A stretch of 64,000 bases of DNA from Lachnospiraceae bacterium Phil5. Lineage in GTDB: Bacteria > Bacillota > Clostridia > TANB77 > CAG-508. Below the pieces are notes generated by a model that had not been told where the DNA came from, did no database searches, and was given only the letters and a program-made list of their open reading frames with translations. The stretch lies in NCBI GenBank assembly GCA_002633185.1, contig NWBM01000002.1, forward strand, positions 626,832 to 690,831, written 5' to 3'. This document shows positions 1 through 64,000 of this stretch, in pieces. Position 1 is the stretch's first letter; each line of letters starts with the position of its first letter. The translations under genes were made by a program, and so were the position numbers.

Positions 1-236
1 CCACTAATATCAGCTATTTTATATAGATCACATAGTGCAACAATCATTGCACTATTTAAATCTAGTTCTTCAGAGCAACTTTTACAAAAGAATGTCCAAT
101 CACCATTTGCATCGTGTGATACATATTCAATAGGACTTTGTTTATTCATTATATGTCTACAAGTAAATGTAGCTTTATCCTTTCCATCACTATATTGAAA
201 ATTATCTTCTTTTTTGAATTTATCAAATAACCCCAT
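1..236 (-). CDS. Hypothetical protein, 3' end cut by window edge
   Basis: The reading frame starts MGLFDKFKKEDN and runs off the window, so at least 78 residues are present. The start is supported by an AAGGAGGAT ribosome binding site a few bases upstream. It has one cysteine pair region (TFTCRH and FFCKSCSEE) and a GDWTFFC segment. That segment resembles small DUF2185-like or immunity-type proteins of gut Firmicutes, but I cannot confirm the family. It lies upstream of the surface LRR gene on the same strand, with about 20 bases between its start and that gene's stop. Confidence 0.55.
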   Translation of the reverse strand, partial: MGLFDKFKKEDNFQYSDGKDKATFTCRHIMNKQSPIEYVSHDANGDWTFFCKSCSEELDLNSAMIVALCDLYKIADIS

Positions 237-255
237 AAATATCCTCCTTAATAAA

Positions 256-1542
256 TTATTTAATCTTTGTATTTTTATATTTTCTATATTCTAAATAACT
301 AAATACTGATATAATTACAATTATAAAGGTTAAAACTGATGTACTTCCATATTGTCCAAATCCTTTTTTGGAAGCAGTACCATCGATTTTCTTTTCTTCA
401 ATTTTATTTTCAGTTTTGTTTTCTTCTTTTTTATCATCAGTTTTATTTTCTGTTTCTTTTGTATCTTCTTTTTTAGAATTTTCATTTTCTTCTTTTTTTT
501 CAGCTATTGTAACAGTTATTTCTTTACTTGCAATATTTCCTAATCTATCTTTTACATAGACTATATATTTTCCACTTTTATCTATTGCAATTTTATTGTT
601 TGTTGTCCAGTTTTCTCTATCTAATGAATATGCTTCTTTAACTAATCCAACACCATCATCTGTTGCTGTTACAATTATATTTTTACCTTGTTGTTCTAAA
701 CTTATTGTTGGTGCTGTATCATCTACTACTAAATATTGCTCTATCCCCTCTGCTGTAAAATTTTCTTCTATATATTCTTTTGCTTTACTATCAGATTTAC
801 AATATATCTTTGCTTTTTCACAATCTTGGAATACTGCACCTTTTATTTCTATTACAGAATTAGGAATTACTATTTTTTCTAAATTCTGACTTCCATCAAA
901 AGCCCCCCAACCAAGTTTAGTTACATAAGTTGGTACATCAAATTCTTTATCTGTCTTTCCAATTGGATATGCAACTAATTCTGTTTTATCTTTACTATAT
1001 AAAATTCCATCTACACTGGTATATTTTGTATTTCCTTGTTCTACAAGTATTTCCGTTAAAGAAGTACATCCTACAAAAGAATTAGCTCCAGAATCAGTAA
1101 GGTTCTTTGGTAATGTGACAGTTGTTAAACTTGTACAACCTGCAAATGAAGCCCAAGTTAATCTTTCTAAATTTTTAGGCAATGATATATTTTTTAGGCT
1201 TGTACATCCACTAAAACAATAATATCCTATTTCATTTAAACTATTTGGAAATTCAATATCTTCTAAATTTGCTAAACCATAAAATACTGACTTTTCTACT
1301 CCTATACTTTCAATACCTTCTTCAATTTTTATATGCTTAACATCATTTCTTGATACTTGAGAAAAACAATTATCCGTTATTTCTCCTGTTCCTATAAAAG
1401 TTAAAGTTCCTGTTTCTGTATTAAAACTCCAGGTATTGTTTTCTGTACTTCCTGTTAATGTTTCTGCATTTACCTTTGAAGTGCAAATAGATAGTATTAT
1501 TGTAATTATTATCCCTACTATAAATAAACTTTTCTTTTTCAT
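256..1542 (-). CDS. BspA-like leucine-rich-repeat surface protein
   Basis: A 428-residue secreted protein. Residues 1-26 are a signal peptide ending in a VNA-type cleavage site. Residues about 60-260 carry BspA/LRR_5 repeats such as FSGCTSLKNISLPKNLE and FAGCTSLTTVTLPKNL. An Ig-like region follows (about 275-345, with DRLGNIASKEITV), then a Lys/Glu-rich linker (about 348-392). The C-terminus is a hydrophobic segment with a basic tail (about 405-428), which should hold the protein at the cell surface. There is no LPxTG motif before the hydrophobic segment, so sortase anchoring is not evident. BspA-like LRR proteins generally act in adhesion or host contact; that role is inferred here. Confidence 0.85.
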   Translation of the reverse strand: MKKKSLFIVGIIITIILSICTSKVNAETLTGSTENNTWSFNTETGTLTFIGTGEITDNCFSQVSRNDVKHIKIEEGIESIGVEKSVFYGLANLEDIEFPNSLNEIGYYCFSGCTSLKNISLPKNLERLTWASFAGCTSLTTVTLPKNLTDSGANSFVGCTSLTEILVEQGNTKYTSVDGILYSKDKTELVAYPIGKTDKEFDVPTYVTKLGWGAFDGSQNLEKIVIPNSVIEIKGAVFQDCEKAKIYCKSDSKAKEYIEENFTAEGIEQYLVVDDTAPTISLEQQGKNIIVTATDDGVGLVKEAYSLDRENWTTNNKIAIDKSGKYIVYVKDRLGNIASKEITVTIAEKKEENENSKKEDTKETENKTDDKKEENKTENKIEEKKIDGTASKKGFGQYGSTSVLTFIIVIISVFSYLEYRKYKNTKIK

Positions 1543-1809
1543 TTGTTACTCCTCCCTGTTTTTTAGATTTTCCTTTGTATTGTCTAATTCATTATTTTTT
1601 ATTATTGTTAAATAAATTGTACCATAACTATCTCAACAAAAACAATGCTTTAAACAAATTTTATCTAACATATTTTTTACTCTTTCCTTTGCTTTTACCA
1701 AACACTTTCAATACATCTGTCTGCATCTTTTTTAATCATTTGTAAATAGGGATTTTCATTTGTAAGCTTTTTGTAATATCCTTTTCTATTTCAGACGATT
1801 TCTAGAAAA

Positions 1810-1843
1810 TAAAAAAATCAACCATTTTACTGATTGATTTTTT
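1810..1843 (-). terminator. Hairpin terminator downstream of the tRNA pair
   Basis: An AAATCAA/TTGATTT stem with a short loop is followed on the minus strand by a T-run, placed directly after the 3' end of tRNA-Gln. The roughly 260 bases between this and the LRR start (1543-1806) are AT-rich leader with no gene seen. Confidence 0.65.
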
Positions 1844-1859
1844 CGAATATATTCATTAT

Positions 1860-1934
1860 TGGTTGGGCTGGCTAGATTCGAACTAGCGCATGTCAGAGTC
1901 AAAGTCTGATGCCTTACCGCTTGGCTACAGCCCA
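1860..1934 (-). tRNA. tRNA-Gln (anticodon TTG)
   Basis: The acceptor stem TGGGCTG pairs fully with CAGCCCA. The anticodon loop is CTTTGAC, giving anticodon TTG. The T-arm reads GCTAGTTCGAATCTAGC and the 3' CCA is encoded. It is followed by a hairpin terminator. Confidence 0.97.
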
Positions 1935-1953
1935 ATATATTAAATTATTTAGA

Positions 1954-2031
1954 TGGGGTGGAAGATGGGTCTCGAACCCACGACCTCTGGGACCACAATC
2001 CAGCGCTCTAACCAACTGAGCTACATCCACC
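1954..2031 (-). tRNA. tRNA-His (anticodon GTG)
   Basis: The anticodon loop TTGTGGT gives anticodon GTG. The extra 5' G opposite discriminator C, diagnostic for tRNA-His, is encoded, as is the 3' CCA. The acceptor stem has one U-U mismatch at the sixth pair. It lies 19 bases upstream of tRNA-Gln, probably in one transcript. Confidence 0.96.
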
Positions 2032-2132
2032 ATAAGTACGAACTCAAATCGCACTTTCTATTTTACCTCATCTAAATATTTTTGTCAATAGTTTAAAATA
2101 GTTTTAATCAAAATTTTTATTTTTCCGCTAAA

Positions 2133-2804
2133 TTATTGCGCTTCAGCCCTTGCACAAATAATAAGTCTATTTTTACCTGTTGCATCACAAGTATACAAAG
2201 TTACTTCAATAGCACCATTAGTATCTCTTGATACATAACTGTAATCATCACCTGGAGTATAATACTTCTTATAAATAGTATACTCAAGTTTTTTACCTTT
2301 CATATCAGTAATATAAATTTTATCACCTATTTGTAGATTTTTATTTCTTCCAAAGAACATCCAATTGTTGTTATTATGTCCTGCAATTACAACATTTCCC
2401 GGTTGATTAACTTCTGGTCCATAAATTTTTACAATAGAAAGTTCAATTGCACGTGCACTTGTTGTTTCTTGTAAAATTGGATATTTAATTCCTGTTTTAA
2501 GAATTTCTAATTTACCAGCAACTGGAAAGCCCTTGTATGTTAGTGGAACTGCATTATTATTTGAATTACCATTATTGCTTGGTGGCACATAATTAGTATT
2601 TGGATTAGTATTCTCTGTAGGTGTTTCTGGTACCTCTTCTTCACTTACATCAACAATTAACTTATCAAATTCTTCATCAAGAAATTTCTCCGCATCAGAT
2701 ACTTTTTTATATGAAGTGTAATAAGTATAAATTAGATATCCACCTGCTACAATAACTGCTATTACTAATATAATTAAAATTGTATTTAATACTTTTTTAT
2801 ACAT
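2133..2804 (-). CDS. Sortase (class D/E-like cysteine transpeptidase)
   Basis: A 223-residue membrane-anchored transpeptidase that would attach surface proteins to the envelope. There is an N-terminal transmembrane segment at about residues 7-28, then an acidic and Asn/Pro-rich linker to about 88, then the sortase fold. The catalytic triad is visible as His143 (IAGHNN), Cys206 (LYTCDATG) and Arg213 (KNRLIICA). Spacing and length fit single-domain Gram-positive sortases. No LPxTG substrate is encoded next to it. Class D or E is a judgement from the linker and motif context. Confidence 0.9.
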   Translation of the reverse strand: MYKKVLNTILIILVIAVIVAGGYLIYTYYTSYKKVSDAEKFLDEEFDKLIVDVSEEEVPETPTENTNPNTNYVPPSNNGNSNNNAVPLTYKGFPVAGKLEILKTGIKYPILQETTSARAIELSIVKIYGPEVNQPGNVVIAGHNNNNWMFFGRNKNLQIGDKIYITDMKGKKLEYTIYKKYYTPGDDYSYVSRDTNGAIEVTLYTCDATGKNRLIICARAEAQ

Positions 2805-2885
2805 TTAATAATATCCTCCGAATTCTATATAATAAACTATATACCTTTGTTGATATTTTAAAAATGCCTACTTACTCTTTAGTTT

Positions 2886-3236
2886 TTATTCAGCAACTTT
2901 TGTACCTAATTTTTTTCCAGCTAATATATGATAATGTAAATGTTTAACCTCTTGTCCCCCATTTTCTCCACAGTTTGCTACAACTCTGAATCCTTCTTCA
3001 TCAATATTTAGCTTTTTAGCAATTTCGTTTATTGCTTTGTGAATGCTTTTTACATATTCGTAATCTTCTTCACTTTCAAGTTTTACAATTGATTCAATAT
3101 GCTTTTTAGGAATTACTAATACATGAATTGGTGTAACTGGATGTATGTCATAAAAAGCTAATACTTTTTCGTCTTCATATACTTTATTTGATGGAATTTC
3201 TCCATTTATTATTTTACAAAAAATACAATTATCCAT
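2886..3236 (-). CDS. HIT family nucleotide-binding protein
   Basis: Histidine-triad hydrolase or transferase acting on purine nucleotide phosphoramidates. The HIT motif HLHYHIL lies near the C-terminus, and the N-terminal CIFCKIINGEIPS segment is typical of the HinT/Hit group. I start it at the ATG at 3236, behind AAAGGAGAT. An upstream in-frame start at 3290 would add 18 residues that come from a dispersed GGGGACA repeat, so it is unlikely. Length 116 residues, normal for the family. Confidence 0.92.
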   Translation of the reverse strand: MDNCIFCKIINGEIPSNKVYEDEKVLAFYDIHPVTPIHVLVIPKKHIESIVKLESEEDYEYVKSIHKAINEIAKKLNIDEEGFRVVANCGENGGQEVKHLHYHILAGKKLGTKVAE

Positions 3237-3278
3237 AATTTTTTTATCTCCTTTTCGTCTTGTCTGTGTCCTGTCTGT

Positions 3279-3338
3279 GGACGGGGACAAAAGTGGACAA
3301 AATGTCCGATTTTGTCCCCGTCCCCAAATAGGACATTT
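3279..3338. repeat. Family 2 GGGGACA inverted repeat
   Basis: GGACGGGGACAAAA at 3279-3292 is perfectly inverted at 3310-3323, with a GTGGACAAAATGTCC core between. It fills the gap between the alaS stop and the HIT gene and touches the alaS 3' end. Similar elements lie near 6588, 18798, 27113, 29466 and 47703. Confidence 0.85.
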
Positions 3339-3339
3339 T

Positions 3340-5109
3340 TTATTCTAGAACAGCCTTAATTCTTCTAACTCCAGCCGAACTAGCTTCTTCCTTTTTAATT
3401 TTGAAAGTTCCAAGTTCAGACGTATTAGAAACATGAGGTCCCCCGCATATTTCAAGTGATACATCACCAATTTTATAAACTGAAACTATGTCTGGGTATC
3501 TTTCTATAAATTGACATTCAGCTCCCATCTTTACTGCTTCTTCTTTTGGCATTTCTAATCTTTCAACTGGAATTGCCATTTTTATATATTCATTAACTAA
3601 GTCTTCAGCTTGTTTCTTTTGCTCATCTGTCATTTTTTCATCTTGAGTAAAGTCAAATCTCATTCTTTCTGCTGTGATGTTGCTTCCTCTTTGATGAACA
3701 TGTGCTCCTAAAACTACTTTTAATGCTGCATTTAGAAGATGTGTTGCTGTATGATATTTAGTTTCCATTTCTCCTGATGAAGCTAAACCACCTTTGAATT
3801 TTTGTTCTGAACCTGCTCTTGATTTTGCTTGATGTTCTTCAAATTTTGCTTTGAATCCAGCCATATCAACTTTTAAGCCTTGTTCTTTTGCAAGTTCTTC
3901 AGTTAATTCAATTGGAAATCCATAAGTATCATATAATCTGAATGCTGTATCTTTATCAATTTCATTATTTTGAATGTTTTTGCTTATTTTTTCAAATTCT
4001 CTTAAACCTTTTTCAAGAGTTCTGTTGAATTTTATTTTTTCATTTTTTAAAGCATCTAAAATGAAATCTTTGTTTCTGTCTAATTCTAAGTAATATTGCT
4101 TATACTCGTTTATTACAATATTTGCTAATTCTTGCTCCCAATTTGATTCAATATTTATATCGATTTGACGAGCATATCTTATCATTCTTCTAATTAATCT
4201 TCTTAATATATAACCTTGATCTTTATTAGAAGGCATTATTTTTGCGTCATCACCTAGAATCATTACGACAGCTCTAATGTGATCTGCAATAATTCTCATG
4301 AATTTTGTGTATTTTTCATCATCATATTTTTTATTTGATACTTCTTCAATTTTTGAAATTATATTTTTCCAAATTGATGATTTGTAATTATCTGTTTGTC
4401 CTTCTAGAATTGCAGTTACTCTTTCTACACCCATTCCAGTATCAACATTTTTGTTTTTTAACTGAGTAAATGTTCCATCTGGATTGTGCATATATTGCAT
4501 AAATACGTTGTTCCAAATTTCTACCCAATTGTCGTTCTCTGGATCGAATTTTTCTGGAATAGCTTCAGTGCTTCTCCAGTAGAAAATTTCTGTATCTGAA
4601 CCACATGGTCCTGTTGATTCCATGTTTGGCCACCAGTTGTCATCTTCACCTAAATATGCAATTCTTTCTTCTGGAATACCTTGTTCCATCCATATTTTTG
4701 CAGCTTCTGTATCAGCTGGAATCATATCATTTCCTTTAAACACAGTTACAGCAAGTCTTTCAACTGGAATATTTAAATGTTTTGTTAATAATTCAAAACT
4801 CCATTTTATAGATTCTTCTTTAAAATAATCTCCTAAAGACCAGTTTCCAAGCATTTCGAAAAATGTGTGGTGTGTTGTATCTCCAACCTCGTCTAAATCG
4901 TTTGTTCTAAAACATTTTTGAACATCTGTTAATCGTGTTCCTTCAGGATGTGGTTCACCTTTTAAATAAGGTACCAATGGTTGCATTCCAGCCACATTAA
5001 ATAAAACTGTTGGATCATTTTCCGGAATAATTGGCGCACTTGGAATTATTTTGTGACCTTTACTTTCAAAAAAATTTAAATATGTATCTTTTAAATTTAT
5101 AGTTTCCAT
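3340..5109 (-). CDS. alaS: Alanyl-tRNA synthetase, compact form without C-Ala domain
   Basis: Charges tRNA-Ala. The 589 residues hold the class II catalytic core (TYLNFFESKGHKIIPS at the N-terminus, then CGSDTEIF and GMGVERV) and the tRNA-recognition helices. The editing-domain zinc ligands are His453/His457 (HTATH) and Cys555/His559 (CGGPH). Usual bacterial AlaRS is about 870-880 residues. Here the protein ends right after the editing domain (SSAGVRRIKAVLE), so the C-Ala domain is absent. The beta-barrel stretch normally between the recognition helices and the editing domain is reduced to a short linker at about 430-452. The frame is open with no sign of decay. No T-box is visible in the short upstream gap. 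Confidence 0.93.
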   Translation of the reverse strand: METINLKDTYLNFFESKGHKIIPSAPIIPENDPTVLFNVAGMQPLVPYLKGEPHPEGTRLTDVQKCFRTNDLDEVGDTTHHTFFEMLGNWSLGDYFKEESIKWSFELLTKHLNIPVERLAVTVFKGNDMIPADTEAAKIWMEQGIPEERIAYLGEDDNWWPNMESTGPCGSDTEIFYWRSTEAIPEKFDPENDNWVEIWNNVFMQYMHNPDGTFTQLKNKNVDTGMGVERVTAILEGQTDNYKSSIWKNIISKIEEVSNKKYDDEKYTKFMRIIADHIRAVVMILGDDAKIMPSNKDQGYILRRLIRRMIRYARQIDINIESNWEQELANIVINEYKQYYLELDRNKDFILDALKNEKIKFNRTLEKGLREFEKISKNIQNNEIDKDTAFRLYDTYGFPIELTEELAKEQGLKVDMAGFKAKFEEHQAKSRAGSEQKFKGGLASSGEMETKYHTATHLLNAALKVVLGAHVHQRGSNITAERMRFDFTQDEKMTDEQKKQAEDLVNEYIKMAIPVERLEMPKEEAVKMGAECQFIERYPDIVSVYKIGDVSLEICGGPHVSNTSELGTFKIKKEEASSAGVRRIKAVLE

Positions 5110-5175
5110 TATATTCCCTTCTTTTTGCTAATTTCTAATAATACAAAATCTTTTCAAATTATATAATAAAGTTAA

Positions 5176-6504
5176 TTAATTTGCAATAAAATTTCCTATC
5201 AATCTATTTTTTTCTGCATATGTAATATTAACTCTTGCTATACAATTTTCTAAATGTTCATTTTCCGCTTCTGCCCATACTTCTATATAATTTGTTGTAT
5301 GGCCTTTGAAATATTTGCCATCTTTTTCTTCAAATAATACTTCTACATTTTTTCCAATATATTTTGAATTATACCATTCTTCATTTTCATCTGATAACTC
5401 TAATAATTTTTTACTTCTTTGCTCTTTTATTGTTCCATCTATTTGATTTGGCATTACATCTGCTTTTGTGCCTTTTCTTTGTGAATATTTGAAAATATGC
5501 ATTTTGTAAAATTCGATTCTTTTTAAGAATTCATATGTTTCGTTAAATTCTTCTTCAGTTTCACCTGGGAATCCCACTATTACATCTGTTGTTAATGCTG
5601 CATTTGGGAACTTTTCTCTTAATAGTTTAGTTCCTTCTTCAAACTCCTTAGTTGTATATCTTCTATTCATTCTTTTTAATGTTTCATCACATCCACTTTG
5701 TAATGATAAATGAAAATGATCACATATTTTATCTAATTTTGATAGTCTGTTTACAAATTCTTCTGTAATAATTTTAGGCTCTATTGATCCCAAACGGATT
5801 CGTTTTAATCCTTCAATTTCGTTTAATTTTTCTAGTAAATCTATCAAACCAATGTCTTCTTTAAAATCTTTTCCATAAGATGCAATATGTATACCTGTAA
5901 TTACGACTTCTTGTAAGCCATTTTCCACAATTTGTTTTACTTCTGTTATAACATTTTCCATCTTTCTACTTCTAACTCTTCCACGAGCATATGGAATTAT
6001 ACAATATGAGCAAAATCTGTCGCATCCATCTTGAACTTTTATAACAGCTCTTGTTTTTTCAGTGTATGTTGTTGGGCCAAATTCAACGAAATCTTTTTGA
6101 TGCATTACATCTGAAATATAAGTGTATGAATTTATTTCTGCAACTGCATTTTCTCTATCATTAATATATTTTTCAACAATTTCAACAATATCTTTTTTCT
6201 CATTGTTTCCAATAATTAAATCTATTTCTTGCATTTTATTTAATTCATCTTTTCCAACTTGAACATAACATCCACATGCAACAAGAATTGATGCTGGATT
6301 TATATCTTTTACTCTTCTTAACATTTGTCTAGACTTTCTATCTGCAATATTAGTAACAGTACAAGTGTTAACAACATAAACATCAGCTTTATCTTCATGA
6401 TTTACCACTTCATATCTACATTTCATAAACTCTTGCGCCATTGCATTTGTTTCATATTGATTAACTTTACATCCAAGTGAAATAAAAGCGACTTTTCTTG
6501 CCAT
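5176..6504 (-). CDS. mtaB: tRNA (t6A37) methylthiotransferase MtaB
   Basis: Radical-SAM enzyme that converts t6A37 to ms2t6A in tRNAs reading ANN codons. The N-terminal UPF0004 domain carries LGCKVNQYET. The radical-SAM cluster motif is in QDGCDRFCSYCIIPYARGRVRSR, and a C-terminal TRAM domain follows. CKVNQYE, rather than MiaB or RimO signatures, places it in the MtaB subgroup. The ATG at 6504 (MARKVAFISLGC) matches the usual family start. A GTG at 6519 overlaps the AAAGGGAG ribosome site and is less likely. Confidence 0.93.
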   Translation of the reverse strand: MARKVAFISLGCKVNQYETNAMAQEFMKCRYEVVNHEDKADVYVVNTCTVTNIADRKSRQMLRRVKDINPASILVACGCYVQVGKDELNKMQEIDLIIGNNEKKDIVEIVEKYINDRENAVAEINSYTYISDVMHQKDFVEFGPTTYTEKTRAVIKVQDGCDRFCSYCIIPYARGRVRSRKMENVITEVKQIVENGLQEVVITGIHIASYGKDFKEDIGLIDLLEKLNEIEGLKRIRLGSIEPKIITEEFVNRLSKLDKICDHFHLSLQSGCDETLKRMNRRYTTKEFEEGTKLLREKFPNAALTTDVIVGFPGETEEEFNETYEFLKRIEFYKMHIFKYSQRKGTKADVMPNQIDGTIKEQRSKKLLELSDENEEWYNSKYIGKNVEVLFEEKDGKYFKGHTTNYIEVWAEAENEHLENCIARVNITYAEKNRLIGNFIAN

Positions 6505-6587
6505 TTTTGAATAATTCACTCCCTTTTTATATAATAAAATATACTTGCAATATTATATCACAAAATATAATTAATAGCAAGGGACAA

Positions 6588-6623
6588 TTGGGGACAGATT
6601 AGTATTACCTAACCTGTCCCCAA
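6588..6623. repeat. Family 2 GGGGACA inverted repeat
   Basis: TTGGGGACAG...CTGTCCCCAA arms surround a short GTATTACC core. The element ends 7 bases from the stop of the CapA-like gene at 6631, again at a minus-strand gene 3' end. Confidence 0.85.
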
Positions 6624-6630
6624 AATCTAT

Positions 6631-7971
6631 TTAATTTGATGTAGTTGTATTTGAAGCAGAATTTGTTTGTGCTTCAGTAACTGTACCATATGCAGGAACT
6701 GCATACATTGTACTGTCTAATTTTTGTATAACTTTCTTATATGTTTCATACACACTCTTGTAATTTCCTAAATATTCTCCAATATGTTCATTACTAAATG
6801 GTATTACTTTAAAGTTTCTCCATGTGTTTTTGTTGTAATATGTAAATATAAGTTCATTTTTTACATCACTTATTTTAATTTTTACATCACTACCTTTAGT
6901 AGTTTTTGTAATTTTTAATGAACTCATTAATCCTACCATTTTGTTGTAATTCTGGTCTTGTAATTGTGCTGATACAAAGTTTCCTAATGAATAGAAAACT
7001 ATTGTATCCCCTATCCATTCAACTGGTTGAATTACGTGTGGATGCGCTCCAATTACTATATTTACTCCATTTTCAGCTAAGAATTTAGCCATGTCTTTTT
7101 CGTATGCTGTTGGTGTATGTGTGTATTCAACTCCCCAGTGCATTGCAACCATTAATACATCAACTTGGTCTCTTACTGCTTCAATATCTTTCTTAACTTG
7201 TTCTTTATATTTTTGATAATTTGTATCTTTTGCTGGATCATTTAAACTTAAATCTGTTGGCCATACATTACATAAATATTCTTTTCCTTTTGGAACAGGA
7301 ATTCCATTTGTTCCATATGTATAGCTAAGCATCGAATACGATATTCCATTTATAGATTTTATTCTAACTTTATTTTTTTCTTCAAATGATGAATAACTTC
7401 CTACAGCTAGTGCTTCATCTTCATGTTTCTTCCAGTATTCAGCTGAATTTAATACTGCTTTTTCTCCTCTATCCATTGTATGATTTGTAGCTAAACTTAC
7501 CAAATTGAAGCCAGCATCTAGCATTGCATCTCCAACTTCTTGTGGTGAATTAAATGTTGGGTAATCTGATACTCCCATTTCACTTCCACCTAAGATTGTT
7601 TCCTGATTATAATATTTTAAATCATATCCTGAAACTGCTTGTTTAATGTACTCAATTATTGGTTTGAAATCATATCCGTTTCCACCTGCTAGTCTGTTTG
7701 CATCTTTGTAAATACTACTGTGAATTAAATTATCTCCTACCATTACTAATGTAGCTGAAGTAGTGGTTTCCTGTTCTTCAACTTTTGCACTTTGTGATGA
7801 TTGTGCTTTTCCTCCATTTGTTGTATTTGCATTCTTACCAGATATTTTATCTGCAAAAATTTTTATTGCAAATACTAACGCAATTATCAATAAAATAAGT
7901 GTTAATAACTTCAAGCGAGCTTGTTGTCTTCTTCTCTTTTTTGATATTTTCGCCATTTTTTCATCCCCCAT
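6631..7971 (-). CDS. CapA-like metallophosphatase-fold protein
   Basis: A 446-residue membrane-anchored protein of the CapA/PgsA (poly-gamma-glutamate synthesis) family. Residues about 20-42 form an N-terminal transmembrane segment after a very basic start. The core begins with TLVMVGDNLIH and carries SLATNHTMDRG, MVAMHWGVEY and VIGAHPHVIQPVEW, typical of the metal-binding fold. No capB/capC partners are nearby, so a poly-glutamate role is not supported; many orphan homologues exist. Start options are 7971 and 7956 (MAKISKKRRR, behind GGGGGAT). Confidence 0.85.
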   Translation of the reverse strand: MGDEKMAKISKKRRRQQARLKLLTLILLIIALVFAIKIFADKISGKNANTTNGGKAQSSQSAKVEEQETTTSATLVMVGDNLIHSSIYKDANRLAGGNGYDFKPIIEYIKQAVSGYDLKYYNQETILGGSEMGVSDYPTFNSPQEVGDAMLDAGFNLVSLATNHTMDRGEKAVLNSAEYWKKHEDEALAVGSYSSFEEKNKVRIKSINGISYSMLSYTYGTNGIPVPKGKEYLCNVWPTDLSLNDPAKDTNYQKYKEQVKKDIEAVRDQVDVLMVAMHWGVEYTHTPTAYEKDMAKFLAENGVNIVIGAHPHVIQPVEWIGDTIVFYSLGNFVSAQLQDQNYNKMVGLMSSLKITKTTKGSDVKIKISDVKNELIFTYYNKNTWRNFKVIPFSNEHIGEYLGNYKSVYETYKKVIQKLDSTMYAVPAYGTVTEAQTNSASNTTTSN

Positions 7972-8084
7972 TTTCCCCTTTTTTATTCGCAGTTCTATAT
8001 TATCATAATTTGTCGAAAAATGGCAATAGGATTTTAGAATAGTTTTTTAGTTCTTGCATAAGCTTTACAAATTGGAGGTGTTAT

Positions 8085-8876
8085 ATGAACTTCATAAAAA
8101 ATAACAAGAAAAAATTAATTATTTTTTTATCTATTTTAAGTTGCTTTGTTTTAATTTTTGTTTGCACTAAATCATTTGGTATGCAGCATTATTATAATTT
8201 AAATTTTTCCACTGGGTTGGTTACAGCTAGTAAATTAAATGTTAGAAGTGGACCTGGTACTGCTTATTCTGTTGTTACAACCGTTAATAAAGGTGAATAT
8301 GTTAGAGTTTTTGCCGGTGTTGGTAGCTGGTATATTGTTCAGGTTGAAGGCGATTATGTTGGGGCTGTTAGTCAAAAATATATTAAGCCTATTTATCCTA
8401 ATACTGGTTCAAGTGGTGGTACAGGTGGCAGTAGTGGTTCAGGCTCATCTTCATCAGGTGAATCTGGTAGTAATTCATCAAACACAGCGTCTCTTACAGC
8501 TGATGAATTAGAAACTTTCAATTTAATTAATCAAGAACGTAATAAAAATGGTTTAGCAAGTTTGAAAATTGATGCAGAAGTTCAACGTGTTGCAAGAATT
8601 AAAGCTCAAGATTTGGTTAATAATAATTATTTTGCTCATGAATCTCCTACTTATGGTACGCCTTTTAATATGCTTAAGAATTTTGGTATTTCATATAAAT
8701 CTGCTGGGGAAAATTTAGCAGGCAATTCTAGTAATTCTGGTGCTGTAAATGCATGGATGAATTCTTCTGGGCACAGGGCTAATATTTTGAATAGTAGTTA
8801 TAATTATACTGGACTCGCTGTTGTTAGTAGTCCTAAGTATGGGAAAATTTATGTTCAGATGTTTATTGGAAGATAA
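8085..8876 (+). CDS. Secreted SH3b-CAP domain protein
   Basis: 263 residues. A hydrophobic signal or anchor segment at about 10-32 is followed by a bacterial SH3 domain (about 44-105, with KLNVRSGPGTAYSVV). A Ser/Gly-rich linker (about 108-132) leads to a CAP/SCP domain of the YkwD type (about 135-263, with NQERNKNGLASLKID, NNYFAHESP, GENLAGN and SGHRANIL). SH3b suggests peptidoglycan binding; the CAP domain's function in bacteria is unsettled. GGAGG lies just upstream of the ATG. The gene is monocistronic and ends in a strong terminator. Confidence 0.9.
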   Translation: MNFIKNNKKKLIIFLSILSCFVLIFVCTKSFGMQHYYNLNFSTGLVTASKLNVRSGPGTAYSVVTTVNKGEYVRVFAGVGSWYIVQVEGDYVGAVSQKYIKPIYPNTGSSGGTGGSSGSGSSSSGESGSNSSNTASLTADELETFNLINQERNKNGLASLKIDAEVQRVARIKAQDLVNNNYFAHESPTYGTPFNMLKNFGISYKSAGENLAGNSSNSGAVNAWMNSSGHRANILNSSYNYTGLAVVSSPKYGKIYVQMFIGR

Positions 8877-8923
8877 AAAGTAATTTTGTCTAGACTTTGA
8901 AATCTAGATAAAATTACTTTTTT
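8876..8923 (+). terminator. Strong intrinsic terminator after the SH3-CAP gene
   Basis: The AAAGTAATTTTGTCTAGA arm is inverted after an 8-base loop and ends in a run of Ts. Confidence 0.9.
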
Positions 8924-8967
8924 ATTTTAAGATTTCATAATCTATATTAGCTTTTACAAATTTTCAA

Positions 8968-8996
8968 TTGACATTCCTCGCATTTAGCCATATACT
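8968..8996 (+). promoter_or_regulatory. Sigma-A-type promoter of the por operon
   Basis: TTGACA at 8968-8973, a 17-base spacer and TATACT at 8991-8996 lie about 35 bases before the first por start. The gene itself has an AAGGAGG site. Confidence 0.85.
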
Positions 8997-9030
8997 AAAC
9001 ATGTAAATCTATTTAAGGAGGTAATATTAC

Positions 9031-9612
9031 ATGAATGATTTAATCGAAATCAGATGGCATGGTAGAGGTGGTCAAGGTGCTAAAACAGCTTCACTTTTAC
9101 TAGCAGACGCAGCTTTCAACACTGGTAAATACATTCAAGGTTTCCCTGAATATGGACCAGAAAGAATGGGAGCTCCAATTACAGCATACAACCGTATTAG
9201 CAGTACACCTATTACTATTCACAGTAATATTTATGAACCAGATTATGTTGTTGTTGTTGATGATGGCTTATTAGATGTTGTTGACGTTACAGCAGGTCTA
9301 AAAGAATCTGGAGCAATTGTTATTAACACAACTAAAACTGGAGATGAACTAAAATCTAAACTAAAAGATTACAAAGGAAGCATTTACACAATAGATGCTA
9401 GAAAAGTTTCTATTGAAGCACTTGGTAAGTATTTTCCAAATACACCAATGCTTGCAGCTATTGTTAAAGTAAGTGGAATTATGAACGAAGATGATTTTGT
9501 TAAAGATATGGAAGGTTCTTTCAAGCACAAGTTTGCTAAAAAACCTGAAGTTATAGAAGGAAATATGAAAGCAATAAAACTTGCGTTAGAGCAAGTAACT
9601 AAAATAAATTAA
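9031..9612 (+). CDS. porC: 2-oxoacid:ferredoxin oxidoreductase, gamma subunit
   Basis: Gamma subunit of a four-subunit pyruvate (or ketoisovalerate):ferredoxin oxidoreductase, which oxidises a 2-oxoacid with CoA to acyl-CoA and reduces ferredoxin. The N-terminus IRWHGRGGQGAKTASLLLADA is the family hallmark, followed by FPEYGPERMGAP. Its 193 residues fit the family. It is the first gene of the gamma-delta-alpha-beta cluster. Pyruvate is the likeliest substrate, but sequence alone does not exclude branched-chain oxoacids. Confidence 0.92.
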   Translation: MNDLIEIRWHGRGGQGAKTASLLLADAAFNTGKYIQGFPEYGPERMGAPITAYNRISSTPITIHSNIYEPDYVVVVDDGLLDVVDVTAGLKESGAIVINTTKTGDELKSKLKDYKGSIYTIDARKVSIEALGKYFPNTPMLAAIVKVSGIMNEDDFVKDMEGSFKHKFAKKPEVIEGNMKAIKLALEQVTKIN

Positions 9613-9645
9613 AATTTTTTAGGCAACCATCCAATAAACTATGAT

Positions 9646-9674
9646 GATGTTTTTTGGAGGTGTCCAAAAAAATC
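9646..9674 (+). repeat. Family 1 29-bp repeat copy (variant)
   Basis: Full-length copy with one C-to-A change (TGTCCAAAAAAATC). It sits between porC and porD, ending 17 bases before the porD start. It supplies an in-frame but spurious upstream extension of porD. Confidence 0.9.
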
Positions 9675-9691
9675 TGGAAAGGAGAATTAAA

Positions 9692-9988
9692 ATGACAAAT
9701 ATAGATAAAAATACACCAGCTAGTGAATTAACTATTGGTGGTACAATTTATGAAGCTGGTAATGCTCGTGAGTTTAAAACTGGTGACTGGAGAAGTGTTA
9801 GACCAGTTTTCTACAGCGATAAGTGTAAACAATGTGGATTATGCTTCCCTGTTTGCCCTGATGATGCTATTCCAGTAAATTGCGAGCAAAAAAGAGAAGA
9901 TTTTAATTTTGATTATTGTAAAGGTTGCGGTATATGTGCTAAAGTATGCCCTTTCGGTGCAATAGAGATGAAGGAGGAAAATGAATAA
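9692..9988 (+). CDS. porD: 2-oxoacid:ferredoxin oxidoreductase, delta (ferredoxin) subunit
   Basis: 98-residue electron-transfer subunit with two [4Fe-4S] motifs: CKQCGLCFPVCP and CKGCGICAKVCP. The start at 9692 follows GGAAAGGAG. A longer frame from 9641 would translate the dispersed family 1 repeat and is rejected. Its stop codon overlaps the porA start by one base (TAATG), which points to translational coupling. Confidence 0.93.
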   Translation: MTNIDKNTPASELTIGGTIYEAGNAREFKTGDWRSVRPVFYSDKCKQCGLCFPVCPDDAIPVNCEQKREDFNFDYCKGCGICAKVCPFGAIEMKEENE

Positions 9989-11169
9989 TGGGAATTAGAG
10001 AACGTTTAAGTGGTAATGAAGCTGCTGCTATTGCAATGAAACAAATTAATCCTGATGTTGTTGCAGCTTTTCCTATAACTCCATCTACTGAAATACCTCA
10101 ATATTTTTCAACTTTTGTTAGTAATGGAGAAGTTGATACTGAATTTGTTGCAGTTGAAAGTGAACATAGTGCTATGACAGCATGTATTGGTGCTGAAGCT
10201 GCTGGAGCAAGAGCTATGACAGCAACATCTGCAAATGGTCTTTCATTTATGTGGGAGCAAATCTATATTGCCTCTTCCCTACGTTTACCAATTGTTATGT
10301 CTTTGGTAAACCGTGCTGTATCTGGACCTTTAAATATTAATAATGATCATTCAGATGCAATGGGTGTTAGAGATGCTGGATGGATTATGCTATTTAGTGA
10401 AAGCAACCAAGAGGCTTATGATAACTTACTTATGGCACATAGAATTGCTGAGCACAAAGATGTTCAATTACCTTTAATGGTATGCCAAGATGGATTTATT
10501 ACATCTCACTCAATTGAAAATATTGAATTACTTGAAGATGATAAAGTAAAATCATTTATTGGTGAATATAAACCAGAACACTACTTGTTAAATAGAGATG
10601 AGCCAATTGCTGTTGGTCCATTAGATGTACAAGCATATTTATTTGAACATAAATATCAACAAGCTGAAGCTATGAGAAATGCTAAAAAAGTTATAGCTGA
10701 AGTTTCAAAAGATTTTGAAGAATTAACAGGAAGAAAATACTCTTTCTTTGAAGAATATAAACTAGATGACGCAGAAATTGCTATAGTTTGTATGAACTCT
10801 ACTGCAGGTACAACTAAATTTGTTGTAGATGAACTTCGTAGCAAAGGTATTAAAGCAGGATTATTAAAAATTCGTATGTTTAGACCTTTCCCTTCTGAAG
10901 AAATTGCAAAAGCATTATCACATTTAAAAGCTGTTGCAGTACTTGATAAATCAGACTCTTTAAATGGAGCTGGTGGAGCATTATTCGAAGATATTACATC
11001 TGCAATGTACACAAATAAAGCACAAGTACCTGTTATAAACTATGTTTATGGTATTGGTGGACGTGATACTACATCTACAGATATTGAAAGTGTATATACA
11101 GATTTAGCTGAAATTGCAACAAATGGTGGAACAAACGATTTCTACAGATATTTAGGACTTAGAAAATAA
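9988..11169 (+). CDS. porA: 2-oxoacid:ferredoxin oxidoreductase, alpha subunit
   Basis: 393-residue alpha subunit holding pyrimidine-binding and C-terminal transketolase-like domains. Recognisable segments are GNEAAAIAMKQINPDVVAAFPITPSTEIP near the N-terminus, VESEHSAM and TATSANGLSFMWEQ. The conserved Glu for TPP activation lies in the FVAVESEHSA region. It overlaps porD by one base and is followed after 28 bases by porB. Confidence 0.94.
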   Translation: MGIRERLSGNEAAAIAMKQINPDVVAAFPITPSTEIPQYFSTFVSNGEVDTEFVAVESEHSAMTACIGAEAAGARAMTATSANGLSFMWEQIYIASSLRLPIVMSLVNRAVSGPLNINNDHSDAMGVRDAGWIMLFSESNQEAYDNLLMAHRIAEHKDVQLPLMVCQDGFITSHSIENIELLEDDKVKSFIGEYKPEHYLLNRDEPIAVGPLDVQAYLFEHKYQQAEAMRNAKKVIAEVSKDFEELTGRKYSFFEEYKLDDAEIAIVCMNSTAGTTKFVVDELRSKGIKAGLLKIRMFRPFPSEEIAKALSHLKAVAVLDKSDSLNGAGGALFEDITSAMYTNKAQVPVINYVYGIGGRDTTSTDIESVYTDLAEIATNGGTNDFYRYLGLRK

Positions 11170-11197
11170 TAGATTTTAAGGAAGGAGATTTTTTAAA

Positions 11198-12148
11198 ATG
11201 GCATATAATTTAAAAGAAATAATGGCTACAAAACCAGCAAGATTTACAGCTGGACACAGAATGTGTGCTGGATGTGGTGCTCCTGTGATTGGAAGAACAG
11301 TTTTAAGAGCATTAAAAAATGAAGACCACGCAGTTGTATCTTGTGCAACAGGATGTATGGAGGTTTCAACTTTCATCTATCCATATACATCATGGACAGA
11401 TTCATTTATACATACAGCATTTGAGTGTGCTGCAGCTAATACATCTGGTGTTGAAGCAGCTTACAAATCACTTAAAAAACAAGGGAAACTTTCTAGCAAA
11501 GGTGAAACAAAATTCATCACTTTCGGTGGAGATGGTGGAACTTATGATATAGGACTTCAAAGTTTATCTGGTGCTATGGAAAGAGGCACAGACATGGTAT
11601 ATGTATGTTATGATAATGGTGCATACATGAACACAGGAACACAACGTTCTAGTGCTACACCAAAATTTGCAGATACAACAACAAGTCCTGCAGGAAAAGT
11701 AATTCCTGGAAAAATGCAATCTAGAAAAGACTTAACAAAAATAATGGTTGGACATCATATTCCATATGTTGCACAAAGTATTGCAATAAATAATTTTAAA
11801 GATTTATATGAAAAATCTGAAAAAGCAATTTATACAGAAGGACCTGCATTCTTAAATGTCTTATCACCATGTCCAAGAGGATGGGGTTACCCTTCAGAAG
11901 ATATGATGGAATTAAATAAACTTGCTGTTGAAACATGTTACTGGCCTTTATATGAAGTAATAGATGGTAGATATGTTATAAACTATAAACCAGCTAACAA
12001 GAAACCAATTGAAGAATTCCTACGCCCACAAAGACGTTTTAAACACATGTTTAAACCAGGAAATGAATGGATGATTCAAGAATTCCAAGCTGAAGTTGAT
12101 AAAAGATGGCAAGAATTATTGGATTTAGAGGAACTTACTAATAAGTAG
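11198..12148 (+). CDS. porB: 2-oxoacid:ferredoxin oxidoreductase, beta (TPP-binding) subunit
   Basis: 316-residue subunit that binds thiamine diphosphate and an iron-sulphur cluster. MCAGCGAP holds cluster cysteines. The TPP/Mg motif is FGGDGGTYDIGLQSLSGAMERG...YDNGAYMNTG. GGAAGGAGA precedes the start. It ends the por operon; a family 1 repeat begins 12 bases after the stop, followed by a terminator and a second, inverted repeat copy. Confidence 0.94.
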   Translation: MAYNLKEIMATKPARFTAGHRMCAGCGAPVIGRTVLRALKNEDHAVVSCATGCMEVSTFIYPYTSWTDSFIHTAFECAAANTSGVEAAYKSLKKQGKLSSKGETKFITFGGDGGTYDIGLQSLSGAMERGTDMVYVCYDNGAYMNTGTQRSSATPKFADTTTSPAGKVIPGKMQSRKDLTKIMVGHHIPYVAQSIAINNFKDLYEKSEKAIYTEGPAFLNVLSPCPRGWGYPSEDMMELNKLAVETCYWPLYEVIDGRYVINYKPANKKPIEEFLRPQRRFKHMFKPGNEWMIQEFQAEVDKRWQELLDLEELTNK

Positions 12149-12160
12149 ATTTTGGAAGAG

Positions 12161-12188
12161 TTTTTTGGGGACACCTCCAAAAAACATC
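12161..12188 (-). repeat. Family 1 repeat, left copy bracketing the por terminator
   Basis: Reads TTTTTTGGGGACACCTCC and onwards, an inverted copy of the 29-bp consensus with an extra G. With the copy at 12249-12277 it forms an inverted pair around the terminator. Confidence 0.9.
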
Positions 12189-12202
12189 TAGATTAAAAAT
12201 CG

Positions 12203-12232
12203 AAAAAAGCAGGATTGTTAACCTGCTTTTTT
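12203..12232 (+). terminator. Intrinsic terminator of the por operon
   Basis: The AAAAAAGCAGG arm is inverted as CCTGCTTTTTT. It lies between two opposed family 1 repeats and probably works in both directions for convergent porB and the symporter gene. Confidence 0.88.
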
Positions 12233-12244
12233 ACTTTTTATTAT

Positions 12245-13519
12245 TTAAGATGTTTTTTGGAGGTGTCCCAAAAAATCTTTTCCATCTACCATTCTACCTA
12301 CTAGCATACTTGATGCTGTGTTTCCAGTAACATTTAACATTGTTGCTGGTGAATCTATTATTGTTGCTATTATTGTTAATATTGGAAGTGCTGCAACTGG
12401 GTAGCCTAGCATTGTTATAATCATCATTTCTGAAATTGTTCCTCCGCCTATTGGCACTGCACTTACTAATAATGTTGCAAGTAATCCTACTATTATAATC
12501 TGTGCAATTCCTGATGGGCTTGCAATATTTGTTCCGAATAAACATACTAAAAACATTATTTTAAATACTGTTCCTATTATTGAACCATCTTTATGGAAGC
12601 TTGTTCCTAGTGGGATAACTGTTTCCGCTATATCATCACTTACTCCCATTTTTCTACTTGCTTCTGTATTTCCTGGAATACATGCTGCTGATGAACATGT
12701 TGCAATTGATGTTACTGTTGGATCTATTATATTTCTCCAAAATACTTTTATACCTTTTTTTCCTCCTGCAATAAATGCATATAGTGTATATATAACTATA
12801 TAAAATGCGACTGCAACGGCTAAATAAATTACAAAAGTTTTTACATATCCTATTGCTATGCTCTCTCCAAAAGTTCCCACTAATACTGCAAAATAGCATC
12901 CAAGTCCTATTGGTGCATAATATGTTATTAATTGAAGTACTTTCATTACTACTTCATTTGCTGAAATTAACACTCTTTCAAATGGCTTAGCAGACTCCCC
13001 TGCCATACGCATTGCAATTCCAAACAGAATTGAGAAAATCATTACTGCTAATAAATTTTGTCTTGAAAATAATCCTGAAAAATCTGTAACAGTTATTGCC
13101 TCAACTGTTCTATCTAAAATAGTTTTCTCTTCTTCAGAACTTTTTTCAGATTCTTCTTCACTGCTTTCTTCAGCAAAACTAGACTTTATTGCCTCTGTAT
13201 CTTTTGGTTCAACTAATTTTATAAAATATGTACTTGCTATTCCCACTAAAACTGCAATAATTGATGTTATTATTATTACAAAAATTGTTGATCCCATAAT
13301 TTTACCTAATCTTTTAGGTGATTTCATTTTTGAAATTGATGTTGAAATTGTTAAAAATACTAGTGGTATTATAATTACAAACATTAAATTGATAAATATA
13401 TCTCCTAATGGTTTTACTACTTTTGTTTGCTCCTTATAAATTAATCCAAAAATTGCTCCTATAATTATAGATGCCAATAGTATTATAGTTTGTCTATAAT
13501 TCTTCCAAAAAATCTTCAT
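12245..13519 (-). CDS. Dicarboxylate/amino acid:cation symporter (DAACS)
   Basis: Sodium- or proton-coupled importer of the GltP/SdcS type, about 424 residues. Multiple hydrophobic segments are visible, with family motifs TCSSAACIPGN, the GTSFHKDGSIIGTVFKIMF re-entrant loop and the VPIGGGTISEMM region. An acidic Ser/Glu stretch (about 117-133) lies in a loop. The ATG at 13519 follows GGGGAG; an in-frame TTG two codons earlier is less likely. Its final ten residues are encoded by a dispersed family 1 repeat, so the original stop seems to have been replaced. Confidence 0.9.
   Translation of the reverse strand: MKIFWKNYRQTIILLASIIIGAIFGLIYKEQTKVVKPLGDIFINLMFVIIIPLVFLTISTSISKMKSPKRLGKIMGSTIFVIIITSIIAVLVGIASTYFIKLVEPKDTEAIKSSFAEESSEEESEKSSEEEKTILDRTVEAITVTDFSGLFSRQNLLAVMIFSILFGIAMRMAGESAKPFERVLISANEVVMKVLQLITYYAPIGLGCYFAVLVGTFGESIAIGYVKTFVIYLAVAVAFYIVIYTLYAFIAGGKKGIKVFWRNIIDPTVTSIATCSSAACIPGNTEASRKMGVSDDIAETVIPLGTSFHKDGSIIGTVFKIMFLVCLFGTNIASPSGIAQIIIVGLLATLLVSAVPIGGGTISEMMIITMLGYPVAALPILTIIATIIDSPATMLNVTGNTASSMLVGRMVDGKDFLGHLQKTS
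12249..12277 (+). repeat. Family 1 repeat copy forming the symporter C-terminus
   Basis: Perfect 29-bp consensus. On the minus strand it encodes the last residues of the symporter (DFLGHLQKTS), immediately before its stop. Confidence 0.92.
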
Positions 13520-13581
13520 ACACAACTCCCCTTTCTCATTTGTGTATATATGCTTTATTTCTTAGACACTCATAAAATTCA

Positions 13582-13622
13582 AAACGCGCTTAACCTGTAC
13601 ATTATGCACAGTTCAAACGCGT
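13582..13622 (-). terminator. Hairpin terminator after the ferredoxin gene
   Basis: An ACGCG...CGCGT inverted repeat with imperfect inner pairing is followed on the minus strand by TTTTGAATTTT. Confidence 0.6.
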
Positions 13623-13635
13623 CCTTTATTTTATA

Positions 13636-13809
13636 TTATTCGTCTTCAACTGGAGCAGAAACAGGACAAACTCCCGCGCATGTACCACATCCTATGCATG
13701 CATCTTTATTAATAACAAATCTTTCATCACCTTGAGATATACATCCTACTGGGCATTCAGCAGCACAAGCTCCACATGAAATACAATTTTCTGTAATTTT
13801 ATATGCCAT
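13636..13809 (-). CDS. 2[4Fe-4S] ferredoxin
   Basis: A 57-residue clostridial-type ferredoxin with two cluster motifs: CISCGACAAECPVGC, then CIGCGTCAGVCP. It starts MAYKITEN behind an AAAGGTGGTGA site and ends in an acidic PVEDE tail. It is the likely electron acceptor for the por enzyme about 1.5 kb away and for other anaerobic redox enzymes. Length and spacing are classic. Confidence 0.95.
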   Translation of the reverse strand: MAYKITENCISCGACAAECPVGCISQGDERFVINKDACIGCGTCAGVCPVSAPVEDE

Positions 13810-13872
13810 TACAAATCACCACCTTTCAGTTTTATTTCAATATTATAACTGTTCAAATATTATCATTACAAA

Positions 13873-14790
13873 TTAAATATCTTCACTACTATTCTTAGTA
13901 TCCATTTTTTCAAGTTTTTCTAATTCTTGAAGTTCTTTCATATTTTCTGCTTCTTCAGGATCAATTTGTTTGCTAGCAATATTTTTAATTATTTTTACCT
14001 CTGAAGCTGGATATTTTTTATAATAGAATTCGTCACCATCTTTGAATTTTATTTTAACAATTTCTTTAAGAATTTCCACGTTGTCTACAACGCCTTCTCC
14101 TTCATCAGTTTTAACAATTGCCCCTACTTTTGGAAGATGATTTAATTTATCTTCATATGCTTCTTGTTCATATTTCAAACAACACATTAATCTTCCACAG
14201 TTTCCTGAGATTTTTGATGGATTTAGTGCAATATTTTGTTCTTTTGCCATTTTTATAGAAACTGTTTCAAAGTTTCCTAAAAACGAACAACAACATAATT
14301 CTCTACCGCAAACTCCGTTTCCACCAATTCTTCTAACTTCATCTCGTACGCCTATTTGTCGTAATTCAATTCTTGTTTTAAAAATACTTGCTAGTTCTTT
14401 AACTAACTCTCTAAAATCTATTCTACCATCTGCTGTGAAATAAAATAATATTTTGCTTCCATCAAATTTATATTCAACACCTGTTAGCTTCATATCTAAA
14501 TTATTTTTTTGAATTTTTTCTTCACATATTTTTAATGCTTCAGCCTCTTTTGATTTATAGTAATCTCTATTTTTTAAATCTAATGATGTAGCAATTCTTA
14601 CAACTTTTTTTAATGGAGTTGTTATTTTTTCGTCTGGTAATTCCCTGTTTGGAACTACTACTTCTCCAAGTTCATCCCCCATTGCAGTTTCAACAACTAC
14701 CATATCATTCATTTTTATTTGTAAATTTTTCGGATCAAAAAAATATATTTTTCCTGGTTTCTTAAATCTGACTCCAATTATTTTTTTCAT
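13873..14790 (-). CDS. yaaT: PSP1/YaaT-family protein
   Basis: 305 residues. In Bacillus, YaaT (RicT) works with YmcA and YlbF in an RNase Y-linked complex that affects competence, sporulation and biofilm. The PSP1 core with Cys-rich segments is visible: GGNGVCGRELCCCSFLGNF and NCGRLMCCLKYEQEAY, which in the Ric complex bind iron-sulphur clusters. An acidic C-terminal tail follows. It overlaps holB by 29 bases and has its own GGAGGAG site, the order found in many Firmicutes. Confidence 0.9.
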   Translation of the reverse strand: MKKIIGVRFKKPGKIYFFDPKNLQIKMNDMVVVETAMGDELGEVVVPNRELPDEKITTPLKKVVRIATSLDLKNRDYYKSKEAEALKICEEKIQKNNLDMKLTGVEYKFDGSKILFYFTADGRIDFRELVKELASIFKTRIELRQIGVRDEVRRIGGNGVCGRELCCCSFLGNFETVSIKMAKEQNIALNPSKISGNCGRLMCCLKYEQEAYEDKLNHLPKVGAIVKTDEGEGVVDNVEILKEIVKIKFKDGDEFYYKKYPASEVKIIKNIASKQIDPEEAENMKELQELEKLEKMDTKNSSEDI

Positions 14791-15700
14791 TAATCTCCTC
14801 CCACATATTAAAAAGCAATCTGTCTATTGTCATATCATAATTTGCATTTGCATTTAAACGTTGCTTTGTTTCTTCTACTAATTTTATAGAATTTATATAC
14901 TTTAAATTATTAACATTTTCTTTTGCAAAATTATATAATATAACATTCATATATTCTAAATAATCCATTATATTATCTTTATTTTTATACATAATTTCAG
15001 ATTGCTTTAGCATTGCAGTTAGTGTATTATTCATATTTTTCATTATATTTTCTACTTTATTATATTCATCATTTTTTTCATTCACTTGAATACATTTTCC
15101 AATGCTTCCATCGCATAATTTTAAAATATTTTTGCTTACATTTTCCATTGAGCAATTATTTTTTAAATATTTTCCTATTTCATTATCTGAAATTTTTTGG
15201 AATTGAAGTTTCATACATCTTGATTTTATTGTTGTTAGCATTTTACTTTCATTACTAACAATTAATATAATTACAATGTATTCTGGTGGCTCTTCTAAAG
15301 TTTTTAATAAACAGTTTTGAGCCTCTTTTGTCATTAAATCTGCATCATTTATTACATAAACTTTTTTATGTGAGATAATAGGTTTTTCAATTATTTTATT
15401 TTGCATTTCTCTTATTTGTTCTATTTTTAATGTTCTACCATCTGGCTCAATGTATTTGTAATCTGGATTATTATTTTCTCCTTCAAATTCTATACACGAT
15501 TTGCATTTTCCACATTCTCTTGAATTATGTATATCAAAATTCTCACACAAAATCATTTTGGCAAATTGTTCTGCAATTATTTTTTTTCCGATACCTTCAT
15601 TTCCAATAAACATATAGCTATGTAAAATTGTTTTATTTCTTAAAGATTTTAATAAAATTTCTTTAGCTTTTTTATTTCCAATTATATCTTTAAATTCCAC
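14762..15700 (-). CDS. holB: DNA polymerase III delta' subunit
   Basis: 312-residue clamp-loader subunit. The P-loop-like segment is GNEGIGKKIIAEQFAK, and a zinc module CGKCKSC follows at about residue 60. The SRC motif is in TIKSRCMKLQF, as expected of clamp-loader AAA+ proteins. It lies immediately upstream of, and overlaps, the PSP1 gene. Confidence 0.9.
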   Translation of the reverse strand: MEFKDIIGNKKAKEILLKSLRNKTILHSYMFIGNEGIGKKIIAEQFAKMILCENFDIHNSRECGKCKSCIEFEGENNNPDYKYIEPDGRTLKIEQIREMQNKIIEKPIISHKKVYVINDADLMTKEAQNCLLKTLEEPPEYIVIILIVSNESKMLTTIKSRCMKLQFQKISDNEIGKYLKNNCSMENVSKNILKLCDGSIGKCIQVNEKNDEYNKVENIMKNMNNTLTAMLKQSEIMYKNKDNIMDYLEYMNVILYNFAKENVNNLKYINSIKLVEETKQRLNANANYDMTIDRLLFNMWEEINEKNNWSQI

Positions 15701-15750
15701 AATTTCACCACCATTTTATTTTGCTTGTAATTTTATTTTTCTTACAATTT

Positions 15751-16413
15751 TTATTTAGCTACCAAACCGCCTATTTTATTTAATGGCCAAAATCTACATA
15801 CAGCAACACTTTCAATTTTTTTAACTGGAATACATCCAAAAAATCTACTATCTTTTGAACCTGGTCTATTGTCTCCTAGAACATATACACAATTTTCTGG
15901 TACTACAATATCTGTGTATAAACCTCCCATAGACTCTGTAATTACTGTATCTTGTAAGTAATCTTCTTGTAATTTTTCACCATTTATATAAACTGCGCCT
16001 TCTTTTATTTCAACATGTTCACCTGGAAGACCTATTACTCTTTTTATATAACTTACTTTTCCTATTTCCAAAACATTGTATATAAATTTAGTAATAATAT
16101 TTCCTGGTTCATATTCATATGGTGCAACTGGGTTTGATAAATCAACATGATTTAAATCTAATGCTGTTGTTCCTTTTGCTGTGTTTGGAGCTTCAAATGT
16201 AATAACTTCTCCTCTTTTTGGTAATTTATTAAAATTTGCTTCCCATTTATTTAACCATAATCTTTCATTTTGTTTTAATGTTGGATACATTGATTCTTGT
16301 TTTACTACTGTTGGAACTCCAATAAATGTTTTTATTAAAAGAACGATTATTACTGCAATTACAATACAATATACCCATTCCATAATTTCTTTTGTCTTGC
16401 TTTTATTCTCCAT
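15751..16413 (-). CDS. lepB: Signal peptidase I
   Basis: 220-residue membrane serine protease that removes signal peptides. There is an N-terminal transmembrane segment (about 12-30). The catalytic Ser lies in QESMYPTL and the catalytic Lys in YIKRVIGLPGE. The VLGDNRPGSKDSRFFG box is box E of the family. It lies 50 bases upstream of holB on the same strand. Confidence 0.95.
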   Translation of the reverse strand: MENKSKTKEIMEWVYCIVIAVIIVLLIKTFIGVPTVVKQESMYPTLKQNERLWLNKWEANFNKLPKRGEVITFEAPNTAKGTTALDLNHVDLSNPVAPYEYEPGNIITKFIYNVLEIGKVSYIKRVIGLPGEHVEIKEGAVYINGEKLQEDYLQDTVITESMGGLYTDIVVPENCVYVLGDNRPGSKDSRFFGCIPVKKIESVAVCRFWPLNKIGGLVAK

Positions 16414-16467
16414 TTTAATTAGAACTTCCCTTCTATTATTTTTTATATTATTATCTTCAGTAACATT

Positions 16468-17856
16468 TTATTTTTTCGTTGGAACTCTAATAACAACTTC
16501 TGTTCCTTTTCCAAGTTCACTCTTAATATCTATGCTTCCATTGTTTTGATCTAGTATTTCTTTTGCAATTGATAATCCTAAACCAGTTCCTCCAAGTTCA
16601 CGGCTACGAGCTTTATCTACTCTGTAAAATCTTTCGAATATTCTAGATAAATCTTCTTCAGGAATTCCAATTCCATTATCAATTATTTTTATGTATGCAT
16701 CATTATAAACAAATCCAACATAGATTTTTATTATTCCACCTTCTTTAGTATATTTTATACTGTTTGTAAGAATGTTTAAAACAACTCTTTCAATTCCAGA
16801 TTTATCTGCATATACTAGTGGAACATTTGCTGTAACTAGGTTTTCGACTTTATGATGTTTTTTATTAATTTCAATTTCAAGTTTTTCTTGACATTTTTTA
16901 ACAAGGTCACCTAAATCAAATTCAGTTTTTTCTTGTTTAACAGTATTGTTATCATATCTAGAAAGTGCTAATAAATCTGTTACTAATTTAGCCATTCTTC
17001 TTGCTTCTGATGCTATAACACCTAGAAATTTATTTTTTGTTACATCATCATATTCACCCTCTAATAATGTGTCTGCATAACCCATTATTGATGTAATTGG
17101 TGTTTTCAATTCGTGTGATACATCTGCAACAAATTCTTTTCTCATGTTGTCTAATTTAACATGTTCTGTTATATCTTGAATAACTGCAATAACACCTGCT
17201 GGTTTTTGATTATTATCTTTATATGGAACAAATAATAAATTTATGTATTTATCACCAACATTTATTTTTCTGTCTGATGATGTCCAATCCTCTAAGTATA
17301 TTATTTTTTCTAAATTGATTCCTACATCAAATTTATCAAATACTTTTTCAAATGTGTCATCATCTTTTGATAAATCTAATAATCTTTCTGCAGCAATGTT
17401 TTTGTGTGTTACTTGTCCTTCTAAATTGAAAGCAACAATACCATCTGTCATGTGTAATAATATTGCTTCTATTTGCATTTTTTGTTTATCAACATCTTTT
17501 AAATGCTCTTTTAATTCTAGTGTTGCATCATTTAACGCTGTTGTTAATTCATCGCTTTGTTTTCCATTCGGCAATATTTTTTCTTTGTCATTACCTTCTG
17601 TAACCATTTTTCCAGCATCTTTTACAATACTAATCATTGCTTGTTTTGTTTTATTTTTTAATATTGTGCTAAATATAATAAATATTGCTATAAATAATGC
17701 AATTGTAATTAATAAATATCTTTTTGTAATATCTACAATTTGTGCTGTCTCTTGTATTACTGAAATATTTTTAATGTAAATAAATCCTACTAGTCCTATT
17801 ACTATTATTCCTAATAAAATAAAAATAACTGTTAATTTGTTTTGAATTGATTTCAT
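16468..17856 (-). CDS. PhoR/WalK-like sensor histidine kinase
   Basis: About 462 residues. Two transmembrane segments (about residues 8-26 and 45-66) are followed by a linker, a PAS domain (about 130-225) and a HisKA domain with phospho-acceptor FVADVSHELKTPITSIMGYA. The HATPase domain carries NILTNSIKYT, IDNGIGIPEEDLSRIFERFYR and GGTGLGLSIAKEI. The ATG at 17856 is chosen because GGGGAAGGT precedes it; an ATG 33 bases upstream lacks a ribosome site. It follows the response regulator gene in one operon. Confidence 0.92.
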   Translation of the reverse strand: MKSIQNKLTVIFILLGIIVIGLVGFIYIKNISVIQETAQIVDITKRYLLITIALFIAIFIIFSTILKNKTKQAMISIVKDAGKMVTEGNDKEKILPNGKQSDELTTALNDATLELKEHLKDVDKQKMQIEAILLHMTDGIVAFNLEGQVTHKNIAAERLLDLSKDDDTFEKVFDKFDVGINLEKIIYLEDWTSSDRKINVGDKYINLLFVPYKDNNQKPAGVIAVIQDITEHVKLDNMRKEFVADVSHELKTPITSIMGYADTLLEGEYDDVTKNKFLGVIASEARRMAKLVTDLLALSRYDNNTVKQEKTEFDLGDLVKKCQEKLEIEINKKHHKVENLVTANVPLVYADKSGIERVVLNILTNSIKYTKEGGIIKIYVGFVYNDAYIKIIDNGIGIPEEDLSRIFERFYRVDKARSRELGGTGLGLSIAKEILDQNNGSIDIKSELGKGTEVVIRVPTKK

Positions 17857-17927
17857 GTCTAAAGTACCTTCCCCTATTAATTTTTTCATTTGAATTTTAT
17901 ATTTTTTGTATTTTCTGTATATGTTGC

Positions 17928-18680
17928 CTATTTGCTTTTTTGTGTAGAAATATAATATCCTACGCTTCTTTTGGTCATAAGTATTCTTGGTGTTGATGTG
18001 TCTTTTTCAATTTTTTCTCTTATTCTTCTTACTGTAACATCAACAGTTCTTATATCACCATAATATTCATAACCCCATACTTTTTCAAGCAGAATTTCTC
18101 TTGTTATTACTTGACCTGGTTGTTTTGCAAGATATTTTAAAACTTCAAATTCTCTTAAAGTTAAATCAACAACTTCACCTCTAACCTTTACTTCGAACTT
18201 ATCTAGATTCAATGATAAGTCTCCAACTGAAATTACATTACCTTCTTGAACTTCCTGTTCTTGTTTTACTTCACCATAGTTTTCTGCATTCATATCTACT
18301 TTTCTTAAATTTGCTTTTACTCTAGCCATAAGTTCCCTAACACTGAAAGGTTTTGTTACATAGTCGTCTGCTCCTAATTCTAGACCTAGTATTTTATCTA
18401 TTTCTTCATCTTTGGCAGATAGCATAAGAATAGGCACATTTAAGCTTTGTCTTATCCTTTTGCAAACAGATAATCCATCTATCTTAGGAAGCATTATGTC
18501 CAATAAAACTAAGTCCGGTTTTTTATCTAAAGCTAGTTGAATTCCTTCTTCACCATCATTTGCTTCTATTGTTTCATATCCTTCTTTTTGTAGGTTGTAT
18601 ACCAAGATGTCAACTATTGGTTGTTCATCATCTACTATTAATATTGTTCTCTTTGGTTTAGCCTTAATCAAATTTTCCAT
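17928..18680 (-). CDS. OmpR/PhoB-family response regulator
   Basis: About 250 residues. The receiver domain has the acidic pair in VDDEQP, the phospho-acceptor Asp in LVLLDIMLPKIDG and the conserved Lys in DDYVTKPFSVREL. The C-terminal winged helix carries LTLREFEVLKYLAKQPGQVITREILLEKVWGYEYYGDIRTVDVTVRRIREKI-type residues in order. It partners with the kinase immediately downstream. The ATG at 18680 follows AGGAG. A WalRK or PhoPR role cannot be told apart here. Confidence 0.93.
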   Translation of the reverse strand: MENLIKAKPKRTILIVDDEQPIVDILVYNLQKEGYETIEANDGEEGIQLALDKKPDLVLLDIMLPKIDGLSVCKRIRQSLNVPILMLSAKDEEIDKILGLELGADDYVTKPFSVRELMARVKANLRKVDMNAENYGEVKQEQEVQEGNVISVGDLSLNLDKFEVKVRGEVVDLTLREFEVLKYLAKQPGQVITREILLEKVWGYEYYGDIRTVDVTVRRIREKIEKDTSTPRILMTKRSVGYYISTQKSK

Positions 18681-18797
18681 CAAAAAAGCACTCCTTTTTT
18701 TAGGTTTTTATACATTTATTTATATCATATTATTTAGTAATAAACAAGCTTTTTGTTGCATTTTGTGTAGTTTTTTTGAGTATGGTTTTTGCCACAA

Positions 18798-18852
18798 TTG
18801 GGGGACTGGGTAGATTTGTGTAAAAATGAAACATTTTAACCCTGTCCCCCAA
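18798..18852. repeat. Family 2 GGGGACA-type inverted repeat
   Basis: TTGGGGGACTGGG at 18798-18810 is inverted as CCCTGTCCCCCAA at 18840-18852, with an AAAATGAAACATTTT core. It ends 10 bases from the stop of the giant gene. Confidence 0.82.
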
Positions 18853-18861
18853 CGTAGCAAA

Positions 18862-21800
18862 CTACAAGAAAACCTCTACCTCGTTTACATTTCCGTCGTC
18901 AATAAGCTTTATTTTACATGCCTCAATAACACTTCCATTTATTACAACCTTTTGCACTCCATTATTTTTCCCATATAAATTGTAAACCTTAATATTGTAT
19001 ATGCTTTCTCCTATTTTGTATTTTATACTGTATTCTTTCCAATTACTTGCTATTGCTGGATTAAAAGTCATATATCCGTTTTCTATATTTATTCCCAAAA
19101 TATATTTTATTCCTGCTATATACATCCAGCTGCTTGAACCGGTGTACCATGTCCAGCCTCCACGGCCGGATAGGTTGTCTTTTCCGTACACGTCTGCAGG
19201 GATAACATATGGCTCTACTTTGTATTTCATTACTTCTTCTTTTGTCCTTGTGTGTTCTATTGGATTTATCATTCTAAAGTATTCTACTGCTTTGTTTCCA
19301 AATCCTAGAATTGCTTCTGCTATAATTACCCAGACCGCTGCGTGGGTATATTGTCCACCGTTTTCTCGTGTTCCTGGGAGATAAGCTTTTATATAGCCAG
19401 GTTCTAGTGTTCCGTTTTCAAATGGAGGATCTAATAATTTTATTATTCCGTTTTCTGAATCAACTAGATGATTTTCTAAGCTTTCCATTGAAATGTATTT
19501 TTTGTCATTGTCCCCCATATTTGAAATTACAGACCAGCTTTGTGCTATGCTGTCTATTTTGCATTCATCATTTTGTAAACTTCCTAGTTCGTCTCCATTG
19601 TCCATAAATGCCCTTTTGAACCATCTTCCGTCCCATGCATTTTGATTTATTGATTTTTTTATTTGTTCAACTATTTGCTTGTATTTTTCAGATTTGCTAT
19701 CCCCAACATATTCACAAATTTGGATGAATTTATTTAACACTGCACATAAGAAAAATGCAAGCCATACACTTTCTCCCTTTCCTTTATTTCCTACTGTACT
19801 GAAGCCATCATTCCAGTCCCCCGAGCCTATTTTAGGTAATCCATGTTCTCCTATATTAATTGATTTTTCTATAGCTTTTATACAGTGCTCATAGATTGTT
19901 CCCTTTTTATCTGATTGAATATATAAATCATATTTTTCATCTATTCCATCTTCTAATACATTTCCATCTAAATAATTGGTCTCTATATTTAAAATACTAT
20001 AATCTCCTGTAAATTCTATATAATCGGCTACTGTGTATGGAAGCCATAATAGGTCATCTGAAAATTTAGTTCTTATTCCTCTTTTTGTTTCTTCATGCCA
20101 CCAGTGTTCAACATCTCCTTCTATAAACTGATGCTCGCTGTGTTTTATTATTTGATCTTTTGTTATTTCAGGATTTAGATATTTTGCACTTAAGCTATCT
20201 TGAAGCTGGTCTCTAAATCCATAGGCTCCCCCAGACTGATAAAATCCAGTTCTTCCAATTAATCTGCTTACTATAGTTTGATACATTAGCCATCCGTTTA
20301 ATAAAATATTCATTGATTCCATTGGGGTATTTACTTGAATTTTATTTAATAAATTATTCCAATATTTTTTTACTAATTCATTTTCTTGATTGCAATTATT
20401 TAAATTGCTGTATTTATATGCTAAATCTTGACATTCAATTACACTATCTGAAGCGCCTAAAACAATTGATAATTCCTTGTTTTCAAGTGATTCAAGTTCT
20501 ATTTCAAGTTCCACTGCAATAATTTCACTAATTTTATCATTCAATTTATTACTAAAATTATATAATTTTAATCCATCTGGATTTGACATTCCTCCGTTTC
20601 CTAAGAATTCTTTTTTTAGTCCGGTATATGATTTTATTTTTTCACTACTTGAAATAAAAATATTATTTTTATAATCAGTATTTTTTAAATTTTTTGCTAT
20701 TATTGTGTTGCTATTTTTATCAAATTTTATATTGAAAAATTGACTTGTTTGTGTTTCATCTTCTCCTATTACTGGTTTAATATAATAAATTAATTTTATT
20801 TTTCTTTTTCTTGGAGTTTCATTTTTTAATTTAATTATTTGTATTTTTGCACTATCTTCTTGTGGAACAAAAATTTCTAATTCTTGCTTTATTCCGCAAC
20901 TTGTGTGAATATATTTTGCGTAACCGAATCCATATATTGCATAATATTCGTTATCATCTGGCATTGGGTTTAGACCAAGTGACCAGGCTTTTTTAGTATC
21001 ATCATCTTTAATATAAATTACTTCTGAAGGGATGTCTAAAATTGGGTTATTTGACCATGCAGTTATTCTATTTAATCTACTATTTTTAGACCACGAATAA
21101 CCTCCCATTGAGTCTGTAATTAATGTTCCGAAATTTTTATTTGCTAAAATATGACTCCATGGCATTGGAACATTTTCATGTTTGTTTAATTTTATAAAAT
21201 ATTCTTTTCCATCTTCTGAAAATCCGCCATACCCATTAAAATATTTAAAATTATCAAATGAAATATTATTATCTTGTTCATCTTGAAATAATTCTATTGT
21301 TTCATTAATATCATTTTTATTTATTTGTGGAGTTTCCTCCTCTATTTCTTTTAATTGCATATTTAAGTTTCCATTTTGCGCATCTAATATTAATTTTGAA
21401 TATTTTTCAATTAAATTTTTATCCTGTTTTTTTATATTATTTAAAATAAATATTCCACCTTTTATATTCAACATATATGAAATATTTCTGTTTAAAATAA
21501 CATTGTGAATTGCTTCTTTTACATAGCTGTCGTAATTTTCTTTTTCTTCATTTAATATAACTAAATCAATTTCTAAATTTTTTGTTTTAAAATATTCGAA
21601 TGCTTTTACTAATTCTTCAATTACATCTATGTCATTAATATTTTTTATTTTAATAAAAATAATTGGTACATCGCCTGAAATTCCGAACTTCCATAATTCT
21701 GTTATTGGATATAATTCGCTATTTTCCGAATTATTTTTTTCTGCTGAAATATTAGAAATATTTGAATTATTTCCTATAATATAGGTTAATATTTTTTGAT

Positions 21801-24800
21801 AATTATCTATATCTTTCCCACTTAATCCTAAATATCTATTTTCTGCTTCTATTCTTGCTTTTGATAATTCAAAAATTCTTTTGTTACTTTCACTATTTAA
21901 ATATTTTTTTATATTTTCTAATACCTCTTTCCTATTTTCTGAAACACAAATAATTAAATCTAAATTAATATTTTCTTTTGCTTTAATATTAATTGTTTTT
22001 TTCATTGCAATAATTGGATCTGTTGTTAATTCTATTTTTTTACTAAATGGCTTAGAGTTTTCAATTAATTTAGGAATTCCAAAATTATTTCTCCCAATGA
22101 ATTTTTCTTTATTTATTTCATATTCAATTTCGCCTAAACCTTTGTCTTCAGAGTAAAAATTAACAGCCATATATATTGCTTGTTTTGAGTTTGAACGATT
22201 TTTTCTTTTTACTAAAATTGTATTTGTTTCAGGAATAAATTCATAATTTAAAAATAAATTATTAAATGCTGTATGTGCGTAATCCTGCTCTTTTGTTGAT
22301 AATACTGGTTCTAAATATGAACTAATTTCTAATGTTTCATCTGTGTTTCCTAAATTTTCTATTTCTAATCTTCTAATTTCTACAGAGTCATTTGGACTTA
22401 CAGTAATTTTTGTTTTGGTTTCTATATTTCCATCAATTCTATCAATTTTTGTTTTATCAGGTGCAAATGTAACTGTGTATTTATCAGGTTTATCAGCCAC
22501 TTGATTATAACCATTTGTCCATATTTTTTTATTTTTTATATTTTTTATATAAAAATAAATTCCCTCATTTACATCAGATGTTTGCTTGTATCTATTTATT
22601 AAAATATTTTTATATTTGCTATATCCATTACCTTTTTCATCTGTAATTATTGAATAATTTTTATTAGAAATTAAATTGTATTTTTCTAAATTTTCGCTAA
22701 TTTTATTTAACGTTTTTTCTGAATAAAAATCATAATTACTATATTTTATTTTTTCAACTTTTTCCTTTTTCTCTTTTGCAATAATTACATTTTCTGGCAT
22801 TCTTTCTTCTAACAAAATATTTATAGCTTGCATTTCCGGATTTTTCATAAATCTTTTTTGAAAAATATTATTATTAAATAAATTATTTATACTAAGCAAA
22901 ATTAGTGCTTGATGGTGTGCCATATATGTTTTTACATTTTCATATTTTTTATTTTTATTTAATCTACTTGGAGTGAAATCTATAGATTCATAAAATCCAT
23001 ATTTATTTAACATTCCTTGATTCTCTAGTATTTTTAAATTTTGAATTACTCCTTTTGGATCTTCTGTTATAGCAAGTATTGATCCATAAGAAGAAACCAC
23101 CATTTCATCTGCTAGTCCTCTTTTTAATCCAAGCCATGGTATTCCAAATGCCTTATATTGATAATTATTGTTTAAGTCTTTTAAATTAAATGCAGATTCA
23201 GAAATTCCCCATGGAATACCTAATTTTTTAGCATATTCTTTTTGACTCATAATCATAAATTTGCAAGATTCATCTAATAAACTTCCTGGATATTTAGGAA
23301 TATTTATATTTGGCATTAAATATTCAAACGCTGTTCCAGACCACGAAATTAACCCTTTATATTTATTTAAAACTGTTAAAGTTCTACTTAAATTGTACCA
23401 ATTTTTTACATCAATGTCTTTTTTAGCAATTGCAATTAAACTTGCTTGTCTTGCTTCAGAAGCTAATAAATCATAATATGAATCTACTAATTTATTTGCC
23501 TCAACATCAAAACCAATTGAAAATAAATTATTTTTATAATCAAATAATTTTGAAAAATCTGTGTTTTTAATTAAATCTGAAATTTGTATTTTCATTAATT
23601 TTATTTTTTCTATAAAAAAAGACTTCTCTTCTTCTGCAATTTTTTCTGAATTTTCTACTTCATTTAAAAATTGCAAAACAACATAAAAATATCCAACCAA
23701 ATTTCCACTATCAACTGATGAAATAAATCTTGGTGTTAGCGGTTCTAAATTCTCTAAATTATACCAGTTATATAAATGCCCATTCCATTTTTGAAGGCTT
23801 GCTACCGTGTTTATCATTTTTTCTAATAAATTAATTGTGTCTTCTAAATTTTCAAATTTTAAATCATAACTTGCAATCACTGAAAGCATTGCAAGTCCTA
23901 TATTGGTAGATGAAGTTCGCAACATTACTTTTGGTTTTCTATCTTCCTGATAATTATCTGGTGGTAAATAATTTGTGTTTTCATTTATATAATTTTTAAA
24001 ATATTGCCAAGTTTTTTCAGCAATATTTTTTACATATTCTTTTTCATTTTTATTTAATAATTCTATTTTGTTTATTTCTTTTATTGGCTTACCTATTAAA
24101 TAAATAATTGCTGGTGAAATAAGCCATATTACTGAAATTGTTGCTACAAAAATACCTTCTATTAATTCTAGATCTCCAAAAATAAATAAAATAATTCCTA
24201 AAATCCCAAATATTAAATTAGGCATCATATTTATATAATAATTTTGCAAATTATTTTTAGAATTTTTTTCTGCCTCTTCTGCTGTAACCCATTCAAGTAA
24301 ATGTTTTTTACTATAAATCATTCTATATAAACTTTTACATTCTGCGTTTAATGTCATATACGCTTTATCTGGTAATGTTGCAATAGCAAGACCAATTTTT
24401 ATAAAACTATTAATTATTGTTGTTTGCTTCTTTTCAAATGTTTTTTGTAAAGTTTCTCCATCTTTTTTAAAAATAATTTTATTTAAAATTTCTAAAATAT
24501 ATGGAATAATTAAACTAAAAATTAAAAATAAAATTATTGGAAAAATAGTTATTCCATCTACATATTTTTCAAATAATAAAATTAAAATTGATACTAAAAT
24601 ACTTGTTTCTAATTTGCTTCTAAGAATATTATCTATAATTTTATATTTTGATAAAATATTAATTTTTTTATTTTTAATCCATTTTAAAATTTGATAATCT
24701 CCCCTAATCCATCTGTGGAGCCTTTTCTTAAATGCTAAATAATTAGTTGGAAATCCATCCATAAGCATAACATCTGAAACCATACCACATCTTAAATATG

Positions 24801-27030
24801 AGCCTTCTAGCAAATCATGGCTAAGAACTGTATTTTCTGGAATTTCATTTTTTAATACTTGAGAAAAAACATTTAAATCATAAATTCCTTTCCCTGTAAA
24901 AATTCCCTCGTCAAAATTATCTTGGTAAACATCAAAAATAGCATTAACATACGAATCTGTTCCACCTAGTCCAGAATAAATTTTAGTAAATTGACTACGT
25001 CTAACTTCTAATAAACCAACACCTACTCTAGGCTGTAACAAAGCATGACCAGCCACAACAACATTTTTATTTTTATCAATTTCAGGCTTATTCAAAATAT
25101 GAGACATTGCACCAATTAGCTCTAACCCCGAATTCAAGGTTAAATCAGTGTCACTGTCTAGGGTAATTATATATTTTATTTGTAGGATGTTTTTTGGAGG
25201 TGTCCCAGAAAAAATATTTTTTGGGACACCTCCAAAAAACATCTCTTCATTTTCAAAGCTATTAAATAAAAATGGATTTTTTATATTTCCTAATAAATAT
25301 TCATTAAATTGATTTATTGCTCCCCTTTTTCTTTCCCAGCCTAAATAGCAGTTTTCTCCACTGTTCCATGTTCTTTTTCTGTATATAAAATTAAATTTAT
25401 TGTATTTTTCATCTGGATATTTTTCATTTAATTTTTTTATTTCTTCAATACCTGCTTTAATTATTTCATCATCAAAATTTTCTTTTTCATTTTTTCCGCT
25501 TGAACAATCTCCTAATAAAGTGAAATATAAATTATCACTTTTATTTGCAATATAATACACTTCTAATTTAGAAAATAATTCATGTACTTTTTCTGCATTT
25601 TTCACAATTGTTGGTATTATTACCATTGTTGCATATTCAGCTGGCACTCCATATTTAAAATCTAATTTAGGTAATATTTTAGGCTTTATTAATTTGCTTA
25701 AAAAATACTGAATTATTTGCACTATAATTGTCTGACTTGGAACTAATGTAGCAATAAAAATAATTACAGAAATTATTAAATTTTGAGACTCTCTATACAC
25801 ATATATTCCACTTAACAAGCTTGTCAAAATTGATAATACTACAATTCCTAAAATATATAATTTCATTTTTGTTTTATTTGATGAAAACTTTATTTTTTTA
25901 TTTAATAATTCTGATAATAAAATACTCTTCCCACTTGAAATTAAATAATAACCAATATGTGTTTCTTTCTCATTTTTCAAATCATTTCTTTGCGCTAATT
26001 CCAAGCATTTTTTTGCAATATACATTTCAGAAATTTTGGTTTTCTTTGCAATTTTTTCAATTTCCTGTCTATAATATGCTCTTGTTTTATAATCCATTTT
26101 GCTATAAACATCTGCAGGATCTTTTTTTAATATTTCCTCTACCCCATTTATTTGTTCAAAAATCTCTAAAAAATTCACCCTAATTATTGTATTAATACTT
26201 GTTATTGAATTTCCCATTGAAACTTTTTTTAAAGCAATATCAAAATGCTCTTTTTGAATAACCTCTGAAATTGTTAATCCCATTTTATCAACTTGCTCTT
26301 CTAAAATTTTTAAAAAAGCATATGCTTGCTTACCATACTGCTTCAGTCTGTATGACATATACTCAATAAAAGGATATTTCATTTCACCATATCCATACGT
26401 TCTATTTGATGAAATACTTTTAAATTTTAAATTATTTTTATTTTCTATTAATCTTTCAATAATATTTTCAACTTTATATTTTTGCATTTGAGATGAATAT
26501 ATTTTTTCACAAATTCCTCGAATATTTTCAATTAACGCAATTTGCAAAAAAATTCCGATATTCCAAATTTCATCCATGCTCAAGCTTTTCTTAGACTGAT
26601 ATGCTTGAAGTAAATTACTTAAATTATTTCTATCTATTACTCCATCTGTATAAGCTACAATTTCACTTGCTAAAACATAAACACGAGCAAAACCTTTATA
26701 ATTTCCATTATCTATACCAATAAAATTTTTATATTTTTTTAGTGGCATATCTTTTATAATTGTTTTAACCGTTTTTTCAATTATATAATAATTATCTAAA
26801 AGCCACTCCCCTGCTGGATGAATTGGTATTCCCAATTTTAAATGTTCTGTTAAAACATTATAAACATTTGTTATATATTCAAAATTTTCTTTTACTCTTG
26901 GTATTGGAAAAGTATTTTTTTCTGATTTATTTTTTAAAATATTATCTGATGCAAGTTTTGCTAAATAATTCTCTAATTGATTTTTATCTAATAGCACACC
27001 TTTTATATTCAAAACTCTGTAATCTTCCAA
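18862..27030 (-). CDS. Cyclic beta-1,2-glucan synthase-like protein (GT84 + GH94)
   Basis: About 2722 residues, related to NdvB/ChvB, which build and cyclise beta-1,2-glucans. A long N-terminal region is followed by membrane segments (about 390-460). The GT84-like domain carries ITLDSDTDLTLN, HDLLEGSYLRCG and RLHRWIRGDYQ, and more membrane segments follow (about 840-1010). A glycoamylase-like domain has WSGTAFEYLMP, FGIPWLGLKRGLADEMVV and MAHHQALILL. The C-terminal GH94 phosphorylase domain has GGAYGFRDQLQDSL, EGDVEHWWHEE and GSGDWNDGF. A TTG start at 27030 is preferred, behind AGAGGTG; GTG at 27039 overlaps that site. A family 1 inverted pair is inserted in frame just before the DSD motif. 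The gene is monocistronic. Confidence 0.9.
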   Translation of the reverse strand: MEDYRVLNIKGVLLDKNQLENYLAKLASDNILKNKSEKNTFPIPRVKENFEYITNVYNVLTEHLKLGIPIHPAGEWLLDNYYIIEKTVKTIIKDMPLKKYKNFIGIDNGNYKGFARVYVLASEIVAYTDGVIDRNNLSNLLQAYQSKKSLSMDEIWNIGIFLQIALIENIRGICEKIYSSQMQKYKVENIIERLIENKNNLKFKSISSNRTYGYGEMKYPFIEYMSYRLKQYGKQAYAFLKILEEQVDKMGLTISEVIQKEHFDIALKKVSMGNSITSINTIIRVNFLEIFEQINGVEEILKKDPADVYSKMDYKTRAYYRQEIEKIAKKTKISEMYIAKKCLELAQRNDLKNEKETHIGYYLISSGKSILLSELLNKKIKFSSNKTKMKLYILGIVVLSILTSLLSGIYVYRESQNLIISVIIFIATLVPSQTIIVQIIQYFLSKLIKPKILPKLDFKYGVPAEYATMVIIPTIVKNAEKVHELFSKLEVYYIANKSDNLYFTLLGDCSSGKNEKENFDDEIIKAGIEEIKKLNEKYPDEKYNKFNFIYRKRTWNSGENCYLGWERKRGAINQFNEYLLGNIKNPFLFNSFENEEMFFGGVPKNIFSGTPPKNILQIKYIITLDSDTDLTLNSGLELIGAMSHILNKPEIDKNKNVVVAGHALLQPRVGVGLLEVRRSQFTKIYSGLGGTDSYVNAIFDVYQDNFDEGIFTGKGIYDLNVFSQVLKNEIPENTVLSHDLLEGSYLRCGMVSDVMLMDGFPTNYLAFKKRLHRWIRGDYQILKWIKNKKINILSKYKIIDNILRSKLETSILVSILILLFEKYVDGITIFPIILFLIFSLIIPYILEILNKIIFKKDGETLQKTFEKKQTTIINSFIKIGLAIATLPDKAYMTLNAECKSLYRMIYSKKHLLEWVTAEEAEKNSKNNLQNYYINMMPNLIFGILGIILFIFGDLELIEGIFVATISVIWLISPAIIYLIGKPIKEINKIELLNKNEKEYVKNIAEKTWQYFKNYINENTNYLPPDNYQEDRKPKVMLRTSSTNIGLAMLSVIASYDLKFENLEDTINLLEKMINTVASLQKWNGHLYNWYNLENLEPLTPRFISSVDSGNLVGYFYVVLQFLNEVENSEKIAEEEKSFFIEKIKLMKIQISDLIKNTDFSKLFDYKNNLFSIGFDVEANKLVDSYYDLLASEARQASLIAIAKKDIDVKNWYNLSRTLTVLNKYKGLISWSGTAFEYLMPNINIPKYPGSLLDESCKFMIMSQKEYAKKLGIPWGISESAFNLKDLNNNYQYKAFGIPWLGLKRGLADEMVVSSYGSILAITEDPKGVIQNLKILENQGMLNKYGFYESIDFTPSRLNKNKKYENVKTYMAHHQALILLSINNLFNNNIFQKRFMKNPEMQAINILLEERMPENVIIAKEKKEKVEKIKYSNYDFYSEKTLNKISENLEKYNLISNKNYSIITDEKGNGYSKYKNILINRYKQTSDVNEGIYFYIKNIKNKKIWTNGYNQVADKPDKYTVTFAPDKTKIDRIDGNIETKTKITVSPNDSVEIRRLEIENLGNTDETLEISSYLEPVLSTKEQDYAHTAFNNLFLNYEFIPETNTILVKRKNRSNSKQAIYMAVNFYSEDKGLGEIEYEINKEKFIGRNNFGIPKLIENSKPFSKKIELTTDPIIAMKKTINIKAKENINLDLIICVSENRKEVLENIKKYLNSESNKRIFELSKARIEAENRYLGLSGKDIDNYQKILTYIIGNNSNISNISAEKNNSENSELYPITELWKFGISGDVPIIFIKIKNINDIDVIEELVKAFEYFKTKNLEIDLVILNEEKENYDSYVKEAIHNVILNRNISYMLNIKGGIFILNNIKKQDKNLIEKYSKLILDAQNGNLNMQLKEIEEETPQINKNDINETIELFQDEQDNNISFDNFKYFNGYGGFSEDGKEYFIKLNKHENVPMPWSHILANKNFGTLITDSMGGYSWSKNSRLNRITAWSNNPILDIPSEVIYIKDDDTKKAWSLGLNPMPDDNEYYAIYGFGYAKYIHTSCGIKQELEIFVPQEDSAKIQIIKLKNETPRKRKIKLIYYIKPVIGEDETQTSQFFNIKFDKNSNTIIAKNLKNTDYKNNIFISSSEKIKSYTGLKKEFLGNGGMSNPDGLKLYNFSNKLNDKISEIIAVELEIELESLENKELSIVLGASDSVIECQDLAYKYSNLNNCNQENELVKKYWNNLLNKIQVNTPMESMNILLNGWLMYQTIVSRLIGRTGFYQSGGAYGFRDQLQDSLSAKYLNPEITKDQIIKHSEHQFIEGDVEHWWHEETKRGIRTKFSDDLLWLPYTVADYIEFTGDYSILNIETNYLDGNVLEDGIDEKYDLYIQSDKKGTIYEHCIKAIEKSINIGEHGLPKIGSGDWNDGFSTVGNKGKGESVWLAFFLCAVLNKFIQICEYVGDSKSEKYKQIVEQIKKSINQNAWDGRWFKRAFMDNGDELGSLQNDECKIDSIAQSWSVISNMGDNDKKYISMESLENHLVDSENGIIKLLDPPFENGTLEPGYIKAYLPGTRENGGQYTHAAVWVIIAEAILGFGNKAVEYFRMINPIEHTRTKEEVMKYKVEPYVIPADVYGKDNLSGRGGWTWYTGSSSWMYIAGIKYILGINIENGYMTFNPAIASNWKEYSIKYKIGESIYNIKVYNLYGKNNGVQKVVINGSVIEACKIKLIDDGNVNEVEVFL
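25186..25243. repeat. Family 1 inverted pair inside the glucan synthase gene
   Basis: 58 bp with perfect 22-bp arms (GATGTTTTTTGGAGGTGTCC and two further bases) around an A/T-rich core. The coding frame stays open through it and reads MFFGGVPKNIFSGTPPKNIL on the minus strand, about residues 595-615, directly before the ITLDSDTD glycosyltransferase motif. Confidence 0.95.
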
Positions 27031-27112
27031 ATTTGACACCTCTTATATTTTTTTATTTTTAGATGTATTTTCTCCAAATTTGGAATTATTTATGCAAAAA
27101 AAGATACAAATG

Positions 27113-27165
27113 GAGACGGGATAAAAATGTGTCAAAATAAAACATTTTTCCCCACCCCCATTACG
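27113..27165. repeat. Degenerate family 2 repeat
   Basis: GGAGACGGGATAAAAATG...CATTTTTCCCCACCCCC is a weaker relative of the element at 29466. It lies between the giant gene's start and the pyrB stop, about 17 bases from the latter. Confidence 0.55.
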
Positions 27166-27181
27166 TCATTTATGTCGAATT

Positions 27182-28078
27182 TTATTCTAAAACTTCCAAC
27201 AATAGCGCCATTCTCACCCACATTCCATTGTGAGCCTGTTCAAAATAAATTGCTCTTTTATCATTGTCAATATCAGTTGAAATTTCATCAACTCTTGGCA
27301 ATGGATGCATAACTAATGTATTATCTGAAAATTTATCCAGAACTTCTTTATTAATAATAAACTGCTCTTTTCCTAAATCTTCATCACTTCTCTCTGCCTG
27401 TATTCTGGTATGATACATTATATCTACGTCTTTTGGAATATCATCAAATGAATAGCATCTATAATATTTATTTCCTGTATCTTCAATTATTTTTATATAT
27501 TTTTCAGGCAAAGCCAAATTTTCTTTTGATAAAGCATAAAATTCAATATTCTCATATAGTCCAAATAATTTTATTAGTGAATGAATTGTTCTTCCATTTA
27601 CCAAATCCCCTAAAATTGCAATTTTTAAGTTGTCTAATCTTCCCTTTTTATTTCTAATTGTATATGCATCTAACAAACTTTGTGTAGGATGTTCACCTTT
27701 ACCACTTCCTGCATTTATTATTGGAATATTAGAAACTCGTGCTGCTCTTTCAGCTGCATCATTAAATGAATGGCGCATTACAATTGCATCTGAATATCCA
27801 CTTACAACACTTATTGTATCTTCCAAAATTTCACCTTTTGTTGAAGATGAATTTTCTCTAGCATTTTCTGTTGAAATTAATTTTCCACCTAAACGTTCAA
27901 TTGCAGTTTCAAATGACAATCTTGTTCTAGTACTTGGCTCAAAAAAAAGAGTAGTAACAACTTTTCCATCTAAAGCATTTGAATACTTTTTCGGATTAGC
28001 TCTTACTACATCTGCTAAATCAAATAATTCTTTTAAATCTTGTTTTGATAGTTGCTCACAACTAATTAAATTTTTCAT
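27182..28078 (-). CDS. pyrB: Aspartate carbamoyltransferase catalytic chain
   Basis: 298-residue enzyme joining aspartate and carbamoyl phosphate in the first committed pyrimidine step. The carbamoyl-phosphate site is FFEPSTRTRLSFE, with SSTKGE; the MHPLPRVDEI loop is near the C-terminus. Length fits the catalytic chain. It stands alone: no pyrI or other pyr genes lie beside it, and no obvious PyrR attenuator is visible in its short leader. Confidence 0.96.
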   Translation of the reverse strand: MKNLISCEQLSKQDLKELFDLADVVRANPKKYSNALDGKVVTTLFFEPSTRTRLSFETAIERLGGKLISTENARENSSSTKGEILEDTISVVSGYSDAIVMRHSFNDAAERAARVSNIPIINAGSGKGEHPTQSLLDAYTIRNKKGRLDNLKIAILGDLVNGRTIHSLIKLFGLYENIEFYALSKENLALPEKYIKIIEDTGNKYYRCYSFDDIPKDVDIMYHTRIQAERSDEDLGKEQFIINKEVLDKFSDNTLVMHPLPRVDEISTDIDNDKRAIYFEQAHNGMWVRMALLLEVLE

Positions 28079-28180
28079 ATGTTTTTCCTCCTAACATCCT
28101 TTGTTATCTTTCGACACTTTTCATTATTTTCTGACTCATTATATAGATAATTATTTGGGATGTCAAGGAAATTTTTTTAG

Positions 28181-29377
28181 TTACATACGAGGTCTTCTTC
28201 TGCTACTCATTCCATATAGCCAATCTTCTTCCTCTTGTTGTTTTTCTTCTTTTTCTTCCTCGATTTCTATTTCATCATCTTCCTCAGTTTTTTCAAACTC
28301 TTCAACTTCATTTTTTACTTTTTCATCTAAAATATTTTCAGTTGGATTTTCTTTTTTAGCATATTCAATAACTTCATCTCTAATAGAATTCATTTCGTCA
28401 GCATCTTTTTGTTTTTTAGAATATTCTAAAATTTTAGGATCAACTTCTTTTTCAACTTCTTCTAAAGTCATTACAGCATTTGGATTATACGTTCCATCTT
28501 GCTCAACCTTGGCGCGATTTAATTCTTCTTCAGTTGGATGCATATAATCAGTTCTTATTGGTAATGCTTTATTATCATTTCCAGGTGATGTGTCTATTTG
28601 TTGTAAATCAATTCTCCCTGTAGATGTTTTATTTATAATTATTTCCTTATTTTCTATCATTGGAATTCTAATAGTACAATGTCTACCCGTTTCTTCTTCA
28701 GCATTTTTGTCCATAGTTTCAACTTTTGATTTAAATGTATTATACTCTCTTGCATCCTCTGTCAAATCTACAATTTCGTTTGTTCCAAGTGTTTTAGCTA
28801 AAATTTTAAATTTACCATCAACCTCTGCAACAATAATACTATTTTTATCAATTTGAGTACCATCTTTTGTTGATGGATTAATTGCTTCTATAAATTTACT
28901 ATCATCAATTCTTGTCCAGGATGTAACATTTTTGTACTTAGGATTTTCCATTAAATCTTGATGCATTATTCTTGTTGATGTTGAACGCTCTAACCTTGCT
29001 TTTTCTTCTCTTTGTTTATTTTGTTCTTCATTAATTTTTTGTTGTTCACGTTCTTGCATATTTCTTTCATGTTGAATATCACGTTCATGTCTTTGTTGTT
29101 CTTTAATATTTTCAGCATCTTCAATTACAATCTCTTTAGAATCTAAGCTTATTCCTTCTACTTGCTCAATTTTCTTTTTATATTCAGGAAATATTGTTAT
29201 TTTATTTTCTGGAGTAATAATACCAATTTTTTGATTATTTTTTCCATACATAACATACCCATCTTTTGTCATTTCGTAACGGTCAACCCAAACTTTATAA
29301 ACACCTTTATTTTCTTTATTGTTTACACGTTCAAATTCACTTTTTTTAATTTCATTTCTATTATTTTTATATGGCAT
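28181..29377 (-). CDS. Hypothetical coiled-coil, acidic-tailed protein
   Basis: About 398 residues, family not recognised. The N-terminal part (about 25-85) looks like a small beta domain (VYKVWVDRYEMTKDGYVMYG). A charged Gln/Glu/Arg coiled coil follows at about 90-145. The middle holds a globular section, and residues about 345-385 are almost all Glu/Lys before a basic SSRRRPRM end. The ATG at 29377 follows AGAGGTGA; an earlier in-frame ATG at 29434 would add 19 residues without a ribosome site. It has no signal peptide, so is likely cytoplasmic. Confidence 0.75.
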   Translation of the reverse strand: MPYKNNRNEIKKSEFERVNNKENKGVYKVWVDRYEMTKDGYVMYGKNNQKIGIITPENKITIFPEYKKKIEQVEGISLDSKEIVIEDAENIKEQQRHERDIQHERNMQEREQQKINEEQNKQREEKARLERSTSTRIMHQDLMENPKYKNVTSWTRIDDSKFIEAINPSTKDGTQIDKNSIIVAEVDGKFKILAKTLGTNEIVDLTEDAREYNTFKSKVETMDKNAEEETGRHCTIRIPMIENKEIIINKTSTGRIDLQQIDTSPGNDNKALPIRTDYMHPTEEELNRAKVEQDGTYNPNAVMTLEEVEKEVDPKILEYSKKQKDADEMNSIRDEVIEYAKKENPTENILDEKVKNEVEEFEKTEEDDEIEIEEEKEEKQQEEEDWLYGMSSRRRPRM

Positions 29378-29465
29378 AAAATCACCTCTTTTTAAATTAT
29401 AAATACCTATAAATATTATACCACATTTTTCCATAAATTCAAACTAAACAATTGAAACACTTAAT

Positions 29466-29530
29466 GACGGGGATAAAATGTTTCATTTTGTAACATTTTA
29501 TCCCCGTCCCCAAGCATGTTAAAATGACAC
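29466..29530. repeat. Family 2 repeat with long perfect arms
   Basis: GACGGGGATAAAATGTT at 29466-29482 is inverted at 29492-29508, followed by a second partial unit (ATGACACTTTTTTACCCCGTCC). It ends at the 3' end of the P-type ATPase gene. Confidence 0.85.
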
Positions 29531-29534
29531 TTTT

Positions 29535-32247
29535 TTACCCCGTCCTCAATTGAGACATTTTTGTTTCTTTATGAATTCTCTTTCCAAACTTCAATTCATC
29601 ACTTAATTTCTGCAATTCCATAATAGCAATAGGCATTAATGAAATTCCAATTGTATACATCCATTGTCTTAAAGTTAATGCTGTTAGCTTAAATATACTT
29701 GCAAATTGTGGAACAACTACAACTACTACCTGTAAAATTGTACCTCCAATAAAAGCTAAACATAAATATTTATTTTGAAGTAGTCCAAATTTGAAAATTG
29801 ATTCATCAGTTCGAATGTTAAAACAATGAACTAATTCTAGTAAGCCTAAAGACACAAATGCCATTGTTCTTCCTACTTCTAGACTGTATAAATTTTTGCC
29901 TACAGTAAATGCAAATAAATTTAATATTCCAATCATACCTCCTTCTAATAAAATTCGTGCCCATAGGCCATCTGCAAACAAGCTCTTATTTGGGCTTCTC
30001 GGTTTTTCATTCATAATATTTTTATCAGATTTTTCTAAGCCTAACGCAATTGCTGGTAATGAATCTGTTATTAAATTAATCCATAATAATTGAATTGCTA
30101 TTAATGGAGATTTCATGCCAATTACAAGTCCTAAAAATATTGTTACTATCTCCCCCACATTTGTTGAAATTAAAAAATGGATTGCTTTTTTTATGTTATT
30201 GAAAATTGTTCTTCCATATTTTACAGCTTCAACAATAGTTACAAAATTATCATCTGTAAGAACCATATCTGCTGCACTTTTGGCAACATCTGTTCCATTA
30301 AGCCCCATTGCAATACCTATATCTGCCTTTTTTAGAGCCGGTGCATCATTCACCCCATCTCCAGTCATTGCAACAACTTCGCCTGCTTTTTGAAATGCAT
30401 TTACAATTCTAACTTTATGCTCAGGAGTCACTCGTGCAAAAACTGAATAATTCTTTATATTTTTTTGAAATAAATCGTCTGGAATTTTGTCTAAATCACT
30501 TCCTGTAATTGATAAATCTCCATTTTCTAAAATTCCAAGTTCATTTGCAATAGCATTTGCGGTTGTAATGTGGTCGCCTGTAATCATTACGGTTTTGATT
30601 CCTGCTTTTTTACAGGTAGCTATTGCCTCTTTTACGCCCTCTCTTGGCGGATCTATCATTCCAATTAATCCCACAAAAATTAAATCTTTTTCTATGTAAT
30701 TACTTTCAATCTTCATTGGCAATGTGTCTACATCTTTATACGCTACAGCAATTACTCTTAGTGCTTTTTCAGCCATTTTATTATTCTGATTTTCTATTGA
30801 TTTCATATTTGAAATATTCATGCTGAGAATTTTATTTTTTTCAAAATATTTACTACATCTTTTTAAAAGCACATCTGGCGCACCTTTTGTAATAATTCTA
30901 TAACCGTATGGCGTTCTGTGAATTGTGGTCATCATTTTTCTTGTTGAATCAAATGGAATGTCGTTTATTCTTTCAAATTCAGAATTTAATATTTTTTTGT
31001 TTTTGCCAATTTGTTGTACTGCATTTAAAATTGCAATTTCTGTTGGATCACCTCTTGCAGTTGCATTTCCATTTTCATATGTTATTTCCGCATCTGTACA
31101 TAATGTTGCAAGCTCTATTGCTAATCTTTGATTTGCATTATCCACAATTAATTCACTATTTAAATTAATTTTTAAATTATTTAATATGTATGTATCTATT
31201 GGTGTAACGATATTTGTAACTTTCATTTTATTTTGTGTTAAAGTTCCTGTTTTATCAGAACATATAACTGTGCTACTTCCTAGGGTTTCAACAGCTGGAA
31301 GCTTTCGAATTATACTGTTTTTCTTAGCCATTTTTGTAACTCCAATTGAAAGCACTATTGTAACAATTGCTGGCAAACCTTCTGGAATTGCTGCAACTGC
31401 CAGTCCTACAGATGTCATAAACATTTCTATTGGCGAAATGTGTTTTAATAATCCTATGCAGAAAATAAATAAGCAAATCCCTAGACATGCTAACCCTAGT
31501 GTTTTTCCAACCTCTGCTAATTTCTTTTGAATTGGAGTTTCTGGAGTTTCATTATTGATAATCATTTTTGCAATTTTTCCAACTTTTGTATTCATTCCAG
31601 TTTCAGTAACAACTGCTTCAGCATGTCCATTTACAATAACTGTTGTTGCAAAAACCATATTGCTTATATCTCCTAGCGAAGTTTTTTCTGCAAAAATTTT
31701 ATTTTCATCTTTATCAACAGGAACAGTTTCACCTGTTAAACTTGACTCTTCAGCCTTCAAATTATTAGATTTAATTATTCTACAATCAGCTGGAACAAAA
31801 TTTCCAGCCTCTAATAAAACAACATCTCCGAGGCACAAGCTCTGTGCTATTAATTGACCTAACCCTGCCTTCTCTTCTAACATTAACTTTAGGTGTTGTC
31901 ATGCTTTTCAGCGCCTCTAAAGATTTTTCAGCTTTGTATTCTTGAATTACTCCCATCATTGCATTTAAAACAACAATTGCAATAATTATAATTGAATCTA
32001 TGTAATCATTCTCACCCTGCATTTTTGTTATAACCGCAGAAATAATGGAGGCGATAATTAAAATAATAATCATAAAATCATTAAACTGCTTTATAAATTT
32101 AATTGCAATACTCTCTTTTGGCTTGTCCTCCAGCTTATTTGGTCCATACCTCGAATAACGTTTTTCAGCCTCATCATTGGTTAATCCATATTGATAATTT
32201 GTCCTTAATTTTTGCTTAACTTCACTTAAATTTAAAGAATGCCACAT
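29535..32247 (-). pseudogene. P-type Ca2+-ATPase (P2A-like), single frameshift
   Basis: Calcium- or cation-pumping ATPase of about 904 codons, interrupted by one shift. The first part (32247 to about 31832) holds the cation-ATPase N-terminal domain and transmembrane helices 1-2, ending STELVP. The rest, in the next frame, resumes GDVVLLEAGNFVPADCRI. It holds the actuator (SSLTGETVPVD), the phosphorylation site (SDKTGTLTQNKM), KGAPDVLLKRC, MTGDGVNDAPALKKADIGIAMG and the C-terminal membrane helices. At 31828-31832 the coding strand reads CCTCGGAGAT where CCTGGAGAT would restore the frame, so one extra C is enough to explain it. Everything else looks intact, so a recent mutation or a sequencing error is equally possible. 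Confidence 0.88.
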
Positions 32248-32314
32248 ATCAATCTCTCCTTTGTAAAAATTGTTTATATTACAGTATATGCAGTATGAAT
32301 AAAAAAAATGAGTA

Positions 32315-32343
32315 GATTTTTGGGGACACCTCCAAAAAACATC
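32315..32343 (-). repeat. Family 1 repeat copy after mntP
   Basis: 29-bp copy (GATTTTTGGGGACACCTCC and onwards) starting 2 bases beyond the mntP stop codon. Confidence 0.9.
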
Positions 32344-32344
32344 C

Positions 32345-32899
32345 TTAAAAAAGATGCTCCATTAATATTCGAATTCCCATTAAAATTAAAATAATTCCTC
32401 CTAGAATTTCTGCTTTGTTTTGAAATTTATCTCCAAATTTATTTCCAATTTTTACTCCTAGTGTGCAAATTAAAAATGTTATTATTCCAATAAATATTAC
32501 AGAAGTTATTATATTTACTTTTAAGAAACCAAATGTAATTCCAACTGCTAAGGCGTCTATGCTTGTTGCAATTGATAGTACCATCATTGTTTTTACATCT
32601 AAGCAATCATTTCTATCTTCTAAATCCTCGGAAAAACTTTCTTTTATCATATTGAATCCAATTCCCAGTAATAAAGCAAATGCAATCCAATGGTCTATTT
32701 TATAAATAATATGTTGAAATGAATTTCCTAAAAAATATCCAATTAATGGCATTAGCATTTGGAAGGCTCCAAAATACAAAGCAATTTTTATTGTTTTTTT
32801 AGTATTTAAGTTTTTTATTGCTAGGCCTTTACATATTGAAACTGCAAATGCGTCCATTGCCAAGCCTATGCCTATGAACATTATTTCAAAGAAATCCAT
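32345..32899 (-). CDS. mntP: Putative manganese efflux pump MntP
   Basis: 184-residue, six-helix membrane protein. MDAFAVSICKG near the N-terminus and SIDALAVGITFGFL in the second half are the paired Asp-containing motifs of the MntP (DUF204) family that exports Mn2+. The upstream gap of about 100 bases is too short to hold a yybP-ykoY manganese riboswitch, and I see none. Confidence 0.93.
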   Translation of the reverse strand: MDFFEIMFIGIGLAMDAFAVSICKGLAIKNLNTKKTIKIALYFGAFQMLMPLIGYFLGNSFQHIIYKIDHWIAFALLLGIGFNMIKESFSEDLEDRNDCLDVKTMMVLSIATSIDALAVGITFGFLKVNIITSVIFIGIITFLICTLGVKIGNKFGDKFQNKAEILGGIILILMGIRILMEHLF

Positions 32900-33019
32900 T
32901 TTGAAACTCTCCTAAATTTATTTTTACAATTATATGCTTATTAAAGAAAAGTTTTACAATTTTGACGAAATTATTTAATATGATGTGTCGCAAATTGTAC
33001 ATTATGCCTAAAGAACACT

Positions 33020-33057
33020 AAAAAATCGGAAAGCTAATATTCTGCTTTCCGATTTTT
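33020..33057 (-). terminator. proS terminator
   Basis: AAAAATCGGAAAGC is inverted as GCTTTCCGATTTTT, with a T-run on the minus strand, about 60 bases after the proS stop. Confidence 0.88.
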
Positions 33058-33119
33058 ATTTATTGAGTCTTAATTTACAAACTCTTATCTTATAAATAAT
33101 TCACATATAAATTCTTCTA

Positions 33120-34418
33120 TTAAAATTCCATATCTTTTTTACTATTTTTCATTTTTTCAACTTCAACCATTAAATCTTCTATTTTCATAGTTTTCTTTGC
33201 GCCATCTCTTGTTCTTTCAATTTCAACATATCCATTTTCAGTATTATTTCCCATAATTGCAACATAAGGAATTCCAAGTATTTTGGCATTTCTAATTTTT
33301 TCTCCTATAGAACCTTTAACATCATCAATTACAGTATCAACATTTTTTTCTTCTAAACAATTATATAGACTTTCAGCTGCTTCAGCCTTTTTATCTGTGC
33401 TAATAATATATAAATAATATGGCACAACTGATAAAGGTAAAGAGAATCCAACAATTTTGTCATTTTCCTTTATAACATTATTTTCATATATAATACCTAG
33501 AACTCTACTTACACCAATTCCATAGCATCCCATATAAAATGGTTTAGCATTGTTTTCGCTATCAATAAAATTTATTCCCATTGTTTCAGTATATTTTGTA
33601 CCTAATGCAAAAATATGTCCTAATTCTATTGCTTTTCTTTCAGATAATTTTTTTACATTATTTATATTATATTGTTCTGCTAAATATTCTTCAGCATTTT
33701 CTTTTTCTAATACTTCAACATTTAAACCTTGTTTTGTATCTTCATCAAACAAAATCGTATCTTCACCAATTGGAGATAATGCCATTATTTCTTCTGAATT
33801 TTTTCCACCCATTGAACCATTATCTGCTGCAACAGCAACTATGTCTAATCCTAACTCAGCAAATGTTTTGAAATATGTATCTCTTACTTTTTTATATGTA
33901 TTCATCATTGATTCTTCATCTTTGTCGAAACTATATAAATCAAACATAAGAAATTCTCTGCCTCTTAATAAATAGCCTCTATTTCTTATTTCATTTCTGA
34001 ACTTTGGACCAATTTGATAGAATGCAGCTGGTAATTGTTTATGTGATGTAATTCTGTTTTCAACAAAAACTGTAATAGCCTCTTCTGCAGTTGGTGCTAA
34101 GCAATATGTTCCCTTATCAGTTTCAGTAATCATTGTAACACCATCTTCTAGATATTTGTCATATCTACCTGATCTTTTCCAAATTTCTGCTTGTTGAATT
34201 AATGGCATTTGGACTTCAATACAATCTGATTTATTAAAATTTCTTTTAATAATTTCTTCAATATTATCTTGAACTTTTAATGGTATATTATCATACGCAT
34301 ATACACCGCTTCCATATTGTTTAATTTGATTTGTTTGCATTAGTATATCTTGTGCTGGATACATTTCGTCTAAATTGCTTAATTTAACACTTTTCATTCC
34401 CATTTTTGATACTCTCAT
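33120..34418 (-). CDS. proS: Prolyl-tRNA synthetase, compact form without INS editing domain
   Basis: 432-residue class II synthetase that charges tRNA-Pro. Motif 2 is in FYQIGPKFRNEIRNRGYLLRGREFLMFDLYSF-type sequence. Motif 3 is in MGCYGIGVSRVLG, and the C-terminal anticodon-binding domain follows (about 330-420). Typical bacterial ProRS has a roughly 180-residue editing insertion between motifs 2 and 3. Here ADNGSMGGKNSEE leads through only about 50 residues to ELGHIFALGTKYTE, so the cis-editing domain is missing, as in the short ProRS of alphaproteobacteria. It is controlled by the T-box leader upstream. Confidence 0.94.
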   Translation of the reverse strand: MRVSKMGMKSVKLSNLDEMYPAQDILMQTNQIKQYGSGVYAYDNIPLKVQDNIEEIIKRNFNKSDCIEVQMPLIQQAEIWKRSGRYDKYLEDGVTMITETDKGTYCLAPTAEEAITVFVENRITSHKQLPAAFYQIGPKFRNEIRNRGYLLRGREFLMFDLYSFDKDEESMMNTYKKVRDTYFKTFAELGLDIVAVAADNGSMGGKNSEEIMALSPIGEDTILFDEDTKQGLNVEVLEKENAEEYLAEQYNINNVKKLSERKAIELGHIFALGTKYTETMGINFIDSENNAKPFYMGCYGIGVSRVLGIIYENNVIKENDKIVGFSLPLSVVPYYLYIISTDKKAEAAESLYNCLEEKNVDTVIDDVKGSIGEKIRNAKILGIPYVAIMGNNTENGYVEIERTRDGAKKTMKIEDLMVEVEKMKNSKKDMEF

Positions 34419-34464
34419 AAATCATCTCTCCTTTTTTCATATTGATTAGAACTATTATAAAAAA

Positions 34465-34662
34465 CAAAAAAGGATAGTACCTAAAGGCGTGCGATTTGCA
34501 CGGTACCATCCTATAATTTCACTTTTCATTTTAACGGTATCTAACCGGAAATAGTTTGCTATTTCACTCATAGGTAGGAATTAAATAATATTATAATTTG
34601 GCTCTCACCTAACCCAAACTCTCTTTATATAAGTGATTATTTAATTATGTCCTAATCAACAT
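34465..34662 (-). promoter_or_regulatory. T-box riboswitch (proline specifier) of proS
   Basis: On the minus strand the T-box sequence GGATGGTACCGTGC (34500-34513) can pair as an antiterminator or form the terminator GGTACTATCCTTTTTT (down to about 34466). The Stem I distal loop GGTGAGAGCC lies at about 34596, and the likely specifier CCT (Pro) followed by A lies near 34573. Uncharged tRNA-Pro should permit readthrough into proS. Confidence 0.93.
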
Positions 34663-34737
34663 TTTTTATATTTACATAATAGCATTATATAAGAATTAGT
34701 AATAATTGTCAATATTTTATTTTGAAATTATTGATTA

Positions 34738-35421
34738 TTAATCATCTCTACGTCTCAAAATCATTACCAATCTTAAAACTTGAAGCACTGCACTAGCAAC
34801 ACTTGCAACATATGTTAAAGCAGCTGAAGTAAGCATCTTTCTAGCGCCATTGTTTTCTTTATTTTGAAGTAATCCCAATTTCTTAATCTGCTTCAATCCC
34901 CTATTTGATGCATTAAACTCAACTGGCAATGTTACTAATTGGAAAAATAAAATTATCAATTCTAATAAAATACCAACTTTAATTAACACAGATAATGAAA
35001 AAATCAATCCAATAACAACTGCATAATAACCAGCATGTGATGCAAAATTTACTACAGGAATAATTCTGCTTCTAATTCGCAAAAAAGCATACCCCTTTTC
35101 GTCTTGCATAGCGTGACCACACTCATGAGCAGCAACACTTACAGCAGCAATTGTTCTACCATTGTAAATATCTGTAGATAAATTAACAGTTTTATTTCTA
35201 GGATCATAATGGTCTGATAATTCACCCTCTACCATATTAATTCCAACATGTTGCAAACCATTATTATCAAGAATTTTTCTTGCAGCCTCATATCCAGAAT
35301 TTCCAGTTTCAGTCTGTTTTTTTGAATATTTTTTATAATTATGTTTTATATACAATTGTGCAGCTAACGCAATAATTGTAGAAATTATTATTAAGCCATA
35401 ATCCATATACATATAATCCAT
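34738..35421 (-). CDS. YugP-like membrane zinc metallopeptidase
   Basis: 227 residues with a zinc motif AAHECGHAMQD (HExxH). An N-terminal hydrophobic segment (about 5-25) and two or three hydrophobic segments in the C-terminal half (about 125-170 and near 195) place it in the membrane. The LSTDIYNGRTIAAVSVAAHECGH context is that of the Zn_peptidase_2/YugP family. Its substrate is unknown. Monocistronic, with an AGGAGAG site. Confidence 0.88.
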   Translation of the reverse strand: MDYMYMDYGLIIISTIIALAAQLYIKHNYKKYSKKQTETGNSGYEAARKILDNNGLQHVGINMVEGELSDHYDPRNKTVNLSTDIYNGRTIAAVSVAAHECGHAMQDEKGYAFLRIRSRIIPVVNFASHAGYYAVVIGLIFSLSVLIKVGILLELIILFFQLVTLPVEFNASNRGLKQIKKLGLLQNKENNGARKMLTSAALTYVASVASAVLQVLRLVMILRRRDD

Positions 35422-35543
35422 TTTTATCTCTCCTTTTTGCTTATTTTCTTCTCTATATTGGTTTTATATTATAATAAAATTAATATTTTTTCAAGTGTTA
35501 GATTTGTGATATAATATAAAAAAACTTGAAAGGATTTTATTAA

Positions 35544-36620
35544 ATGAAACTACGTGCTCCTAATTATTATAAAAAATTTAAATGTATTGCAGACAAGTGT
35601 AAAGACAGTTGTTGCTCTGCTGGGTGGGAAATTAATATTGATGAAAGAACTGCGAATTATTATGAAAACGTTCCAGGTGAATTTGGTGATAAACTTCATG
35701 AAAATATTTGTAATAATTCAGATGGCTCAAGCAAATGCTTTAAGCTAGATATCAACAACAATTGCCCATTTTTCAATAATCAAAAATTATGCGAAATTTA
35801 TATAAATCTTGGTGAAGAACACTTATGCCAAATTTGCACAGATCATCCTCGTTACTATGAATGGTTCAAAAATGCAAAAGAAGCCGGAATTGGGTTATGT
35901 TGTGAAGAAGCAGCTAGAATTATTCTTTCTCAAACAGAACCTTTTTCAACATATGAAATCGAAATTCCTGATGAAGATTGTAGTGAATATGATGAAGAAT
36001 TATTTTTATATTTATTAAATGCAAGAAATAAAATAATAAATTTGCTAAATAATTCTAATTCAGAAAATTTTAATTCTTCAATTCGAAGCATACTTGAATA
36101 CTGCAATAGACTTCAGCAAAATATTGATAATTATTTATCAGATGATGAAAATTTTATAGAAATTAACAATTATTCAAAAGCAGATATATTAAAAATAATG
36201 GATTTTTTCCTAACATTAGAACCAAATGACAAAAATTGGCTTAATTATTTTAAAAATTGCATACACACATATAACTCTTCTGCAGCAAAGCTTTCAAAGT
36301 ATGAAAAATTGCATCCAGAAATTAATAATTATTTAAAAAATATTTCAATTTATTTTATTTGGAGATATTTTTTGAAAGGCACTTTTGATGAAGAAATTAT
36401 TTCTAAAATAAACCTTATGGCAGTAAGCATTGCTGTACTTAAAATTTTATTTTTCTGCAAGTGGATTGAATGTGGAAATATAACTTTATCAGACTGTATT
36501 AATATAGTAAAAAAATATTCAGAAGAAATTGAATATGATGAAAATAATATAATAAAACTTGCAGATGCATGTTATGAAATACCCGAATTTAATATTGAAA
36601 ATTTAATTGGATTATTTTAA
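35544..36620 (+). CDS. FliB-like Cys-rich protein (flagellin lysine-N-methylase family)
   Basis: 358 residues. The N-terminal cysteine pattern (CIADKCKDSCCSAGW, CPFFNNQKLCEIY, HLCQICTDHPRYYEW and GLCCEEAARIIL) matches proteins annotated as flagellin lysine-N-methylase, FliB. In Salmonella, FliB methylates flagellin lysines. No flagellar gene is visible in this window, so the substrate here may differ. A TGATATAAT extended -10 element lies near 35507-35515. Confidence 0.8.
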   Translation: MKLRAPNYYKKFKCIADKCKDSCCSAGWEINIDERTANYYENVPGEFGDKLHENICNNSDGSSKCFKLDINNNCPFFNNQKLCEIYINLGEEHLCQICTDHPRYYEWFKNAKEAGIGLCCEEAARIILSQTEPFSTYEIEIPDEDCSEYDEELFLYLLNARNKIINLLNNSNSENFNSSIRSILEYCNRLQQNIDNYLSDDENFIEINNYSKADILKIMDFFLTLEPNDKNWLNYFKNCIHTYNSSAAKLSKYEKLHPEINNYLKNISIYFIWRYFLKGTFDEEIISKINLMAVSIAVLKILFFCKWIECGNITLSDCINIVKKYSEEIEYDENNIIKLADACYEIPEFNIENLIGLF

Positions 36621-36660
36621 AAAAAGAAAATACTTTTCTTCAAAGTATTTTCTTTTTTTA
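36619..36660. terminator. Bidirectional terminator
   Basis: AAAAAGAAAATACTTT is inverted as AAAGTATTTTCTTTTT. It serves the convergent FliB-like gene and the small gene at 36658. Confidence 0.8.
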
Positions 36661-36894
36661 TTTTTCATTTTCCATTTCTTCATTATTTTCTGTTCTAGAA
36701 ATATATTCTTCTTTATTATCTTGACCTTTTATTATATTGTCTCTAATCTTCATTGCTTCTTCCATAATTTTTCGTTGTTCATTTATTTTAGAAATCCTTG
36801 TTCCTCTAAGAATTGAAGCTTCTACAGCACTTGAAATCAAATCATCTTTTTTATTTAAGTCTTCAACATTGTTTCTTTTTTCTTCTCCATCCAT
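36658..36894 (-). CDS. Small charged hypothetical protein
   Basis: 78 residues, rich in Glu, Lys and Asn, predicted mostly helical, with no membrane segment and no recognised domain. AAAAGGAGAT precedes the ATG. It is 15 bases downstream of the 36910 gene, so the pair probably forms an operon. Confidence 0.6.
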   Translation of the reverse strand: MDGEEKRNNVEDLNKKDDLISSAVEASILRGTRISKINEQRKIMEEAMKIRDNIIKGQDNKEEYISRTENNEEMENEK

Positions 36895-36909
36895 ATTTAT
36901 TATCTCCTT

Positions 36910-37386
36910 TTATTCTTCATTTTTATTTGAAAAAAATTTCTTTATTTTCTTAAAAATTTTCTTAAAAATTGATTGCTGATATTCTGCTACATCTGGCAAA
37001 TTTTCTTTTACCTCATCAAGTGATTCTTGAAAACCTTCACTATTATTCTTCTCAAATATTTTTTCAGGATCATATTTTTCTTTCATATATTTAAAATATT
37101 TATCATCATTGTCAGAATAAATTTTTTCCAACCTTTTTCTTTCATCATCATCATCACACCAATATTGCAAATTTAATAATGCAAGAATTGCAAGTGTCTC
37201 ATCTTTCAAACCTTGATCTTTTATTGGAATATTTGGATTAATACCTTTATAATAATTTAGATCTTTTTCTTTTTTAAAAAATTCTCTTAATTTTTCAGGA
37301 ACCTGCCATTTTTCCCAATCATCTAATAACTCAATAAATTCGTCAACTTCTGAATATGCTTGCCTTGTATTATTATCAATACTCAC
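36910..37386 (-). CDS. Conserved hypothetical acidic protein
   Basis: 158 residues, family not identified. The central region WQVPEKLREFFKKEKD...KDETLAILALLNLQYWCDDDDE is acidic and Trp/Tyr-rich, followed by a basic C-terminus. A GTG start is used, with GGGGGTG about 7 bases upstream. No signal peptide. It leads the two-gene unit with the 36658 gene. Confidence 0.65.
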   Translation of the reverse strand: MSIDNNTRQAYSEVDEFIELLDDWEKWQVPEKLREFFKKEKDLNYYKGINPNIPIKDQGLKDETLAILALLNLQYWCDDDDERKRLEKIYSDNDDKYFKYMKEKYDPEKIFEKNNSEGFQESLDEVKENLPDVAEYQQSIFKKIFKKIKKFFSNKNEE

Positions 37387-37465
37387 CAGCCAACACCCCC
37401 GATTTTCATTTGTTTATATATATTATATTATTAATATTATTTATTGACAATATAAAATAAAAAAA

Positions 37466-37504
37466 TTTTTTTGGAGGTGTCCCAAAAAACACCTCCAAAA
37501 AATC
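37466..37504. repeat. Family 1 fused inverted pair at the flavodoxin 3' end
   Basis: GGAGGTGTCCC...CACCTCC half-copies face each other over about 39 bp, and the end overlaps the flavodoxin TAG codon by one base. Confidence 0.88.
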
Positions 37505-37971
37505 TATACAACCCATTCACAAACTTCTTTCTTATAAAAGCTTCCGTTAAATCTTTTTCCGCTAATAAAGCTAATATTTGGATATGTACGTTGTAAGTCT
37601 CTAACACATTTTTCAACGCCTGTTGCACCACTTGTTACAAAAACATATACCTTTTTTCCGTTCAAATTATTTTCCTCTATGAATGTATTAATAATTGTTG
37701 GAGCTGTATTATACCATACTGGAAATCCCATCAGAATTATATCATAGTCATCTACATTACTCAACTTGTTTAATACGAGAGGCCTAAACCTTTTGTTTCT
37801 CATCTCGATATATGACCTGTTTGTTCTACTAGGCCACTTCAAGTCTTCTGTGGTATATTTTACTACCGGCTCAATCTCAAATGTATCAGCGCCAAGAATT
37901 CCTGCGATTTTTTCACCCATCCTTTTTGTTGCGCCTGTTGCCGAAAAATAACAAACTAAAATCTTGCTCAT
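37504..37971 (-). CDS. Flavodoxin family protein
   Basis: 155 residues. The FMN phosphate loop is YFSATGATKRMGEKIA, followed by MGFPVWYNTAPTIINTFIEE and VFVTSGATGVEKC. It matches the short flavodoxins (Flavodoxin_4 type) common in Clostridia. It likely carries electrons in anaerobic redox reactions; the partner is unknown. Its stop codon touches a family 1 repeat. Confidence 0.88.
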   Translation of the reverse strand: MSKILVCYFSATGATKRMGEKIAGILGADTFEIEPVVKYTTEDLKWPSRTNRSYIEMRNKRFRPLVLNKLSNVDDYDIILMGFPVWYNTAPTIINTFIEENNLNGKKVYVFVTSGATGVEKCVRDLQRTYPNISFISGKRFNGSFYKKEVCEWVV

Positions 37972-38110
37972 AATACACCACTTCCTTTTCTTTATAATTT
38001 ATATTATTAAAGCATTTTCTATCTGCTTAATAAACAACTTAATTATTTTAGAAAAGGCTGCAATAAACTTTTTTACTACAGAATTATTTATTTTTCCATA
38101 ATAACAAAAG

Positions 38111-38153
38111 AAGGCCATTAGATAGTGATGTAATATCACTTTCTAACTGCCTT
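38111..38153. other. Long imperfect hairpin upstream of flavodoxin and lemA
   Basis: AAGGCCATTAGATAGTGAT pairs with ATCACTTTCTAACTGCCTT (16 of 19 pairs) around a 5-base loop. On the minus strand it is followed by TTCTTTT. It lies in the 350-base gap between divergent flavodoxin and lemA, in which no gene is seen. It could be an attenuator for flavodoxin or a small-RNA terminator. Confidence 0.6.
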
Positions 38154-38323
38154 GGCTGCCTATCTATTTGATAAATTTATATCATAAATTTGCAATTTTG
38201 TCAATTGGATTTTTCCTATTTTAAAATATTTTTTTATAAATTTTTCCCACTTTTCAAAATTGAAAATTTGTGATTTAATATACATATATAAAAAACATTT
38301 TTCAAATTAAGGAGGTACAAAAA

Positions 38324-38887
38324 ATGAAAAAAAGTACAATAGTATTAATTGTAGTTCTAGCAATTGTTGCAATTCTAGCACTTTCACTTATTGGAACTTA
38401 CAATGGATTAGTTTCTAAAAAAGAAGCTGTAACAAAAGAATATTCAAACCTTGAGGTTATGTTACAAAGAAGAGCAGATTTAATTCCTAACCTAGTAAAC
38501 ACAGTAAAAGGCTTTACTGCACATGAAAATGAAGTAATAGACAAAGTTACTACAGCAAGAGAACATTTAGTTAATGCTAAAAGCATTGATGACAAACAAA
38601 AAGCAAATGATGAATTAACTAGTTCATTAAATGCATTAATGGTTGTTGTTGAAAACTACCCAGACTTAAAATCATCTCAAAATTTCATAAATTTACAAGA
38701 TGAATTAGCTGGTACAGAAAACAGAATTTCTACAGCAAGACGTGATTACAACAATGCTGTAAACACTTATAATGGACAAATTAAAAAATTTCCAAATAAC
38801 ATGCTAGCATGTATGTTTGGATTTGGAGAAGAAAAATATTTTCAAGCTGATGTAAAGGCTCAGGAGGTTCCTAGTGTTAACTTCTAA
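38324..38887 (+). CDS. lemA: LemA family protein
   Basis: 187 residues. An N-terminal transmembrane segment (about 5-25) is followed by the LemA helical domain, with NGLVSKKEAVTKEYSNLEVMLQRRADLIPNLV-type sequence and a FPNNMLACMFGF end. AAGGAGG precedes the ATG. The LemA/TPM pair is common in bacteria; the function is envelope-linked but not settled. It overlaps the next gene by 14 bases. Confidence 0.94.
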   Translation: MKKSTIVLIVVLAIVAILALSLIGTYNGLVSKKEAVTKEYSNLEVMLQRRADLIPNLVNTVKGFTAHENEVIDKVTTAREHLVNAKSIDDKQKANDELTSSLNALMVVVENYPDLKSSQNFINLQDELAGTENRISTARRDYNNAVNTYNGQIKKFPNNMLACMFGFGEEKYFQADVKAQEVPSVNF

Positions 38888-39770
38888 TAAAAAATTTATA
38901 ATAATATTTTCAATTTTTATATTATTATTTAATTTAATAATTAGTAAAAGTTTTGCTATAGTGCCACAATCTTACGAATTCTACGTTAATGACACAGCAA
39001 ACGTGTTAAGTGAAGATACTGAAAAATATATAATTGATATTAACAAAAAATTATATGAAAAAACTGGTGCACAAATTGTGGTTGTAACCGTAAATAATCT
39101 AGAAGAAAAATCAATTGAAGAATATTCAACTGAATTATTTAGAAGTTATGGAATTGGTAGCAAAGACAAAAACAATGGAGTTCTACTTATTCTTTCTATT
39201 GAAGACAGAAAAACAAGAATTGAAGTTGGTTATGGCTTAGAAGGCCGCTTAACTGATGGAAAAACCGGTAGAATTTTAGATGAATACGCTGTTCCCTATT
39301 TCAAAGATAATAATTGGAATGATGGAATTAGAAATACATTTAATGCAATTTTGAACGAAGTGTGTAAAGAATATGATATTACAATTGAAGGTCTAGATGA
39401 ATTTAAAGATGTTGAGTTTATTGATGATGTTACATACTTAACGCCACTTATTGTGTTTGTTATATGTTTAATTACAAGGCATATTTTTAAGAAAGGTATG
39501 TTTACTAAATGGCTTGTAGGAGCTGGAATTGCAATTGTTGCAACAATTGTTGATGGTATACTTTTACATACTTTTGCAATATGGGAAATACTGCTTTTCA
39601 ACCTAATAGCAGCTTTGCTTGGAACCATTGGATTGTTTAATTTGCTATTAATGATTTTTTCTGGCAGTGGAAGCTCTTCAAGTAGTGGCTGGTCTTCTGG
39701 CGGAGGCGGTGGCGGATCATCTGGAGGCGGTGGCTCTTCTGGTGGTGGCGGAAGTAGTAGAGGATTTTAA
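38874..39770 (+). CDS. TPM domain membrane protein (YgcG-like)
   Basis: 298 residues. A signal peptide (about 8-28) leads to a TPM (TLP18.3/Psb32/MOLO-1) domain at about 35-160, with YVNDTANVLSEDTEKYI and LILSIEDRKTRIEVGYGLEG. Membrane segments lie at about 185-205 and 215-265, before a Ser/Gly-rich tail ending GGSSRGF, typical of the YgcG group. The GTG start lies inside lemA behind AGGAGG, indicating coupled translation. Confidence 0.93.
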   Translation: MLTSNKKFIIIFSIFILLFNLIISKSFAIVPQSYEFYVNDTANVLSEDTEKYIIDINKKLYEKTGAQIVVVTVNNLEEKSIEEYSTELFRSYGIGSKDKNNGVLLILSIEDRKTRIEVGYGLEGRLTDGKTGRILDEYAVPYFKDNNWNDGIRNTFNAILNEVCKEYDITIEGLDEFKDVEFIDDVTYLTPLIVFVICLITRHIFKKGMFTKWLVGAGIAIVATIVDGILLHTFAIWEILLFNLIAALLGTIGLFNLLLMIFSGSGSSSSSGWSSGGGGGGSSGGGGSSGGGGSSRGF

Positions 39771-39775
39771 CTATA

Positions 39776-39810
39776 AAAAGCTTAAATGCAAATACATTTA
39801 AGCTTTTTTG
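39776..39810 (+). terminator. Terminator of the lemA operon
   Basis: AAAAGCTTAAATG is inverted as CATTTAAGCTTTT with T-runs. It also overlaps the last codons of the convergent gene at 39798. Confidence 0.85.
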
Positions 39811-40163
39811 TTTTTTATAGTTAATTCAAAACTAATATCAATTAATTCACAAATTTCCTTCTCTTCAACCGTTCCATCTAACAAAACCGAAATCCAATGT
39901 TCCTTATTCATGTGATACGCTGGCAATATTCCCTTTCTTTTTCTCAAACCGCCTATTAGTTCCGGAATATTTTTTAAATTTATTACATCAACTGTTCCCT
40001 CTTTTTCAACACTAAGTTTCTCATAAGGAACATCCATTATAAGAGCAAACCATTTTTTATTATCTGGATGCTTAAAAGTTGTATGATTTGGAGTATCCAT
40101 CCATGGATGCTCTTGCAAAGGCTTGTACGTTTTATTAATATATTTTTCTATTTTTGCCCTCAT
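39798..40163 (-). CDS. MmcQ/YjbR-like DNA-binding-fold protein
   Basis: About 121 residues of the MmcQ/YjbR family (double wing fold), with HTTFKHPDNKKWFALIMDVP and YHMNKEHWISVLLDG. The function of these proteins is not established. The ATG at 40163 follows AGGAG with an 8-base gap. It is followed upstream by the flavin-fold gene on the same strand, so the two may be cotranscribed. Confidence 0.82.
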   Translation of the reverse strand: MRAKIEKYINKTYKPLQEHPWMDTPNHTTFKHPDNKKWFALIMDVPYEKLSVEKEGTVDVINLKNIPELIGGLRKRKGILPAYHMNKEHWISVLLDGTVEEKEICELIDISFELTIKNKKA

Positions 40164-40191
40164 ACAAACCACTCCTATTTTCTAATTTATT

Positions 40192-40584
40192 TTAAAACTC
40201 TACAACTCTTGGAGGCTCTGTAAATGAACAAAATATAGCTTTCGCATTTTTCAAATATAAAACCTCTGTATTATCATCATCTGCTGAATACATCATTTTT
40301 AATTCAGGATGATTTTCTAGCATGCTTACTTTTGCATCTCTTCTACTATCTTCAACTACCTCCGCTTGTAGTCTTATCCATTTTCCATCTATTGCAGCTG
40401 AAATTTCAACCTTTGGATTAATATGCATTTGTTTTGATACATTTTTTACCTTTCCTGTTTGAATATATAATTTTCCATCAAAAATATTTACTGCCCCAAA
40501 AGGCCTTACTCTTGGCTGATTTTCTTCCTCTGTTGCAATAAAAAATACTCCACATTTTCTTAAAAATTCATATACCTCTTCCAT
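40192..40584 (-). CDS. Pyridoxamine 5'-phosphate oxidase-fold flavoprotein
   Basis: 130 residues with VFFIATEEENQPRVRPFGAVNIFDGKLYIQTGK at the N-terminus, the split-barrel FMN-binding fold of PNPOx-like or NimA-like proteins, and FTEPPRVVEF at the end. It is probably a small FMN-dependent reductase; the substrate is unknown. AAGGAGAA precedes the start. Confidence 0.85.
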   Translation of the reverse strand: MEEVYEFLRKCGVFFIATEEENQPRVRPFGAVNIFDGKLYIQTGKVKNVSKQMHINPKVEISAAIDGKWIRLQAEVVEDSRRDAKVSMLENHPELKMMYSADDDNTEVLYLKNAKAIFCSFTEPPRVVEF

Positions 40585-40721
40585 AATTCATTCTCCTTTT
40601 TTTATTTGTATTATATCACACATTAATCAATATACAATTAAATTTAAAAATTGTATTTCATTAATTAAATTATTTTGCTATAATCTATTTAATGATATAT
40701 CTATATAAAGGAGTATTAAAT

Positions 40722-41216
40722 ATGAAAAAAGTAATTATTATTGGAAGCCCTGGAGCAGGGAAAAGTGTATTTGCTAGAAAGCTACATGAAATTACAAACT
40801 TACCACTATACCATATAGATATGCTTTTCCATAATACTGACGGCACACACATTACAACAGAAGAATTGATTGAAAAGTTTGAAGAAATTTTTAAAACCGA
40901 TGCATGGATCATGGATGGTAATTATCAAAGAACTTTAGAAATGCGTATTAAAGAATGCGACACCATATTTCTTTTAGATTATCCTGTTGAAGTATGTTTG
41001 GCCGGAGCTGAAGCACGTGTAGGTACCAAAAGAGATGATTTACCTTGGGTCGAAGATAAATTAGACGAAGAATTTAAGAAAGTTATTCTTAATTTTTCTA
41101 CGGAAAAACTTCCTAAAATATATGAGCTATTAGACATGTATAAAAATGAAAAAGCGATTATCATTTTTAAGAATAGATTAGAAGCTGAAGAATATATTGA
41201 AAATTTTCGTAACTAA
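40722..41216 (+). CDS. P-loop kinase, FlaR/topology-modulation-like
   Basis: 164 residues. Walker A is GSPGAGKSVFARKL near the N-terminus. LPLYHIDMLFHNTDG and WIMDGNYQRTLEMRI match the adenylate-kinase-like proteins often named DNA topology modulation protein. The ATG at 40722 follows AAAGGAG; an in-frame ATG at 40692 lacks a ribosome site. The true substrate is unknown. It is followed after 12 bases by another P-loop gene. Confidence 0.85.
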   Translation: MKKVIIIGSPGAGKSVFARKLHEITNLPLYHIDMLFHNTDGTHITTEELIEKFEEIFKTDAWIMDGNYQRTLEMRIKECDTIFLLDYPVEVCLAGAEARVGTKRDDLPWVEDKLDEEFKKVILNFSTEKLPKIYELLDMYKNEKAIIIFKNRLEAEEYIENFRN

Positions 41217-41228
41217 GAGGTGATTAAA

Positions 41229-41735
41229 ATGTCAAAATTATATATTATAACAGGACCTGCAGGTGTTGGAAAAAGTACAATTTCAAAGAAACTTGCAGAA
41301 TGTAGTAGCAAGTCTGCCCTTATTGAAGGAGATGAAATATATCATCAAGTTGTTGGAGGATATTCCCCAGCATGGAAGGACGGAAATCATTTAAATGTGT
41401 TTTGGAAAATATGTATTGATACAATAAAAACATATTTGAAAGCTGGTTATGATGTTGTTTTTAATTATATTGTTAATCCGGATAAACTAAGTTTTCTTAA
41501 GCAAAGCCTTGGAGATTTCGAAATAAAATTTGTTGTTTTAATGGTTGATGAAGAAACTCTTCTTCTACGAGACAGCCAAAGACCTGAGGACTGCCAGATG
41601 AAAGAACGTTGTATTACTTTGTTGAATAGTTTTAGGAATAAAGGTTTTGATGATAATAATGTTTTAGATACTAGTAAATTGTCTGTTGAAGAAACCATTG
41701 AAATTATCTGCAATAATAACAAATTTAATATTTAA
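41229..41735 (+). CDS. P-loop NTPase, shikimate-kinase/AAA_33-like
   Basis: 168 residues. Walker A is TGPAGVGKSTISKKL, and an acidic IEGDEIYHQVVGGY segment follows. The C-terminal half has LLLRDSQRPEDCQMKERC. It resembles small zeta-toxin-like or kinase-like ATPases of unknown substrate. The ATG follows GAGGTGA. It probably shares a transcript with the 40722 gene. Confidence 0.82.
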   Translation: MSKLYIITGPAGVGKSTISKKLAECSSKSALIEGDEIYHQVVGGYSPAWKDGNHLNVFWKICIDTIKTYLKAGYDVVFNYIVNPDKLSFLKQSLGDFEIKFVVLMVDEETLLLRDSQRPEDCQMKERCITLLNSFRNKGFDDNNVLDTSKLSVEETIEIICNNNKFNI

Positions 41736-41754
41736 TTATACTTTCCCAAAATAT

Positions 41755-41789
41755 AAAAAAGCAGTATTAAGATAACTACTGCTTTTTTT
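41755..41789. terminator. Bidirectional terminator
   Basis: AAAAAAGCAGTA is inverted as TACTGCTTTTTT. It lies between the convergent P-loop gene and the HExxH gene. Confidence 0.88.
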
Positions 41790-41797
41790 CTTGTATT

Positions 41798-43201
41798 TTA
41801 TCTTTCTATTTTAGCCTCATCCTTGTCTGCAAAAACCGCTTTACACTCCCTACTCTCAGCCGCTCTTCTATCCACATCAGCTTTAACTGCATCAACCAAA
41901 GAATCAATTGCCTCGCTATCAATAACAAATCTTCCCCACTTTATAAATGGAGCTCCAATCTCACCAAGCAATTTCATTTGCTTTTCTTCATCACTATATG
42001 AACACACATATGCTTCAGCACACTTATCTAGCACATCTTTGGAATTTAATTCCCCGCTTAAAGTTCTTTCATGCAAATATGTTGCATATGCATACCCCAT
42101 CACATGGGCAAGCCTAGCAAGCAACTGTGATGTATACATTTCCGGCAATTTAGTATTCTCCTGCCATTCTCTTGTTACAGTAATAAAATCCAACAACTGC
42201 CCCATTTCTTCGTCTGTAATCGTACCATTTTCTGTATACAATTTCGATATTTTAAGCCATCTATCCAAATCGTCAATATAGTCATCTGGAATTTCATTTT
42301 TTGAAAATTTATCAAAAAACTTCCATCTAAAATCTGCAAAAAATTGCAAAGTATCTGCATCTTGATAATGCTCTTTTAAATAATCCGCAAATAACTGCTC
42401 TGAATAAATTGAGCAAGTTTCCTTTAATATCAATTCATTCAAGAAATCTGGAGTTTTCTCGCTATTTTTATAACTGTCAAGCTCCTGTATCTGCTCAGGC
42501 TTTAAAATGCTTGTATCTACATTAATTGTAAGAAATCTGTGCATCAATTCATGTGCCATAGTCATTGCCGTGCAATAACTTCCAGCAATTGGAATATTCA
42601 TACTATGTGCTTCATTTAGCGTAAACTCTGGAATCATTATTCCTTGTTTAACTACATTGAACACATAATCCTCATCATTATACCATTCCATTGGAATTGT
42701 AAGTTTCGCATTTCGTAGCTCATTGTGAGCCATTTCACCATACATTGGACTTATGGTTGAATAGAAATCTTCAATTATTTCTGTAATTTTTTCTATAGGA
42801 ATCTCTCTTTCCAAACGTTTTCTGTTATGATCTATTGAAGTCCAGCCACGATGCCACATGAATTTTTTATCTGCACTTTTTTCATTCACCCCATATGGCA
42901 TATATTTGCTATTTGGTGCTAATTCTGCCGACATTAAATTCTCTTTCCATGGTGAGTTTGTTACCGGTTTTTGTTTAACTTTTTCCGCAGAAACCTGGGC
43001 TAAGCGCCAATAGTTGATTGATTCTTTTTCTGATTGTTGATTGTTATTAGTATAATAACCTTTTTCCGTTAGATATCTACCAATTTGAACTGTTAATATT
43101 TGAACGCCTTTGAAGAAGGATTTATCAACCTTTTCAAAAGTTTTTGATGAATATTCTAGCATTTTCAAGGTAATTTCTTCTTCTAATTCTCTCTCATCCA
43201 T
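41798..43201 (-). CDS. Uncharacterised protein with HExxH zinc-protease motif
   Basis: 467 residues, family not recognised. The motif MTMAHELMHRFL (HExxH, about residue 215) suggests a gluzincin-type metallopeptidase. Glu-rich helices downstream (ELILKETCSIYSEQLFADYL) could hold the third zinc ligand. There is no signal peptide or transmembrane segment, so it is likely cytoplasmic. Ends in a charged tail. Monocistronic. Confidence 0.7.
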   Translation of the reverse strand: MDERELEEEITLKMLEYSSKTFEKVDKSFFKGVQILTVQIGRYLTEKGYYTNNNQQSEKESINYWRLAQVSAEKVKQKPVTNSPWKENLMSAELAPNSKYMPYGVNEKSADKKFMWHRGWTSIDHNRKRLEREIPIEKITEIIEDFYSTISPMYGEMAHNELRNAKLTIPMEWYNDEDYVFNVVKQGIMIPEFTLNEAHSMNIPIAGSYCTAMTMAHELMHRFLTINVDTSILKPEQIQELDSYKNSEKTPDFLNELILKETCSIYSEQLFADYLKEHYQDADTLQFFADFRWKFFDKFSKNEIPDDYIDDLDRWLKISKLYTENGTITDEEMGQLLDFITVTREWQENTKLPEMYTSQLLARLAHVMGYAYATYLHERTLSGELNSKDVLDKCAEAYVCSYSDEEKQMKLLGEIGAPFIKWGRFVIDSEAIDSLVDAVKADVDRRAAESRECKAVFADKDEAKIER

Positions 43202-43278
43202 TGGTGCGAAAACTCCTTTCTGTTTAATGTCAATTTTTCAGCTATTATATCATACAATTACTGATATTAAAAGCATTT

Positions 43279-43307
43279 TTGACATTTTACCATTTTAACA
43301 GTATAAT
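43279..43307 (+). promoter_or_regulatory. Consensus promoter of the pyruvyl transferase gene
   Basis: TTGACA at 43279-43284, a 17-base spacer and TATAAT at 43302-43307. The leader is only about 14 bases and holds the AAGGAGG site. Confidence 0.88.
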
Positions 43308-43327
43308 AATTCAAACAAGGAGGAACT

Positions 43328-44401
43328 ATGAAAAAAATATTTTTAATGGCATATGTACGAAAAAATTTAGGAGACGATTTATTCATAAAAATGCTAACTC
43401 ATAAATATCCAGACTGCACATTTTTTATGAATGTCGACACCGACACATATATTGATTATTTGCAAGCAATTCCAAATTTAAAAATTTCTGTAGTAAATAA
43501 TCTTAAAGAAGAACTCTATAACTCAGATGTATCAGCCTATGACGCTTATATTTATATTGGTGGTTCAATTTTTATAGAGCCTAAAAATAAAACTTTATAT
43601 TATAATAATTTCAATGATTTTATAGATAAATGCAAAGCACATGGCAAGCCTTTTTACTATATAAGCTGCAACTTTGGGCCATATAGCACTCAAAACTATT
43701 TTGATTATTCAAGAAAAATATTCGAAAGTTGCACAGATATTTGTTTTAGAGATAAATATTCATATAATCTTTTCAAAAGTATTAGCACAGTGCGCTATGC
43801 ACCTGATTTTATATTTAACTATAAAAAGCCACATGACAAAATTATTAGCAATAGCGTTGGAATTTCTGTAATAGATTTATCAATTAGACAAAATTTAAAT
43901 ATTTCAACTGAAGATTATTTAGATTTTTTAACTACTAATATATCAAATTATTTAAAAGAAAATAAGCAAGTTTATTTATTTTCATTTTGCAAATATGAAG
44001 GTGATGAAACCACAATTAATTCACTTATTGAGAGATTCCCAAATGAAAAAAATATTCACGCTATAAAATATAATGGAAATTTAGATTCATTTTTAGATTT
44101 ATACAGTCAAATGGAATATGCAATTTGCACTAGATTTCATTCATTTGTATTGTCTAGCTTATTTAGAAATAAGGTTTATGTGTTATCATATAGTTCTAAA
44201 ATTGATAACGTGCTTGATGATTTAAATTTAGATTTGCCTTCTGTTCATTTAAGTAGTATTAATAAAAATTTGGAGTTGAATCTTGATAATTTTAAGGCAG
44301 CTAATAGTGAAAATCTTAATAATGCAATAGAATTAGCACAGGAACAATTGGATGGGGTTAATAGATTTTTTGGGACACCTCCAAAAAACATCTTGGATTG
44401 A
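43328..44401 (+). CDS. Polysaccharide pyruvyl transferase family protein
   Basis: 357 residues. MKKIFLMAYVRKNLGDDLFIKMLTHKYP, DAYIYIGGSIFIEP, FYYISCNFGPY and YAICTRFHSFVLSSL match the CsaB/WcaK family, which adds pyruvyl ketals to cell-envelope sugars. Family 1 repeat sequence encodes its last residues (FFGTPPKNIL), after which one Asp precedes the stop. It faces two glycosyltransferase genes across a repeat-flanked terminator. Confidence 0.88.
   Translation: MKKIFLMAYVRKNLGDDLFIKMLTHKYPDCTFFMNVDTDTYIDYLQAIPNLKISVVNNLKEELYNSDVSAYDAYIYIGGSIFIEPKNKTLYYNNFNDFIDKCKAHGKPFYYISCNFGPYSTQNYFDYSRKIFESCTDICFRDKYSYNLFKSISTVRYAPDFIFNYKKPHDKIISNSVGISVIDLSIRQNLNISTEDYLDFLTTNISNYLKENKQVYLFSFCKYEGDETTINSLIERFPNEKNIHAIKYNGNLDSFLDLYSQMEYAICTRFHSFVLSSLFRNKVYVLSYSSKIDNVLDDLNLDLPSVHLSSINKNLELNLDNFKAANSENLNNAIELAQEQLDGVNRFFGTPPKNILD
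44364..44392 (-). repeat. Family 1 repeat, coding for the pyruvyl transferase C-terminus
   Basis: Perfect inverted copy of the 29-bp consensus, inside the last codons of the pyruvyl transferase gene. Confidence 0.93.
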
Positions 44402-44443
44402 AAAAAGTCGGAAAAAGAAATTAATTTCTTTTCCGACTTTTTT
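44401..44443. terminator. Terminator bracketed by family 1 repeats
   Basis: AAAAAAGTCGGAAAAGAAA-type arm is inverted as TTTCTTTTCCGACTTTTTT. It serves the convergent pyruvyl transferase and GT2 genes. Confidence 0.88.
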
Positions 44444-44461
44444 CGATTTTTTTCGCTTGAA

Positions 44462-44490
44462 GATGTTTTTTGGAGGTGTCCCAAAAAATC
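44462..44490 (+). repeat. Family 1 repeat, right copy of the pair
   Basis: Perfect 29-bp consensus, 13 bases downstream of the GT2 gene's stop. It forms an inverted pair with 44364-44392. Confidence 0.93.
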
Positions 44491-44503
44491 TCCCAAACCT
44501 CTA

Positions 44504-45295
44504 TTAAAAATATTTTCTAAAATTATTCTCCCCACTTTCAATTAATTCATTAAGAATTTCTAATCTAAGTGGTAATTTATCATTTTTAATTCTATTTAAA
44601 ATACTTTGTTTATATTGTGGATATTTAAAACATAAGTAATACATTTTTGAAATTTCTGTAATTAAATCCACCATAATTACACCAGATACTTCTTGTGTTG
44701 TATTGCTGTTTTCTACTTTTCTATATGTAAAAAATGATTCTTTAAAATAGTCATAAACTTTGCATTTGCATAGGCATTCTATTGTAAAAAATACATCTTC
44801 ATATTTGGCATTTTCAGTAAATCTTGTATCCCCTATTATCTCTTTTTTGAAGCATTTTACTGGACATCCTAATAATCTTGTTTTTTCAATTTTCTCTTCT
44901 ATTGAATCTTCATTTTCTACTAATAAAGTTTTCTCTCCAAAATTATCTTTTGTAAATGATAGTGAAATAATATCTTGATTTATGACCATGCTATCTAGTT
45001 TTGATAACACTTCGTTGTTTGTGTAATAATCATCACTATCTAAAAATAAAATATATTCACCAGTTGCTTTTTCAATTCCTAAATTTCTTGCTCCTCCAGC
45101 ACCTTTTCTTTCGGTATGAAATAATTTTACTGGATATTTTTTTATAATATCTAAACTGTTATCTGTGCTTCCGTCATCAATTACAAGCACTTCATATTTT
45201 GATTTATCTAGAGTCTGATTTGTAATGCTTTGTAGACATTCTTCAATATATTTTTCTTTATTATAATTAGGTATAATTATTGAAAATTTACACAT
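44504..45295 (-). CDS. GT2 family glycosyltransferase
   Basis: 263 residues of GT-A fold. FSIIIPNYNKEKYIEECLQSI opens the protein. VLVIDDGSTDNSLDIIKKY and ILFLDSDDYY give the nucleotide-sugar and metal sites, and ARNLGIEKATGEY is the usual linker. It probably adds a sugar to a surface glycan. It is 15 bases downstream of the GT4 gene, in one operon. Confidence 0.93.
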   Translation of the reverse strand: MCKFSIIIPNYNKEKYIEECLQSITNQTLDKSKYEVLVIDDGSTDNSLDIIKKYPVKLFHTERKGAGGARNLGIEKATGEYILFLDSDDYYTNNEVLSKLDSMVINQDIISLSFTKDNFGEKTLLVENEDSIEEKIEKTRLLGCPVKCFKKEIIGDTRFTENAKYEDVFFTIECLCKCKVYDYFKESFFTYRKVENSNTTQEVSGVIMVDLITEISKMYYLCFKYPQYKQSILNRIKNDKLPLRLEILNELIESGENNFRKYF

Positions 45296-45310
45296 TTTTT
45301 TCTCCCTTAA

Positions 45311-46333
45311 TTAAATAATATTTTCCCATTTTTCAATTAGTTCTTCATTGTTCCACTTGAAATCTTTAAGTTTTTCTTTGTAGATTTTTTTATTTTTAAT
45401 TATTGTATCAATTTTATCTTCGTATGAATCTATATTTTGTCTGCTTAAAATAACGCCTGTTTCGTTATCTAGTATTTGCTCATATGCAACTTCAAAATCT
45501 GTTACAATACATGGTACTCCTAAGATTTTGGCTTCTGTTATTACTAACCCCCATGTTTCATTTTCGCTTAGAAGCACTAAGTAATCGCAATGTTTTATTA
45601 TATTAAATGGATTATCTAAAAATCCTAAAAATTCGAAATTTTCTTTTAGCTCGCTGTACTTTTTCCTTATTTCTGTTTCAATGTCTTTATAATAATTTCC
45701 ACCTATAATGTACCATTTGAAATCTATGTTATGTTTTTCTAAAAATTTTGCAAGACTAAATTGTCTGTCAAATCCTTTTTCGTAGCATACTCTACTAACT
45801 GAAACTAAGGTTAGTTGATGATTTGTATCTATATCTATTTCACATTCTCTTTCAGATTTTTCTATAATTTTTTCAACGTCGATGATATTATAAATTACAT
45901 TTATTTCAATGTTATGCTCTTTAAATTTACTTGCATAGTCTTGCTCTAACATTACTTTTTTGCATGTTTCGCTAACTGTTACAACTTCGTCAACAATATT
46001 GTAAAAAGAATCTTCGTAGAAAACTGATGCATCTCTGTTTCCGAAATGATGGAACCATAAAATTGTTTTATCTCTTTTAATTTTATTATCTATTTCTAAT
46101 ACAGATTTATATGGAGAACATAAAATTATGGTATCCATTTTTTCATTGAAATTGTCATCAATTTTAACAACTTCAGCGTATCTGCTATATCTTTTTAGAA
46201 GATTCTCGTCTGATGTATCATCTGTATAGCCTACATAAAATTCATAACCCTTCATTTTTCTAAGCAAACTTAGAATAGCCATTTCTGTTCCACCCATATA
46301 GTACATTGGTCTAAAAAACATAACTTTTTTCAT
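45311..46333 (-). CDS. GT4 family glycosyltransferase
   Basis: 340 residues of GT-B fold. MYYMGGTEMAILSLLRKM is the N-terminal glycine-rich acceptor loop, VSVSRVCYEKGFDRQFSLAK is the hinge, and LSENETWGLVITEAKILGVPCIVTDF is the retaining-GT4 Glu motif. It works with the adjacent GT2 and probably the convergent pyruvyl transferase on a surface polysaccharide or teichoic-acid-like polymer. Confidence 0.92.
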   Translation of the reverse strand: MKKVMFFRPMYYMGGTEMAILSLLRKMKGYEFYVGYTDDTSDENLLKRYSRYAEVVKIDDNFNEKMDTIILCSPYKSVLEIDNKIKRDKTILWFHHFGNRDASVFYEDSFYNIVDEVVTVSETCKKVMLEQDYASKFKEHNIEINVIYNIIDVEKIIEKSERECEIDIDTNHQLTLVSVSRVCYEKGFDRQFSLAKFLEKHNIDFKWYIIGGNYYKDIETEIRKKYSELKENFEFLGFLDNPFNIIKHCDYLVLLSENETWGLVITEAKILGVPCIVTDFEVAYEQILDNETGVILSRQNIDSYEDKIDTIIKNKKIYKEKLKDFKWNNEELIEKWENII

Positions 46334-46477
46334 CTTTCAATCTCCTTAGGTTTTAGAATATTTTAACATGAATTGTGATTTTTTTCAATATGTTTTTGAC
46401 TTTTAGTATAGTTTTTATGTGAATTGAGATTACGTGAATTTTGTGTTTGAATTTTTCTGTTTGCAATGCAAAAAGAA

Positions 46478-46510
46478 AAAGACGTCCTTTGAATTTCAAA
46501 GAACGTCTTT
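46478..46510. terminator. Hairpin terminator near the 46572 gene
   Basis: AAAGACGTCCTTTGAA is inverted with one bulge as TTCAAAGAACGTCTTT. It lies downstream of the 46572 gene on the minus strand. Confidence 0.75.
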
Positions 46511-46543
46511 CACACGGTTTTCATTCGACAAATTTCGATGCAT

Positions 46544-46568
46544 GATGTTTTTTGGAGGTGTCCCAAAA
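46544..46568 (+). repeat. Family 1 repeat, truncated copy
   Basis: GATGTTTTTTGGAGGTGTCC and onwards, lacking the last 4-5 bases. It lies 3 bases beyond the stop of the 46572 gene. Confidence 0.88.
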
Positions 46569-46571
46569 GCT

Positions 46572-46997
46572 CTACTCACCTTTTTTCAGAGCTTCAAGTG
46601 CAGCAAATGCTTCGTCTTTATCAGTGAAAAATTTTTTTCCAATTTCATAAATGTATTCGCTTTCTGCATATTTGAAGTAAATCTTGGGGATATCGTAATA
46701 ATCTACAGTTGTTTTCCTCACTCTAAGCCAGTTTTCTTCAATTACATAAACCTTTTGTCCCATGATTGGAAGTTTGTCTATTAATGCTTGCGCTTCTTCC
46801 TCTGTTGTAAAGACAGTTAAATAAAAGTCTCTTATTCTGAATCTTCGGAAGTCACTTTGCGAGACTTGAACAATAAATTCGGCGCGTTTTTCACCAACAT
46901 CGTATATTGTGCCAGATACCACAAAAGGCTTTGGCGTCATTATGCGACTATCAATGAAATACACGTTTTTCTGGTCCCGGTTTCTTTCGTTCGACAT
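46572..46997 (-). CDS. Hypothetical cytoplasmic protein
   Basis: 141 residues, family not recognised. It looks like an alpha/beta protein with two similar halves: FYLTVFTTEEEAQALIDKLP and KFFTDKDEAFAALEALKKGE. Base use is less AT-biased than the neighbours, which hints at acquisition. AAGGAGGAA precedes the ATG. It is divergent from the 47204 gene. Confidence 0.7.
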   Translation of the reverse strand: MSNERNRDQKNVYFIDSRIMTPKPFVVSGTIYDVGEKRAEFIVQVSQSDFRRFRIRDFYLTVFTTEEEAQALIDKLPIMGQKVYVIEENWLRVRKTTVDYYDIPKIYFKYAESEYIYEIGKKFFTDKDEAFAALEALKKGE

Positions 46998-47122
46998 GAA
47001 AATATTCCTCCTTGTGTAATAAATGAATTACTGTCGTTTCTTCTGCACACGCTCTTGGCGTTTGTGTGATGTTATAATATCACATAATTATAGATTTTTC
47101 AATGGTTTCGTTTCACTTTAGT

Positions 47123-47151
47123 TTGTAAATTTACATAAAATATGGTATAAT
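47123..47151 (+). promoter_or_regulatory. Promoter of the 47204 gene (extended -10)
   Basis: TTGTAA at 47123-47128, a 17-base spacer and TGGTATAAT ending at 47151. Confidence 0.8.
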
Positions 47152-47203
47152 ATTACTAGAATGATTTATTCATTCTATATTAATTTACACGGAGGGTAAG
47201 AAG

Positions 47204-47665
47204 ATGAACATTAAGCGGACACTGAAACTGCACCACTCATACTATTGTATGCAAAGAAGTTACCTGTTAGATTCCATTGTTGCATTTATATGCTGCGAAT
47301 ATCGTAGACCTAGAGCAGCACTGGAAAAGGCCAATTACTATATCAGCGGATGCTGTGACAGAAATACAAGACTCAGTTTTCTAAAAATTACGCAAATACA
47401 CATCATTGCTAGACACTTTCTTATTCTGGCAACCATTCTTGGTTGGTTTTCTATGTTTGCATTCGGACTGTACTGGAATGTATTAGAAGAATGTATGGAA
47501 AACGTAATTTTAGCATCTTGTATTCTGCTCGGAATTTCTCTTACATTAATTCCGTGGGGCAAGGAGTTTCGCAAGCTGATTAATGATTATAAAACTATTG
47601 ACAGTAAATATTCAGTTTGTATTTTCGACACAGACCTTCGCCCTAAAACAGAAGAACTCTCATAA
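47204..47665 (+). CDS. Small membrane protein of unknown function
   Basis: 153 residues, no family recognised. Two transmembrane segments (about 70-92 and 103-122) are flanked by a basic, Cys- and Tyr-containing N-terminal half and a short cytoplasmic tail. CGGAGGG precedes the ATG. Base composition is less AT-rich than the core genes. It ends in a strong terminator. Confidence 0.7.
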   Translation: MNIKRTLKLHHSYYCMQRSYLLDSIVAFICCEYRRPRAALEKANYYISGCCDRNTRLSFLKITQIHIIARHFLILATILGWFSMFAFGLYWNVLEECMENVILASCILLGISLTLIPWGKEFRKLINDYKTIDSKYSVCIFDTDLRPKTEELS

Positions 47666-47681
47666 GTTTGAGAGTTCTTTT
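47653..47681 (+). terminator. Terminator overlapping the 47204 gene's 3' end
   Basis: AGAACTCTCA is inverted as TGAGAGTTCT with a T-run. The left arm contains the last codons. Confidence 0.85.
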
Positions 47682-47702
47682 GTTGTTTTATATTTAGAGT
47701 AA

Positions 47703-47745
47703 AATGTCCCACTTTTTGCCACGTCCCCAAAATGGGGCATTTTTT
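47703..47745. repeat. Family 2 repeat, imperfect
   Basis: AAATGTCCCACTTTTTGCC, then ACGTCCCCAAAATGGGGCATTTTT. It ends 4 bases from the stop of the HD-domain gene. Confidence 0.7.
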
Positions 47746-47748
47746 ATT

Positions 47749-48423
47749 TTATAGCACCCAAGGCTTACCATCTAAAAGAATAATATATTTCAATTCTAAT
47801 TTGTTTGAAAATGCTTCAATAGCCTTAAACACTTTAGCTGTAAAATAATATTCGTTTGCTTCCTGTATATCCATGTTACCATCTGTTATAAAATTTATTG
47901 TTAATGTTTGGCTTTGAATACTTATATCAATATCTTCAATATGCCCATATTGGCGATTTCCAACTACCTTCTTACCTTCTTCAGAAATTCTTGTTTTCTT
48001 GACGTCTAGTTTGTCAGCCAGAATTATTGATAGTGTTATTATATTATTGCTGTTAAAACCGGCACTGTGGTTTTTAATTGCATCTAGAACATCTTCGTAG
48101 CCTTCGAATATCCAATTATTGTTTTGAAAAAGCTGTTTTGCGTATTCGTAGCTTCTTTCGGCATGGCCTTCTTTTCCTTCTACTGCACCAACATCGTGTA
48201 GTAGGCATGCTATTTTGCATTTGTATATGGTTTCTTCATCGAAGTTCATGTCCATTAGAATTTTTTCGGCTATGTTTGATACGTTTTTTACGTGTTCGTA
48301 GTTGTGAAAGGCCCAGCCTCCGCCGTTTGTTTCTCTTTGTTCTATTTGGTTGTAGATGGATAGGATGGTTGGGTTTTGTTTTAGCTTGCTATATACTTGT
48401 TGTGGGGTTGTTGTTGGTTGCAT
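47749..48423 (-). CDS. HD-domain phosphohydrolase
   Basis: 224 residues. The metal-binding HD pattern is visible as FHNYEHVKNVSNIAEKIL, the ACLLHDVGAVEG HD pair and a later IILADKLDVKKTRI. These enzymes hydrolyse nucleotides or phosphoesters; the substrate here is unknown. AGGAGG precedes the ATG. Codons in the first 300 bases end mostly in A or C, unlike the rest of the gene. Confidence 0.88.
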   Translation of the reverse strand: MQPTTTPQQVYSKLKQNPTILSIYNQIEQRETNGGGWAFHNYEHVKNVSNIAEKILMDMNFDEETIYKCKIACLLHDVGAVEGKEGHAERSYEYAKQLFQNNNWIFEGYEDVLDAIKNHSAGFNSNNIITLSIILADKLDVKKTRISEEGKKVVGNRQYGHIEDIDISIQSQTLTINFITDGNMDIQEANEYYFTAKVFKAIEAFSNKLELKYIILLDGKPWVL

Positions 48424-48580
48424 TTAAAATACCTCCTATTTTATTTGGTTAATATTTTATCATATTGTTTCCCAAAATGAAAGTAGCTATTTACGAATTT
48501 TAAAACATAATAAATCAATGAAATTTATATACTTTTATTGTTGTTATATGTTATAATTCAAGCAATAGGAGGATTTTGAG

Positions 48581-49042
48581 ATGTTAAAAATATTTAATAT
48601 AAAAGATAAGCCTGAATACATAGAGGAAGTTTGCATTCTTACCCAAAGAGAATGGGGAGATAAAAATTTATCTGAAGATGAATTTAAAAATAGAGTTAAT
48701 ACGAAGATTCAAAAGCTTTATGGGGCTTTGGATAATCCTTATTATTGTAAATTGATTTTATTGGATGATGATGTGCTAATTGGCTTTATTTCTATTTTTG
48801 AAAGTGATGGAGATGAGCGATTGGATTTGAAGCCTTGGTATGCGACGATGTTTGTGAAGGAAGAGTTTAGAGGGAAAGGTTATTCTAAGATTTTGAATGA
48901 TGCTATTTTAGATGAGGCTAGGAAGCGTGGATTTTCTAGGTTGTATTTGAAAAGTGATTTGGTTAATTATTATGAGAAGTTTGGGGCGAAGTATATTGAG
49001 GATTTGAATTGTGGGGAGAAGTTGTATTATATTGAGGTGTAA
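48581..49042 (+). CDS. GNAT family N-acetyltransferase
   Basis: 153 residues. The acetyl-CoA loop is in MFVKEEFRGKGYSKILNDA, preceded by VLIGFISIFES and followed by LKSDLVNYYEKFGAKYI. It probably acetylates a small amine; the substrate is unknown. AGGAGG precedes the ATG and TATAAT lies at about 48552-48557. Its 3' codons are strongly G/T-ending. Confidence 0.9.
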   Translation: MLKIFNIKDKPEYIEEVCILTQREWGDKNLSEDEFKNRVNTKIQKLYGALDNPYYCKLILLDDDVLIGFISIFESDGDERLDLKPWYATMFVKEEFRGKGYSKILNDAILDEARKRGFSRLYLKSDLVNYYEKFGAKYIEDLNCGEKLYYIEV

Positions 49043-49056
49043 AATAATTACAAATA

Positions 49057-49095
49057 CTGTAGAAATTTCATATATACACTATGAAATTTCTACAG
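49057..49095. other. Perfect 16-bp hairpin between convergent genes
   Basis: CTGTAGAAATTTCATA pairs perfectly with TATGAAATTTCTACAG over a 7-base loop. Neither side has a T-run, so it is not a standard terminator. Confidence 0.8.
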
Positions 49096-49122
49096 CCAAT
49101 AACAATTTATTTTAACGTTTGT

Positions 49123-49242
49123 TTAGTTCGGAGTTGATCTACGATGTTGACTCACTCTTGTTCCAATCTTCTTTGTATATCCCTTTACTGGTACTATTTT
49201 CTTTTCCTGTTTTCCCGATTTGCTACTTTTTGTTTTTGCCAT
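49123..49242 (-). CDS. Small basic protein (39 residues)
   Basis: Starts MAKTKSSKSGKQEKK and ends GTRVSQHRRSTPN. The VKGYTKKIGTRVSQHRRS part resembles the short basic motif (YtRKdGTkVkgHtR) seen in small phage-like or mobile-element proteins. It overlaps the 3' end of the 49223 gene by 20 bases, and AAGGAGATGAGAATA precedes its ATG. It is below normal gene-finder cut-offs. Confidence 0.6.
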   Translation of the reverse strand: MAKTKSSKSGKQEKKIVPVKGYTKKIGTRVSQHRRSTPN

Positions 49243-50149
49243 TATTCTCATCTCCTTTTATATACTTATTTATCTTTTCTTCCCAATTCATATAATGATA
49301 AATTCTATCAATATGCAACTTATAATTTAACACTTCAGATTTTGAAAGTTTTGAAACATCTTCCCAATTTTTTTCTAAAATATATGTGGCATTATTTGGC
49401 ATTAGACTTTCTAAAATTGCATATTTACCACATATAAAAACAATATAACCTTTAAATTCTTTTGTACCAACAGCAATATTATCTTCACTATTGTCAATGA
49501 GTTTTTCAATATTTCTTATATACATTCCTTCTCTATTTTTACTTACTTTCTCTCTGACTATATTTCTTAATATTTCCTTTGTCTTTTTCCCAGGTCTTAG
49601 TATCTCCCAATTTACAGTTTTGACTATTTTTAATGGTTGTTCCATGTTTTTATTAATTATTTCGCATTCATCAAAAATGCTTAATAATATATTGATAAGT
49701 AGTTTTATATCATTGTGATTTTTTTCATTATTCTTCAGTATATGAGAAACTACCCATTTATTTTCTTCTTTATCTTCTAATATCATAAATTCAAGTGCTC
49801 GAGGCGGTACATAATCTCTTTGATATCTTTCATATGGAATGTACTTAAAATCTGTATACTTATTGTGTCCATAATCTTCCCACGACCATTCCCAATATCT
49901 TTCAGCTTTTTCTTTTGGTAAATCTTTTCTTACAATACATTTTCCTTCCGAATTTTCATAAGCACTTTGAGAAATATCTGAATTTGGCACTATCACTTCT
50001 CCAACAATAAATTCGGAGTCAAAGCCCATTTTTACTACCTTTTCTTTATTTTTCTCTTCAATTTTTATCCCGACTCTAAGTTCTTCATCTTCTTTAAATT
50101 CAACTAAATATCTTTTTACATTTCTTATTCTTCTTTTTTTTATTTTCAT
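49223..50149 (-). CDS. Hypothetical protein
   Basis: 308 residues, family not recognised. It is charged throughout, with an N-terminal basic beta segment (MKIKKRRIRNVKRYLVEFKEDEEL) and a Trp/Tyr-rich part at about 85-120. No membrane segment or catalytic motif is visible. The start at 50149 follows AAAGGAA. It is followed by the overlapping 39-residue gene. Confidence 0.65.
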   Translation of the reverse strand: MKIKKRRIRNVKRYLVEFKEDEELRVGIKIEEKNKEKVVKMGFDSEFIVGEVIVPNSDISQSAYENSEGKCIVRKDLPKEKAERYWEWSWEDYGHNKYTDFKYIPYERYQRDYVPPRALEFMILEDKEENKWVVSHILKNNEKNHNDIKLLINILLSIFDECEIINKNMEQPLKIVKTVNWEILRPGKKTKEILRNIVREKVSKNREGMYIRNIEKLIDNSEDNIAVGTKEFKGYIVFICGKYAILESLMPNNATYILEKNWEDVSKLSKSEVLNYKLHIDRIYHYMNWEEKINKYIKGDENNGKNKK

Positions 50150-50218
50150 ACATATCACATTCCTTTCTTCTGCTTAGTTGCACATAATTAAAATTTTAAA
50201 AAAATCCTTTCTGCCCTA

Positions 50219-50320
50219 TTGTAATTTAAAAAAGAAATATGTATAATTGAACTAGTAAAAGATCTTGTCTAATTCTTTTATTTTCGTTCAATGTATAAAC
50301 ATTGGGCGTTTTTTCTTTTT
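50219..50320 (+). ncRNA. Candidate small RNA: promoter plus early terminator
   Basis: TTGTAA (50219-50224), a 17-base spacer and TATAAT (50242-50247) are followed 38 bases later by a 10-bp hairpin (CGTTCAATGT/ACATTGGGCG, 50285-50308) with a T-run. The transcript would be about 65 bases and has no open frame. It lies just before the separate promoter of the 50577 gene. Confidence 0.5.
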
Positions 50321-50426
50321 TAGCAACTATTCAAATTAATATTAGAAATTTTTGCAATAATATACAAGTTGCATTTGCAACTTTATGTAATCTTTTTTAA
50401 CTTTTTATGTTTCTACATTTTTAAAC

Positions 50427-50455
50427 TTGCACCTTTCCCCAATCTATGCTATAAT
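50427..50455 (+). promoter_or_regulatory. Promoter of the HTH-like gene at 50577
   Basis: TTGCAC, a 17-base spacer and TATAAT. The leader of about 115 bases can form two hairpins (ACGGCTAAAAGCATTAACCGT, and AAACATTTT with AAAATGTTT) just before the GGAGGT site. Confidence 0.8.
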
Positions 50456-50576
50456 AAACCTACAATTTAAATATTCAAAAGAACAAGAAAAACTCTTGTA
50501 CACGGCTAAAAGCATTAACCGTGATAATATTAAAAACATTTTAAAGAAAATGTTTATTTTAAATGGAGGTGTTCTT

Positions 50577-50945
50577 ATGAATAATACAATTACTGAATAT
50601 TTAAATTGTGGTAAATGCAAGAGTTTCAATGAAACACTTTTCTCTTACATAGATAAAAGTGGTCATACGGACTCTGAAATTTACAAGGCGGTAGACATAG
50701 ATCGTAAGTTATTTTCTAAAATTAGATGTAACGAGGACTACATTCCCAGAAAGAATGTGGTAATCAAATTGTGTTTTGCCTTAAAGCTTAACAAAGCCGA
50801 ATTTAACAACTTGTTAAACTCAGCTGGTTACTCTTTAAGTTCAAACAAATTTGACCTGGTTATCACCTACTGTTTAGAAAACGGCATTTATAATATAAGC
50901 ATCATAAACGACTACTTGTATACCAACTGCGGCGCTATTCTATAG
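50577..50945 (+). CDS. HTH-like protein
   Basis: 122 residues starting MNNTITEYLN behind GGAGGTG. SYIDKSGHTDSEIYKAVDIDRKLFSKIR looks like a helix-turn-helix recognition region. KLNKAEFNNLLNSAGYSLSSNKFDLVITYCLENG and NDYLY are features of small XRE-like proteins found beside DIP1984-type and stress genes in Firmicutes. It probably regulates itself or the following gene. Its longer upstream frame is not used. Confidence 0.72.
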   Translation: MNNTITEYLNCGKCKSFNETLFSYIDKSGHTDSEIYKAVDIDRKLFSKIRCNEDYIPRKNVVIKLCFALKLNKAEFNNLLNSAGYSLSSNKFDLVITYCLENGIYNISIINDYLYTNCGAIL

Positions 50946-50957
50946 CGTTATTTTTTT

Positions 50958-50980
50958 GTCGCTTTTTAGGCGACCTTTTT
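50958..50980 (+). terminator. Short terminator after the HTH-like gene
   Basis: GTCGC, a short loop and GGCGAC with a T-run. Confidence 0.75.
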
Positions 50981-51036
50981 TGTTTTCGTTTGCCTTATAA
51001 TTGAATCAAATTACAATTATCAAGGAGGAAATAAAA

Positions 51037-51543
51037 ATGAAAATTAATTTATCAAGTTTAATGGGTTTAATTAATGAGAGCGAAACTCAATACAGCTCAT
51101 TGTTATATTCATTAAAGCAACACGTTTTTAACTCAACTGTTCAAGAGCTTAATGGCACAACAAATATAATTGAAGACAACAAAAAGGATTTCCAAGAGGA
51201 AATGGCAGAAGTTGAAAGATTATCTAAGGAAATTACTAAAATGAAAAGCATTCTTTACGCCAAAAATAATTCTTTTACTTTATCTGATGGTAGAACCATT
51301 CAAGCTGCAATAGTTGAAAACGCCAATTTGCGCAAGTTAAGAGATGGCTTGCAAAACTTGCTTCGCTACCGTAATTCTAAGCAAAGGGTTACTGAAGTTA
51401 ATAATTCATACTTTCAAATTCAAGAAATTAATTACAACGCAGATGAATTGAAGTCTAGAATCTTGCAATTAGATAATGCTATTAGACGTACAGATTTTGA
51501 GATTTCTAAGCTTAATAGTGTTGAATTTGATGTTGAATTGTAG
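51037..51543 (+). CDS. DIP1984-like coiled-coil protein
   Basis: 168 residues, mostly helical. NDADELKS-like YNADELKSRILQLDNAIRRTDFEISKLN and the middle LRDGLQNLLRYRNSKQR resemble the DIP1984 (septicolysin-like) family, whose function is unknown. AAGGAGG precedes the ATG at 51037, and TATAAT lies at 50996-51001. It probably forms a functional pair with the HTH-like gene. Confidence 0.72.
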   Translation: MKINLSSLMGLINESETQYSSLLYSLKQHVFNSTVQELNGTTNIIEDNKKDFQEEMAEVERLSKEITKMKSILYAKNNSFTLSDGRTIQAAIVENANLRKLRDGLQNLLRYRNSKQRVTEVNNSYFQIQEINYNADELKSRILQLDNAIRRTDFEISKLNSVEFDVEL

Positions 51544-51566
51544 CTTCTTCGTTTGCGAAGCTTTAA

Positions 51567-52061
51567 TTGAATAGTGATTATGGGGTCTGGTTAAGGTATT
51601 TTACTGGTTAAATTGAATATAAAGTTTCAAGCCCTTGCCTTTTTGAACGACTAGTTTTTGTAAAATTATTAATGTGCTTATAGGTTTTAAGTTATTTGAT
51701 TTTTTAAGGTTATTTATAAGGCTCTGGTTTTTGATGTGAGGCCTAAATGATTAGTTTATAGATTATTTTTTGATTACAATTTTTTGTGCGCTGATTATCT
51801 GATTAACAGAATTTTTAATAGTTGTTCAAGAAGGGCCAACTGGCAAGAAAATTGACTAGGCGAATGTCCACAGATTCTGATGTTCGCCGAGGATTGTTGG
51901 TATGGAATGTGGTACTGACAAAGCGATGATACTTAAGTTACGTTGATTTTCTTGAGTGCTGTCCTGTATCTGGAATAGTGGGATGGTATGGCTGGTTGGA
52001 GTAAAAAATGAAATGTGCTAAATTCGTAGGGAATTGAACCTTGCCTAATTTAGTGCATTTC
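51567..52061. other. Non-coding gap at the edge of the accessory block
   Basis: About 500 bases with no gene and less extreme AT content than the surroundings. The right end has a 15-bp imperfect inverted repeat, GAAATGTGCTAAATT (52010-52024) with AATTTAGTGCATTTC (52047-52061). I see no transposase remnant. It may be a decayed element end. Confidence 0.5.
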
Positions 52062-52063
52062 AT

Positions 52064-52105
52064 CAAAAAAGCAGCTACGGTGCTATAGCCCGTACCTGCT
52101 TTTTA
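52064..52105 (-). terminator. Terminator of the HEPN operon
   Basis: AAAAAGCAG...CTGCTTTTT with inner TACGG/CCGTA pairing; it ends next to the 52106 stop. Confidence 0.85.
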
Positions 52106-53107
52106 TTAATTATCATTCGAAATATTCTTTAGTCCGTCTCCTACCTTTTTTATAATGTCTGTAAATTCTGTTGCATCTTTTTGAGAAAAAACAATTCTTT
52201 CTCCAATTTTATAACTATTATCACCTGTTTTCCTTATATAATTAGCATCTACAATTCCATTTTTATGTATTAACAAATGCCTTTTTTGATAATATACCTT
52301 CATTTTAGAAAACTCTTCCTCTTTTAGCCAATTCTCGAACGAAATACCAGCTAACTGTTTCCATATTCTATCAGCATCATCGATTCTCTGAAATGTATTC
52401 TGACTTAATTTTTCATATTCTGGAAATTTTTCATATATAGACTCGCTTAGACATTGTATAGCTTCAACTAAATCATTTGGTATACTTTCAAGCAATGCTC
52501 TAATAATTCTATTAGCTTCATCTTTATTTTCTATACTTTCTCCTATTACTTTTAAGTTGTTTAGTTTGGAATATGTCGTTTTAATAAATTCTTCAAATGT
52601 ATTAATTGCAGAATTGTTCCCACACGCTGGACAATAAAATGCAGAGCCTATAACAGCAAACCTAGCATTACATTTTTCACATTGAATCTTTTGTTCAATC
52701 AACTCTCGACATGATAACGGCAAATTATTTTCAAAATGTCTAAATCCTGAAACTTGCATATTTAATCTTAGTAAACCATTCTTCTGGTTTCTATTAAACT
52801 CCATTGCATCTCTTCTTAATGCCTGCCCTATTCTATATTTTACAGATTCAATTGCTCTTTGTTTTGCTTCTTCAATTTGTTCAGTTGTGAACCATTTGTC
52901 AGATGTTTCAGTTTTTCCACATCTTGGACAATATATTGCTTCATCTTTACATATATTTCGCCAATCTTCCTCATAAATTTTGAATTTATATAAACACTCT
53001 TCATTTGGACATTCCTTGTCAATATATCCCTCTTGATCTATGGGAACAGGTATTATATACTTGTATGATTGTAATTGGTATAACTCATTATTTAAATTTT
53101 TAAACAT
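52106..53107 (-). CDS. Zinc-ribbon protein with C-terminal HEPN-like Rx4H motif
   Basis: 333 residues. Two cysteine clusters, at C33/C38/C53/C60/C63 and C143/C146/C159/C162, are predicted to bind zinc. The C-terminal third is helical and carries RHLLIHKNGIVD (R276 to H281), the Rx4-6H signature of HEPN RNases. It is 11 bases downstream of the 53119 gene, so the two are likely cotranslated. HEPN proteins often cleave RNA in defence or toxin systems; that role is inferred. Confidence 0.78.
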   Translation of the reverse strand: MFKNLNNELYQLQSYKYIIPVPIDQEGYIDKECPNEECLYKFKIYEEDWRNICKDEAIYCPRCGKTETSDKWFTTEQIEEAKQRAIESVKYRIGQALRRDAMEFNRNQKNGLLRLNMQVSGFRHFENNLPLSCRELIEQKIQCEKCNARFAVIGSAFYCPACGNNSAINTFEEFIKTTYSKLNNLKVIGESIENKDEANRIIRALLESIPNDLVEAIQCLSESIYEKFPEYEKLSQNTFQRIDDADRIWKQLAGISFENWLKEEEFSKMKVYYQKRHLLIHKNGIVDANYIRKTGDNSYKIGERIVFSQKDATEFTDIIKKVGDGLKNISNDN

Positions 53108-53118
53108 TTCAATCCCTC

Positions 53119-54786
53119 CTACTTTTCAGGAATTACTTTTAATAACAACTCATTACTCATTGTCAACATTAAATAAATTACTATCAACACATTGTTGAAA
53201 CTACATATTTCTTTCAGATTATTGTTGTGGTGGCATATATCATTTCTTAAGTTTTTTCCTACCGAATCAAACGATGTCAAATAAAATCTCATAGTTCTTA
53301 TATTAGCCTGTCCTAAAAATTTTTCTACTTCTGGTAAAGATAGAATACTTTCAATTGATAAATTATTATAAGGTATATATTTATTTACGATTACAGATTT
53401 ATAACATATCTCCCTTAATACTTTTTCGATTATTCCTATGCCTAAGTTCAACGCACTGAAATTCCAATACTCACAAACTAACATATCTTTTTCTTCCTTC
53501 TGCAACTCTAGTAATAAGTTTTTTAAAGCAAAACTAAACATATTAAAATCATCATCAACATTAGGAATCTCAATTCCATTTTTTTCTATATAGTTCGCCA
53601 CGCCAGCAAACATATAATTAAGCAATTCTTTAAATTTTGCATCGTCTAATAACATATACTTAATCATCATTTCACCTAATAGAATTGTAATATTCAGACG
53701 ACTTTGAGTAGAATATGTAAAATATTCATTAACATCAATATTAGTAGAAGCAATTCGATCTAAAAAAGAAGGTTCAACTTTACTTTCAATTGCAGATTGA
53801 ATTCTACTACACATTTTTTGTTTTATCCTTGTATGTGTTATCATTAACGATTTTATTTCCCAACTCAATTTAGGATCGTCTAATGCTTTTAATACTTCCT
53901 GTAAGTTTATTTCATATTTCATATGATGCCCATTTTTTTCTATGTATTCATTTAATAAAACTTTCTGTCTTTTTAATTCTTCTTTAAATTCATCAAATAA
54001 GACATTTTCTCCTATACCTTTAAAAAGTTGCATTGTTTCTTTAATATCGTTATATGTGTATGTCACATTTTCAATATTGGCATTAAATGCTCTACTTTTT
54101 ACCATATTAGAAATTGTTTCTATACTTGCATTATATAATTCTTTATTATCTTTTTTTAACATCATTAATGCATCTTTTAATAATTCGACTTTTGTCGCCA
54201 TTTGCCCTTCAATAATGTCTTTTGAAAACAATTCTACTTCTAACTGCGGATATTTTGAAAAAATCGGTTTATATTCTTCAATCTTTGGAAAAATTTTATA
54301 TGCATAATTTTTAACAATATACTCATATAACTCGAAATTTTTCTTGTCCTTGAAGTATTGGTAATTAGATTTAATATAATTTAATGAATACTCTATTATT
54401 TCATATGCATTTAAATCATATTTTTTTAATTCCTTTCTTGACAAAATAGTCTTATAATTACTTTTTATAAAATTGTTAACGTCAGATATTTTATAATTTT
54501 CTTTCATAAGTTTTATATCTTCAATTTTTTTTAAAACTTCAGTTTGCAAATCTTTTCTTACAATAGGAACTACTTCTTTAAGTTTAGAAAAACTATCCAA
54601 AAATATATAATCTATATAATCATCCAATGTTTTAATTTCTCTATTTTTTCCATTATAATACTTTTCAATATCATCATAACTATCAACCAATGTTTTAATT
54701 TGAAATCCACTGGCCATATCATTTTTCCCATAATACATTAAATTGCAAGAACTTTTTACGCTTTTTAATAATTTGAAAATATTCAT
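53119..54786 (-). CDS. DUF4209-like protein with C-terminal HEPN-like Rx4H motif
   Basis: About 555 helical residues without signal or membrane segments. Near the C-terminus GKNLRNDICHHNNN carries R..H with four residues between, as in HEPN or DUF4209-type ends (typical form LRNxxxHG). The rest is not recognised. ATG at 54786 follows GAGGTG. It is flanked tightly by the XRE gene upstream (17 bases) and the zinc-ribbon HEPN gene downstream (11 bases), forming a three-gene unit. Confidence 0.7.
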   Translation of the reverse strand: MNIFKLLKSVKSSCNLMYYGKNDMASGFQIKTLVDSYDDIEKYYNGKNREIKTLDDYIDYIFLDSFSKLKEVVPIVRKDLQTEVLKKIEDIKLMKENYKISDVNNFIKSNYKTILSRKELKKYDLNAYEIIEYSLNYIKSNYQYFKDKKNFELYEYIVKNYAYKIFPKIEEYKPIFSKYPQLEVELFSKDIIEGQMATKVELLKDALMMLKKDNKELYNASIETISNMVKSRAFNANIENVTYTYNDIKETMQLFKGIGENVLFDEFKEELKRQKVLLNEYIEKNGHHMKYEINLQEVLKALDDPKLSWEIKSLMITHTRIKQKMCSRIQSAIESKVEPSFLDRIASTNIDVNEYFTYSTQSRLNITILLGEMMIKYMLLDDAKFKELLNYMFAGVANYIEKNGIEIPNVDDDFNMFSFALKNLLLELQKEEKDMLVCEYWNFSALNLGIGIIEKVLREICYKSVIVNKYIPYNNLSIESILSLPEVEKFLGQANIRTMRFYLTSFDSVGKNLRNDICHHNNNLKEICSFNNVLIVIYLMLTMSNELLLKVIPEK

Positions 54787-54803
54787 TTCCCTCACCTCTT
54801 GTT

Positions 54804-55238
54804 TTACATTATATCATCTACATCGTATTTTTCTATATTGAATTCTGAACATTTGTGTGATATTTTTTCAGTTTTGTTCATTTCGCTATACATGTCTATT
54901 TCTTTTAATTCTTGGCTAGCTAAATCTGTATATAGCTTTTTAATTACATCCTTTCTTTCTACTATTGGTATTAAATTATTGGATGTATATCTTTCAGCAA
55001 TGCCCATAAAGTCTTCAGACAATAGTTTTTTATTGCTTATAAGATTATCCAAACTAATACCTAATAGTTCACAAAACTTAATCATCTCATTTGCAGTCAT
55101 ACTTTGTTTTCCCGTTTCAATTCTTGATATTTTAACTCTATCACCTATATTTAATTTATTTGCAATCTCTTCTTGCGTAAAACCTCTCATTTTTCGCAAA
55201 TGTTGTATTCTATTACCAATTTTTCTATCATCTAACAT
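54804..55238 (-). CDS. XRE-family transcriptional regulator
   Basis: 144 residues. The helix-turn-helix (residues about 8-62: IGNRIQHLRKMRGFTQEEIANKLNI, then ISRIETGKQSMTANEMIKFCELLGIS) is followed by a charged C-terminal region. GGAGGTAAGAT precedes the ATG. It leads the HEPN unit and likely represses it. Confidence 0.92.
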   Translation of the reverse strand: MLDDRKIGNRIQHLRKMRGFTQEEIANKLNIGDRVKISRIETGKQSMTANEMIKFCELLGISLDNLISNKKLLSEDFMGIAERYTSNNLIPIVERKDVIKKLYTDLASQELKEIDMYSEMNKTEKISHKCSEFNIEKYDVDDIM

Positions 55239-55318
55239 ATCTTACCTCCAACAGAAAAGCAAAATAATCTTGTTATATTAAACATTCATATTTTGCTTCT
55301 CTTAACATTTTATTCAAT

Positions 55319-55819
55319 TTATTCTTTTGTATGCTTATACTCTTCCCCATCTTCCGCAACCTTCATTTCACCATCTCCAGCAGCTTCAGCATCAGAATAA
55401 TACACATTGCCATTTACTCCACTAAGCCTCATCCTCAAATACTCCGCCAACTTCTCATCCGTACAATAAATATAGCACCCTTTCTGCCCCCTAGTCATCA
55501 ACGTTCTATAAGTATTCTTAATAATCTCATCAACAACCTTTTCAGCTTTATCAGCATCCTCTCTAAACAACTTATTTATCCCTTTAATAGATTGATCTGT
55601 TCTAGCTCTTGCATTAACATCAGTAACAATTCTACCATCCTCATATCTCAAATCATCACCAATAATAACCCCCACATAATCAAACTCCAACCCCTGCGCA
55701 GTATGTATACAACCAATTTCATTAACAGACTCGGCATCAATTGCCCACGTTTGGCTATTGCCTAAATTCCAGCTCATTGCAAAATCATGCATAGAAATGG
55801 ATTTGTTGATGGCTCTCAG
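55319..55819 (-). pseudogene. C-terminal fragment of a DUF2075 helicase-like protein
   Basis: Only about 166 residues remain, opening at LRAINKSISMHDFAMSW after an in-frame stop. VNEIGCIHTAQGLEFDYVGVIIGDDL and RTLMTRGQKGCYIYCTDEKLAEYL are the C-terminal helicase-type motifs of DUF2075 proteins, which are normally about 600 residues. The N-terminal NTPase half is gone, so the gene is broken. Codons are markedly G/T-ending, unlike the neighbouring genes. Confidence 0.8.
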
Positions 55820-55971
55820 TTAGTTATGTGATGTTTTGAAAAATAGAAATCAAGAAAAATGCTTTGTTTCCATTAAAAGGTTCAAAGCATTTTTGATTTT
55901 TATTGCCATAAAACAGATAGCTTACTTCTTCTTTCATTATATAAATACAATGTAGCATTACCATCTTTCTT

Positions 55972-56061
55972 TTATCTTCTAATTTTTTCAAAATTGTGAG
56001 ACTTACCTTCACGAACTAACTTTTTTTGCCATTTCTCTGGTTTATGAGCAGGCTTTTCCAT
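55972..56061 (-). pseudogene. Short remnant frame
   Basis: 29 codons (MEKPAHKPEKWQKKLV...FEKIRR) stop at a TAA. In the same frame, readable sequence continues after it (KKDGNATLYLYNERRSKLSVLWQ) to a second stop. This suggests a small gene broken by a point mutation. Family not recognised. Confidence 0.35.
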
Positions 56062-56132
56062 TTCTAATACCTCTTCTCTTTCTTCTTTTATTTCATAATA
56101 TTCAATCAATTAGGTACAAGTAAAAGAAATAA

Positions 56133-58328
56133 TTATTCTTCTATATTATTTTCCTTTTCTTCTTTATCGTATCTATCTCTTTTATCTTGGAGTGTTTCAG
56201 TTTCTCCATATTTTGACATATATTCATAAATACGAATGGATTTCCAACCTGTTACTTTGCATCCCCATTCATTTATAGTTATTTTTTCGCCATTATACTC
56301 AACATATTTACCATCAATTAAAGTTGCGATAGATTCCTTTGGGAATAATGTCAAAAAGACTTTATCCCCTGGTTTTAAATCACCTAATTCAATAAAATCA
56401 TTAATATCTTTAAATTTTTTAATTTTTTTCTTAGATTTACCGATATCTATATTTTTTATATCTACAGGTATATTAGGGATACATTTATCAAATATTACCT
56501 CCACCATTTTTGTAGCTCTTTCTTTTACATTTTTATAATTGTAAAAATCTTTGATTTCTGGCAATGAAATAGCATCATTTTGTCTGCCAGAATTTTTATC
56601 TCTGTAATAAATTCTTAAATTGCCAATTCTATTCAATATAGATTTTTCAAAAACATCATAGTCCATACCAGATTGAGCAAGTTCTTGTGGAAAATCATGT
56701 CCTTCTTTTAGTACTAAAGTATTTGATTCTTTATTCTTATAATATTTAAAATGTGAATCTTCTTTATTAGGAGTTTGAACTAATAAATGATCTAAACTGT
56801 ATAATTCTGAGAAATCATTAACCAATTCATAAGCTTGATCATATGATGTATTATATTTAATTTCACCATTGTTTTCTTTTTTTACTTCTGTACTTTCATA
56901 TAATGCTATTAATGGTATTGCTATATCTCTCTTTTCTTCATAACAATCTAATCCTTTTATAGTATTTTTTAATGTCTCAGATGTAATTCCTTTAAGTAAT
57001 AATTGACTTTCAAATTTGTTTATTATACTTTGTTTATCTATCTTTTTATCCTTAATTATATCTGTCATAATATCTTTGAAAACATTAATAGCATCTTTAC
57101 TATCTCTATCGCTAATAGTTAAAAATTTAACCATAAATGAAACCGTTTCTAAAGTAATATCCTCAACATCTTTTTTTGATATATTCTCATCTTTGTATTC
57201 GATTAACATTCTAAATAAAAGTGGTTTAGGATGTTTATAACTATTATTTACAAACATTTTATAAAAAAATCTAAATTTAGAAGACTTAACTAAATTATAC
57301 GCTAAATCCGAATCAAAAAGCATATTATAGTAATCTATTTTATCTTCCAATTCATCTATTAATTTTTTTAATGCTTCCTGTTCACTGTCTACTTGGAACA
57401 CGGTAAGCAACTCACTAGAACTTAAACTTTTAAAATTATCTATATTTATATTTTGGCGGTAATATGTAATAAATGCTCTAATATATGTGTATAAATAATC
57501 ATATAGATTATCTTTTGTTTTATTGATTAATTTACCCCATTTTTTTGAATATACAGAATATGATTTTTCATCCATTTTTGAAAATACATATGTTTTAAAT
57601 AAATCTATTACTTCTAATTTCTTTCCCTTACTATTAATAGATTCAAACATTGTAAATACTTCTTGTTGCTTACAATTTGCTTCAATCGCAATGAATTTCA
57701 TCCCCATTAATAGATAATCAGCAAAATCTAATATTGCACTTTGAGAATTCTTAACAATTCTCTCATTTAATAATTTATAACAACATAAAAAATTAGAAAT
57801 TATTCGTTCATCGAACACATTCTTACATTCATAATTATTGCAAAATTCTACAATATCTTTTGGCGCATCAAAACAGCTATCATATAGTGCTTCATAACAT
57901 TCTTTTTCTATACTATTTAAAATTACAGCACGTGTTTCTTTTTGATTTTGTCTGTTGATAATCTTCCATAATGATTCTTTAATTTTTAACATTGTGCTAT
58001 CAGTTTCACTAGAACCATTTGATAACGCCAATGAATAAGTTGCTAAAAGAATCAATGAAAATGTTGTTAATCTTTGTTGTCCGTCTATAATATCATAACT
58101 TGTAATATGACCATCAATTTTATCGTCCTTATCGTAAATAATTATGTTTCCAGTATAATATCCTTCTTCTTTTTCTGAAGAATCAAATTTAGCAAAAATA
58201 TCATTTAACAATACTTCAACTTGTTCTTTATCCCATGAATAAGGTCTTTGATATACTGGTACATTATAAACACACTTAAATAAAGTTTCTAAATCCCACA
58301 TATGTGGATCCAATAATTTTTTCGCCAT
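56133..58328 (-). CDS. DUF262/DUF1524 (GmrSD-like) protein with RAMA-like C-terminus
   Basis: About 731 residues. The DUF262 domain carries VPVYQRPYSWDKEQVEVLLNDIF and YDIIDGQQRLTTFSLIL, the ParB/Srx-like NTPase motif of GmrS. The DUF1524 part has a modified HNH-like site: LDHLLVQTP near residue 514, then NRIGNLRIYY and a later N in KNSGRQN. The C-terminal 70 residues (IATLIDGKYVEYNGEKITINEWGCKVTGWKSIRIYEY, then ETLQDKRD) resemble RAMA/DUF4357 modules. It lies 21 bases downstream of the methyltransferase in one operon. GmrSD enzymes cut modified DNA; that activity is inferred here. Confidence 0.82.
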   Translation of the reverse strand: MAKKLLDPHMWDLETLFKCVYNVPVYQRPYSWDKEQVEVLLNDIFAKFDSSEKEEGYYTGNIIIYDKDDKIDGHITSYDIIDGQQRLTTFSLILLATYSLALSNGSSETDSTMLKIKESLWKIINRQNQKETRAVILNSIEKECYEALYDSCFDAPKDIVEFCNNYECKNVFDERIISNFLCCYKLLNERIVKNSQSAILDFADYLLMGMKFIAIEANCKQQEVFTMFESINSKGKKLEVIDLFKTYVFSKMDEKSYSVYSKKWGKLINKTKDNLYDYLYTYIRAFITYYRQNINIDNFKSLSSSELLTVFQVDSEQEALKKLIDELEDKIDYYNMLFDSDLAYNLVKSSKFRFFYKMFVNNSYKHPKPLLFRMLIEYKDENISKKDVEDITLETVSFMVKFLTISDRDSKDAINVFKDIMTDIIKDKKIDKQSIINKFESQLLLKGITSETLKNTIKGLDCYEEKRDIAIPLIALYESTEVKKENNGEIKYNTSYDQAYELVNDFSELYSLDHLLVQTPNKEDSHFKYYKNKESNTLVLKEGHDFPQELAQSGMDYDVFEKSILNRIGNLRIYYRDKNSGRQNDAISLPEIKDFYNYKNVKERATKMVEVIFDKCIPNIPVDIKNIDIGKSKKKIKKFKDINDFIELGDLKPGDKVFLTLFPKESIATLIDGKYVEYNGEKITINEWGCKVTGWKSIRIYEYMSKYGETETLQDKRDRYDKEEKENNIEE

Positions 58329-58349
58329 TTTTTTCACTCCTTTTATCTA

Positions 58350-60311
58350 TTAATAATTAGTTATTAATACCTCTTTGGTAATTTGTTTTTTATCTTTTAT
58401 ATGATAATTTGAATTACTATAATTATAATTTAAATTATGTATATTATATTGATTCTCTATTGCCCAGTCTATTAAAATTTCATTTTTTAATCCTTTATGT
58501 TCTGTAACATTTGAGAGAGCAAATTTTATTCCATGTTTATCTACTTTATTTAAGTAAGCTAAAAGTTCTTTTTCTTTATTTTCATTCCATCCATCATTTT
58601 CATTATAACTTGCGTCTCCGAGATAATATGGTGGATCAAAATAACAGAAATCCTTTTCCGTTAAAGAGTCTATTTCAAAATTTTTATAATCTGTATTTAC
58701 AAAAGAAATATTTTTAACAACCAATTTTCTACAAAAATCTAATAAGTTTTTTCTAATCGAACTATTAAAATCTCTTTTCCCAACTGGCATATTAAATTCA
58801 CCTTTACTATTAAATCTAATTTGATGATTGAAAGCAAATATTACTAATGTGAGAAATATAAAATCTTTTTCTTCTGAATCCTTCATATGATTATAATCAT
58901 TTCTCAAATTTAAGTAATATTTTTTATTATATTTTCCTAAACCTGAAGAACTATCCTGACCATAAAACTCATATCCATTTTTATATGTATTACTTAAATT
59001 ATATTTTTCAATAATCGAATCTAACCTGTTAACTATGTCGATGTAGTCATAATTCTTAAAAAGTTCTAATATTTTAATTAAATTTGTTTCCTTGTCTATC
59101 GCAATTATCTTTTTAGCATTACTATTAATTGCAACATTTCCTCCACCACAAAAAAAATCAACAAAAGTATCTATATCTTTTGGAAATAAATTATCAAATT
59201 GTGGTAATAATCTGTATTTACCGCCTGTGTAATTTAATGGAGATTTTGCAAATATATTATTGTCCTTTAGTTCTATCTTACTATCGTCGCAAGCTTCTTC
59301 AGTTTCGCATAAAAATAGTCTTTCTTTATGATCTAATGATACACTTTTTCCTGTTGTAAAGTTATTATAGTCTTGCTCAAACACTTTGACTTTTCCTTTT
59401 TTTTCTAATATTTGTTTGATTTGCAAATCAGATATTTTAGCATTACTACGACTATTAGATTTATCTCCCGTATTATTATAAGAAACTAAAATATATTTAC
59501 TATTGCAGTTTTTTACTAATTCATCAAAAGCTTCAACAGCTTTGTTAGTACAATATTTGCTTTTTAAATTAGTTCTATCCATCTTTTTAGCTACACCATA
59601 AACTTTAGGTTTATTCCATTCAGCAACATTTTCCAGTAAATGATAAGCATCACAATATTGTCTTGAATTATAAGGCGGATCTATATATACTAAATCTGCT
59701 TTTACATTTTTTATAAATTCATTTGCATCTAAGTTACTTATATGCGATTTTTTCTCTCCTTTTTCGCTAACATCAAGCATATACATAAAAAATTTATCTT
59801 CAATATTTTTTATTTTTCTATATGCATCATAATGTCCAACCGTGTTTGCAACTCTATCCATTGAATATATAAGACTAGCAATCAATACGCTTTTTTCTCT
59901 TTCATTAATATCTTTTTCTATAAATTTATTTTCAATATCATCCCTAATAAATCCAATTTTTTTGCAATCTTTACTGCTAAAATATGTATCACTAAAGTTA
60001 TCTGAAAAATAATTTTCTTCTTCTATTTCAACGACATTATAATCATTTATTATTTTTTCGATTTTCTTTATATCAATTTTCATTGGTTCATAAAATGCTT
60101 TGTAGGTATAACAATTGGATTTTAAATAATCATTAAAATATACTTCTTTACCATCTTTCAAGAACATGCTTCCTACAACACCTGTTCCTGCAAATACATC
60201 AACCACTGAATTAATATCTTTACAATTACTATTAACTGTTTCTTCAATAAAATTTAATAACTTATACTTACTTCCTAAAAATCTTCTATTATTTATCTCT
60301 AGTTTTTTCAT
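58350..60311 (-). CDS. Fused double D12-class N6-adenine DNA methyltransferase (FokI type)
   Basis: 653 residues with two complete MTase halves. Half 1 has RRFLGSKYKLL (AdoMet motif X), VVDVFAGTGVVGSMFL (motif I) and YIDPPYN at about 209-215 (motif IV). Half 2 has NYTGGKYRLLP (about 360), FVDFFCGGGNVA (about 383) and YFDPPYY at about 557-563. Two D12 methylases in one chain are the arrangement of M.FokI and related type IIS enzymes, where each half methylates one strand of an asymmetric site. Start 60311 follows AAAGGAAA; a longer frame adds 23 unlikely residues. It follows the AlwI-like endonuclease gene. Confidence 0.93.
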   Translation of the reverse strand: MKKLEINNRRFLGSKYKLLNFIEETVNSNCKDINSVVDVFAGTGVVGSMFLKDGKEVYFNDYLKSNCYTYKAFYEPMKIDIKKIEKIINDYNVVEIEEENYFSDNFSDTYFSSKDCKKIGFIRDDIENKFIEKDINEREKSVLIASLIYSMDRVANTVGHYDAYRKIKNIEDKFFMYMLDVSEKGEKKSHISNLDANEFIKNVKADLVYIDPPYNSRQYCDAYHLLENVAEWNKPKVYGVAKKMDRTNLKSKYCTNKAVEAFDELVKNCNSKYILVSYNNTGDKSNSRSNAKISDLQIKQILEKKGKVKVFEQDYNNFTTGKSVSLDHKERLFLCETEEACDDSKIELKDNNIFAKSPLNYTGGKYRLLPQFDNLFPKDIDTFVDFFCGGGNVAINSNAKKIIAIDKETNLIKILELFKNYDYIDIVNRLDSIIEKYNLSNTYKNGYEFYGQDSSSGLGKYNKKYYLNLRNDYNHMKDSEEKDFIFLTLVIFAFNHQIRFNSKGEFNMPVGKRDFNSSIRKNLLDFCRKLVVKNISFVNTDYKNFEIDSLTEKDFCYFDPPYYLGDASYNENDGWNENKEKELLAYLNKVDKHGIKFALSNVTEHKGLKNEILIDWAIENQYNIHNLNYNYSNSNYHIKDKKQITKEVLITNY

Positions 60312-60411
60312 TTTATATCGTTTCCTTTCAATGCATCTAATGCACACTGAAATTATAACAATAAAAAAAGAGTTTTTCAACTCCTTTTTTATAATATTTT
60401 TTAATTGTTTT

Positions 60412-62529
60412 TTATAATATTTGACTTATAAATTTATTTCTCCATTCCATGTCAAAATCTGGATTATCTATTTCAAACAAACCTCTAACTTTATCAACAA
60501 TATCATCATATTCATTTGATTTATCCATCAAACTAGTTAATTCATCATTATTTATTGGCATTATAACAACATTATCTGTAAATCTATCTCTATAAATAGA
60601 TGATTGTAGTGGTACTGAAGCAATTGCCTTCCAAATATTTATAGTATTATAATCAAAATTCTCAGCAATAAAAAATGATGTAACTTTTCTATTTTGTCCA
60701 TTTAATTCTTCTTCAATTTTTAGGTTTATAGAATGACGTAATACAGGTTCCCATTCTCCTCTTTTCTGACTATTCTCCTTCATTAAAGTTGCTTCAAGCA
60801 TAATAACTTTATCTTCTTCAAAAATTACTATATCACCTTGACCTCCACCTGCATGAATTAATGGTTCAAAATCAGCTGATAATGTTAAGTTAAAACTTTT
60901 TAACAAATTTATTCTTTCTCCTGAGAAATAATACCAAGCTATTCCAACAATGTATTCATATATTGTTGGTACCGTTGCTTCAGTGCTAACTAAAGCTTTT
61001 ATAACACTATCATTAGTTCTATCTTTAAATAATCCTAAAATTTCTTTTATTTTTTCTTTTGGATATTTTGTCTTTATATAATTTTCAAATTCAAGTCTTC
61101 TCTTATCTTGTATTATCTTAAGAATTTCATCTAACTCTTTTGCTTCAAATTCACTTCTTATTTTAATAAGAATATCTTCTATTTCTTTTCCATAAATTCC
61201 AAAGATTTCACAAATAGAAAAAGACTTACAATAATAACTTTCAGTTCCAATTTCATATTCATCATATACTTCAAAATATTGACTTAATTCCTCTTCAATA
61301 TTTCCAAATATTTTATTCTTAATATATTCATCTTTAAAAATATGATTTAACAATTCTTTGTATTCTAATTCTACATATCCATTATCAAAACTTATAATTC
61401 CTGTAGCTTTAAATATTCTCTTAGTAGTATCTGAATATTCGTGAATTGCGTCAAGCTGTTTTGATTTGATAAATTCTCTATATAATTTTTCATTTATATT
61501 TCCATTAAATATCTCTTTATTTTTTTCTATAAAATCATTTGGATTATTAATAACATCTCTTCTATTAGAAAAAATATTTTTCCCCTTGCAAAATGCTTTT
61601 TTAATTATTTCTCTTTCGGATTCAAAATAGTGTAATAATGCTTCAAATGATTCTGTATCTCTTTTTTGATTAAATTCGTATATTAAATTATAATATTGCC
61701 AATAAATTTCAACTTGAGTTTGACTCCTTTGGTTCCTAAACCAATTTACAAATTCATTTTTATCTATTAAATCTTCGTTTTTTAATATTAATGGAATGTC
61801 TATTTCTAGATTGTTTACTACATCTCCAATCTCATAATTATTTATAAGTAAATCTAAATCTTTTATTTCATTATAAGGGTTTAGTCCTTGTATGATTTCA
61901 AGAAAAACATCTTCTGATATTCTATCATTTTTTGTTAACATATATAAAGCTAAATTAAACGGTGAATAATAAACTTGTCTATTTATATCAAATATTCTCA
62001 ATTTTAATAATTGCCTTAAATATATTATATTTATATTATCTATTGGTAATATTTTTTCTATTTGATCTTTTTTTAATTTATCTATATTTAATAATAATTC
62101 TCCTGTTTCAGATATATTACGATTAGAATCTGAGAAACCTAATTTAACCAAATTGCTTGTATAATGTCTCGCCCTATCTTCAATTCCAGTATCAAATCTT
62201 CTGAATAATTCAGCATATTCTTCTGAATTAAAATAAACATTGTCAATTTCATCATTTTCAATTGCTTTCTTTAGTTCCGGATATTGTTCTATTTTTCTCA
62301 TTAAATTATCATATGGTCCATGTTGTCTAAATACATCTGGAGATTGTTCTATAGCTTTTTGATAAAATTCAAATTGAGCAAGACTATTAGGCAAATTACC
62401 CCATGTTCTTTTTTTCCTTACTGTTACCTCTTCCAAAATAGAAATATATCCTTGAATAGCATTTATAACATCATTTCTTCTTCCATTTGTATCCATTAAA
62501 TTAAATACTTGATTATATTTAACTATCAT
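60412..62529 (-). CDS. AlwI-like type IIS restriction endonuclease
   Basis: 705 residues. The C-terminal nuclease segment (about 550-650) has ADFEPLIHAGGGQGDIVIFEEDKVIMLEATLMK, then GEWEPVLRH. The Asp (566) and Glu (579) fit PD-(D/E)xK chemistry, and the pattern matches AlwI-family type IIS enzymes, which cut outside their recognition site. The N-terminal 500 residues hold a helical region expected to bind the site. It is the first gene of the operon with its cognate methyltransferase (100 bases to the chosen methylase start). AGGGGAGAT precedes the start. Confidence 0.84.
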   Translation of the reverse strand: MIVKYNQVFNLMDTNGRRNDVINAIQGYISILEEVTVRKKRTWGNLPNSLAQFEFYQKAIEQSPDVFRQHGPYDNLMRKIEQYPELKKAIENDEIDNVYFNSEEYAELFRRFDTGIEDRARHYTSNLVKLGFSDSNRNISETGELLLNIDKLKKDQIEKILPIDNINIIYLRQLLKLRIFDINRQVYYSPFNLALYMLTKNDRISEDVFLEIIQGLNPYNEIKDLDLLINNYEIGDVVNNLEIDIPLILKNEDLIDKNEFVNWFRNQRSQTQVEIYWQYYNLIYEFNQKRDTESFEALLHYFESEREIIKKAFCKGKNIFSNRRDVINNPNDFIEKNKEIFNGNINEKLYREFIKSKQLDAIHEYSDTTKRIFKATGIISFDNGYVELEYKELLNHIFKDEYIKNKIFGNIEEELSQYFEVYDEYEIGTESYYCKSFSICEIFGIYGKEIEDILIKIRSEFEAKELDEILKIIQDKRRLEFENYIKTKYPKEKIKEILGLFKDRTNDSVIKALVSTEATVPTIYEYIVGIAWYYFSGERINLLKSFNLTLSADFEPLIHAGGGQGDIVIFEEDKVIMLEATLMKENSQKRGEWEPVLRHSINLKIEEELNGQNRKVTSFFIAENFDYNTINIWKAIASVPLQSSIYRDRFTDNVVIMPINNDELTSLMDKSNEYDDIVDKVRGLFEIDNPDFDMEWRNKFISQIL

Positions 62530-62704
62530 ATAAACTATCTCCCCTAATTCATATACTTACAATATTTATATCATAAAATAATAATTTGCTCAATAAAATG
62601 TGAAAAATTTCGCATAAAAAATAATTAATAGAATGTACAGTCATAGATACAGTAGTACAGACAACTTTTAAAATCATTTGTGTACATTTGAAAAATATCA
62701 AAAA

Positions 62705-62738
62705 TCAAAAAGCCTTGAAAATTCTAACTTTCAAGGCA
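62705..62738 (-). terminator. Terminator hairpin beside the tRNA remnant
   Basis: GCCTTGAAA pairs with TTTCAAGGC and is followed on the minus strand by a T-run. A second short palindrome (CCTAGGT...ACCTAGG, 62747-62766) lies next to it. The 62530-62704 stretch holds only the putative promoter region of the endonuclease operon. Confidence 0.7.
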
Positions 62739-62779
62739 TAATAAAACCTAGGTGCGGTTACCTAGGCTCTTTAATTTTT

Positions 62780-62820
62780 GTTGCGGGGTAAGGCTCGAAC
62801 TTACGACCTTCGGGTTATGA
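62780..62820 (-). tRNA. 3'-half tRNA-fMet remnant (likely attachment-site duplicate)
   Basis: On the minus strand the sequence from the anticodon loop onward (TTCATAACCCGAAGGTCG, then a complete T-arm GTAAGTTCGAGCCTTAC and CCCGCAACAA) matches the 3' half of initiator tRNA. The 5' half is absent and CCA is degraded to CAA. Such 3' copies are typical of sites where an element has integrated into a tRNA gene. Confidence 0.85.
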
Positions 62821-62851
62821 ATTCTATATTATTTTATCAAGATATACTTTT

Positions 62852-63781
62852 TTAATAATTCTTTTCAAACTCCTCACACATCCCAACAATCTCTTCCAAC
62901 ATCAACAACTCTCTCTTCCAATCCTTATTAATGCTCTCCTCACCATACAAAATACCCGCCAACGCACCAACACAAGCCCCAACCGTATCAGTATCATTGC
63001 CAAGATTAATTGCCTTAATAATCGCATCATCAAAACAATCCGTATTCATCAAACACCAGAAAGTAGCCTCCAAAGTATCAACAACATACCCCGTAGACCT
63101 AATTTCATCCATACTGCAGCTATAAATCTCTCCACGAATTATCCTATCATATCTGCTTATGCAATTTTGTGAAAAAAAGTGATAATCTTCATTTTGTATT
63201 ACCTTATAAGCCTCCAATAAATTATTATTCTTCAACAACTCAATTCCAAAAAGCACGTAAATATAGCACCCCATTACACTTATCTCATGCTTATGTGTAA
63301 TTGATGATACCGTTTTCACGCATTCATATATTTCTTCTTTATTCATGTTTTTAGCATAGCAATAAAATATTAATGGAGAAATTCGCATTAATGATCCATT
63401 TCCATTACTGAATTCTCCATCTTCTCCACATTCTTCTGGTTTTGCTAAATTTCCTCTATATCTAACTATTGCTCTTAAGCATGTTCCTCCAACATCAAAT
63501 ACTCTGCCACCTGCTGTGAATTCGGCGTTTTCTAACCATTTTATGAAGTTGTCTGCTATGTCTTTTGGCACTATTTTTCCTGTTTTGTTTATGGCTGCTA
63601 TTGTAGCTAGGGTCATGGATGTGTCGTCGGACCATGTGCCTTTTGGTACGTTATGGCTGCCGTAGCCTTTCATTTCGGTTGTTGGGTTTGCTTGGAGTTT
63701 TTCTCTTGGTTTAAATTCTAGTGGTACGCCTAGGGCGTCGCCTATTGCTATGCCGATTGTTGCGTCTTTTATGGTTCTCAT
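62852..63781 (-). CDS. ADP-ribosylglycohydrolase
   Basis: 309 residues of the DraG/ADPRH family, which removes ADP-ribose from proteins or nucleic acid. Metal-ligand motifs are visible: GDALGVPLEF near the start, GTWSDDTSMTL at about 50 and GNDTDTVGACVGALAGILYGE at about 265. Length is normal. A suitable ADP-ribosyl transferase partner is not in this window. Its codon use changes sharply from the 5' to the 3' end (see findings). Confidence 0.93.
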   Translation of the reverse strand: MRTIKDATIGIAIGDALGVPLEFKPREKLQANPTTEMKGYGSHNVPKGTWSDDTSMTLATIAAINKTGKIVPKDIADNFIKWLENAEFTAGGRVFDVGGTCLRAIVRYRGNLAKPEECGEDGEFSNGNGSLMRISPLIFYCYAKNMNKEEIYECVKTVSSITHKHEISVMGCYIYVLFGIELLKNNNLLEAYKVIQNEDYHFFSQNCISRYDRIIRGEIYSCSMDEIRSTGYVVDTLEATFWCLMNTDCFDDAIIKAINLGNDTDTVGACVGALAGILYGEESINKDWKRELLMLEEIVGMCEEFEKNY

Positions 63782-63881
63782 ATTATCACCTGGACTTTCT
63801 TTTATTACTTTTCTACATTATTTATATCATGTAAAGAAAAAAATAATCAACCCTAACTTTAAAAGAGCTGATTATCCATAC

Positions 63882-64000
63882 TTAAATAATATCATTAATT
63901 ATCTCTATTAAATTAATAACAATATTATCATCATATTCATTTTCTGTAAACAGATTCTTATAATTATAACTATTGTTGATAATGAAGCTTATAAATTCAT
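63882..64000 (-). CDS. C-terminal end of a hypothetical gene running off the window
   Basis: An open frame ends FISFIINNSYNYKNLFTEN...LIEIINDII with a TAA at 63882. Asn/Ile-rich, no domain visible. The AT-rich 63782-63881 gap shows no clear gene. Confidence 0.45.
   Translation of the reverse strand, partial: EFISFIINNSYNYKNLFTENEYDDNIVINLIEIINDII

Follow-up and report, generated by a model that had tools for sequence, protein, structure and literature searches.

Inverted repeats behind genes of Lachnospiraceae bacterium Phil5 as probable non-autonomous elements of the Y1 tyrosine transposase class with predicted hairpin ends

Introduction

Why do inverted repeats with a GGGGAC-type motif recur directly behind the genes of a Lachnospiraceae genome, as they do at the 3' end of a P-type cation ATPase gene around position 29,466 of the stretch of 64,000 nucleotides analysed here (the window)? 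The initial annotation had grouped six such elements by a common GGGGACA arm and suggested testing them for a role as terminators or in protection from decay; a mobile-element origin was absent from its reading. To answer the question we followed the repeats from the window into the whole assembly (1.04 Mb, 4 contigs, 28.9% GC, 77% complete) and into related genomes, all genome-wide counts being made on all four contigs after rejoining them from fetched stretches.

Results

GGGGACA is present nine times in the window against 1.7 expected copies, a count that none of 100 shuffles reached. Strong inverted repeats were found at 3267-3335, 6588-6621, 18798-18852, 27109-27162 and 29466-29508, and the 3' end of a minus-strand gene lies at most about 20 nt past each of these five, in agreement with the positions given in the initial annotation. 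Its names for the neighbouring genes were also borne out by Pfam, which identified AlaS, a CapA-like PGA_cap protein, a GH94 glucan synthase-like protein, an Asp/Orn carbamoyltransferase, a P-type cation ATPase and an HD protein. The inverted repeats are real, but the six elements are not one uniform family. Exact GGGGACA is limited to 3283/3313, 6590/6615 and 18843, and the three elements at 27113, 29466 and 47703 have GGGGATA, GGGGTGGGG or GGGGACG instead. The six elements form three groups: four doublets that we call family 2, a palindrome sharing the motif only (6588) and a single hairpin (47703). A profile HMM of family 2, whose sequence follows the design TGACACA-cTTGGGGACGGGGACAAAA-TGTGTCA in doubled form, matched 3274-3328, 18798-18852, 27109-27162 and 29460-29514 as well as a partial copy at 29516-29550; element 6588 was not matched by this profile and element 47703 only marginally (E = 1.5). 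The features are as follows, unstranded unless a strand is given.

29460..29514, the reported element, a family-2 doublet of two inverted back-to-back GGGGAC-type hairpins (inverted repeat; profile 53 bits; fold z -5.5), left stem GAAACA 29454-29459 / TGTTTC 29479-29484, right stem TAACA 29491-29495 / TGTTA 29517-29521
29516..29550, partial second family-2 copy covering the ATPase stop codon (profile E 0.0017)
3267..3335, family-2 doublet 3' of alaS, core 3274-3328 with the core variant CGGACATTTTGTCC (inverted repeat and profile; fold z -8.7)
18798..18852, family-2 doublet 3' of the GH94 glucan synthase-like gene (inverted repeat and profile; fold z -6.0)
27109..27162, degenerate family-2 doublet 3' of pyrB (profile E ~1e-5; fold z -2.8)
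6588..6621, GGGGACAG palindrome of another type with the motif alone in common, 3' of the CapA-like gene (fold z -5.9)
47701..47744, minus strand, single GGGGAC hairpin (solo end) with its stem around the loop GGGGACGUGGC, between convergent genes (marginal profile match; fold z -2.1)
12153..12284, family-1 element whose GGGGACACCTCCAAAAAACATC ends also flank the RAYT gene of this genome (inverted repeat)
25186..25243, two family-1 arms, reversed (tail-out), within the GH94 reading frame (inverted repeat)
44363..44491, family-1 element with 55-nt arms (inverted repeat)

As RNA the GGGGAC elements fold with energies of -23 to -45 kcal/mol and z-scores of -8.7 to -2.1, and an Rfam search over the window returned two tRNAs only and no structured-RNA family for the repeats. 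By its sequence contexts the palindrome 6588..6621 is related to GGGACAATTGGGGAC repeats of the same genome. That the two families of the window share the GGGGACA core had been recognised correctly, and both carry the end motif of Y1 transposase elements. Two further observations concern the neighbouring genes. The tail-out family-1 arms at 25186-25243 lie in frame within a GH94 ORF of 2725 aa, an arrangement shared by only 2 of the 27 opposed pairs of neighbouring family-1 arms in the genome. AlaS (3340-5109, minus strand), the 3' end of which is a few nt away from a family-2 element, has 589 aa and stops right after its SAD domain, with no further Pfam domain found.

The genome encodes one Y1_Tnp gene, and the flanks of this RAYT gene are the GGGGACACCTCCAAAAAACATC ends of family 1, of which 122 arms exist genome-wide; their alignments show a T-rich flank ahead of the arms, which may hint at the boundaries of the elements and their target site. 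Family 2 comprises about 15 dispersed copies according to the profile HMM. We also considered family 2 as a product of this sole RAYT, which is unsupported as the RAYT ends are those of family 1, although composites do exist: three family-2 doublets lie within family-1 elements (G000, C1:48652, C1:73092 and C3:169276; loci L016, L017 and L026). All three composites have a similar spacer sequence, suggesting that the composite itself may have been amplified. A separate inverted repeat, AAATAGGGGCAAGTTATAA.../TTATAACTTACCCCTATTT, is found upstream of the RAYT gene in the transposase-gene leader (L009, 1890-1960). G-rich or palindromic leaders, possibly regulatory hairpins, are also present at the transposase gene in many relatives.

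Y1_Tnp genes are present in 10 of the 16 genomes of the genus, and nearly all of them sit between inverted ends starting with GGG(G)AC. The encoded proteins have the HUH motif and the catalytic tyrosine region with invariant H60/H62 and Y120, and they match the NCBIfam model for REP-associated tyrosine transposases, the copy of this genome staying below the cut-off. In the PDB the transposase profile matched 4ER8 (TnpA-REP) only. Five of the 11 transposases aligned showed a C-terminal HTH_23 domain (best E 6e-6), which was not detected in the copy of this genome, and the closest named relatives are from gut and rumen Clostridia MAGs.

In several relatives (G005, G009/G011 and G137) transposase ends recur as doublets with the architecture of family 2. 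The transposase ends of G005 match mini-elements with TGACACATTTGGGGACGGACTC (L071 with L295), a sequence found at 9 sites in G005, at one in G009 and at none in the other 14 genomes. Those of the G009 transposase L074 match mini-elements with TGAAACATTTGGGGACGGTCTTG (ends of the TGAAACATTTGGGGACGGTCTTGATTTGTTTC type), for which 44 sites were counted in G009, 88 in G011 and 7 in G005, with none in the 13 other species and none in the control. The closest analogue of family 2 is found in G137, where the ends of the transposase L184 match mini-elements with GGGGACGGGGACAGTCTT. The 88 copies in the genome of G011 (1.6 Mb, 76% complete) are near-identical GGGGACGGTCTTG ends (e.g. L303-L315), many of them perfect doublets 36 nt apart, which is a recent expansion; no transposase was found in its 76% complete assembly. 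Among the 145 genomes of the family the exact family-2 core is confined to the genome studied here, with analogues in six other genomes under a looser doublet pattern, and its 77% complete assembly yielded no transposase with family-2 ends.

The ends were located for each transposase locus by the similarity between upstream and downstream sequence alone and then anchored on GGG+AC. The 12 nt preceding GGG+AC pair with the sequence behind the motif: in 60 distinct ends the longest perfect stem had a mean length of 6.5 bp compared to 3.5 bp when the left flanks were swapped among the ends (maximum 4.15 in 1000 permutations), and stems of at least 5 bp were present in 49 of the 60 ends (12.7 expected). 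A second, independent sample of 33 other ends, most of them clostridial plus single ones from Endomicrobia and Bacteroidales, gave a mean stem of 5.7 bp against 3.5 bp permuted. The loops mostly have 13 or 15 nt with GGGGAC on their 5' side, and the base following GGGGAC in the relatives was G in 40 of 55 ends and A in the other 15. Family 2 corresponds to two such end-hairpins in inverted orientation with a longer loop of about 20 nt. What is kept in the ends is their predicted structure and not their sequence, because the stems differ between elements yet stay paired. Each terminal inverted repeat of this class is itself a predicted hairpin, a result that appears to be new.

Turning to the position of the repeats, the clustering at gene 3' ends seen by the initial annotation extends to the whole genome, as 9 of 15 family-2 copies lie 20 nt or less from a stop codon (10.8% expected, P = 5e-6) and the nearer gene end is a 3' end for 13 of 15 (P = 0.001). 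The proposed link to the minus strand did not persist: the copies follow genes of both strands alike, and the pattern in the window mirrors the orientation of its genes, with no bias beyond the overall share of minus-strand genes (65%). The young doublets of this kind found in G009 and G011 are intergenic and about equally distributed between 3' and 5' ends (9 of 20 closer to the 3' end), which differs from family 2 (Fisher P = 0.016). These doublets do not support a universal targeting of 3' ends.

At the ATPase gene, the GGGGTAA of the partial copy at 29516-29550 supplies the TAA stop codon (29535-29537), and the C-terminus of the ATPase departs from its orthologues exactly at this copy. The orthologues within the genus have different ends, with strong divergence of the 3' ends among relatives, and in 3 of the 12 best orthologues (own genome, G009 and G011) the 3' end carries a GGGGAC element, each different from the others. 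The ATPase gene is also frameshifted: ORF 31786-32247 overlaps ORF 29535-31883 (minus strand) and encodes the N-terminal 139 residues with 77% identity to an orthologue, the remainder being encoded by 29535-31883, so that the split gene is either a pseudogene or an assembly error.

Several rival readings bear on this placement. Mobile-element repeats may have been co-opted as stabilisers of mRNA 3' ends by blocking exonucleases and may hence have been retained behind stop codons, as would fit the clustering near stop codons, the stable folds and the ability of REP elements to raise mRNA stability that is reported in Quentin et al. 2018 (PMC6006769). Young copies elsewhere show no 3' bias and selection against other positions fits equally well, so that we regard such a stabilising effect of family 2 as possible but not probable. 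A preference of the elements to insert at gene 3' ends, for which the different GGGGAC elements behind the three ATPase orthologues would speak, appears unlikely in view of the even distribution of the G009/G011 doublets. Finally, intrinsic termination of the preceding genes, the role considered in the initial annotation, would agree with the 3' location and the strong hairpins but is highly improbable, since none of the four family-2 copies in the window has a hairpin with a U-run behind it when read in the sense of its gene (found for 52 of 200 random genes, 26%), repeats of this class are also found in divergent gaps in relatives, and the sequence identity to transposase ends would be left unexplained.

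Discussion

We conclude that family 2 represents short mobile elements of the non-autonomous kind, doublets that resemble REPINs or MITEs and belong to the RAYT/TIRYT class of Y1 tyrosine transposases, and assign this reading a probability of roughly 90%. What we observed directly is that transposase genes have ends in common with the repeats, that transposases and mini-elements occur together in relatives, that the ends obey the hairpin rule and that the copies of this genome cluster at gene 3' ends. We infer the mobility of family 2 from its copy number and near-identity, and a transposase of its own as well as any effect on RNA are put forward in the same conditional sense. A family-2 element would consist of two transposase end-hairpins back to back with almost nothing in between, each made of a stem of 5–10 bp, specific in sequence to the element, and a loop that carries GGGGAC[GA] on the 5' side. 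In analogy to TnpA-REP and the IS200/IS605 enzymes the transposase probably recognises the folded single strand and might then copy or move the hairpin pair into intergenic DNA. For family 2 this could have happened in trans or by a transposase that is lost or unassembled, and if the family is mobile the expected enzyme would be one carrying GGGGACGGGGACAAAAT ends. Copies beside stop codons would be those best tolerated and retained, and at least one copy has turned into the 3' end of a reading frame. Because the young G009/G011 doublets are not 3'-biased, tolerance or retention is a more likely cause of the 3' position than a built-in function, and differential retention after intergenic insertion is the simpler reading of the clustering in this genome.

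Going beyond the present genomes, we find it reasonably likely that all GGGG[AT][CG] ends (TIRYT, subclass 2.1) are single-strand hairpins and that a GGGGAC box on the 5' side of their 13- or 15-nt loop is what the transposase reads. If this is true, the stem sequence sets the identity of an element, and transposases and their mini-elements diverge by paired changes in the stems. It would also mean a second recognition geometry for domesticated Y1 transposases, ranging from Clostridia to single examples in other phyla, in which the GGGGAC box in the loop replaces the tetranucleotide at the hairpin foot of GTAG REPs as the recognised site. TIRYT ends have so far been presented as ordinary terminal inverted repeats, and the loop-borne box offers a concrete hypothesis, testable with oligonucleotides, on how TIRYT enzymes find their ends. 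The covarying hairpin would unite TIRYTs and REP transposases in one scheme and account for a large class of palindromes with GGGGAC in anaerobic Firmicutes, which an annotator might otherwise take for terminators or regulatory RNA.

Among the known systems, the repeats belong with the TIRYT/TIRtron kind (subclass 2.1). According to Di Nocera et al. 2013 (PMC3733652), TIRYT genes have TIRs with a common GGGGWSAS, which are sometimes repeated and dimeric; some of these TIRs contain self-complementary tracts and most are called unrelated to REPs. Quentin et al. (PMC6006769) assign most TIRYT genes to TnpA-Y1 subclass 2.1 and state that REP-like sequences were not found beside genes of this subclass; TIRYT work beyond these two papers was not found in the literature searched. 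As in the TIRYTs described there, the transposase is a Y1 tyrosine enzyme of about 250 aa, the inverted ends carry a motif of the GGGG[AT][CG] type, the end families are moderately repeated and occur as dimers, and a C-terminal HTH is detected in part of the proteins. The typical flanking of a Y1 gene by the same inverted repeats is present in the relatives and for family 1 here, whereas for family 2 such a gene was not found in this 77% complete assembly. Family 1 with GGGGACAC fits the GGGGWSAS motif given there, and family 2 reads GGGGACGG, which differs from strict GGGGWSAS at position 7. The hairpin ends with the motif in the loop contradict the published absence of REP-like sequences, which does not exclude membership.

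With the REP/REPIN sequences of GTAG-dependent RAYTs (TnpA-REP, E. coli) our repeats share the short intergenic hairpins, the inverted pairs and the link to a Y1 transposase, but family 2 has no GT[AG]G 5' of the hairpin foot and a conserved GGGGAC within the loop. The CGTC-tagged REPs described in PMC3733652 are similarly short CGTC-containing palindromes forming HH dimers; they come without transposase genes, whereas the ends studied here are linked to such genes and their CGTC is the complement of GGGGACG at both ends. Generic MITEs also have terminal inverted repeats and no coding capacity, which family 1 fits best, but family 2 is essentially without an interior and its expected relative is a single-strand Y1 enzyme and not a DDE transposase. 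Hairpin ends may have been noticed in single cases by the authors of the two TIRYT studies. What we add to the known picture, from sequence comparison in two independent samples, is that the ends are predicted hairpins whose stems covary and whose loop holds the motif.
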